Below, in pieces: positions 1-64,000 of a stretch of 64,000 nucleotides of DNA. The stretch lies in the NCBI RefSeq assembly GCF_009730915.1, contig NC_052475.1:25171016-25235015 (forward strand), read 5' to 3'. A model generated the notes under the pieces. That model was given only the letters and a program-made list of their open reading frames with translations. It was not told where the DNA came from and did no database searches. This DNA is from Dioscorea cayenensis subsp. rotundata. Its lineage: Eukaryota; Streptophyta; Magnoliopsida; Dioscoreales; Dioscoreaceae. How positions within the stretch are numbered: the stretch's first letter is position 1; every line of letters begins with the position of its first letter. Both the position numbers and the translations under genes were made by a program.

Positions 1-707
1 CCTTCTTTGCTGAAAGTGAAAGATAAAAATAAATGTTATAAAAGTTGAAAAGAATCAGAGAAGTAGATGGTTTTAGGTGATGTTTATGATAATTTAATGC
101 ACCTAAACAGAGAAACAGTGCCAAGATGATGAAATCAACAAGCGTGCTCCTTAATGGACTTGATTGCTTATTTGAAAAAGAAGAAAGAATATACTAATTT
201 TGTAATTAGATTGGTGGTGAAAACATGTGGTCAGATATAATGGAAGTCTTTGATAATATTCAAGAATATTGGGATGTAATGGTGATGTCCTTCACTTATT
301 AAATTAATTACGGTAGGTATGGAAGTGTTTTACTTTGATACGTCGAACCTTAACTTGAAACAACAGCACATTGGATCAAATTAAAGATACTTTGTTGAGG
401 AATCTTAGCAGACATGTGAAGCTTTATTTATTTATTTATTTTTTCCCCTTAATTAATTTGTTGATGTTGGGTAATAGTAATAAAAAGGTATAATTTTTTC
501 CTTATTTATAAATTGAAAAAGAAATTAATAACAATGAAGAAAAGATGAAAATGATTAGTAAGTGAACGGATGAGATTGCATGGGGATCATAACTATGTGT
601 TGAGATTAGTGTTTCTGATATCCATCTGGATGTTGCTTACGAGGCAAAATAACGGTGGATGATGATCATAAGAGGGCTTTGCGCGGGAGAGAAGCGAAGA
701 GGAGACC
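1..707. other. Intergenic DNA and 5' leader of the UBE3D-like gene
   Basis: AT-rich sequence with no convincing coding potential on either strand. The last 40-50 bases, which are purine-rich, are probably the 5' untranslated leader of the gene starting at 708. I see no RNA gene or transposon end here. Confidence 0.6.
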
Positions 708-3390
708 ATGGCTTCAGCTCCAATTCGAAACCCTAGGAAATGGCGGTACACTTGGGAAACCCTAGCCCACATCCCCGTACTCCGCCTCTATCTCTTCGAT
801 TCTCATACCGATCCTTCAGTTCGATGTCGGAGCCTCGAATCCTTTGTCCGGTTCGAGGAATCCCTCCTCCTTGTCTCTTGGATTGAAGACGATGGTGATG
901 TTCTTCTTAGGGTTCCGTTTCCCAAGGTTTTGATCGATCATAGCTGCCCCATTGAGTCCATTGCCAAGCACGACCATATCCAAATCAAGCTCTCGCTCGT
1001 ACTCCCAGTCGATCACCCACTCAATGCTGATATCAGTGGCGATGCTCCAGATAAGCTCCTCCCGCTAAACTTGTGTTCTGGTGAGCTTTATTCTCTTTGG
1101 GTTCTTGGAAAAATTTCAACTTTTTCCCCGTTCTTTATTGGTTCCAGTTGTTTCTTTGATTAGATATCGAGAATATTTCTTCCGGAAACTTGGATTTGTT
1201 CTGCAAGAATTGCTCTACAAAGTTAACAAGGCAGCCTGTCAGGTGTAATAAATGCCATTTTACTTTCAAATATACAGTTATCATCACGAGTCTTAACATG
1301 TGTGAAAATTTGTATTTTCTCTTTTTGCAATTTATGTTTTTTAATTGAGAATTGTTTCATGCAATTGAACAAAGTTGAAAAAAAATTGCCTTCATGTAGA
1401 AATTACGCTAAAAATTTAAAATTTTTAATCTTAGCATGTTTTTTGATTTCTCGGTATTAGTGACTGCTAAGAATGCATAGGTTCTTTTCAGCCGCTTTGT
1501 GGAAATGCCATCAGTTAATTGGCAAGAAGCAGCTGATAATTGGTTTGGGGGATGCTGCTGTTCATTCGGTGGCATAAGTGAGAAATTAGTCTCCGAATAT
1601 ACCAATGCCTATAGTTGTGTAGAGGGCACTTGTCTGGTAGATGTTGCTTCATTAATTATTTGCAAGGATGATCTAGAGGGGTATACGTTTCAGCAAGTAT
1701 CAGATGGATTTTCAGAATGTAGTTCCAAAAGTCATCTTGTCACTAGTGATGGTTTCACTGAATTTGTGAAAGAAGTCGGTGGTGAAAATTCTCAGGAAGA
1801 TACATGTGAGTACAGTGAAGTTGGAGCAGAGAGTGCTTCACATTTGGTTAATGGGCCATCTGAATGTAAAGATGACCATTCACCTTGTGCTCTTTTATCT
1901 TCAGCTGATCATGGTGTTGAAAGTCAGGAAGCTTTGTGTGTTTCTGTGGAAATCACTAATGTGGACCAGAATCAGTCAAGTGATTATCAAGGTGCCAGCA
2001 GCATGGAATTTATGAATCTTGACTTGAGCTCATGCACTGGGAATATAGAAAAGCCTTATCCTTATTCATCAGCTGATGCCTTCCCCTCGGCAGGTGAGTG
2101 CCATTGTTTTGTTGATAAAACACAGGATATGCCAAATAAAAATTCAATGGTGTTGTGCTCCAAAAAGAACTCGATGCCCATGGAAGGCCAGGCCTGTCTG
2201 CGTAATGGTTCTCTTGGGGGTGGTTTTCTGATTAAAACTTCTGGCCTCTCCGCTGATGTCGAGTGGGTTGAGTTTTCTTGCAAGGAATGTTCATCTCCTG
2301 TGGGTTCATTCCCTTCCTTAAAGGACACAAAGGTTCCAGTTGATGGTGGAATTCGACTATTCAAGTGCTATGTTTCTACCGCTGTTCCTACTTGCGGACA
2401 TAATGATATATTCAGGTATGCTCAGGTTTGTAGCTTGCAAATGCAGAAGTTAAGTGCAAATTCAATCACCATTGTTTACCCTTAGATGATTGCTTCTTGT
2501 ATTTGACATCTCAATCTTTTTCCATAGAAACAAGGAAAAGCTTTTTTTATTTTATTTTTTGGGGACCTTTATTTGTGTTTTCTGTTAAAAGAAATTGTCA
2601 TCAATTTATCATCTGTCTTTTTGAGCAGGAAACACACAATTCAAAGAGTCTTTGCGAACTTGCTGCATGAAACTGCTGCTGATGAGCTTACATTCCGTAC
2701 AGTGGTGAAAGACTTAAGGACAAAATGCCCAATGTTGCAAATTCTGCTATTAAATTCGAAAGCTTGGTCTGCCACTGGCTATTGCTTTGAGAATTCTACC
2801 ATGGAGCCACTTCCTGAAACAGATATGCAGCCTGTTGTGAAGGTGCTGTTCTCAGACTTAAATGCCACGGCAGGAGCCAATTCAGGGTGCGTTTTTCAAA
2901 AAACTTTTGCTCGCTCATCTTCTGTTTCTTCATTAGATTTAAACAAAAGATTAGATTGGTAGTATCAGGTTAGCATGTGAATAATTAGGTTATTGTTCTC
3001 TGAAATGAAGATGTAATGCTGCAAAGTGCTAAACTTGCAGAATAAGAACATGCTAAGATATTTTGTGGAATGTTTAGAATTCTGGTTATGAGGCTTGTAG
3101 TGTAGATTCGTATTAGTTAGTTTACACTTTTAGTAGCCCTGAAACCTGTATTAATTTGCTAACAAATGTCTTGTTTTCCCCAGCATCAATTTGTATCTAA
3201 TATCTCCTTCCACAAATATATTTCATGCAGAGAGATAAAGGATTGGTCAACTAGAAACGATGCAGAGGAGCTACATATGTTGACACACCAGATAAAGGAA
3301 CTGACTGAGAGCCTGAACTCAGCACAGCGTCGATTTCCATCTTCATGTTCTTATTTGCAAGGAATGTCTTTATCATACATGGAGAGGTAG
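708..3390 (+). CDS. UBE3D-like (HECT_2 family) E3 ubiquitin-protein ligase, E2C-binding protein
   Basis: Five exons read in one frame: 708-1080, 1164-1242, 1492-2415, 2629-2886 and 3231-3390, giving 597 residues. The protein resembles the plant ubiquitin-conjugating enzyme E2C-binding family, related to animal UBE3D, whose members bind E2 enzymes and act as atypical HECT-like ligases. Visible landmarks are the N-terminal beta-rich region, a C-x2-C pair (CKNC, about residues 138-141), the motif EMPSVNWQEAADNWFGG followed by a Cys-rich CCCSFGG, and a C-terminal part that starts with FKCYVSTAV and reads NLLHETAADELTF. The middle of exon 3, about residues 200-330, is acidic, serine-rich and probably disordered. 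All introns are GT-AG. The ligase role is inferred from the family. The first ATG was chosen because the family-like start MASAPIRNPRKWRYTWE follows directly. Confidence 0.85.
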
Positions 3391-5030
3391 ACAGATATAC
3401 TGTAGCATCCTGAAGCAATCTTGTATTTTGAAGTCACTAGACCAGACCTCAAACGGCAGCAAGCATGAAAAGTGTCAGAAAATCAGAAATCGCTTATTAA
3501 ATAGTACAATTTGCTCAAGAGGTTATATGCTGTTTCTTTCTCCCCGAATACTACTTGCAATGCTAATTTTAATTTTAATTGTGCAAACTATTTCCCAGGT
3601 AACAACACTTGAATGGAGCATTTTACCAGAGCAAAGATCTACCTCTTGCTTCAGTTGCAGAATTGTCCATGCTGACTATTTGATGATACCATGTTGCTCT
3701 TAAGACCCTTTGATAGTATTGTGTTGTTTATGTTAGCATGATTTAACTCATTTTTTATAGTTTGATTTTAGTAAAAGAAATCATGCAGTTGTGCAAGAGC
3801 CTGCGAGCTGAACACCCATGTGTTGCTTAGTTGTAAAGTGCCTGTTTCTTCTTCATCTTGTGTTAACAAATTTAGTTTCATTAACAATTAACTTCGCTGG
3901 ATCCAACACTTTTTTTTAATAAATAAATAAATACATGTACTTTGAAATGTTTCTTTTGATAAAATTTTATACATCCATGTTAAAGATTCTTGCTTCTCAA
4001 GTGAGAAAATAATTGTTCCGATGCTTTGAGTGGCCGTTTGTAATGGAAGTTTGCAGAAAACTTTCAAAAGATGGGGAATATATTAATCAATTTTGGTGTT
4101 TTCAAGGGTGTAAGTAGTAAAAACACCCCTTTCTAGTTTCTCTCTCTATATATATATATTTAAAATAAAACTAAAAACCACAAAAACAGATCGGGTTTCA
4201 GCCACGCATTCAAAGTTTCAAACAACCGATTCACTTGTTCTTTAACTTCAAAAATTTGTCGAAAAATATCCCATCTCTCTCTCTCTCTCTCTCTCTATAT
4301 CTGGTGGCCTTGAAGTCCTACTGATTTGGAAATCTCATCATACTCTCTGGTGATTCTGGAGTCATTTTCAGGTGATTCAATCTATACCCTTGCGTTTGAT
4401 CAGAGTTTGTCCTCACTCCCCCTTTCACTTCTTAACATCACTGGAAATTAGTCGGAAAGAAGTGTTTTTCTTTGGGGCTTTCTATTGGGAAAGCTCCGAA
4501 TTTTTCCATGATTCATTAATTTTTTTACTTCATTCTTTTTTTCTTTGATCTCGATCGATTTTTGTATTTAAATCTGTTATTGTGAATTTGTGTGAAAAGG
4601 TACTCGAAGAGTGATGCTAGTTTGATCTTCTGTTTTTAGCTCTGGATTGATTCCCCCTTTGTTTAGGTTTTCCAATCTTGATCTTCTGCACATCAATATA
4701 ATTTGTGTGAATTTTCCATACCTTAATCCCTTGCAGTGGAGTAGATCTGGGTGAATTGGATAAAAAAATTCTGGTTTTTCTTCGCTGAAGAGGTTTTCCC
4801 TCCCTTTTTGGGAAAAGAAATTGTTTGTGGATTACTTCAAAAATCCTGTAATTTGGCCTAATGTGGCTTTGGAAGGGATTCTAATAAGCGCTCAATGCAT
4901 TTGGTTTCATTCTTCATCAACGAATCAGCTGTAGTGAAGAACATTGATAGGTCTGGTTTGAAGGTTTGGTATTTACTGTTGGTTATGTTTGTTTTCTTAA
5001 TTTTGGTGTTTGTAGATCTAGTTGAACATC
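3391..5030. other. 3' flank of the UBE3D-like gene, then promoter and leader of the DnaJ gene
   Basis: No credible gene. An open frame at 3428-3703 has a hydrophobic patch but no family resemblance and lies in the likely 3' UTR. From about 4150 the sequence looks like a promoter and leader: an AT run, a CT microsatellite, then pyrimidine-rich DNA. The leader of the DnaJ gene probably contains an intron, with a likely acceptor just upstream of its ATG (tgtag at about 5010-5014). Confidence 0.5.
4274..4296 (+). repeat. CT microsatellite in the DnaJ leader region
   Basis: About eleven CT units lie some 740 bases upstream of the DnaJ start codon. CT/GA tracts are common in plant 5' leaders and core promoters, so this may be part of the promoter or leader. 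Confidence 0.8.
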
Positions 5031-8000
5031 ATGGTGAAAGACACCGAGTATTATGATATTTTGGGTGTAAGTGTGGATTCATCTGCTGCTGATATAAAGA
5101 AAGCATATTATATCAAGGTGAGGATCGAACAACTCTTTGCATAAATATTTAAGAAATTCTACTTTGATTTATGTAGCCTTTAATAATTGCAAATTATTAT
5201 TTGCACTGATTATAGTGCTGTGTTTCTCTGAATCTTCACTGTTTATTTTATTCGATGCATTTATTTTGCAGGCAAGAAGAGTACACCCAGATAAGAATCC
5301 TGGGGATCCAACTGCTGCTCACAATTTTCAGGTGTTCTACCCCTTTTATAAAAAATAAGTTCATAGAAATTATGGAAACTGTGATCCAGTGCCTATAACA
5401 AATCAAGCTTAGATGGTGGTGGTTAATATCCTCCATCCTGCTTTCATTTTACTGCTTTTTTCCCCAGCTTCACTGTTGAACCTATAAATGTTGATTGGTA
5501 TCAGTAGATGATTAAGTTGATTATTTATTTATTTATTTTTGATAAAGCATATGGCAAATTATTGATTGCATTTTATGTGAAGGTACTCGGAGAGGCTTAT
5601 CAAGTCTTAAGTGATCCTGGTAAACGGGAAGCATATGACAAAAATGGGAAGGCGGGTGTTCCTCAGTAAGTCCACCTGCTCACTAAATTGACCTATGTAG
5701 TGGATCCATATGGGACAAAAATTTCCAGTTAAAGGTTACATATAATGCAAATTTTAATGCAAATTTTTGAAAAGGGTGTAATATCTAGTTGATTGAGCCC
5801 CTTTTGATTTCTTAAGAGAAAGTAAAGTTATAAATGTAAAAAGGAATGCAAGGTAGGAGGATTGAATGTAATTATTCTGGTGCTCGTGTGTTGCATGTTC
5901 ACTTACCGATACAATTTCATCTTTCAGGGATTCAATGGTTGACCCTGCAGCTGTATTTGGAATGTTATTTGGAAGTGAATTGTTTGAGGATTATATAGGA
6001 CAGCTTGCTTTAGCATCCATTGCATCTGTAGACATTGAAGAAGAATCTCAGGATCCAGAAGTTCGGCAGCAAAAAATTCAAGCAAGACTTAAGGTATCTA
6101 ATTTAGCATGGATGTTAAACGGCCACAACGGCTTGAACATCAATCTCTTGGTGTAAATCAACGTCAAGGGGAAATCTTTGGTCAGCATAATCTTTGCATG
6201 AATTAGCACAATTTTATATGTTTTTTTTAGTTGGATCACTGTTGCTAGATTAGTATAGCTTCCTATTGCTTTGCTTCCTTTGAGACTGCATGTGTAAACA
6301 TTTGTAATGCTGAAATTTAATTAGTAGAAACCTTAAAATAAGAAAGGGAGTTTTTTTTCTTTACATGGTTGCTTAATCGCTTACTTCCAGATCCCATTTA
6401 TAGCATAATAGCCTCATGATTGGAAGCCTATTCTTGTAATGTCACTTGTTTTGAGCACAAATATGTAAATATGCTCTCCATTTTCAAGTGGTGTTCGATT
6501 TTTTTTCATTCCTTACTTGATCTAATATATGTTCTTTATCCAAGTTCAGGAGATGCAAAAAGAAAGGGAGCAGAAACTTATACAAATCCTGAAAGACCGC
6601 CTTCATCTATATGTAGAAGGGCAAAAGGATGAGTTTGTAAGTTGGGCAAACGCTGAAGCTCGACGTCTCTCACAAGCTGGTAATCATATGCAATTGCTTG
6701 TTGCCAATTAACAAAAACTTTTAAGCAGATAGGAGTTTGAGTGTTGTTTTAATTTAATTGTTTTCCTGATTTTGATGAATTGTATATGATGCCCATTTTG
6801 AACATTTTTCTACCTTTAGCCTTTGGAGAAGCTATGCTACACACAATTGGCTACATATATGCGAGACAAGCTGCAAAAGAGATTGGGAAAAACATATTTA
6901 TGGGTGTTCCCTTTATAGCTGAGTGGGTGCGAGACAAAGGTCATCATATAAAGTCGCAGGTCCATGCTGCATCAGGTGATTATTCTTCATTCTGTGTCTG
7001 ATCCTCCCAGAGATCATCTGGTGTTTCATGCTCTTCTGAAATGCTGAACTTTTTGCTCATCTGATGCTGCTGAAACCTTGTCCACATTTTAGGTGCCATA
7101 TCTCTGATTCAGATACGGGAGGGAATGAAGAAGTTGGAGGAAAGTGAAAGCAGAGAAGAGAACTTTGTGAAAAGTTTTGAAGAAAAGAAAGATGCAATGG
7201 TCAACTCATTATGGAAAATCAACGTGGTTGATATAGAATCAACACTTTCTCATGTCTGTCATGCGGTAGGTGGTTATAAGTTTTATTTCCAAGATTGCAT
7301 GAGGAACATTTAAAGAATGACAATGAAATATTAATAATGGCAAACAGTGCTTTACTAATGCTGCTGTGCGCCTGTGAATTTATTTAGGGTTATGAACATA
7401 GACTGTTCTTCTTCAGTTATCAGTAACAAATTCCATCTTCTCTTTTATATCCTTTGCACCCATTCTATTGCTTATTACTACCAATGATGCCCTTTTATAG
7501 GTTTCTCCTTCTAATCTTTCGGTCATGCTAACCTTGAATCCCCTAATGCCTTGGCATTGCTGCATAATTGAGTATATGAGCAAACTATCTTATTCTCTTA
7601 CCATATCTCAAGTATGACTATTACAAGGTAAGAAGTCTGTTCTTTAGACCATGTAAAGCAAATAATCTGTTTTGTTCGAGTGGTGCCATTTGACAGAGCC
7701 TGAAAATCTCTGTTCTGCTTTTTGATTTGATGATTAAATGGTTGTACATTGCAAAACAGAATAAAAGGATAAAGTAAATGCTCTATTCCCCTAATTCAAC
7801 AGCAAAAGGGGATTACAGCAAAAAATGCATGGTATCACAACCTCATGGTTGCAGCTCACTTTCTGTCTCACTTTTTGATGCATTAGTCTCTTATGCTTAT
7901 GTTTTGCCTTGTGCTGTTGCTAACTGCTAACGGATCAGTTGTGATTTAGGTTTTGCGTGACAATACTGTTTCCAAGGATGTTCTGAAGCTACGAGCCAAA

Positions 8001-8204
8001 GCGCTGAAGAAGTTGGGAATAATTTTCCAAGTAACTGTCTTCTGTGAACTCAAAACAAAAAGATCCGAGTTTTCAATATTCTATTGCTGATTTGTTCCAC
8101 TGTTCTTCAAATCTCAGGGCGCCAAAGTAATTTATCACAGAGAAAGCAGTCTGCGCTGCGAGAATGCTTGCAACAAGGGACCGGCATCATCATCAACATC
8201 ATGA
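5031..8204 (+). CDS. DnaJ (HSP40) co-chaperone with C-terminal DnaJ-X domain, DNAJ10-like
   Basis: Nine exons join cleanly: 5031-5117, 5272-5331, 5583-5665, 5928-6093, 6550-6679, 6820-6975, 7093-7265, 7950-8030 and 8118-8204, for 340 residues. A type III (class C) J protein: the N-terminal J domain spans about residues 5-70 with the essential HPD triad at residues 34-36. There is no Gly/Phe-rich or zinc-finger region. The rest matches the plant DnaJ-X domain (the [17 protein letters not shown] helix and the [16 protein letters not shown] segment). The HPD triad should stimulate the ATPase of an HSP70 partner; the client and the compartment are not evident. There is no signal peptide. The last exon ends in a short Ser-rich tail. 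Introns are GT-AG and phases agree throughout. Confidence 0.93.
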
Positions 8205-8941
8205 ACTTCCAATACATTGCCAATTCTAGCAACAAAATGATTGTTTGGACCATGTAGATTCTGTAGATATTGTGATGATGCTCATGTGCTTTCTTCTGTA
8301 AGCCTTGTTCAACCATCTGTTTTCTTAAGTAGTTGTTCTTCTTCTCTTTCTAATAAAACTGAATGAGGTTTGAATCTATTCCAGTTTTGAGTATTTCAAA
8401 TGTTAATCCATTTTTGTTCCATCTCTGAACAATAAGTGCCAAGAAAATGCTGTCCATGGAGCTTGGCATTGTGATTAAATATTGGTAGGCCACTTTGCTT
8501 TTGCTTCATAACCTCCACTTTCCCATAAAGATCACATTCAAACACTTGTTTGTTTTCCTCTGGTCCTTTAGGAAAAACAATATTTAAAATTTGTTAGTGG
8601 AGCTCTTTATACTCCACTAATGCCCTCCCTAATTTGAAGCACTGTACTCTATGTCCCATTCCTTATTTATCAGAAAAATGTAGCTAGTTTGTAGTTCTTA
8701 ATTATTGCTATTTTTGATACTATGTTACAGTACTAAGCATAGGTGGCTATCTTTATCATCGATGATCATACTCCGATAAATAATATTGAGTCATAATCTT
8801 TTTTCTATTTAATACACCAAGCACTTCACAATCACAATATTGGATAGTGCCCACTTCTCTTTTTCTTCACTTTGAATTGAAAAACATAAATATATATATA
8901 TATATAGACATTGCCATCCCATTCTCTGACACAGTGAGGAA
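8205..8941. other. Intergenic DNA between the DnaJ and CIF-like genes
   Basis: Includes the DnaJ 3' UTR (an AATAAA-like signal, taataaaac, at about 8351) and the promoter of the small gene that follows. An AT dinucleotide run at 8889-8906, about 36-53 bases before the ATG at 8942, could serve as a TATA element. Nothing else is recognisable. Confidence 0.5.
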
Positions 8942-9414
8942 ATGGTGTCTTTAAGATCATCAACTCTTCTCTTCTTCCTCATCTCAGGATCACTGCTCTG
9001 CTCTTCATTTGCAAGTGAATTCATTTGAATTACTGGGAATGTCAAAATGCCTTCATCATCAATCTCTATTTTCAGATTGTTTTTTTCTGCAGATGATGAT
9101 AGGAAATTGCTGCTAGAAAGATACAGGATTGAAAATGAAGCTGCTGTAAGTGATGTGAGTACTGAAACATATTATAATTCATGTTGTTGTTTCATGGATC
9201 ATGAGATGTTTTATTTATATATATAACACACAACCATCTTGTTTGTTATAATTTATAAACATGGCAGAAATTATCAGGGAATTTATCAGATGACGATGAA
9301 GGGCTCATCATTTTCGGTCATTCAAGGGATCTTGTTGTTAAAACAAATGACTATGGAAATTGTAAACCTACTCCAGCTCTTTCCAAGCCTTCTTTCAAAC
9401 AAATATCAAACTGA
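8942..9414 (+). CDS. Secreted peptide precursor, CASPARIAN STRIP INTEGRITY FACTOR (CIF)-like
   Basis: Three small exons: 8942-9014, 9093-9145 (or to 9154, a second in-frame donor) and 9268-9414, giving 90 or 93 residues. Residues 1-24 form a clear signal peptide (basic SLR, then TLLFFLISGSLLCSSFA). The middle is charged and ends in an acidic stretch (SDDDEG). The last 21 residues are DYGNCKPTPALSKPSFKQIS plus N. As I know it, Arabidopsis CIF1 ends DYGNNSPSPRLERPPFKLIP plus N: same length, same DY start, matching Pro positions, FK and terminal Asn. DY is the tyrosine-sulfation signature of this family, whose peptides bind the receptor kinases SGN3/GSO1 and GSO2 to control Casparian strip or embryonic cuticle sealing. 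The Cys in the mature peptide and the SFKQIS variant of PFKLIP are unusual. The gene structure and peptide are seen in the sequence; the function is inferred. Confidence 0.68.
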
Positions 9415-9440
9415 TGTTCTTCTTGTTATTATGTTTTCTT

Positions 9441-9472
<32 letters not shown>

Positions 9473-11033
9473 CTGTTGAAGTGTGGATGTACTAGAAGTA
9501 GAAGACATGAATAAATGAATGTTTATGCTTAATTAAGAATGTATTAAGGACAGAAATGGTCAATTTGAAGGCAACATGAAAGTTGGAAATCAATGATTCT
9601 AGTTCTTTGATAAAATAAATAAAAATAAAAATCCATTATTTTAGTTCTAGTCAAGCCCTTTTAAACCTTACTTGGCCTGGCCCAGAAACAGAGTAGCCTA
9701 TTGGGCGTGTTTCTTTAAAAACAATTTTAGAATATTATTTTTGTTTTGATAATTTATTAGTTTTTCTTATTCATTACATGTTAAAACTCATGAATTTTGT
9801 TTATTAATCTTCATCATTTTTTTACAATGTATATATATATATATATATTAAATTCATCAACTATGTATTGCATAAAAATAGGAAATAGAAATAGAAAATG
9901 GTGAGCTTTGAATATTTAATAAAAATATTTGTTTTACTGATTCAAGCATATCTTGAAATAAATTGTGTAGCCAACAACATTTGGTTGGTTTGGTGATAAA
10001 CTTGGCAGTGCATATGCAGAAATAGATTCAAAATTATGCATCCATAGTACTTTTTACAGTACAATTCATCCACTATATAGAGGTCAAAATAAATTTTAAA
10101 AAAATTGATAAGGTACCATAAATAATACATTTTTATATCTGTCTATTTGTTGACACTCTTATATACAAACGCTTGAGATCTATTGTCAAAAAAATAAAAA
10201 TAAAAATAAAAAAATAAACCGTGTGAAATTTTGAATAGCATTACCAAGCTAATATTTATAAGGTGATTCGCAATTTGTGAATAAAGTAAAATTACATGAA
10301 TTTAAACTCGTAACCCACAAAGACTTGTGTGCGTGTGTGTGTGTGTAAACTGGCTAATCAGTTTATAAATAATTAAAAAAAAAAAAACACTTATGCTTAC
10401 AAGAAATTGGCTTTGTCACACATCATATATTTATAACCTAATTCTTTGAAATGATTGATTCCCTTAATACAACAAGTGGGAATTGAATATTCAGAGTGAT
10501 GACTAAAAATGAAATGATAGTCTATTAGCAAATAATTGGATAATATTAAACAATGATTCATAGCACGAGATCATTGCCTTGCCTAATTATCAATTCTTGC
10601 TTGAGGCTTTGGTTAACCCAATCCATGCAGACACTTGACAGATATCCTTTCTCACATCAGATAGTGATATTTACTACTTTTAATTTCATAGATTTCATTA
10701 TCTAAATCACAGCTAATAACTGGTTGCTCAATATTCATTAGATAGTGTTTGGATGTAGCTTTCATTTAAACTCTTTTAAAATAAAGATTTGAATAGACTG
10801 AGTTCTTTCTTTACCTACAGTGCTTTGGGATAATTTAATTTGATATTTGATTAGTTGAATGGAAAAATGTTTTTTTAATTTTATTAACTCAAAAAAAGTA
10901 TCTTTTTAATTTTTAAACATGAATTAAATATTAAGAAGGATTAGTTATATGAGGTTTTTTAAAGTGAGCACATTCTCAATATATAAAATATTTATTCATT
11001 AATTTAAGAGCATCTGATTTAATTTGATTTTTG

Positions 11034-11080
<47 letters not shown>

Positions 11081-12470
11081 TCTTTGATCGACTGGTTTTT
11101 TACAGGTCATAGGCTCTAAATCTATTTGGGTGAAGTATTGAAAGTTTTATAAAAAAATAGATTTTTTTTAGTGTTATTTTTATGTATAAAGACTTAAATT
11201 CAAAATTATTTACTTAGGTGATCCACTTTTGTAGCATTTGCACCAACCAATTTTAATGATCCATGAGTTATTTTAGTTTTTTTTTATAAAGAAATTTTAG
11301 CTTTTTAGTGGATTTAGTAGTAATGTAGGGTAGATTATTTATTTGCATTACAACTTTTAATAACTTATTTAAAAACTGATGCGATTAATAGGAGTGAACC
11401 ACAATGAATGACCTCTATCTTAATAAGAAAATAATTTAATCCACTTAAAATTAAGTACCTAATAAAGATTACCAAATTAATCAAATTCTCCAACTCAATT
11501 TTCCTTCTATCATTTTCACAACAAGAATCACACGGAGACCTTAAAATGGATGACTTAATAAAGGCCAATTTCCTCATTTATGAACCATTACTTTTCCCTT
11601 TGAATCTCAAGATGAGTGTTGGAAGAGAAATGCACTAAATGAAAAACTTTGCATCTTTTAATGCTTGCAAACATGGAAATCAAACCCTAGTGGTCCACTA
11701 GTAATGCTAAAAAAATAATAATAATAAAATATTTTTTTAAAAAAATTTTTAAATTTTTATGAATAAGAATCTCTTGCCAATTAATTATTTTTTAAAAAAT
11801 AATAAATTATATAAATTAAAAATTTTAAAGTAAATAAAATTACAGAGATCCATATAGAAAGCAAAAGAAAATAACAACAAAATAAAAACAAATCCCATAA
11901 ACAGTGGAAAAACAAAAATATTAAAAATAACTAATGACACTACAAATAAGAACTAAAATAACGTTTAAAAAACAAACATTGATAAAAATAAATACATAAA
12001 AAAAAGCAAGCGGCTGCGAATCAATTAAACAAATACTAAATTTAATATACACGACTGGAAGTTCATTATTATTATTATTATATTATTATTTTCATTCATG
12101 AATTGAATAGTAAACAAGAAACCACGTTTTGAGTTTCTAGCATGCAAAAGTCTGACCAACTACTCACCTAACGAAATAATTAAATGGCTATACTTTCAAT
12201 AAGAAAAAAATTCATATTTCATTATCAACATAAGTTAGTGTTTTCTTTTTTTATTCTTGGCTTTTATAGATACCAATAATTATGAACAAAAACGAGCATC
12301 CCTTGCAACTTAATTTTCCTGTAACCGAAGAAAGAATCCCAAGAAATTATCCAAAAAAATTAAAATAATTAATTGATTAAAAATGAAAACCAAGTGTATA
12401 TATATATACTGTTTTATTTATTTATTTATTTTTGGCGGTGATCCACGTCATAGGTTGCCTCGAGATGCGA
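9415..12470. other. AT-rich intergenic DNA without genes
   Basis: About 3 kb of strongly AT-rich DNA with many simple repeats: AT runs at 9449-9472 and 9830-9848, a GT run near 10331-10346, TTA units at 11035-11080 and ATT units near 12068. No open frame shows codon structure or a known family. No tRNA or transposon protein is visible. Short degenerate elements could be hidden here but I cannot delimit them. Confidence 0.6.
11035..11080 (+). repeat. TTA trinucleotide microsatellite
   Basis: About fifteen near-perfect TTA/ATT units, in intergenic DNA. Likely to be length-variable between individuals. Confidence 0.9.
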
Positions 12471-12483
12471 ACACGGTCCTGAA

Positions 12484-12570
12484 CACGTGGCACCGAAAAG
12501 GATATGCTAGGGGTGAGCTCACCGGGAGGTGATCTTTTAGAAATTTGAACTGCTGATTGGGGGACACGTG
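12484..12570 (+). promoter_or_regulatory. Two G-boxes upstream of the RING gene
   Basis: Perfect CACGTG palindromes lie at 12484-12489 (in acacgtggca) and 12565-12570 (in gacacgtgtca). Both flanks match ABA-response elements (ACGTGGC and ACGTGTC). They sit some 40-130 bases before the presumed start of the RING transcript (leader from about 12610). Known binders of such sites are bZIP (ABF/ABI5) and bHLH factors, so ABA or stress control of the RING gene is a reasonable inference. Confidence 0.6.
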
Positions 12571-12609
12571 TCACATAAATAAGATGCCATGTCATCGTCG
12601 TTTCGAACA

Positions 12610-14188
12610 ACCCGCTTCTCGTCTGTATCTATATATCTTCTTCCCAAAATCGAAACTTTTTCTCTCGCTGGACCTCACTGTCTATCAAAAAGCTCTAGAA
12701 TTTGGAGGATTTCTGGATCCTGTGGTCTGAAATTCTCTCGCGCTCTCTCTTGAGTGATTGGATCATTGCTCCCGGTCTTTGGATTCCGCGGTGGGAGCTG
12801 TATTGTGGGGCTTCTTTACGATGTAGAGCTCTAACTCGCTTTGTATGTATTTGAATATGTGAATTGATGATATTGATTGGGAAATTTTGTTTTTCAAATT
12901 GATTGCTGAGTTTTGGCTTGGATGTATTGATTGGAGAAGTCGAGAACTTTGGGGATATTTTGAGAGGAGCTTGGTGTTTTTTTGGGATTGAGTGAGTGAG
13001 TTAAAAACTTTCAATCAAAGAAGAAAATAAGGTTTTTTTCTTCTTCTTATTATTATTATTATTATGAATTTGGGACTTTTTTTCCATTAAAAGTTTTCAT
13101 TTTGGATTACTCTGAGTTCATGTATAGGACTTACATTGTCATCAGTGTTATTTATTTGAGCGAGGCTGAGGAATTGGGAAGTTACAAGTGATGAATCATT
13201 TACTTAGAATTTGAGAATGAAAACCACTGATCAACTAGTTTTAAGAATTCTAGTTTTCAGAGAGTAATGGTCTTTTCTCTAAGGAGATTTTGGTTTGGGG
13301 ACTCGTTTTAATTGGATTAGGTGGTATGGAGTGGTTTATGGCTGATTAATTTAGTGTGTAGGGTGACAATTTGAAGAGTTGGAGATGAGATTAAGAATTA
13401 ATTTCGGGTTTTGTTAGACTTAACTTCTTGGTTCTGTATGCTTTACAGCTGCTTTGACTATTTTTATGTTCACAAAATTCAACATGCATTAATGACTTTG
13501 TGAGAGAGTTCTTGGGAAAAAAAATTAATTTTTCTGACAATGTGGCGTCCTGTTTGATTTCTACTTCTTTGACCTTTGAGTGGCTGGCATTGTCCACCTT
13601 TTCCATTAGTTTCTCATGAGAAGGAAGACTGGTACTATTATACAGGGCAATCAGTTGGGTTTGCTTTCTTGTGTTTGTTTTACCTTCTCTTCTTTTTTAG
13701 GCAAAGTGAGGCCTTTCTTTCTTCCAAAAAAAAAAAAGTATCCATAGTTTAAGAACCATGTTGATGAATATCTGTTCTTTAGTTTGATGTATTTCATTTG
13801 TAGAAATTTGAGGGCTGTTACTTGAATTAGGAATGATAATTTCTGAAGTTTGGTCTCTGCTATTTAAATTTGGTCTTGTGATCATGATTCAATACGGTGT
13901 GTTTTGTAATTCTTTTCACTTCCATGTTTGGTTGCCTCACTTTCATGCTTGAAGCATCAAAATGATTACTTGCTTTTCTGCTGCTCTTTCTTTTGAACAA
14001 AGTATTTCTTGTTCCATGAATATAACATTAATTGCTATGTTTTGGCAGGAGCTGCTGGTGATTTATCTTAGAGCATTGGGATAGTGGATTTAACATTGAT
14101 TTTATAACATTTGGTTGTGAAGCTCATCACTGAAATCTGAGTGTTCATTGTTTTTTATAAATTGATTGTGTTTGGTAATTGAATCAGT
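12610..14188 (+). other. 5' leader of the RING gene with a long intron
   Basis: Pyrimidine-rich leader sequence (tctctcgctgg, gcgctctctc) starts near 12620. The next strong acceptor is at about 14047-14049 (tttggcag), followed by about 140 bases to the ATG. The part between, roughly 12.83-14.05 kb, is T-rich and lacks coding frames, as expected of a leader intron. The exact donor is not certain. Long leader introns often raise expression in plants. Confidence 0.45.
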
Positions 14189-16160
14189 ATGGGAGCCAAT
14201 TGCTGTGTGGCTACAAAGGAAAAGCCCTTGCCATATGAAAATAGATTTGAAATTTCTAATCATAGGAACATCAGAAACTCACCATCGTGGAGCTTTCGAT
14301 GGGACAATAGAACACATATAGAGGATATCATCGATACTCCTATTAGGTCTGAAATCAAGAGGGGGGCAAAACCAGAAACTGAAGGCATTCAAGGTAGAGG
14401 AGCTCCTTTGAACAAATTCAGGTGGCAGAAGTCTTTTACTCAAACAGGAACTTCTGATCAATTTGATGTTGGAGTTGCAGGTATGTTTATCTCAAAACCA
14501 TTCATTCGGTTGTTAATTATGTTTGGCACATTCAATTTCTTATGTACTTGTAGAGAATTGTCTTCTTGAGTGTCGTTGTGTCAGCATGCAAGTGTGAGGG
14601 GCATCTTTGCTTTCTCTCCTTTGTGTGGATGAAAATATTTCCACAGGTTGATTGCTTTGCATGTTCCACTTCCATCTATCCTCTTATAATAATTTCACAT
14701 GAAAAAAGATTGGAATTCAAAAGAATGTCCTAGGAGCATTAACCTGATGGAAGCCAGTGACGAGTCTTCATTTTGGATGCAGTGAAAATTGTTATTGTCA
14801 TGAAGCATTAGTATATTCATTCCTCTGTGGAAGGCATGATGAATACATACTCTTACCTTAATCCCAAATTTTCGGAAAACAAAATTGTTTGCCCTTCAAC
14901 TATTAGCATTTGCTTTTATCTTTAGTTAATTCTGTGCCCCTCATGTGTTTATTAATTTGGTTAAGTGGATTATAGTTTATGACTTTGAAACAGTACTCCT
15001 GACAAAGTTATGAATGTAGCATGTAAAAGATGTTTATCAATGGATGACTTAGCTTCCAATTTGCATAGAATTCCTACTGTCTTATACTCAGCTTTCTAAT
15101 AATTTGCTTGTATGTACTTGTACCAGATAGATCCACAGAGGGCAATTCATCCCCTGAGGTGAGTAGGTGCCATGGATTATGTAGATAGAATCAGTCTTTT
15201 TGGCCTTCTTATTCATGACTCTGACTATCGGTTAAAACCTTATAGGGAAAGAAATCAATTAAGTCATTCGCTAGTAATTCAGATACCAAGCCATCAATGT
15301 CTATTCCTTCAACTCCGGCTTCATCTGTGTTCAGAGGCAGTCCTTCATCCACTAGAAGTCACTCCCTGCCATCAGACCCAACTTCTTCAGTGAATGAATG
15401 TCATTCACAAGGTTACCAGTTTTCCAGGCAAGTCTTCCATACTACTCTACAATCGCAATTAAACACGCTAACTGACCACAGCTCTCCTGAAGCTCAACGG
15501 TCCTTTGGAGTGTCGCAAAGTGGGTCTTCTGATGCTTGGTCCATGAGAACCTCCTCTGAGTCAGTCATGTCATCTTCACAGAGAGATAGATGGTCAATTG
15601 ACAATGAGAACCATAGCTCAATCAGTAGCAAGGTAGCTACAACACCGAACAGCCAATTACCGTCTTCTCTCTCTGCTGATTTGCAAACATGTGGAGTTTG
15701 TGCCAAGTTGTTAAAGCATAGACCTCGAAGGAGAATCGGCGATGAAATTCCTGTTGTCTCGGTTCTTGTTTGTGGCCATGTCTACCATGCTGATTGCTTG
15801 GAAAGTGTGACACCTGAAACCGATAGATATGATCCCTCATGCCCTGTTTGCACCTATGGTGATAAATATAAGTCTCTGATACTTGCTAAAGCAGAATTAA
15901 AGGCCCGAAGCAAGATCCCGAGAATTACAGTCATTGATATTGATAGTGATCCTGTTTCTGAGCATGAAAAATTTACTAAAGACGCTAAGTTGGTGTCAAA
16001 TTCAAGCATGATGAAGAGCACCTTTGGGCAGCCTTTCTTGAGGCGGCACTTCTCTATGGCACCACGGTCTCCGCTTCGGTCAGTATCAGAGAGTGAAGCT
16101 TCATCGAGGAAGAGGGGGTTCTGGGCCAGGTATCAAAAAGAGTCGAAGAAAGGCAATTGA
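14189..16160 (+). CDS. RING-H2 zinc-finger protein, probable E3 ubiquitin ligase
   Basis: Three exons: 14189-14480, 15127-15158 (only 32 bases) and 15246-16160, giving 412 residues. A long Ser-rich, probably disordered N-terminal half precedes a RING-type zinc finger at about residues 257-310: CGVC, then CGHVYHADC (Cys, His, His, Cys ligands), then CPVC. The spacing is that of a RING-H2-like finger in plant RING/U-box proteins that begin MGANCCVA. That N-terminus (Gly2, Cys5-Cys6) is a candidate site for N-myristoylation and palmitoylation, which would place the protein at a membrane. The C-terminal tail is basic and Ser/Arg-rich. Substrates are unknown. The ligase role is inferred from the finger; the membrane anchor is inferred from the sequence. 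Confidence 0.88.
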
Positions 16161-17159
16161 TCCTCTCGTCAGTATAATTTGCATTCCGAGCATTGCGTGC
16201 ATTGTTGAAATCCTGCACTTGCTTTCCTCCTGAGCAAATACAATCCATACAGCATTCTTCTATACTGCACAGCCATAAATCACACGACAGATTACGATTG
16301 TTCACTATGGAGAATTCATAGGTACTGCTGGTTTGATTGCTTTCTAGCAAGTTTGATCAAGTAGACTTCTTAGCTTATAGTTGTTATTAAGCCTATGAGG
16401 GCCGTATAATACAATTTGTTCATGTCTCGAACAAGATGCTCTTGATTGCGTGGATTCACAATATTCAATAGCATCTCTGTTTTCACAGTTACTGGAAGAA
16501 GAGGCTTTCTTTGATTGTTATTATTATTATTATTATTATTTTTATTATTTATTTTGGTTGTTTGTCATTTCTTGCTGTGCTTTGCAAGATGAAGATGTGG
16601 TGTCTAGTGAATAATACATTGATTTTCGGCCTCCGGATCAATTGGTGCTCGGTTTCCCCTTGAGATCACTTTACAGTTGACGAAGGATCAATTCCGTGGG
16701 GTGAGGTTGTACGGTTAAGAGCTGAATATGAAATGTGGGTAGTTTTTACATCCAATTGTGTGAGGACCCCATAAGTTGCATCCGACATGGGTGTATGCAT
16801 CTGCCTCCCTAACAACTAGCTGCTCAACTTGGAGACAAAAAAAAACATTGATTTGCAGCACAATTGGGTTATATTTTACACACGCAGACATAGGCTCAGA
16901 TATTATATCAATCCCTCAATATGTATGTATTAACAAGTATGACCAAAGGGTTCTAAGTACAAATTTTCAACAAAAACCAGAGCAGTACAAAAATTAGGAA
17001 ACGACTGTACAATAATAATAGGAAAGTTCTACAAAACCAAAGCGGTCAAAACCAAACCGAATTAACATCTCCTACAGTGTTGCAGCCAGAGCACCTAGTA
17101 ATCTTCAGAAGCCAGCAATCCCTCTAATTTAGTTAAGCATAGGAAATACTAAATATCAA
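16161..17159. other. Convergent 3' region between the RING and NAC genes
   Basis: Contains the 3' UTRs of two tail-to-tail genes (RING on +, NAC on -). A TTA/ATT microsatellite sits at about 16518-16552. No open frame has coding character. Confidence 0.6.
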
Positions 17160-19073
17160 CTACAATTCTGAGCTTGAACTTATACGAGAGAACGGTGCAG
17201 CAACATGAAGCAGGAAATAGAGTATCAAAGCAAAAACTCCTGCCAAAAACAAGAAGTTCAAACCTTTGATGTAGCTTTTCTTTTTAGGATGAATGCTTGC
17301 TGGTCTTTCAGGATCATCGCTACCATTTTTGAATTCAAGAAGGTGATCTTCATTGACACACTCAACAGTCCCATTGATTGTTTTTCCATTTCTTGATTCC
17401 ATCTTGTGCGTCTGAAGCCTGATCCTTTCTTTTGTTACAGTAGTAGAAAATCCAGGACGACGGGATCTTATCTGAATGCCTGTTTCCTCATTTCCAGTGT
17501 TCTTTGTATTGTCAGCATTTTCACAAATAAAATCACTTCCATGCCTGCCAACTACATTGAATGAAGTCAATGAGTTGTAATGTATTGGGTTCCCCCTGTG
17601 TTCTGCAGCTTCAGATGGAGTTAAGATGTCATCAAGCGCTACACCAGCGCCATATTCTCCAAAAAAGAAATCAATATCTAACTCAGGGATATCTTCTTCT
17701 AGGAAACATTCTGTTTTATCTATTTCTAGTGGGAAATGGACAGAGTCTTCTGAGATATTTGGTGGAGAACATGGATTATCGGCTTCCCTCTTTGGAGCAA
17801 TAAGGTTGTCATTTTCCTGCAAATTGTCCACAGAAACAAATATACAGTGTTAGTTGACATCCATTTGATTTTAAGATTTAACTCACCACTCTGATGGAAA
17901 AAGATCTAGTGACACACATGCAGGTAAATGTTAATAATGTAATTATTCAAGAAGTTTCAAGATCTTGTGTTGATTGCAGGGACTTGGGAGTAGTCCTGAA
18001 GTGTTTGCTGGAGTTTAGTGCATACCTTTAATTCAGTAATAGCATGAATAGTGCAAAAGTTTGGTTTCGTAAAGTTCTTTAATCCATGCTTCAACATCAT
18101 CAACATCACCTTGGACTACTAGATCAGTCACGCCTTTTGGTTGATCTGCACAATCACCAATTTTGGAGGACATCTCAGCTTCTTGCACCAAGCCATCCCT
18201 CTTTGTAACACGGCAGAGGACAAAGGAATTCTACAATTATAGATAAACATTTCAATAAACAAGAGGCTAGAAGAAGCATATCTTAAAACAGTCCCTTTAT
18301 GTTTAAGAAGTACTTTATAATTCTTTGAGATGCAATACAGATAGAATATTTGCAAAAAAAAGAATGAATTATCAATAAATCAAGTAGTAAAACATGGCTA
18401 TAAAGGATTACCTTCATACCAGGGGCAGCTTTGTATTCCTTTTCATCCAGATAATATTCATGCATGATCCAATCTGTTCTCTTTCCTAAAGGAGGCCGGC
18501 CTTTGTGAAAAACTAGAGTTTTCTTAGTTCCCACCACACGATGTTTGGACTTGATCCTCCTGTCCTTACCAGTGGACTTCCAGTAACCTGCTTCCGTTGC
18601 CCTGTTTGATCGAAAACCATTGGGATACTTTCTGTCTCGTGTGGTGAAGAAGTGCCATTTGCTATCACGGGTAGGTACGTGACATTTCGCTACAAAAAGT
18701 CATAAACCAAGAACAATTAGAACAAGGTAGGTAGGCCATTCACACGCTATGAAACATATATCCTTTTCACAGCTTTCAACTGCAGCTTGATGCTAAGCAT
18801 ACTCAATGGAAAGCAATCAACTAATTTGATTAACAAAGTTACAGGTTACACATTCATCAGTGAAATCATGTTATTCCAGATGGTATCTCACAAGAGATGA
18901 AAATTACCTGGCAGGTCCCATGGTTCAAATTTGTATATATCCACCTCTGGTATTATTTCATGGTCGATCTTTTGGCCAAGGGATTTTTTCTTCAAATAAT
19001 GTGAAACAAGTTCCTCATCAGTTGGATAGAATCCAAATCCTCGGGGGAGGGAGAAGACATTCATAATCTCCAT
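17160..19073 (-). CDS. Membrane-tethered NAC transcription factor (NTL type), with an apparent one-base frame break
   Basis: Four exons on the minus strand: 18908-19073, 18412-18689, 18026-18230 and 17160-17816. Exons 1-2 encode the NAC domain (about residues 9-160): [18 protein letters not shown], then the DNA-binding stretch with [10 protein letters not shown] and WIMHEYYL. Exon 4 encodes an acidic activation region and ends in one membrane span ([16 protein letters not shown]), typical of NTL factors that are held in a membrane and freed by proteolysis. Exon 3 reads well from NSFVLCRV to DDVEAWIK, then hits a stop before the donor. One extra T in the + strand triplet 18078-18080 explains this: without it the exon ends ...HAITELK in the phase exon 4 needs, giving 434 residues. 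As written the product stops at 213 residues and lacks the anchor. A sequence error is the simplest reading. Confidence 0.85.
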
Positions 19074-20228
19074 TTCATGAAGAACCTGTTACCAGGGAAA
19101 AAAAAAAATCAAATCCCAATAGCACCAAAACGTTAGAAACAGATGCATTAAACAATCACACAATTTTCAGCACTTAAGCTACAAAACACAATTTTTCAAC
19201 TACAAATTTCATCATGTTTTCGCTACATCAACGAATAGTATTTACAAAGCGAATAATAGATCCATAAAAAATCACTACTTTGACAAGCACACAGCAAACC
19301 AGGTCACTGATCATCAATAGTTTTATGCAAAAAGCCCCATTAAATACCAAAACCACAAACACTGACCTACTGATTTCAAGCAAGTTCTCCACCACAATCA
19401 ATCCTTGATCGCAAGACACGATCAACACAGCGTCAAAGACACACACAACCTCTATACATATCAACTCAAAACTAATCAAATAACAAATAAAAACCCTAAA
19501 AGAATGAAAACATGATCAAATTCAGAGAAAAAGATGCAACTTTTGATCGCCTGAAGCAATGAAAACGATATACTATCGAAAAACTAATACGAGAATGAAA
19601 AATCAGGGGAAAAACAATCAAAAAACTCACAGAGAACGGCGGCGGCAAAATGAAGACCGAGACGACGACGACGCGAGAGAGAGAAGAGAAGAGAAGAGAT
19701 CAAAGATGAGGTGGTGTTGTTGTCGTTCCTGGGAAGTCCTCGTTCGTTTGGATGCTTCTTATTTGCTATGAAGACCGAGTAATGATGATGTCAAATGGTT
19801 CCTTTTATGTCTCTTTCGCTACGCGGTTTACGTGTCGAGATGAGCCGACTCGCTCGTTGACTCGCTAGTCGTTCTACTCGGTTTGCAATCACAGTCGTTC
19901 ACTCTACCTTGAGATATGCTCACACGAATCTAAAAGAAATAGTTTTCCCACGCAGTAACGTGCTTTTGTTTTTTTTGGCTGGTGTGTGTGTCAAGCCTGA
20001 CCACAACTGATAATTTGGTGATATTTGGAAAAAGATAAATCATTAAAGCAAAATAATATATTACTGATCCGGATACTTTGGAAAAGAAACATGATGTTAA
20101 ACAATAACTCGAAATAACTGAAAACAAACAGTTTAGAGAAGTAGCGTGCACTGTATGAGAAACATTTTAAACCCTTTTATAGGTCTTTGGCTCACAATAG
20201 GATTGTTAATAAGCATCTATCAATCTAT
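19074..20228. other. NAC leader, leader intron and promoter; 3' end of RPT4
   Basis: On the minus strand a good acceptor lies about ten bases before the NAC ATG (intron ending near 19087). The first leader exon is probably the GA-rich and CG-rich stretch around 19625-19770. Just upstream, at about 19829, an ACGTGTC motif resembles an ABA-response element. Positions from about 19920 belong to the 3' side of RPT4. No other gene is evident. Confidence 0.45.
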
Positions 20229-23686
<3,458 letters not shown>

Positions 23687-23929
23687 CTCCGCCTCAGCAA
23701 TCACCAATTCAACTCGAACTTGAACAGCTCAAAAAGAGGCTCTTATAGCAGCGATCCTAATCGGGTCGGGTAAAATTAAAACGAGTTGATACCCGTTAAA
23801 CGAATCGGATCCGGATCCGGATCCGAATTCAGATTTGGAAGAAGGCACCGACAAAAGAACATTTCTATTTCTTTAAAAATTTAAAATATTCCCGAAATTT
23901 GTGAGATTTTCTACATACTCTTTTTTTTT

Positions 23930-24233
23930 TTTTAATTCCCTTCATTTTTAAATACATTTTATTTTAAAAAAAATTATTTCAAAATAATTGTCATTTTATA
24001 ATATCATGACAATATTTATTTATTTATTTTTCTAATTTCACCAATTTTTAATTTTCTAAGTTATATAAATAAATAAAATAATATTTATAATCCAAAAAAT
24101 ATATATAGTGCCAAAAAAAGATAGTTTAGTAATTTGATTGATTTTTATGTTAAATTTTATAAAATTTAATGATATTCTTAATTCTTTTGTAACATCTTTA
24201 AAGGGCATGTATTTAGGAATGGAGGGAGTACTT
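23930..24233. mobile_element. Stowaway-like MITE (first of two in tandem)
   Basis: A non-coding AT-rich element of about 300 bases upstream of RPT4. Its right end (gtatttaggaatggagggag) is the inverted complement of its left end (cccttcatttttaaatac). The GGAGGGAGTA end is the hallmark of Stowaway MITEs of the Tc1/mariner class. There is no protein; it would have been moved by another element's transposase. The left boundary is approximate because a T run obscures it. Confidence 0.55.
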
Positions 24234-24235
24234 AT

Positions 24236-24533
24236 TACATTTTGGAGCTCTTATTTGTTCTTTTATAATTGTCACATTAGAAATTTTGTACAGCATTAAA
24301 TAATTTTTTTAAATTTACTTTTTAATTTAATGTACTTATATAATTTTTAATAAATCACAATCAATTAAGCATTAAATTATATATTTTCATTTAGTGTAGT
24401 TTTGAAAAATAATAAAAATTTTTATAAAATATAAATAATCAACTAACTCCAACCAACAACTTTTTTTAACAGATATAAATTAAATAAATGTGGCAAATAA
24501 AAATGTGGCAAATAAAAAAGAATGGAGGGAGTA
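24236..24533. mobile_element. Stowaway-like MITE (second of two in tandem)
   Basis: Follows the first MITE at once. Its right end (gtggcaaataaaaaagaatg then gagggagta) pairs with its left end (ttgttcttttataattgtcaca) as a terminal inverted repeat. Same orientation and same GGAGGGAGTA end as its neighbour, so these may be two copies of one family that landed side by side. The 340 bases between this element and the GT4 gene end show nothing further. Confidence 0.5.
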
Positions 24534-24879
24534 TTTGTCTGCTCTTAAATTTTATATGATGGCGCTGCAACGCTCATTTAAACACCATAGCACACAAACA
24601 AACCATCTTTTGAGAACGTTTTGTTATAGTCAATTGTAAACAAACAAGAACACTGCAGTAGCTCATATTCTGCCATAATTGATCCTGCTGACATTTAATT
24701 GCGCAGCAAGTGCAATGTAACACAATCACTAGGATTAAAAGATCAATCTCATATGTACAAAACTCTCAGGCCTTTACAAGGAACATAAATTGCAACTCAA
24801 ACAAAAATATGATACATGGAAGTATGGGGAGATTTGTTGAGATTGATCTCATAACCCTTTTTTCTCTATTACAAAATCT

Positions 24880-27800
24880 TCACAATGATGGACGCTTTGA
24901 TTTCTGCAGAATTTGTTTTAGAACTGATGCAATCCTGCTCGCCATGTGTCGCTCCATGAACCTGTCCTTCACCCGCTCATAGCCTTTCCTTCCCAATGTC
25001 AGCCTCCTTTCGACATGGGTAGCAAGCTTTACCATGTTCTTTGCAAGTTGGAAGACCCCCTCCTTCCCAGCAGGATGCAAGAAGCCAGTCGATCCATTGA
25101 CAACAATCTCTGTTGTGCCCCCAGCAGCTGTTCCCTGTCATTAAATTTAGCCAAAACATAAATAGAAATGCAGGAGGGTAGATATGAATTGATAATATGT
25201 GCTATTTGACATGAATTTCATAAAAATTATTGACACGACATTGGCAATTGGCATGGTCAAATAAATGGAGACAATAGTGCACTTTGATTGTTGGGTCCAT
25301 AATGCATGTCTCTGTTTGGCATCAATGCACATTTTGAGGTCAGAGATTGAAACCCAGCTTAGAAAGCCGTATCACCGGCATGATTCATAATTAATATAAC
25401 ACATTATCAACATTGACAGAGACAGGGACTGTTTACAAATGCAAGCGAACATGATTCATATGGATGTTATGTCAGTTGTTATGGACAGGGATGTTGTGGC
25501 TGCATCGGCAATTTCCATCTATACTGGAGCCATAATGCACAGAGCAACACACTCTAGAAGAAAGCTATTCAATAAGAATTTTGGCATTCAAGAAGAGTGA
25601 GTTACCAATACGGGCAACTGAAAAGCCATGGCTTCAATTGTTATTCTTCCAAAACATTCCCCACGGGCCTAAACAAAAAAAAAGGAAACCAAGTTATTGG
25701 CATTGGAACAAGTCTTAATAGTAGCATTCAAATTCACTTCAAAAGAATGGTACGGACACTAAAACATGTGTTCGTGAAAGGCGAAAACCAAGATAAAAAT
25801 GATTGTAAGCAAACTGAAAGTACCTGGGAGTTTTGAACAAGAACATCTATAGCAGCCAGGTAGGGAGCAACAGTTAGTGTTTTGTTAACAAAGTGAACAC
25901 GGTCTTGAATTCCTTTCTTGGATACAAAGGCACGTAGTTCAGCTTCAAACTTGGATTGAGCATTCATGTCACTCCCGACCACTACAGCATGCATCGTAGG
26001 CACTTGCAACTTCTGCTCCTGGATCAACCGCAAACTCTCATAAAATGCTTGCAGAAACAAATCTTGTCCCTTCCCACGTGAAACACCTGCAAGATTTTTA
26101 TACCAGGGCATGGCCAAGTAAATTATGAGAATTTTGACTAGTACAGAAGCTCAAAATCAAGTGGCAACTGATCAAAGCAGGACCAAATGGTGCTCACTAT
26201 TTATTATAGCAAAGAGAAGATCTTCATTACGCACTCCGAGAGCTTCACGAATATGCTCCCGAAGTACCCTTCTAGCTACATAATCTTCAGCAACTTCCAT
26301 CAGTTCTTTGCTATTACCAAGGTGGACCACATAGGTCTGTGGCATGTTGATACTATATAGAGGAAAAAGGCTAGTCATCATAAGTTAAATAAATTGGTAC
26401 CTAAAAATATGCTTTACCGAAAGGAAAAATAACACACAAAAGCATGCCAACAGCCAGTGAATGATTATACAATAGTTCAACTCAAATTCAAAAGCAAACT
26501 GAGATAGCATGGTAATACGTGAAAGCATTAATATCACTGAAGGTTACCAATATGTTCAAATTGCAAGATCAATAAAAGAAAATTTTTTGGCATGAAACCA
26601 CAAACAATATTGAAATATAATCTACACCAATTACATAATCAAGGATCACAAAAATTTTGACTTACCCCAAACGATCATGAGTCCTATTCTTCCAGTATTC
26701 TGCAGTTGTATGAGAATCAATCATAGCACCTGCAACAGAAGGCAGGTGTTTGACATAATCTAATTTAAAATAATGTCCTCGCATTTCATGAATCCACCAC
26801 AATGTCTTTGGGAGAACTTGATGAACATGTTCTTTGAGAACAGCATCCAACCACTTTCCAGCAACAGCAGTGTTTAAAACCACCAAATCAGCTTTAAGCG
26901 TTGCATCAATTACTTCTCGACCTCTGGCTGAAAGTACCTAATAATGTTGGATGGAAACAATGAGATGATTGTTGAGATGAAAGGTTCTGATCCTAGAATA
27001 GCACAAAACTTGATTCATATGTCATTCTTCAGAAACATAGTAACAGAACTGCTGGGCTCATTCAAGCATTTGTTCAATGCTACCTCTTTCAGGAGAAGGA
27101 TGTCTAAAAAATACCTGCACTCCCCGGTCCAACATTTTCTGCTCCAGACTATAAATAACTTCATTTGTTTCAGATGGTTTTTGGTATGTAACCCATACCA
27201 CTGAAGCACCAGCGCTTCTTAACAGAAATGCTAACTCCATCAGAAGCAATGGTCCACCTGCATGAAAGTACAGAATTACTTATTTACTTCCAAAAAAGCT
27301 ATAGTATGAGGAATGCTCCCCATGATCCCCATAAGATGCACCGAACATCCTCCATGAGCTCTCTAACCTCAAAGAAGCCTACATATCCGCTAGGTTCCTC
27401 CCTTTCCTTCTAATCTTAAGGTTTCTAGACAGAAAGATTCGAATCAAAATGCTAACTTTGTCTGCTTTTACATGAAGTTTATTCGATTCAAATCAATAAA
27501 ATGCTTCATTTCTATCATGCAAGTAAATAACAAAGTTCTTCCTATAAATGTCAAGGCAATTTAGGATCGCAACAGAACCCAAAAAAACAAATCAAGTAGC
27601 GAGAAGTACCGGAGAGTGACAGTTCATGGGACACCAGAACCACGAACTTCGACCGCATGAACCCAAGTGGACTCTTCAGGCCTTCACCGGCGGCGACCAC
27701 GGGCGGCGGCGAGAGCTGAACCCGGCCTCCTCCGTACGAAGAAGAAACAGCAGCGTCCCGGCGAGTTTCGCAGGCTTCATTGATGTTACGGACGAAGAGG

Positions 27801-27895
27801 GCAACGACGGTGGAGACGGAAAAAACAACGAGCAACAGCAGCAGGAGGCGCTTACTCTGCAGCGAGATCCATCCCACCGCCGTAGGCTTTGCCAT
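24880..27895 (-). CDS. GT4-type glycosyltransferase, type II membrane protein
   Basis: Seven exons on the minus strand: 27610-27895, 27115-27257, 26666-26937, 26198-26352, 25824-26086, 25606-25668 and 24880-25134, giving 478 residues. One N-terminal membrane span (about residues 17-35, a run of Leu then Val) makes it a Golgi or ER type II protein. The catalytic part has the retaining GT-B fold pattern of family GT4: an N-terminal Rossmann half starting FVVLVSHELSLSGGPLL, and a C-terminal nucleotide-sugar half with the E-x7-E signature ECFGRITIE followed by AMAFQLPVLGTAAGGTTEI. It belongs to a conserved plant group annotated as glycosyltransferase family 1/4 proteins of unknown acceptor; donor and product cannot be read from the sequence. 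It diverges from the membrane-protein gene at 28.5 kb. Confidence 0.9.
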
Positions 27896-28547
27896 CGAAG
27901 CAAACAGATCTCAGATCTCGTCTCCCAGTTCCACCATTGCTAGGGTTTTGAATCTCTCGAATCTCGATCTCCTTCCCAAGGCTTTCGAACGAATCAATGG
28001 AATGGTCTCTCAACTGCAAGCAAACCAAAGCCCGCATTAAACTCGGCGTGATGGTCACCGACTAAATCATCGATCTCAGCCTTCTAAACACGATGGACGG
28101 CTGTGATTAAATCTCAGAAACAAGATCCCTGATCTAATAAAAACCGTTCATCTCTGTTTCAAAGAATATAAACGGCCCAGATTCAACGGAGCCAGCCCCT
28201 TCAGCATCTCTTCATCCCTTCCCTCTTTCTCACCGTCACCGATCGCTTGCTCTTCGGGTGCATACTTCTAATTCAACCCCCTGGATTTCCAAAAATTAAA
28301 TTTATCCCCAATTCAGTCCTTTTCTTCTTTGGGCGAAGGACCGAAATGTTAAACTATTAGTTTTCTGGACCTACAGGGAAATGTTGCTCGGTTGGAGTTG
28401 TTCGTTTGCGAAGCTTGCGTTCCTGATAGGAGGCATGAACTCATCTATGAAAAATCTAAACTTTTTTGCTCTTCTGTTCATTCTTCTTAATCTTTGTTCG
28501 ATGTTTCAGTGATTTCGGTGGATGTTCATCTTGTTGCGTCTGTTGCG
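27896..28547. promoter_or_regulatory. Short divergent intergenic region, probable bidirectional promoter
   Basis: About 650 bases separate the start codons of the GT4 gene (-) and the membrane-protein gene (+). The region is less AT-rich than the rest, with pyrimidine-rich tracts near 28200-28260, and holds both 5' leaders. I see no TATA box for either gene, which suits constitutive genes with a shared promoter. A hydrophobic open frame from 28381 to 28512 (including LNFFALLFILLN) is out of frame with the downstream exon; see the next entry. Confidence 0.45.
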
Positions 28548-31500
28548 ATGCCGAGTTCCAATTGCTACGCGCTTGATAACAGTAGCTACCTTGCTGATTT
28601 TGTATCCTGGTTTTGATTATCCATGCTTGACTGTTTTTCATGAGTTTTTTGAGTGATTGTTGTGTTTTTCCTGAGCTTCCATTTAGACAGATTGGATTGG
28701 TCACCCCTTTGAATATGATGGGCAGGTGATTGCAAATGAGTTTCTTTTTGATGCTGTGATGAAATGTTATGGTTGAGAACTTAGAAAAATGTGTGTTTTT
28801 GTGATAAGAATAGGATGGTGATTTGGTTGTTCGGTTCTGCAAAGATGTTGAGAGCCGATCTCAAACGGTATGGTATTATTTTTTGCCCAATATTATGTTG
28901 TGATTTGATTTTTTTTATTTTTATTTTTTGTTATATACATATATTTATAGTGTTTTTGAGAGCATTAGGTGATCACTGAGTTAGAACAATGCTATATCAA
29001 CCACCTGAAAAGTCATTGGCCTGAGATAACTATGATTTATAAATTGTATCTTTAGTGAATTTTTATGCCCTACAGATAGAGAAAAAGGTTGCAAAGTCAC
29101 AATGTCATAGTTTATGTAGTCACATGGGCATGAATATGGTGAGCCTATAATGTGCCAAAGACTGTATTTTTCAGAATGCTTCTAGAGTTCTAATGGCAGA
29201 AATATGCCTCTGTGAAATAAATTATCAATACCACCTCCATTGACGTTTTCTGTTCCATATCAAGCCCATTCTGGTTCATCTTCCTCAATGCTAATGCAGG
29301 GGTATGTTGATTTTGGTCGTTACTCGACTAACCACTATTTTGTACCTGGTTCAACGCCTGTGAATTTTGTTCAAGTAAGTGCCTACTGTTATTTATTGTA
29401 AACTGTATGAGAATAATTAGAGTTCCTTTTTATTCATCGTAAGAAGCTCTGTCATGTTGCACTTGTATTTTATAAGTTAATCCAAATAATCAGATAGGAT
29501 ATTGTTTGCGCAAGTTATTAGTGTCCTTGCATATTTGGCTCTCTCATCAGTGGAAAGAGACCATTTGAGGCATAGAGTAGCATTGTACAAAATCACCAGC
29601 TTTTTGAATAATATTCTTTCCCATATTATGCTACTGTATGAAATCTTTGCTATCCCATTTTTCTGTGGCATGTGGGGATGCCTCAGGGCTTTTTCAATGG
29701 AGACCTGATGAAATGTGAGGATAGCTTTGATAAAATGGGTCGTACTGCTCAGGTCAGTCTCCAATGGTAAAATATCTCTACATTCTGATAGTCATTACAT
29801 GAGAAACATAGGGCATTAATCTTGTGATCGTTATCTCAGATAAATATAGTATGTGGAAATTGTTTGAGTGGAGCTTGTAAAGGTACGCCAGCTTGTTCTT
29901 CGTGGTACATATTCTTCCATATTCGTTGATATCAGAACTATTTCTGCAATACTTCAAAATTGCCAATCTATGCTAGTGATTGTATCATCTGTGTGTGTGG
30001 TGTGTTTTTGGACCAGTTTTCTTCTCTGTTAATCATCATCTACAATTGGGACGGATGGATGGTGATGTCATATAATTACAATCTGATATCAATTATCAAG
30101 GGATTTTTTTAAGAAAGCATATTTAAATGGCACATTTAGTTTGTGGAATGAATTGCTATGGATCCTTATCCAATTCGTTATACTATTTATGTATATGAAT
30201 TAATGATTGTTGTACTTCCGGATTTGTTTTCTCAGGTGAGCTTGGGTGCATATGCAGTGTAGATTATGACACTTCAAAGTGCAGGTGTTAGTTATACGCT
30301 AAATATTCCCATCAAAACATTACTCTTGGTCTTTCGTGTTCTTCCCTTTTGGGTGTTATCCAATGATATTATTGTTATCCTGCATTAGTTTTGCATTCTT
30401 TCTCTTGTTTGTGTTGAATGCATTTATCTATGAGTAATGTTTTTTTGCATATTCAAGGTGTTCTTCTATTCTTTAAAACTAGGGCTATTATTGAACTTGC
30501 TATCCCTTGTGTCAAGCGCGGACCACGAGTATTTGAGGGTTTCACTGTTGGTTTTCATCCTCGGTCATGGGAAGTTGTGAGGACGCTATGATGCCTTTTA
30601 CTCATTCTTTTAAGCTTCTCCAAATTTTCTAATTGGATTTTGAGTAACTTTGTTATTTGGCTCTAGGTATATAATGGCATGACTCAGTTAGGATATGAAA
30701 AACCTCGTCGTGATTTCAGGTGTGGTAAATTATCTGAGCCCTCTCATTTGTCATTTGCTAAAAGCCTAAGACTATAATATGTTTGGTCTTGTCCCTTTTC
30801 GCAGTTTCCGGACTGAGCAGACCCATCTATCCCTTTATCTGACTGCAAAGTCTACTCTTTCGGTTCTTGTTGGCAAACCAATCCTGAAGGTTCACTTGTT
30901 GGCATAAAGATGCATACAAAAAACTCCAAAAAAAGCATAAATGTGTTCATATTCTTAGCCTTGGACATGTTGATTCTTATTGTCTCCTTTGTGCAGATTA
31001 ACCCTGACAAAGGATTAGAGGTGAAGCTATTAGGTTCAGCAGCAAGTGGCAGTGCACCAACTACGTTGTCCCCCTCAATTCTATTAGTTAATTGGAGATG
31101 TATGTTGATCATTGGATCAGAATTTCATTTTTGTTATTAAATACTTTATATTTCTTTCTCCAATATCATTTTCCATTTTTGTAGGTCTAACCGCACGTGA
31201 TAGTCCATATGAAATTGCCATCTCAATACCAATAGATGGCTATGATCCTGTAGAGTTTACCCTCACAAAATTGTGTGGTTAGTGCTTCATTCTGTTTGTA
31301 AAATGAATCTCGTCCATCTGCAGATTTTCTAATGTTATTTATCATGTCATTAGACATGGTTTAGGATTTAGGCAAAATACAGCCTTTATTATACTATTAT
31401 TCTTCTAAATGTATATAAAAAAAAAAACATAATCTAGTTGGTTTATGATTATATGCCTCTGTTTCTTCAACAAAAAGATATCATAACATTCAACTGATGC

Positions 31501-32203
31501 TAGAGTCATACTTGTCAATTGCTTGCAGATTACGAGCAGGGGGGTGAAAATGATGCTACAAGGGGGTGGGCCACTTTTGGAGTGCTTTCTTGCATGTGTG
31601 TTGTTTTAAACTGATACCAGAGTTTGTTGACAGTATATGAGAGAAAATAGATTGTCAAATATATGCTGCATGCCAATATTTATTGTCTTATAGTTTTATA
31701 TACTTTTCTTTGCAGATTTATAGTCTTATCAACAATATTCTGCTGTGGGGGATTTATCTATAAATCTCGAGTTGAGCGTCAGGTCTGTTTGCTTTGGAGT
31801 TTCAATCATCATTGATTGATTAATATGAGAATTTTTTTCCAGTTGATATGATTGGAGCTCATCAGCCAGATCTATTTTTACATTTCATGCAGAGGGGACT
31901 TGATGCCTTGCCTGGAATGACCATTCTATCAGCCTGTTTGGAAACTGTGAGTGGTTTTTCTTGCTGTTATTAATAAAATGATAGTTTAAATGTCCTTTTG
32001 GGGTTTGCAATATGTTATACCTTTGGAAATTTTTAATGAGTTGAAGGTTTGACAAAGGTTTGTAATAGGTGACTGGACCACGAGGGTACATGTTAGGAGG
32101 CGATCTTGGTCGCAATTTCTCAGGCCAATCATCCTGGGATGATCAACCTGCTTCAACTCAAGAAACACAAAGAACAAGCGAAAGAAAATATGGGTCAATT
32201 TGA
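28548..32203 (+). CDS. Conserved plant type I membrane protein with Cys-rich ectodomain, function unknown
   Basis: I join fifteen exons in frame: 28548-28601, 28687-28725, 28814-28867, 29300-29374, 29687-29752, 29840-29882, 30236-30284, 30483-30576, 30667-30719, 30805-30889, 30997-31099, 31185-31277, 31529-31595, 31716-31782, 31893-31946, with the last at 32069-32203 as a sixteenth. This gives 376 residues. The ectodomain is Cys-rich (NCYAL, RFCKDV, KCED, VCGNCLSGACKG, GCICSVDYDTSKC, IPCVK) and probably disulfide-bonded. One membrane span lies at about residues 281-307 (FGVLSCIFIVLSTIFCC), then a cytoplasmic tail with GPRGYMLGGDLG. The start is uncertain: MPSSNCYALDN lacks a signal peptide, so a further first exon, perhaps joined at the acceptor ending 28509, probably supplies it. 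I recognise it as a conserved plant protein but cannot name it; a receptor or cargo protein of the secretory route is a guess. Confidence 0.75.
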
Positions 32204-34855
<2,652 letters not shown>

Positions 34856-35557
34856 TATATTGAGTTTGTGAATCATGATGAAAAACTTTGGATTATATAT
34901 GTGCATTTTTAAAAAATGGGGTGTAGTGTTTGTTGTTTTGTTTGATGATCATATTGTTGTGTGTTTCTTTGAATTAGTAATAAATACATGTGTTTTTATT
35001 ATTCATGTTCTGTGGTTGGGGTTTATGTACTTTTCTTCATTTTGCAATGGAATAAGATTTATCTGCTTCCGAATAAAAAAATAAATAAAATCTATAGTCT
35101 GAAATGTTCTTGAATTATATTTTTCAAGACGGATGAAATTACACAAAATTTATATTTGTGGATAATTTATTTAGTTTTTAAACTAAATCAGGTGAAAATT
35201 AGCTTGTATATACATGGACTTCATAATTATTCATTTCATTATAAAAATCACGTCTTCTTCTTCCCCCATAAAACACCAATATTAATGTATCTCTGTAGTA
35301 ATTTTTTTCATAAAAAAAAATTTAAAAAGTTCGAAAAAAAATTAGTTGACCACACCGGGTATAAACATTGTTTTCTTAGGCACAATATATATACAATAAA
35401 TATAATTTACAATATATATCAAAAAAAGAAATTAAGATTTAGCCCATGGGCCGCCGAACTACACTAAACAAAACAAAAGGCCAATCTATGCGGATGTCAG
35501 CCGAAACCATCTCACACGTACGATCAAGATCCAACGGCTGATGAAAGAGCCCTCTTT
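34856..35557. other. Peroxidase 3' UTR and MCM4 upstream region
   Basis: AT-rich DNA with no supported coding region. An open frame at 35156-35467 is Phe/Lys/Tyr-rich noise typical of AT-rich sequence. The last 100 bases become GC-richer and lead into the S-phase promoter elements of MCM4. Confidence 0.55.
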
Positions 35558-35569
35558 TTGGCGGGAAAA
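35558..35569 (+). promoter_or_regulatory. E2F site upstream of MCM4
   Basis: The sequence ttggcgggaaaa matches the E2F/DP consensus (TTSSCGSSAA). It lies about 90-100 bases before the MCM4 ATG. E2F control of MCM genes at the G1/S transition is established in plants and animals. Confidence 0.85.
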
Positions 35570-35577
35570 CCAGCTTC

Positions 35578-35586
35578 TTTCCCGCC
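35578..35586 (-). promoter_or_regulatory. Second E2F-like site upstream of MCM4
   Basis: The sequence tttcccgcc is GGCGGGAAA on the minus strand, so it faces the first E2F site with an eight-base gap. Paired inverted E2F sites are typical of strongly S-phase-specific promoters. Confidence 0.8.
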
Positions 35587-35638
35587 ATATTAGCCCTATA
35601 TGCGTCTCTTCTTCTTCTTGATCATCTATCTCCTGCGA

Positions 35639-35647
35639 AAACCCTAA
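35639..35647 (+). promoter_or_regulatory. Telo-box in the MCM4 leader
   Basis: The sequence aaaccctaa lies eleven bases before the ATG. Telo-boxes are known to occur in 5' regions of plant genes active in cycling cells, often with E2F or site II motifs. Confidence 0.65.
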
Positions 35648-35657
35648 CTACTGAACC

Positions 35658-42220
<6,563 letters not shown>

Positions 42221-43705
42221 AAAGGATGAGGAGCTCTGAATACTAAGTCATCCTCTGAATGCCAGGCACCCTCCGGGATAGGAGCTAAAAGCCTGAATTT
42301 TCCTGTTGGCAAATCCATAGTGTATTTACATTGTTAATTTTTCTCTGACCAAATGTGATTGACAGGTATGTAAACAAACAATGGTTTTCAGAAACTACCA
42401 GGTTGATTCTTTAATATAGTTTTCAAGCATTTAACTTGAAGAACACTGTAGTATTGCTTTATCGAAACTTTCCAACTTGATACAAAAAGTACACTCTTGA
42501 AGGACCACATTTTTTTTTGTTCAGTCGATGCCGACAATGTTATGTAGGTAAGGTTTGAGAAAGACATTCTAATTCCACATTTCCACATTGAATTCATGTG
42601 TTTCTGCTAGTAAGTTATCATCAGGGACCTCGTATTTATGTCCTTGTGAGCCTGATGGCTCTGGCATAGCATCTATGTCAATGCATGGCCCCAAGCAGTC
42701 TGAGAAACATTGAAATCCAAGTCTTTTTCTTGATGTTTTTCTTTTAAGTGTGTCCACTATTTTGCTGTTCCTTTGAATAAAGGTTGAAAGTGAAGTGGTA
42801 GCGCTCTTGAATTATTAGCAGTGAATATAATAAACTACTATCACTATTCAGACTTGCAATCTTGATTGAATGATAAAACATAGCCTATAAATTTGACATA
42901 AAGGATGAAAGTGAGCATCATAGATTAAGGAAAAAAAAAAAATGAATCAAAGTGGCCAATTAGATCATTCTTACTTTCTTCGCTCTTTCGTCTTTCTTTT
43001 CAGCAGGATCGTTTCTCAACTATGATGTTATGTTATTCACTTGATGCCTGACTCTTTCCTTTCCTGTCTGTCCAAGTGGGTTTCCAATGGAATACTGTGT
43101 TTAACTGCGACACATTTGCATCAAAAATTCTTTCAATCTTTCATCATATGTTGAACTTTTTCAATATTAAAGTAGACAAATTCTGGTTTTCTTTAGCTAT
43201 ATCATGTCTGTTACATCAAGGTGCATAGCTTCCGCACTACGTTTTTAACTTTGTTGAAAATAAAAAAATCAGAGATCATTTCATCATTCAAGTCCCTCTG
43301 CGTCATTTTTGTCGCTGTGAACACAATGAATTATGCAGATACCACAACTCATGCCAAACAGAAAAAAAAAAACATTCAGATTTTTCCATTTTTCCGAACA
43401 TTGTTTTAGAACAGTGTGGATTTCTACAGTGTGCTGTTATGACAATTAAGTCTACACTCTAATATGATGGTGACTTTGTGATGCATTTCATACATCCTTT
43501 CACTTCACTTCAGTTTATAAAATAAAGCTGCCAGAGAAAATAGAAGATGATGATTTTGATTATGCAGTTTAAACAAACCCATTCACATTCAGAAATATAC
43601 TGTAATTACACACCTCAAATATAGATATGAATCATGTCTCTATGAAGCTCAAAACAATGTAAAATTATATAAAACAGTAAAGAAAGACAAAATATGTGCT
43701 GGATA
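42221..43705. other. Convergent 3' region between MCM4 and the MYB gene
   Basis: Mostly AT-rich intergenic DNA and the 3' UTRs of the two tail-to-tail genes. One small open frame on the minus strand (42569-42757) looks more coding-like and is listed separately. Nothing else is evident. Confidence 0.5.
42569..42757 (-). CDS. Hypothetical 62-residue protein or gene fragment
   Basis: A single open frame starting MDTLKRKTSRKRLGFQCF. The codon use and composition look more like a protein than the neighbouring AT-rich frames: a basic N-terminus, a Cys-rich patch (CFSDCLGPCID), then an acidic, Pro/Gly-containing end (AMPEPSGSQGHKYEVPDDNL). I do not recognise a family. It may be a real small protein, an exon of a gene whose other parts I cannot see, or a relic. 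It overlaps nothing else. Low confidence. Confidence 0.25.
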   Translation of the reverse strand: MDTLKRKTSRKRLGFQCFSDCLGPCIDIDAMPEPSGSQGHKYEVPDDNLLAETHEFNVEMWN

Positions 43706-44885
43706 TTAAAGAAAATCAGCGTCAAATTGTCCTTGAGATAGGTCGAAACACCCGTCGGAAATCTCTTGAGAGCGCGACTGTGATGGGAAGCTATTGTAAT
43801 CCTCTGAGTTCTGCTCCTGCTGTTGTTCTTGCGGCCATGGATAAAGCTCCTTCTTGCCTTGTTGAGCTTGCACTGTTGCATTCACCTCCATCTGGAATAA
43901 TGCTTCCAATTTATTGGTTTCAGAACTCCAGTTCACTGTTTCATTGCATATGACATTGTTCAATTGAGTTCCTAAATTGCAGTTCCAGTTACTACTGTTA
44001 CTTGAGCTTTCTCCGGTACCATAGCTCTCCGAAACATCAAAAACAGTATTATAGTCAAAAAGTCCTGAATCATGAGGCTGAATAAGATCGAATTCGGAGT
44101 TTGCAGCAAATACATTCGGATCAAAAGGTCTGAAATTCTGCTGGAGTTGGTTGTAAAGGTTAATGTTGGTCTCCAATGTATCGATAACCGCCTCGAATTC
44201 ACACATAGGGAATGGATTAAAGACAGGTTTGAAAGAGTTTGTCCTAGAATCCTTTACATCTGGCTTTTGTTCTTGTGGTTCTAGTGGTTCTATCTCAATC
44301 AATGGCTTGTGAGTGCTTGGGTCAATGCCCTTTTGCTTAAGCTTTTTCTTGAGACATGAGTTCCAGTAGTTTTTGATCTCGTTATCAGTCCGTCCCTGGT
44401 AATTGAGCTGCAATCTGAGACCACCTGCAAATGACAACACAAACTCCGATCACTTCATCGAAATATTTCTCACAAAATAAACTAAAGTATCAATATAAAA
44501 TGCATACCTATTGCCTAAAATCTCATGCAATCCAATGATCAAGTCCTCTTCCACTTGTGAAAAGGCTCCTCTTTTAAGGTCTGGCCTCAAGTAATTTATC
44601 CATCTTAATCTGCAACTCTTCCCACATCTTTGCAATCCTGCAACCGTGCATTGAAATGAAAATTCAGTTAAGATTCAAAGTGAATGCAGTAATGCAGATA
44701 CAAAAACACTAAAACAGAAATATATATATATATATATATACATGTAACTTGCCTGCTTGTTTAGGAACAGAGCTCCAGCAACCAATACCATATCTAGTGA
44801 TGTGGTTGAATAGTTTCTCATCTTCTTCAGGTGACCAAAGACCTTTCCTTAACTTCTGCTTAGCACAACATGAATGTCGGCCCAT
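43706..44885 (-). CDS. R2R3-MYB transcription factor, MYB61/MYB50/MYB86 type, with an apparent one-base frame break
   Basis: Three exons on the minus strand with the canonical R2R3-MYB sizes: 44753-44885 (133 bases), 44508-44637 (130 bases) and 43706-44424. The start [20 protein letters not shown] and the linker [20 protein letters not shown] are diagnostic. The stretch [19 protein letters not shown] after R3 points to the MYB61/50/55/86 clade, known for control of lignin, mucilage and stomatal behaviour. R3 begins [11 protein letters not shown], but the expected [10 protein letters not shown] lies one base out of phase: the + strand triplet ccc at 44394-44396 should be cc. As written the protein stops at 100 residues; without the extra base it has 326. 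The C-terminal part is acidic and Gln/Asn-rich. Intron 1 uses a GC donor (cag|gcaagt). Confidence 0.85.
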
Positions 44886-45622
44886 TTTCGATCTTTTTTT
44901 TTTCAGCAGAATTGATGGTTAATTTGTTAGAGTTGAGAGGGAGAGAAAGAACTGGAAATATAAATGGATATTGATTTGAAGGGAGTGGAGGGAGAGATTG
45001 AAATGGTATGCTTATGATTGAAGTCAATATAAGAGTGTGGGAATGAAAGGGAGGGAAGTAGAGGAGCAATTTAGTGGGTTTTAAGCAACTCTTTCAAGTT
45101 TGATATATATATATATATATATATTCTTGCAATTTAATGGATTGGTTTCTAAGATATCTTCAACAATAGGGTGGGAAAAGTTTTTTCAAAATTATAAAAA
45201 ATTAAATAAACTTAATTAATCAAATAAAATTGAAAGGAGTCTAAGAACATATAGCCTTTTATTGGGGTAGTAGGTTGGAGAAATGACACCTAAAGAATAC
45301 AAGCTTAACATTCTTGCTCTCATTAATAATTAATTAATAATATTCTTAATTAACAAAATGTTAGTAAATATTAGTCTTATTCATACATGAAAATGAAATA
45401 ACTTTCTTTCAATTATTATTATTAGTTTTCCCTTTATTTTTAAGCTTTTAACAAACCCAAAGACTAATAATATTTTCACATGTAATTCATCAAAAACAAG
45501 CTTTATTAATACTGGCCTTATTCACAAGGAAAATGAAATTACCTTTATTTTGAAGTTTTTAACAAACCCAAAGACTCTTATTTCATATGTAAGCTGTTAA
45601 AAATATAAGAAATTGATTGTTC
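44886..45622. other. MYB promoter region with an imperfect tandem duplication
   Basis: Upstream of the MYB gene. An AT run at 45102-45123 could supply a TATA element for the minus-strand gene. Between about 45370 and 45592 a segment of roughly 100 bases occurs twice: both copies run from cttattca, through gaaaatgaaat, to ttaacaaacccaaagact and a following catatg/cacatgtaa. The copies differ by several changes, so the duplication is not recent. Confidence 0.5.
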
Positions 45623-45638
45623 ATTAAGTGCATTTATT
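45623..45638 (+). repeat. Target-site duplication, left copy, of the LINE
   Basis: The 16-base string attaagtgcatttatt occurs here and again at 48144-48159. The left copy directly abuts the A-rich tail of the LINE, which is what target-primed insertion produces. The exact inner edge is blurred because the tail is itself made of TTTA units. Confidence 0.65.
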
Positions 45639-48143
45639 TATTTATTTATTTATTTTGAGTAAAGTGGATAAATCATAAATTTATTGAATATAAAAGAAAA
45701 TTACTGGGTAAACTTAGAAAAAAAGAAACAACCACACAAAGAAAACATATAGACTGAAATCCTATCCAGTGGTAAGGGAAACAGAGTACAAAATTAGAAA
45801 AAAGGAGCGACAGATGTAGAAGAAGAGAGAATAAGCTGGACCGGCAAAGGCTACAGTCTGGAGACATAGGCCTGTCCGAACTGCAGGAAGAAGAGGACTA
45901 CTCCCGATCTGTGGTGTGCCTTGAATCGCCAATAAGATTTGTAGGTCTTGTGCTCATGAAGCTGAGAGAGCGCTTGATGCTCTGAGAGGCTTCCAGGGTT
46001 GCCTGATGATGAGACTTTGAAGCTACGGAAAACCAAGAGAGAAGCATATTAGCAGTCTTATAAAATATTGAAAGAATAGGCGAGCGGTTTAGATTAAAAA
46101 TGCGATTGTTCTGTTCCAGCCAAATATTCTAGATAATTGCTTTGGAGCAGAGATCCCACAGGTTCCAATGAGAAGAATTTAGTAAGGGAAGCCATGTGGT
46201 CCAGATATTGGAAACTAAGGATGGAGGAGATTCTATACACAATTGATAAAAAGATGTTCACCGTTTCAGAACTATTATGATAGAGAATGCATGTGTCTGT
46301 AACGTTTGGATTGCTACCTTTTTTGAATACTCTCAAGAGTAAGAATTTTGTTTCCTTGACAAGCCAACAGAATAAAGTGATTTTGTTTGGAGATTGAGTT
46401 TTCCAAAACTGAGAGCAAAGCTGGCTGCAAAGCCCTCCATCTATTAAGAAATTGTAGAAGGACTTAACAGTGAAGGTTCCATTTTTTTCTAGTGACCAAG
46501 TATAAAAATCTTCCTGATCATCAGAGCAATCCGGGATTGTATTCAAGATTGTGGTAAGATCGTCTACTGAAGCTGTTTGGAAAAAGTTCTCTTGAAAGTT
46601 GAGTAAAAGAGTGAATTGTCTTAAAGTTATCGAGGGAGAAGTACAATCCATGAAGAGGGATGGCTAGAGATCTTTGGGGGATTGTCCTTCATACCATCTA
46701 TTAAACCAAAAGGATGTGTTAGCGCCATTTCCAATTGATTTGATGATGCATGTTCGAAATGAAGGTAGGATGGTGTTAATGTTGGTAATAATCGATCTAA
46801 TCAAATTAGAGTCAAGAAAAATCGTTCCAATGACTATCAATTACAATTAATTGATATTTAATCAACAATTGATTAATTATCAAGGATCGATCACATGAAC
46901 ACATGAATATATGTGAAATATCAGGATTACCTCACAGAGATTTCATAAGCGCAAAATCCTCTCGAACTTTTCACCCTTGATCCGGAAGAAGTGATGGCTT
47001 TTGATGGCAATCACAAACTAATTAATTGAGAAACCCTAATCTTATATCACATATTTATAGGGAGTTAATATATTCGGATAAGGTTAGAACATGTAGCGTG
47101 GACCCGTTTGGGATCACTACATCTTTAGCAAATTAGTCCATACTAATTTTATAATCACAATCATGTCCATCAACAAATTGCAATTTAATCCAAAGATTAG
47201 ATATATTCATATGTGAGACCCTAATATAATATTTTACATATTAGTCCTTCTATCAATAAATATTCCATATAAGTGGGATAATTAGACCACCAATAGCACT
47301 GTCGATCTCCACTTATATGTGTGTTTCTTTACACTATTGGACATAAAACAATTTAAGAAAAATGTATAATAATATATATTTCATATATAATAAAATACTT
47401 TCAAAAAATTAACCAGCCGGATTTATCCAACGCATAAGAAACACAATCTAGAATATTCTCTCCTACAATAGGAGTGATAGATCTCATCTTGGATGACTAC
47501 AAACCTTTCATGTATTTATTATATAACCCAATGTGTCCGTATATAGCCTGTAATTAGCATCACGGGTTGACACTATCAAAGTAATATAATTTATACATAA
47601 GATTTAATAAATCCTCAGGTAATAAGGACTTTCTGCAACAGAATAACTCTTTTGTTCTATGACAGTGTTTGGTCTAAGAGTTTTGTATGGTCCAGTTTAA
47701 TATTTGTCAACTACAAATATCCACCACAATGTTACTAAAAGTCTCCACTCTAGTGGCTGAGACATACCACTCTATCACATATAGTAGTACAACATGTGAC
47801 AACCAATAATGAATAAAAAAAAAATCATATTTTATCTAATAGGTTGTGAACTATTTTGGGTTGCAAGGAACATAAATAATCATGTCTCACTTTAATGATC
47901 TCTGTCATTAATTTGAAATTTATACAATGCAAGCCCATAATAATATATCATCAAATATGAATAATACAATACCCATAATTATGCATGTAATAAAATAAAA
48001 TTATTTTATTATCAAATAATAACTAAAATTGGCTTTGTAGGGTATATTAGTTTTTCAGTTAATTCCTACCTAGAAAAAGAATTTTTTTTTTGGTGGGTGC
48101 TGGAATAAGATTGTGGCTTTCTAGTATAGTAGGTGGTTTTCTA
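45639..48143 (-). mobile_element. L1-type LINE remnant, interrupted by a second insertion
   Basis: On the minus strand the DNA encodes the end of a LINE polyprotein. It reads KSIGNGANTSFWFNRW (about 46690-46740), then TWSLEKNGTFTVKSFYNFL and FWKTQSPNKITLFCWL of the zinc-knuckle domain after the reverse transcriptase (zf-RVT), then NIWLEQNNRIFN. It is followed by about 400 bases of 3' end and a TAAA-repeat tail at 45639-45655. The reverse transcriptase and endonuclease parts are absent, so the copy is 5'-truncated, and several in-frame stops (for example just before NIWLEQ, and before the ORF start at 46651) show it is dead. A 16-base target duplication flanks 45639-48143. Positions 46789 to about 48050 belong to another element inserted into it. 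Confidence 0.7.
46789..48050. mobile_element. Possible solo LTR inserted in the LINE
   Basis: This non-coding, very AT-rich stretch splits the LINE remnant. It begins tgttggtaataatcg, and TGTTGG is a common start of plant Copia LTRs. Internally there is a TATA-like tatttataggg near 47050 and regulatory-looking texture, but no coding region. The size, about 1.2 kb, fits an LTR left after recombination. I could not define the right end or a target duplication, so the class is uncertain. Treat as a fossil. Confidence 0.35.
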
Positions 48144-48159
48144 ATTAAGTGCATTTATT
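48144..48159 (+). repeat. Target-site duplication, right copy, of the LINE
   Basis: Second copy of attaagtgcatttatt, marking the 5' side of the minus-strand LINE. Confidence 0.65.
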
Positions 48160-50754
48160 ATTTATGACTACTTGTTGATGGTTTTTTTTTTTTTCTAATA
48201 AGACTAGTTGTTGATGTTGCCCTCTTTTGGTCCATAAATAATAGTAGACAACTTTCACATGTTGCATTAATTGTTAAAAAATAAAACCCATGAATTATTT
48301 TTTTATCATATCTTTATAAAAGCCACATAAGATGGTGGCTACTAAAGTCTCAATCACTTTTAAAAAAATCTATATATATATATATATATAATATTTTACA
48401 CACGTTAAATATTTCTCTCTGGGTAATCTAAAGGAGTAGTAGTGTTATAATAGTAAAGACAAGAAACTTCATGGCATTGCCTTGCAAGGAAAAAGAGAAA
48501 AGAAACCAGCAATCCAACTTGTTCTATTCCAACATATGAGGAGAAATATTTTTTTATTTTTTTATTTTTGAAGGAAGACTTAGAAGCCACTCAATTTTCA
48601 AGACTCTATGGAAACATTTATTTATTCATTTGTCCCAATTCAATTCATTTCCAATTATTCAAAAAAGTTATTGTTATTTAACTAAATAAACATTAATATT
48701 TGTTTAGTTAAGAAAATAGTGAATTATTATTTAGATGATAGGAGAAATGGACGGCTGGGATTGGAGATGAGATGGGACGAGGCAATGATTGGCAAAGAGA
48801 TGTGACACGGTGGGACAAGTATAAGACACACGTTGCAAGTTAATATATATATATATAATATTTTTGATGTACATGGGTTGGTATGTTGTACTGCCGGTCC
48901 TACCGAACTTACACTGTGGCTTACTTCATCTTCTTCCTTCCTTTCTTTCCTCTTTTCTCTTTTCTCATGTTCATTTTTCATGTGCAACCTTTGCATCGGT
49001 TGGTGGATTTCTCTATTAATTCTCATTTGCTAAAAATTAAAAATGTTAAAAATATATTCTTTAATAGAGTTTGTTACAACTTATAATGGATTATATGGAC
49101 ACTCCTAATCACTAAATAAAAGGTGACTAATTTTTTGAAAAAAAATATTAATTTTGTGTGTTTTTTTATTGGTCCCTGTATTATTTGGGAACCTTTTCCA
49201 AGAAGAAAACTTTTTCAACACTCACAAATTTACAAAAACCTCATAGTCAATGATCATACTGGTCCTTATTCGATGATTAATATTTCTTGATATGATGTGT
49301 TTTATATATTGTTATTTAAAAATAAAATAATTATTAGCTTTCGTTATTTAATCAAATTCATATAACATGATAACAAAATCATGTATATATATATTATAAT
49401 TAATCAAAATGATGAAGCCATCAATTATTGTGATACTATATTAACAATAATGAAATGATGGAATGCCACCCTTAAAAAGCAAGCAATTATAGAAGAAACA
49501 ATAGGTAGGCCAACATTGAGTTCAAAGAAAAAGCAAGTAGTAGACAAGAGTCCATATCCTGGTCCCTTTTCTTTTCATTGAACATGTCCAACACCAGCCA
49601 TTATATCAAACCTTTTGAAATATGGTCTTCACCTTCTCCTTCTTATATTTGTCCTCTTGATAGATTATCATTCTCTAGCCGTTTTTCTTGAATCAAACAT
49701 TCAAATGATAACTTTTGTATTTTTATTTAAAAAACAAGAATATATACATATTTTAATGCATATATTAATCATCAATATGTCTTTACATATTTCTCTTCTT
49801 TAAAACATGACAAACAGTTGATAGGATTAGAACAATGACACATGAAGAGCCTTCACAACATTCATGCAATTTCATGATGATGGCTTCATTCTTCCTCAAT
49901 TCTAGCTAGCTCTTTAGATCAAGTAGGACATGAAAATGACTTCACAATCCTTGCCACACGGTTCTTTATAACTTAGTGGCAAACCTCATACTGTGATAGT
50001 ACTGGCTATAATGGAAATATATGTACATATAGCTATGAATTCAAACGTCTTGCTTGTTAAGTGATAAGGAAACTACTGCTTGTAATTAAACTTCATGATG
50101 AGTTAGGCATGCATGCATTTAGGCTACCATGGTTAAGGGTACTCTTGAGTATTCATGAAGAAAAGTGATGGTGATGTTTTAACTTTGTTTTTAGAATCCA
50201 TTTACAATTATATTAATGCTATTTCACTTGGTATTTACGCTGTTGTTGAATTAACTATATACACTTTATGTTTCAAGTAATCAATCATGTTATTATATTG
50301 CAATTAATTAAACCTTTAATCATCTTTCTATGTATATATGCATTCAATGGTGGTATGGTTTTTCTAAATAAAAAATAAAAATTAAAAGCCTAGAGTTTGA
50401 CGTAAAGCATGAGTAAGACGTTAACCAATTAAAAATGGTAACTTTCATGACTAAAAGTCTAAAATAGCCATCCTCGTGTAACATGCCATACCGCATAGAT
50501 CAAAGAGAGAGAAAGAACACCGGAGATCAAACATCTGATAATTTTATTAATTGAGTACTTTATGTTTCACAGGATTTATATATATATAAAATAACACCTA
50601 ATTATTACTTTGAAAAAAGCCTCGGCAGGTTTGACGTCATTCCTGTTCTTAATTTTGTCATGTTGGCCGCTGCGTTGTTCATTAATAATTACTCCTCAAT
50701 TATAATATATTGTTTGTATTTACCATGAGAGAAAGAACATCAAACCATCGCTTG

Positions 50755-50890
50755 CTTAGTTAGGTGGTAATAAACGGACTCGGCAGTGATCGACAGGTCC
50801 GGATTCAAAACCCCACACTCACCATACTTTTCACAATATAATGGACTCTGATGGGTCCTTCATAGAATAAATCATTTTTTTTCGAGGGTT
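50755..50890 (+). mobile_element. SINE-like, tRNA-derived element (candidate)
   Basis: The stretch starting cttagttaggtggtaataaa resembles a tRNA A box (TAGCTCAGTGGTA type). Some 35 bases later, ggtccggattcaaaacccc resembles a B box with the flanking GGTTCGAATCCC stem. The spacing is right for an internal RNA polymerase III promoter. A T run follows at 50875-50882. No full tRNA cloverleaf can be drawn, so this is more likely a SINE head than a tRNA gene. Confidence 0.4.
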
Positions 50891-50942
50891 TCATGATATT
50901 AGGATTTATTAGCTCAAGATGATTTTTACAAATTTTTTTGGT

Positions 50943-51366
50943 TGTGTGATGCATACAGTGGAGGACCAACAATCTCAAAAGACAAACTTAATAGAATGGA
51001 GTTACCTCCCACATATATATTCATGGGACTCTTCTTTAATTAGAGGATATGGGATTAAACTGGGTTTGCAATATTGCTCCCCCGATTAGACCCGATGATC
51101 TCATTGGGTCAGGAACGCTTTAATCAATAGCACTGCACTCGGGTTTTTCTCGGGTCAACCCCTTTATTGGTTAGAATCTTCCGCTGGTTAGCCCCTCGTC
51201 CAGCTCCATATGTTTCACTCTCAATGAAAACACCAATGATGCACACAATGAGAGTCCCATAATCTCAAAATACCAACCTAATAAGATGGGGTTGCCCTCA
51301 CATATATGCCCATGCATGGACTCTCTCAATTAGAGGATGTGTGATTAAACCGGACTTGCAAACAAT
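50943..51366 (+). repeat. Pair of about 130-base direct repeats, offset about 295 bases
   Basis: Copy 1 (about 50946-51075) and copy 2 (about 51236-51366) share, in order, tgatgcayaca, aatctcaaaa, aataraatggrgtt, cacatatat, gggactct / tggactct, attagaggat, gattaaac and ttgcaa. They differ at perhaps one site in six. The 160 bases between them differ in texture (gattagacccgatgatctc, tcgggtttttctcgggtc). This could be a partial tandem array or a TRIM-like element with short terminal repeats; no primer-binding site is visible, so the former is more likely. Confidence 0.6.
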
Positions 51367-54059
51367 GTGCACGTGATAAACTTTCGTTACCCTATATAGA
51401 GCTTGATCAAGTTAATAAATTTTTAAGAGTCAATTAACTAGCCTAACTAGTGGACTTCCATATTTATTTGTTTTTTGATAAATTTTTTAGTGGGGATATT
51501 TGTCACCTATTGTTATTAAATAAAAAAAAAAAAAGAAATCAAATGGAAAGATAAAGAAAGGTATATATATATGGAATATTTAAGCTAGCTGGATTTACTT
51601 TATGACAAGTTTATTATTATTATTTTTAAGAAAGTAATGCTCATTTGAGTCTTTCATTATGCACTTGAATTTGTGGGCCTTTGACATCATTGCCAATATC
51701 AATGTGCAATAGACTTTTTAGTGTTTGTTTGTATATAAATTGACCCAAAGAAAATGGGATACCTTTTGTTTACTATATATATGTTCACCAAATTTGACGC
51801 AATAGTTACCATTAAACTTTGAAATGGCCTTATTAGCAATAGTGGAGAAAGATTTGAATGCAAGAAAGTGGAAAAGAAAAATAAAGGTTAAAAAAGATGA
51901 AAAGGTTTTAGATCTCTTTGCATTACTTTAAACCAACAAAATTAACTGTAAACCACTCAAGTACCTTTCAAAATGTCCATTGAGATTAATATATATATAT
52001 ATATATATGCATGAAAAATCTGTCACTTTTTTCATTAAATAATATTTAAAAGAAAAAACTTAACACATAAAAGTAGTATATCATGAAAGCATACAATATT
52101 CCATGTATATATTGTTATAGTCCACAATTATATATGCCGACACTATCAATGCCGACATGAATATAATGATGATTTTTTTGTATAGCATAATCTTTTTTGG
52201 TAGAGTTGAAAAAGGGATAGATATATGTGTACTTAAGTACAGAGATGATGATCATCCAAAGAAGAAGTCATGAATTAATGACAAGTGAATTAAAAAGAAA
52301 ATGTCTCATTGTACTCCAAACATTGAGATGTCCCTCTTTATGAATGTCAAGAAGCTAACTCCTTTCGCCTTTTAGTGCCTATAGATTCTAGTGATCTTCT
52401 CACTAGACACTGCCATCATTTAGCTTCCATTAGTGAAAAAAAAACATCCAATATGTAAGCAACTCAAGATCTTTTATCTCTCCATGCACAATAACTACAT
52501 GTTGCTGTTGCTTTGTTTGTCAAAAAGACAGAATAATCAATGAAAGTTCAACATTTCCATGATTTAAATATCCCATGATCTTGACTTTGAGAAAATTCCA
52601 ACATTAATTTGACCTTTGGATATAGACACATGCTTAGGATTAATGAACTTGATCAAATCTAGTCCACATATATTTAAATATATACATATACATATACATG
52701 CATGGGACCACAATATAATTGGTCTAATCTTTACAATGAATAAAAACATGCCGACAGTGAATACAATGATGATTTTTTTATTCCAGAAGACTAGACAGAA
52801 TGACAACTAGTAGTGTGTGCTAGCTAGCTATGAGAAGGATAATCTTATTTGTAAGCAAGTATACATAATCACCAACCGTTAGATTGAGAAAATGACAAGC
52901 TTAATTATATTACGTGTCATATATATATAACTATAAATTTCAAAGATGTAATTATAGTTATATATATATATATATATGTAATTATAGTGGAAAAGGCTGA
53001 TTGTCCAACTTGTTCCAAGTCTTATGAAAAGTAAAATTTTTTTAACACCAAACAATAACATATGTGAAGGAAAACAAATACAATTTTTTTTAATAAACTC
53101 TCAAATCAAATATGTTCTTACAAAGTTCAATGGATGTTAAAGCAAGAAATATTATTATCATGAATTTTCTAAGTTCATGAAAAATTGGCTCATTAGAATG
53201 AGGATACGACCTAGTAGTGAGGGCTGGATCCATAGAGCCCAATTGGGCCTTGGTCTGTGCAGAGCAGCACATTATTTGTTATCTTAAACACTATGAATTA
53301 AATTCCAATATCAAAATCATTATTTGTTATCTAATTACTTTCATTAACCTTCTTCTCTATTCATATCTACTCAACGGTTACCGGACCTTCTTGTGCTTTT
53401 TCAATGATGGTGGAGTTGTGTAACCATGATACACTAACCATCTTGGAGGGCCATTACACCCCCGGAAGGTTATTATCTTCAATTGGATAATTTGGGATAA
53501 CAATATATTTACTGTAGAAAACCTAACCCCCAAAAGATTTGATAACACTTTTAATAGCTATCTGAGTATTCGGTGTGAGTGTAATGAGACAACGGAAATA
53601 ATCAAATGGCAAGCTAAATCCTCATAGGTATTTTATCGAACACCTTGCGTGCATGCCTTATAGCAACACCTTGTCATGCACCTAACACCTTTCTTGGGAG
53701 GGGGTAAATAAAGGTTTTGTAAGGTAGGGTTATGGACCAACATTTGTTTGAATCCAAAATTTTATGAAGGGTAAGGTTTTTGGGGGCTTAAATGGAGGGT
53801 TGAAAAACCTTTATTTAACCTCTGTTTTCAACCCTCCAAATCGGAGGGTTTTGGAGGGTTGAATATTTTTTTGACAAAAATACCTTTATTGAATTTAGAT
53901 GATTACATCTATGGCTTATAGAAAATTTTAGGTTTTGGTTTTGAATTTGAATATTTTTTTTTAAAAAATAATAAAATATTATAAATTGTCAAATTGTTGT
54001 TCTTTATTTGGCGTGCCAATAGCACTTTTTCATGTCACCCACATAATAATGAATCCTAT

Positions 54060-55672
54060 GGGGCAGTCAGGATAGAAATAGATAGGATATCATAAAAAAT
54101 AAATTTATTTTTTTGCCCTATTATTTGGTTTATTTTCCTTATCTAGGTTTCATTGTATCTCTTCTTTTGATATTTTAAACAAGATGCTTGGGACAAGAAA
54201 CTTGTCAAGTGATAGAACACTAATTTCACTATTTTAAATAGGATTTTATGCATTTAGAGCCCGTTTGGTATGATGTAAAGTTGTTACTTTCCCTGCAAAG
54301 TAAGAGGGGTGAATCTATTTCAAGCGTTTCGTTTTTAAAAATAATATGGTCTCCTTGTAATCACTTTCCACTTGACTAGGGAAAGTGATTTACAGGGGGG
54401 TGGTGTGAAAGTGTTTACACCGTTGGATGGGAAAGTTTAGTAATTGTCAAATTATCAAACTACCCTTTATTACATAAAACTCTTTCTCGTTTGTTTTGTC
54501 TTTGAAAAAAACCCTAACGCGATCATATTTCCAATTCGGCGGTGTAAAATTCATATTTTAAATGGATCAAAGATAAATAAATTTCATATTTGTTTGGATA
54601 AAATTTTTATTGGAGAATTTTTGTTTTGATTAAATCAAATCTATGTTGAAATAATAATCCAACATGATAAGATAAGAACTTGAGACATTTATATTTTACT
54701 TGTCCACGATGGACAATTAGGAACACACGATGGTTTAAATCTATATTTTTTTTAGTGTACTAAAAAAACATAAAAAAACCCCATTTGATTTTTAATTTAT
54801 GAATAATAGGTTAATTATTATTTGGACTAAGTTAATAATATTATTAGAGTTGAATAAAAAAACCCAAATTTAGTAACTATAACAACTAAAGGGCAAAAAA
54901 ATGAGAATAAACCTAATTTTACATTGAAAATAAGTTCATACCAAACGTGGGAATTAAGTTTGCATGCAAAGTAATTACAATTTTGATTTGGATAACCAAA
55001 CGTTGTAATGTTATTTTGCAGGTAAAGTAATTGCATGCAAAGTGTTTCCCTGCACAAACTTTACATGCAATTACTTTCCTTGCAAAATGCCAAACGGGCC
55101 CTTAGAGTGCTTAAAAGATTTCTTTGTCAATCTTCATGCTTAAAGCAGATTATTTTTCATTAAAATCTCTTCTTTTTAATTATGCCTTATTTTTAGTTTC
55201 TCTAGTGTGATGATTTTTTTTTTTCAAATTGATTTTGATGTGATCTATTTATTTTCCATTAATGAGTTTGTTACTCTAGCTTTATGTCATATTGATTTTT
55301 GCAAGTTGGTGATATTGCAATTTATATATTTTTCGACATTATCTATAGTTTATTTATTTTTTAAAAAGTTAAAATATATAGATAAGTAAATTTTTAAGGA
55401 AATAATTCAAAAAAATCTATTTTTAAAAAAATATGTATAATTATATTATAAATGGTAATTTTGTCTGTTTATATACCCATTCATATCATATCCTGTCATT
55501 ATTCGGTCCACTTCAAACATAAAATAAGATAACAAAATGCTATCTAATAATTTATCCGGTGCACATTAAACATATGATAGGATATGAGCTTATCATGCCC
55601 ATATCTTTTCCTACTTCTATCCAGTTCTCGTATGATATTCGTCTATATCCTATCTTGTCCACTAAACGGGCC
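54060..55672. mobile_element. Middle inverted-repeat DNA element of the nest
   Basis: Left end ggggcagtcaggatagaaat agataggatat (54060-54090); right end is its approximate inverse, tatcctatcttgtccactaa then acgggccc (55645-55672). A second pair of ataggatat motifs sits inside the right arm. No coding capacity. It lies wholly within the outer element and wholly contains the Harbinger-like element. Confidence 0.4.
54257..55101. mobile_element. PIF/Harbinger-like (Tourist-type) non-autonomous element
   Basis: The left end gagcccgtttggtatg and right end atgccaaacgggccc are terminal inverted repeats, and both are flanked by TTA (54254-54256 and 55102-55104), the target preferred by PIF/Harbinger elements. 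Subterminal repeats of tgcatgcaaagt type occur in the right arm. About 845 bases, no transposase. It is the innermost and so the youngest of the three nested elements. Confidence 0.55.
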
Positions 55673-55924
55673 CTATATGTGTAAAATGAGCATAAAATAC
55701 TATTTATAGCTTCAAGGGCATTTAAGTAATATTCATATAAAACCTTAACTTTTATTACCTTCAATCCGAAGGTTACCTCCATTTTCCTACTTTCAATCTA
55801 AATAAGGTATAACTTAAAACCTTCTTTTACCTTACTTTACCCTACTCTACCCTACTTTACAAAACCCTATTGCACTTCATCCGAGCAAAGCCTACAAACT
55901 TCCAAATTACAAAATACCTATTAG

Positions 55925-56330
55925 ATATAGCTTACCAGAATAATCAATATCCCAAGAAACAATCAATATATCAAAGAACACTAAGATTTACATGGAAAAC
56001 CCTTGCGGGAAAAACCACAGGCGGCGGTGAGGCTATCAATCCACTATAGAGATGAAGCAATACAAGGTGGAAGCCAATAACAATGTAAAGGCTCCAAATC
56101 CCCAATCTCTCTCACAAAAAGATAGATATGAAGCACTCAATTCAACTCCTTCTTCCTCTCCTAATCCCTAGCTCTATCCAGAAACCAAAATGCCAAAACT
56201 CTCAATTTCGGATTGAAAGATGGGGATTAAAAAATTATTCAGAAAGCTCCCTAGAGTTGCTAAATATTACAAATAACCCCTTTTCCATCCTACTACACAT
56301 ATAGAAAAGAAAAATAAAGTAAAAAAGGAG
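55925..56330. mobile_element. Probable LTR-retrotransposon fragment (LTR or leader)
   Basis: The stretch around catggaaaacccttgcggga and aaaaccacaggcggcgg is of a type very common in LTRs and leaders of plant LTR retrotransposons. No coding part is attached and no paired repeat is found in the window. The sequence left of the DNA-element nest (about 53600-53690) has a similar texture and may be the other half of the same LTR, split by the nest; that is a guess. Broken, age unknown. Confidence 0.35.
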
Positions 56331-56369
56331 TCGAATATCACATTGGGTCATTAAGAGATTAAATCTATT

Positions 56370-56640
56370 AACCACTTTTTCCTCTATTGTGATTTTGTTG
56401 CTCTAATATGGAATCACTATGGTCAAAACTTTATATTGCTCAGCTCCCTACAGCTATGTGTGAATTGTGGGATTCTTGGAGGAATAACCTTTATTTGATC
56501 ATAGGACCACTTAGGATGTTTTAACTTGGGCCATTGTTTGGAACATATAGCTGAAATGGAATACTCGTATTTTTAACTTCAAACTACTCCTCCCAATTTT
56601 GAGCATAATTATAATTAACCATATGTTCCTGTTTTAGATT
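56370..56640 (+). mobile_element. Short LINE fragment (3' part of the zf-RVT region)
   Basis: On the plus strand a degenerate frame reads VALIWNHYGQNF and, in another phase, TWAIVWNI-LKWNTRIFNFK. The latter matches the W-x-I-W-L-x-x-N-x-R-I-F motif that ends plant LINE polyproteins, with a stop at the dash. This is a second LINE piece, opposite in strand to the one at 45.6 kb and more decayed. No tail or target duplication is evident. Confidence 0.5.
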
Positions 56641-56929
56641 TCTACAACTCTCAAGGTAAAATGAGTGAAGCTAAGAGACTCGCGACTATGTGAAGAGAAG
56701 TATGCATTTCTTGAGGACCTAGGTCCCACTCGAGTGACCCTAGGGACACAACAATCAATATTGGCATACGTTAAACATACATATCACCATTCTATCACCA
56801 CTTGGTTGAGTTGACTGGATGAGCGACATCTCAGTGTTATTTTTTAAGACGACATTAGCTCTCTCCCTCTCTATATTTGTTTTGATGTTTAATCGTTGTT
56901 CTTTCTTCAATTATATATAGGGTAAATAT

Positions 56930-58225
56930 TTTCGTAGAGTATCAAACTATACACTTTTATCACTTTGGGGGTCCAAACTTTGATTTGTATCAAAATGGTG
57001 ATCCATCTTTAATTTCTTTTCACTGGACAGTCACCCAAATAATTCCAGTTTGTTTTATCTGACGTGGACGCTGGAAAATCGATGTCAGCGTTTAATTGCC
57101 ACGTCAGTTGCCCAACAGGTGATGCACATCAACTTAAGTGTGCCATGTGTGAATCCCTATCCCATGTCCTCCATCTTCTCCACCGAAACCCTAGACCTCT
57201 TCTACACTTTCTCATCGATTTTTCTAGTCTTCACTCCATGGCTTCCCCTTATCTCCTTCTCCTTTTGATATATGTGCTGCCTCTTATATTCCTTCTTGGC
57301 ACGACCACGGCCGTTCAAGGTTCTAGTGAAGGGATGACATGTCTTCATTACCAGAGGATCGTCGGGGATTGGGCTAGCAATGGCGCTGCAGGCGACGTCA
57401 GAGAGGGCTTGTGTCTCCATCCTGGCGAGCAACTAGGCCAAGCTTGAAAAGAAATTTTTAATTCTTTTTAATGCAATTATTTGTGAGAATCCGTACCTTT
57501 TTGTGATCTAGTTGAGAGAAATTTTTGATCTTGATGCATTCTCTATGCTTTTGAACATCTGATGTTATTGATTTGGGAGGTTATGAGTTTATGCCAAGAA
57601 AGTTTTGTAGTTTTCCTTGTTATTGTGTGGTTTAAGATTTTAAAATCGCTACTTTGATGTTGTTCTACTGAGATGTGTGTGATTCTCTTCATGTTTTATT
57701 TTTCTTCTCTATTAGAGTATTAGATAGAGTTTTTTTTTTGGTTGCAGAGGTGAGATCATGTAGAAACCCAAATTTTGCTCCAATTTATTTTTCATGTTTT
57801 GCTTTTCAGCTTGAAACTGTGATTGAAGCTGAGAAACAAGTGGCTTAAGATCTTTTGTTGAAAGTTCAGCTGAATTAAATTGGGAGGTGTTAGAAACCTT
57901 GGACAACGAACCTTTATCTCCATCATCGTGAAAGGAAGCTGACTGTCTCGCCGAAACTGGTGGTTTATTACTTTTTTTAAATTTATTGGGTGTTTTAAAA
58001 TAATAATAATAATAAAATAAAAAGTTAAAGTGATGATGAGAACAATAGGGATTCACATATGGCACACTTACGTTGGACGTAATATCATCAGTTGGGCAGC
58101 TAACGTGGCAATTCAACGTTAACTTCTATTTTCCAGCATCCACGTCAGATGAAACAAGCCAGAATTATTTGGGTGGCTATCCGGTGAAACATAATTAAAG
58201 ATGGGTCACCATTTTTATAAGCATT
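56930..58225. mobile_element. Long-terminal-inverted-repeat DNA element, MULE-like, with possible captured coding DNA
   Basis: Two arms of about 170 bases are inverted copies: 56992-57160 (from aatggtgatccatctttaat to gaatccctat) and 58045-58217. Identity is roughly 80 per cent, including tgacgtggayrctggaaaat and aattgccacgt. Between them the DNA is richer in GC near 57180-57450 and encodes on + a start MASPYLLLLLIYVLPLIFLL, a signal-peptide-like run. At about 57780-57960 the minus strand reads PPVSARQSASFHDDGDKGSL and continues in a protein-like way. Long inverted arms around host-like coding bits resemble Pack-MULEs. The sequence outward of the left arm (from about 56930) has no partner on the right. 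No transposase is present. Confidence 0.5.
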
Positions 58226-58316
58226 TCTGTTATAGTTTATTTCTTAAACATTTGATTCCACATCTAGAAGATAATGCACCATGGCTTGTTTCATTATTTT
58301 CCAATAAGGTACTAGT

Positions 58317-60914
58317 TGATGACAAGAATACATGAAGATTGTTTCATGACCTACACTGCAACTTTATCTTCTTGTTTTTTTGTTTTGAATTAGTCTAAGT
58401 TAGTTATAACAGAACATAATTTTAGGCTGTATTTTGTATATTAAAGCCATGACAATCAATGGAAAAGGGTGTGAAAAATATCTTACTGCACATCTTCTCT
58501 TGTCTTCATCTTCTCCCACGTGGTATCAGAGACCATCTCATACGAGCTTAGGTTTTGATCCTTGTCTTGCCCATTTAAAAAATTCTCCTCGATCAACATT
58601 CATTTCATGGTAACTGGAAATACTCAGGTTGTCCTCCCAAATGCTCATGAGCCAGACAATCCTTTCACCTTGGTCACCATCCACAACTCCATTAAACTTA
58701 CCTCCACCAATTATCTCTCGTGGAAAACCCAGATTGACTCCATGTCTCTTTGTTGGATATTCTTCTACTCAAAGTGCTTATCTCTGTCTTGATATCTCCT
58801 CTAACCGTTTATACACTTCTCGTCATGTCCGTTTTTGTTGAATCTATTTTTCCTCTTGCCAGTTCTAATCTCACCCTCCCTCATGTCAGTTCCTCCACCA
58901 CATCAGACTGGTGTTCTATGACTTTACATGTCCTTTCTTCTGTGCCATCGTCCCTCCTACCACCATCTCAATCCCAAGGACAATCTTCCTTATCTCCACA
59001 CACATCCAGCTTTGAGCCAGAACACGTCATTCCTTTCTCATCCACCACTTCATCTTCCACTCATGCGGAACCTACCTCCATCACCACCAGTCTGCTGCAT
59101 TCATCTCCTCAAGGCATCATTACTCGGTCCAAACACAACATTCACAAACCTATTCAGAAACTAAACCTCAATACTGAGCTTCACCGACCCACTCTTGAGC
59201 CCACCACTACCCATCAAGCCTTGAAAAACCCCAACTGGCGACAAGCCATGTCCGCTGAGTTTGATGCTCTTCTTCGTAATGGCACATGGGAACTTGTTCC
59301 ATCTCATCCTACTCAAAACTTGGTAGGATGTAAGTGGATTTTTCGCACTAAATATTTACCTGATGGTTCTGTTGACAGGTACAAAGCCCGTTTGGTTGCA
59401 AAAGGTTTTCATCAACGCCCTGGACTTGATTTTTCTGAAACTTTTAGTCTTGTCATTGAACCAACCTCTGTGCGTCTGGTTCTTAGCATTGCAATAAGTA
59501 ATGGCTGGTCACTTAGCCAACTAGATGTCAACAATGCCTTTCTTCATGGCAAACTTTCAGAGGATGTATTTATGTCTCAACCTCCTGGTTTTCTTGATCG
59601 TGATAATCCTCACCATGTATGCAAGCTTCGCAAAACCATCTATGGATTCAAGCAAGCTCCATGCGCTTGGTATCATGAATTACGCCAATTTTTGCTTACT
59701 TCAGGCTTTCATAACTCTGTCACAGATGCCTCTTTGTTCATCTTCAATACTCAAGGAGTTATTCTTTATCTTCTTGCTTACGTTGATGATATAATTGTTA
59801 TTGGAAACACAGATCAGGCTGTACATCATTTTCTTTCCCAACTCTCTTCGCGCTTCTCTCTAAAGGATCTTGGTGACTTGCACTACTTCTTGGGTGTTGA
59901 AGTGCTTTCCCATGCCGACGGGCTGTTTCTTAGTCAACGAAAGTATATTGCTGATCTCCTTCACAAGACTCATATGACAGAAGCCAAACCAGCCTCCACA
60001 CCTATGGCAATGGATCCACCTCTTACCTTGCATGTCGGCACTCTCTTATTTGATCCTACCGAGTATCGCTCCACAGTTGGCCCCCTTCATTACTCTCCTT
60101 GACTCGTCCAAATATTACTTACACGGTCAATAAACTCTCTCAGTTCATGCATCAACCAACGATTGTGCATTGGACTGCTGTCAAACGTTTACTTCGCTAT
60201 CTCTGTGGTACCTTAGATCATGGCATAACACTTTATCGTAAGTCCTCTCTTACTCTTCATGCATTCTCTGACGCTGACTGGGCCCGCAACAAGGATGATT
60301 TTACTTCAACCAGTGCTTACATTGTTTATCTTGGCCATAATCCTATCTCTTGGAGCTCCAAAAAACAGAGAACTGTTGCCCGTTCTTCCACCGAAGCTGA
60401 ATATAGATCAGTCGCTACCACGGCCGCAGAACTGCGTTGGATTTGTTCTCTCCTATCTGAACTTGGCCTCACTATTCCTCATCAACCGTGTGATTTATTG
60501 TGACAATGTTCGAGCCACAAACCTCTGTGTCAATCCTGTGTTTCACTCACGTATGAAGCATGTTGGCTTGGACTATTACTTTATTCGTGAACAAGTTCAA
60601 AGTGGTGTTCTTCGAGTCTCCCATGTCTCCGCTTCTGATCAGCTTGCCGATGTCCTCACCAAGCCCATGTCTCGTCAACAATTCACAATGGTTATGAACA
60701 AGATTGGACTCACTCCACCACTGTCCATCTTGCGAGGGCATGATGACAAAAATACATGAAGATTGTTTTATGACCTACACTGCAACTTTATCTTCTTGTT
60801 TTTCTATTTTGAATTAGTCTAAATTAGTTATAACTTTTAAGCTGTATTTTGTATATTAAAACCATGGCAATCAATGGAAAAGGGTGTGAAAAATATCTTA
60901 CAGCACTTCTCCCA
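58317..60914 (+). mobile_element. Ty1/Copia LTR retrotransposon, broken
   Basis: Both LTRs are present: about 58317-58517 and 60741-60914. They begin tgatgacaa and end tctccca, and are about 95 per cent alike outside one short gap. A primer-binding site of the initiator-methionine tRNA type (tggtatcagag) follows the left LTR. The flanks carry ACTAGT on both sides, a probable target duplication. Recognisable parts are a gag N-terminus (with LTSTNYLSWKTQ) and a large block of Copia reverse transcriptase (DVNNAFLHG, YVDDII) and RNase H (SSTEAEY). Protease and integrase are not recognisable. The element is broken, with roughly half a dozen breaks or missing parts, and cannot move by itself. LTR divergence suggests an insertion a few million years old or less, using usual plant rates. 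Read as a fossil. Confidence 0.85.
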
Positions 60915-61317
60915 CACTAGTTTGTCCAAGAAACTGGTGCATTATTTTTTTGCACAGATCTCAAAAAAATTAAAAAAAATTAGAGGAAAATAAAACAATG
61001 TCCTCGAACCAGTTCACTAGTGGACAATTTATACGGTGCATTAAGGGCCCCTGTTTTCCACGGTTCAGGATAGAATAATCGAGTGCGAAATTACCCTGCC
61101 ACTCCCGCACCTATTTTTATCCATCAAGCTGCTGTGGAGGGCAACTTTGGAATTACGCGAAAGGTAAGCCTCTCAACTCAACCTAACACAGGATGAATTG
61201 GGCATAATATTATAAAGTAAGGATTATTGAGTAATTTGACAATTTGATGTCATTCACGAGGCTCAATAATCACTGTCAGACGGTCATGATTTCAAGATAT
61301 TATTACGGATGAGAGAA
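60915..61317. other. Intergenic DNA between the Copia fossil and the FPS promoter
   Basis: No gene. Contains aagggcccctgttttccacgg near 61044, similar in style to an inverted-repeat transposon end, but no partner end is found. Confidence 0.5.
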
Positions 61318-61670
61318 CACGTGCTTTTATTTTCGGACTTAATTATTAACCGTAGAATTCTCACGTGACTTGATCTAACGGTTCTGATTTGAGCTTTCCT
61401 TCCGGCAAAACCTGGTCAGCACCTCGTGATCCCACATGGGGAACCTCGCCGCACGTGTGTGGTCCCCCACCAATTATTCACTCATTTTCTCCAATCAGAC
61501 CATGACACGTCAACAATCCTTACAGCGGTTCTTTTTCTTCCTGTTAGACTCCCCGCAGCTGATCAGTCCGATATCTCCGACGAGATCGAAGTGACCCGCT
61601 TGTAAATCTCGGTTCCATGAAAGCCTCGAAGACCAAATTCCGGACATTAATCCACACCTCTTCTCACGTG
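61318..61670 (+). promoter_or_regulatory. Cluster of four G-boxes upstream of FPS
   Basis: Perfect CACGTG palindromes at 61318-61323, 61372-61377, 61452-61457 and 61665-61670, plus ACGT cores in gacacgtcaac (about 61504). They lie about 0.7-1.05 kb before the FPS ATG. G-boxes bind bZIP (HY5, ABF) and bHLH (MYC2, PIF) factors, which are known regulators of isoprenoid genes; regulation of this FPS by them is inferred. Confidence 0.6.
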
Positions 61671-61679
61671 GTTCTCCTT

Positions 61680-61721
61680 ATTCCCACTTCTAAAACTGAC
61701 CTCGATATGTGACTTAATAAA

Positions 61722-61754
<33 letters not shown>

Positions 61755-61852
61755 CTACAGTAGCTATCATGATTATAATTAATTCCCACTTCTAAAACTG
61801 ACCTCATGCTTTAATTAATTGCCAACTTAATCAGAACCAGGCAGGTTCAGAC

Positions 61853-61898
<46 letters not shown>

Positions 61899-61920
61899 CT
61901 ACAGTAGCTATCATGATTAT
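61680..61920 (+). repeat. Tandem duplication containing AAT microsatellites
   Basis: Unit 1 (61680-61776) and unit 2 (61782-61920) both start attcccacttctaaaactga then cctc, and both end aaaactacagtagctatcat then gattat, with an ATA/AAT microsatellite of different length inside each. Unit 2 also has about 45 extra bases. The shared parts are identical, so the duplication is recent. Confidence 0.9.
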
Positions 61921-62268
61921 CTGTGGGGTTTGCTAAAGACATTGTTGCTAGGAATTTTAGGATAAATTAATTATTTGGTATTAAAATCATAAATAATGAT
62001 ATTTCATTTATTTTGAAAACAGTTTAGTTGTGAGATAACAATATGGGTTTTAGCAATTTTTTTTTTAACTTTTCAGTTAAAAATAAATAAAATCATTTTT
62101 AAAATAATAATAAATATATTTTTATTAATACTAATATTTTTAAAATTAACTTTAGAAATTTATGTGGGAGAATAGAAAAAAAAAAAAATAATAATAAGAG
62201 GAGGTGGGTCCGGTTTGGTATGAGTGAGATTAATGGGTGAGTTTTGAAAGTGGAAGAACAGGGCTACA

Positions 62269-62276
62269 TATAAATA
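62269..62276 (+). promoter_or_regulatory. TATA box of FPS
   Basis: The sequence tataaata lies about 90 bases before the FPS ATG, in a plant TATA context (acatataaatag). It predicts a start of transcription near 62300, at the head of a pyrimidine-rich leader. Confidence 0.7.
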
Positions 62277-62365
62277 GTTCGGTGTCGAGCTATTGTTCTC
62301 AATTTCATTATCTCTTTCTGCTTTTCCGCTCTGTTTTCTCTCTGGGTGCGACCTTGAGCGGTTTG

Positions 62366-64000
62366 ATGGCGATGGCCGTGAATGGGAGGGATGTCAAGCA
62401 GGCGTTCCTCAACATCTACTTGCGCCTCAAGGACGATCTCCTTTCTGACCCAGCCTTCGACTACACCGATGATGCCCGGGCTTGGATCGAGCGGGTAAGT
62501 GCTTTTTCTTTCGAGATCCATTTGTTGCTCTTGATTTTTTTTTTCTCTGTTTCCTTTATTGTTGGAATCTACTCTATTTGGTGCTATTTCATGCGATTGC
62601 AGTGAATACAATGGTTGTTGTTCAGAAAAGATCCGTTGTGTTTGCCATAAATCTGATATTTTTTTATTCCTGTGCAGACGCTTATAAAGTTTTGTGTTTT
62701 GGTGTTTGAATCAAATGATGTTTTTAGCTAGGTGTAGCATTTTGTGGCTTTCTAATCAATAATTTATTAGGTTAATTAGCTGATGGTGATGATCTTTTAG
62801 TTTGTGGGGAATCAGGGATTGGGCCCTCCTTCGGTATTTGATGACACTGCAATGGTATCAAAATGCAATCTTTTATTCGGGGCAATGCACTATTTGGTTG
62901 ACATTGGGAGTTGTTTATGGTAAAGCATTTTTTTTTTTGGTTTAGCATGTCGGGGTTGAATAAACACAATGGGATGACGTTCTCAGAGTGGATGTCAAAG
63001 ATCAACATTTTAAAATCTTCTTAAAAGTGAATTGGATTAATGGGAAGTGACTCTGATTGCTCACCAATACTGTAGTGCTGTTGTGTAAATCAATTGAGTT
63101 TTATATGTAAAAGTATAAGACTCCCATGAAGACCCCTATTCTAAGTAAAAGGAATTTGTGCTCATGGGAAAGACCATTATGGAATAGAAAAGGAATCCAA
63201 TTTTATCGTAAATCACTTTGCTTCCAGTGTTTGGTTGTTTATATGATTTAATAAAGCTTGATATGGTTATCTTTTCTGAATGGCATTCTTACATTTGCTA
63301 TCAATACTTTGTTCAATTATTTTTCTCTTTCTTTTGACCTTTTGCGATAGCTCTTTAGAGATATTCCTAAGATGAAGCTTAATTGACTAATTTGTTTCTT
63401 TATTCTCTTGACAGATGTTGGACTACAATGTACCACGGGGTAAGGGAATAATTTGCTGAAGCCTGCATTCTTTTTAGACACAAAACTAATTTTGCATCTG
63501 TGTATTGTGATTTATAATAAGTTATTTTGTTGATTTTATGGTGTATGAATGTGCTAGATATATTTGAAACTGTACTGGCCTTGGGAAGTCAAGGAAGGTG
63601 CATTTACTCTAGAGATTGACTTGTTGTTTGTCTGATGATTTGATAGGCAAGTTGAACCGTGGAATCTCAGTTGTTGATAGCTACAAGTTGCTAAAAGAAG
63701 GTATTGAACTAGGTGAAAATGAATTCTTCCTCTCTTGTGCACTTGGCTGGTGCATTGAATGGGTAAAGAACTGAATCTCAAGTTTATTTTTTTGTGTCTG
63801 CTTCCAAAACTATGCACCTTATTGTATTGATTTGAACACTTCTCAATTGCATTCCATGCAGCTTCAAGCATATTTTCTCGTTCTTGATGATATTGTGGAC
63901 GACTCTCATACAAGGCGGGGTCAACCCTGTTGGTTCAGAGTGCCTAAGGTTTGTTTGTCATATTTTACTTTTGTGGTTGTTTCTTTCCTGTGCGTGTACG
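62366..64000 (+). CDS. FPS: Farnesyl diphosphate synthase, 5' part (runs off the window)
   Basis: Four exons are inside the window: 62366-62494, 63415-63439 (25 bases), 63647-63762 and 63862-63948, encoding the first 119 residues of about 340-350 expected. The sequence starts [20 protein letters not shown] and reaches the first aspartate-rich motif DDIVDD at residues 99-104 ([20 protein letters not shown]), which binds the Mg-diphosphate of the allylic substrate. The enzyme joins dimethylallyl and isopentenyl diphosphates to make farnesyl diphosphate for sterols, sesquiterpenes and prenylation, usually in the cytosol. No transit peptide precedes the chosen ATG. The family has a second Asp motif further on, beyond the window. 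The ATG at 62366 is the first in frame after the likely start site; a second Met follows at residue 3. Confidence 0.95.

Follow-up and report, generated by a model that had tools for sequence, protein, structure and literature searches.

A predicted CIF-type sulfated-peptide gene with a diverged tail and its duplicate in the white Guinea yam genome

Structure of the gene and identity of its peptide

The window analysed here is a stretch of 64,000 nucleotides on contig C5 of Dioscorea cayenensis subsp. rotundata. To judge by its sequence, positions 8942-9414 of the forward strand are a nuclear gene for a secreted precursor of a sulfated root-barrier peptide of the CIF type (CASPARIAN STRIP INTEGRITY FACTOR). 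The spliced exons, 8942-9014, 9093-9145 (or 9154) and 9268-9414, form an uninterrupted frame of 90 (or 93) codons; both introns are bounded by GT and AG, and retention of either brings a stop codon into the reading frame. Exon 1 (73 bases, ending in phase 1) contains the start codon and the presumed signal peptide MVSLRSSTLLFFLISGSLLCSSFA, and its end falls just past the latter. Intron 1 occupies 78 bases (9015-9092). Exon 2, which ends in phase 0, is favoured at 62 bases (9093-9154), with 53 bases as the alternative when the donor after 9145 is used, and intron 2 of the favoured form spans 113 bases (9155-9267). Exon 3 (147 bases, 9268-9414) holds the remaining pro-region, the motif LVVKTN (9331-9348), which adjoins the peptide on its 5' side and presumably serves as the N-terminal flank of a predicted cleavage site, the presumed mature peptide DYGNCKPTPALSKPSFKQISN of 21 codons (9349-9411) and the stop codon (9412-9414). 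A sequence-only reading of this DNA had proposed a CIF-like gene in three small exons, and its coordinates, splice sites and frame are all borne out by the present analysis, with the identification strengthened by a twin gene on contig C17.

The two donors of exon 2, GTAAGT at 9146 and GTGAGT at 9155, are both in frame and lie 9 bases apart, so that the window copy may yield two precursor forms that differ by three residues; the C17 twin has the second donor only. Signals in the flanking DNA are weak on both sides: a TATA-like run at 8891-8906 of the forward strand, 36-51 bases 5' of the ATG, is part of an (AT)n tract, and a possible polyadenylation signal AATAAA at 9510-9515 of the same strand lies in AT-rich DNA. 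The region of intron 1 gave no signal of RNA folding (z = -0.71), and the local repeats near the gene are AT-rich microsatellite tracts only.

The predicted product has the layout of a small secreted precursor, with 93 (or 90) residues and an N-terminus, LLFFLISGSLLC, that is strongly hydrophobic as judged by hydropathy only, in agreement with the signal peptide claimed earlier. The acidic middle described in the same reading is present but mild: in the 90-residue form, residues 26-69 include 10 D/E and 7 K/R. The expected C-terminus of 21 residues is there as well: it begins with DYG, where Asp-Tyr is a candidate sulfation site, contains prolines 7, 9 and 14, for which hydroxylation is predicted, and has as its final residue an Asn to which the stop codon is joined at once.

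Gapless comparison of these 21 residues with published CIF peptides gives 15/21 identities with SlCIF1, 13/21 with GmXAP3, 12/21 with AtCIF1, 11/21 with AtCIF2 and 8/21 with AtCIF3, which upholds the earlier claim of an alignment to Arabidopsis CIF1 and CIF2 without gaps; CIF4 and TWS1, as 23-residue peptides, were excluded from scoring. The reference sequences are those given in PMC11534595 (AtCIF1-4 and TWS1), PMC9369194 (GmXAP3) and PMC9028419 (SlCIF1). Among 38,383 stop-free stretches of 21 residues in the six frames of the window, the peptide is the top scorer for each of the five published peptides scored (BLOSUM62 score against SlCIF1 of 76, against 27 for the next best stretch), and in 200,000 shuffles of the peptide its score was never equalled or exceeded with any of these references. 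Among all Protein Data Bank sequences, chain C of 6s6q, Arabidopsis CIF2, matches best, over 21/21 residues and without a gap, at a weak E-value of 0.68, and no Pfam family matches the precursor. Among viral contigs, 39 stretches fit the pattern of relatives and none was confirmed.

Absence of a C-terminal extension is a criterion of the CIF1/CIF2 subgroup (PMC13082318), and the window peptide has no such extension, the stop following right after the last Asn. Its tail, by contrast, reads PSFKQISN where the subgroup has PPFKLIPN. The gene is therefore assigned to the CIF family, as the duplicate of a standard CIF1/2 gene, and not to CIF1/2 in the standard sense.

The twin gene and the origin of the pair

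Comparison of the gene's DNA with its own genome (584,211,761 bases, 2249 contigs) finds one other place, C17:159636-159704. This match belongs to a gene on the reverse strand with exons of 85, 62 and 147 bases (160367-160283, 159958-159897 and 159766-159620), the product of which, MMMPSERSTSTLLLLILISASLFSASFAGEHRKLLHRSAPTLFANAFKHEYSSRKFRDEEQQILLPRSRILVVKTNDYGNYEPTPALTKPPFKLIPN, ends in the standard peptide DYGNYEPTPALTKPPFKLIPN. The intron phases and the lengths of exon 2 and exon 3 (62 and 147 bases) are identical in the two copies, and no gap is needed to align the two precursors beyond exon 1. The copies share the LVVKTN flank and 15/21 residues of the peptide; they differ in the tail, which is PPFKLIPN in the C17 copy, in the length of exon 1 (85 against 73 bases) and in the longer introns of the C17 copy (324 and 130 bases). 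The exon 2 ends align as CAT/GTGAGTAG in C17 and GAT/GTGAGTAC in the window, the slash marking the boundary; where the shorter form would have its donor, C17 lacks a GT. With a 62-base exon and an aligned GTGAGT donor in C17, an exon 2 end at 9154 and a precursor of 93 residues are favoured in the window; of the two lengths previously offered for exon 2, 62 bases is thus the more likely and 53 the less.

Protein searches of the genome at E-values up to 10 indicate at least two CIF genes, the window and C17 copies, and this number is a lower bound, since such searches score the best candidates only. When the C17 protein served as the query, three further places were listed, at E-values of 0.6 to 4.6. 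The pattern PFKLIPN followed by a stop codon occurs once genome-wide, at the C17 copy, and its reversed control not at all.

DNA comparison of C5 (the window and 50 kb upstream of it) with C17:60,001-260,000 reveals an inverted collinear block. In window coordinates, the segment at -44 to -39 kb corresponds to C17 210-214 kb, that at -2.4 to -1.7 kb to C17 172 kb, and a RING-type gene at 14.2-16.1 kb to C17 154-152 kb. The CIF genes sit inside this block, at 9 kb and 160 kb, respectively; they fall below the cut-off of the block comparison and were placed from the gene-DNA search and the exon comparison. A further part is rearranged: a stretch at 22.3-23.3 kb, a peroxidase gene at 33.7-34.9 kb and a MYB-like gene at 44-45 kb correspond there to C17 73-74, 79-80 and 82-83 kb. 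A few matches break the order, for example that of -25 kb with 197 kb and those of repeats near -50, -34 and 46 kb. For six segments in the neighbourhood, the coding dS of the best matches ranges from 0.74 to 1.73, and that of the CIF pair is 1.20. The collinear neighbours and these dS values indicate that the two CIF genes are most likely duplicates from a large segmental or whole-genome duplication rather than a local event. Chromosomes of D. alata and D. rotundata stand in one-to-one correspondence (PMC9010478), and the published chromosome pairing fits C5 and C17, provided that contig numbers are chromosome numbers. For the older 'tau' duplication PMC9010478 gives a median Ks of 1.21, so that dS values alone do not separate tau from another duplication. 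Median synonymous distances from D. alata in that paper are 0.064 to D. rotundata, 0.163 to D. dumetorum and 0.389 to D. zingiberensis. A 25-base primer of sp1, a sex-linked marker of white Guinea yam (PMC5604175), matches the genome exactly at one site, C11:241883-241907, and its reversed control at none; the marker was mapped to pseudo-chromosome 11, to a region at 0.65-2.35 Mb of the assembly used in that study. This single match fits white Guinea yam or a close relative.

A conserved promoter was considered and rejected. A block of 64 bases (8843-8906) aligns with C17 at an E-value of 5e-7, but controls score nearly as high: the true pair reaches 42.8 bits, against a top of 41.9 bits among 192 comparisons with unrelated C17 pieces. 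When the AT tail is removed, the best match of the true pair, then in a different stretch, scores 31.9 bits, equal to the top of 96 controls.

Several other features were observed in the two segments. The peroxidase gene mentioned above occupies window positions 33517-34852 of the forward strand, about 25 kb 3' of the CIF gene. Peroxidases take part in the formation of Casparian-strip lignin; the linkage to the CIF gene is probably incidental. A NAC-domain exon at 17163-18699 of the reverse strand has nearby an open frame on the same strand with a hydrophobic end, and the two might together encode a membrane-tethered NAC factor. A gene for a replicative helicase subunit lies at 35920-38570 of the forward strand, where the exons encode MCM N-terminal, OB and P-loop domains. 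Retrotransposon-type frames are found at 58738-60099 of the forward strand (RVT_2, copia type) and at 46097-46663 of the reverse strand (zinc-binding domain of reverse transcriptase). Some 50-45 kb upstream of the window lies a stretch of about 5.3 kb that is 89% identical to C17:100578-105765; with an identity far above that of the neighbouring duplicated genes, it is probably a mobile element.

Constraint and change in the peptide

The last 27 codons of the two copies, which encode LVVKTN and the peptide, comprise 9 identical codons, 12 synonymous differences and 6 amino acid differences; LVVKTN itself is the same in both despite differences in 5 of 6 codons. Upstream of these codons the pair is far less constrained (dN 0.64, dS 0.93). 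Under neutral simulation, 25,444 runs had 18 changed codons, and none of them showed 6 or fewer amino acid changes (mean 14.7); this test mixes the window and C17 branches. For the window branch, with the C17 sequence standing in for the ancestor and 5000 runs per distance, 6 or fewer changes arose in 0/5000 runs at each of the neutral distances 0.45, 0.6 and 0.8, and in 1.0%, 12.7% and 73.1% of runs at distances 0.3, 0.2 and 0.1. If the frame is also required to stay open, the latter proportions fall to 0.1%, 2.4% and 27.6%. Half of the dS of the CIF pair amounts to about 0.6. The absence of such outcomes at distances of 0.45 and above excludes neutral decay ever since the duplication, whereas distances of 0.1-0.2 remain compatible with the data. 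The window copy thus appears to have been under constraint for most of its life, with a possible relaxation in recent time. The earlier suggestion of a divergent member or a degenerating copy is narrowed accordingly: decay from the duplication onwards is rejected by simulation, and a recent loss of function may have taken place.

Four residues set the window copy, but not the C17 copy, apart from both the tomato and the soybean peptide: Y5C, P15S, L18Q and P20S. The C17 copy has one such private change, at position 12, and at position 6 neither copy agrees with them. The resulting 4:1 ratio of private changes does not reach significance (p = 0.375). Since the five aligned peptides are variable at positions 4-6, the Cys at position 5 may mean little. 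The tail PPFKLIPN is present in all five CIF1/2-type peptides compared, the C17 copy included, and is changed at three places in the window. The PFKLIP motif had been called near-invariant, which holds for the CIF1/CIF2 subgroup and fails family-wide: CIF3, CIF4 and TWS1 end otherwise, yet are described as GSO receptor ligands in a review (PMC11534595). The change in the window peptide is hence a loss of the subgroup signature and not of a family-wide one.

The positions associated with modification have been kept. Mass spectrometry identified sulfated Tyr2 and hydroxyproline at positions 7, 9 and 14 in a soybean homologue (PMC9369194), and sulfated Tyr2 and hydroxyproline at position 9 in tomato (PMC9028419); Tyr2 and prolines 7, 9 and 14 are all retained in the window peptide. 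It also retains Lys17 and Asn21, for which PMC11855783 gives AlphaFold 3-predicted contacts to GSO1 proteins in patchouli.

Proposed function and relation to known CIF peptides

CIF peptides report the completeness of the root's inner seal, which affects the entry of minerals. Binding to GSO1/SGN3 or GSO2 is characteristic of the family, as is expression in a cell layer that faces a barrier, such as root stele, tapetum or embryo. We consider it fairly probable (about 0.65), from the comparisons above, that the window copy is a working but altered CIF-family peptide gene, one of two copies of an old duplication. The pathway proposed for it follows PMC10827307, PMC11534595 and PMC13082318. As the kept positions suggest, the signal peptide would direct the precursor into the secretory pathway, a tyrosylprotein sulfotransferase would sulfate Tyr2 in the DY motif, hydroxylation would take place at one or more of prolines 7, 9 and 14, and a subtilase would cleave between LVVKTN and DYGN. 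Because the stop codon adjoins the last Asn, C-terminal trimming would be unneeded, as is described for CIF1 and CIF2 (PMC13082318). The freed peptide would probably still engage a GSO1/SGN3-type receptor at the endodermis, since D1, Y2, G3, P7, P9, P14, F16, K17, I19 and N21 are kept; in view of P15S, L18Q and P20S, its output might be weaker or altered.

An unlikely account, but one to be taken seriously, is that the function now rests with the C17 copy, the window copy having recently become functionless with its frame still open. The altered tail residues are the very ones kept in every CIF1/2-type peptide compared, a standard copy persists on C17, and the simulations leave room for relaxation over short distances. 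They exclude decay across most of the time since duplication, however, and neither the frame nor a splice site nor the stop is damaged, with LVVKTN, DYGN and the three prolines unaltered. Retention of the modification sites under a changed tail, and the excess of window-only changes, would also suit a ligand with a new role, in which the tail or Cys5 might shift the preference to another receptor, make the ligand weak or blocking, or give a disulfide-linked form; we regard this as improbable, with the 4:1 split short of significance and the Cys at a variable position. Very doubtful, too, is the proposal that the window copy acts as a natural dampener of Casparian-strip signalling, sulfated, processed and bound to GSO but poorly recruiting the co-receptor through its tail. 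The idea of impaired recruitment derives from a review, according to which the need for a SERK co-receptor was reportedly demonstrated with a CIF antagonist (PMC11534595); if the proposal were true, the duplicate pair would consist of an agonist and a competing weak or blocking ligand. A chance resemblance with no gene behind it, which the short exons, the missing Pfam match and the modest PDB E-value might evoke, is scarcely credible and is rejected: it is contradicted by the shuffle test and by a C17 twin of like structure among collinear neighbours.

The window gene, preferably read as a working but altered peptide gene, is a CIF family member with a diverged tail. Searches of a collection of open-licence papers found nothing that links Dioscorea, the Casparian strip and CIF, and none of three window-peptide fragments occurs in it. 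Surveys of the CIF family cover 33 and 66 plant species (PMC11855783 and PMC13074997, respectively), and the word 'Dioscorea' is absent from their main text as searched, figures apart. With one standard ligand and one copy that has a changed tail and keeps its modification sites, the pair constitutes a natural mutagenesis experiment on the role of the tail. White Guinea yam is a staple crop, and the gene pair may bear on its nutrient uptake.

Among known systems, the window gene stands closest to CIF1 (AT2G16385), CIF2 (AT4G34600), SlCIF1 and GmXAP3, with which it has in common a small secreted precursor and an extension-free C-terminal peptide of 21 residues. The CIF1/CIF2-type peptides and the window peptide share the DYG start, prolines 7, 9 and 14, Leu11, Phe16, Lys17, Ile19 and the final Asn; the window peptide departs from them by PSFKQISN in place of PPFKLIPN and by Cys at position 5. 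CIF3, CIF4 and TWS1 resemble it in the DY start, the prolines, the C-terminal Asn/His position and the absence of PFKLIP, and differ from it in their C-terminal extensions and in peptides that end in His.
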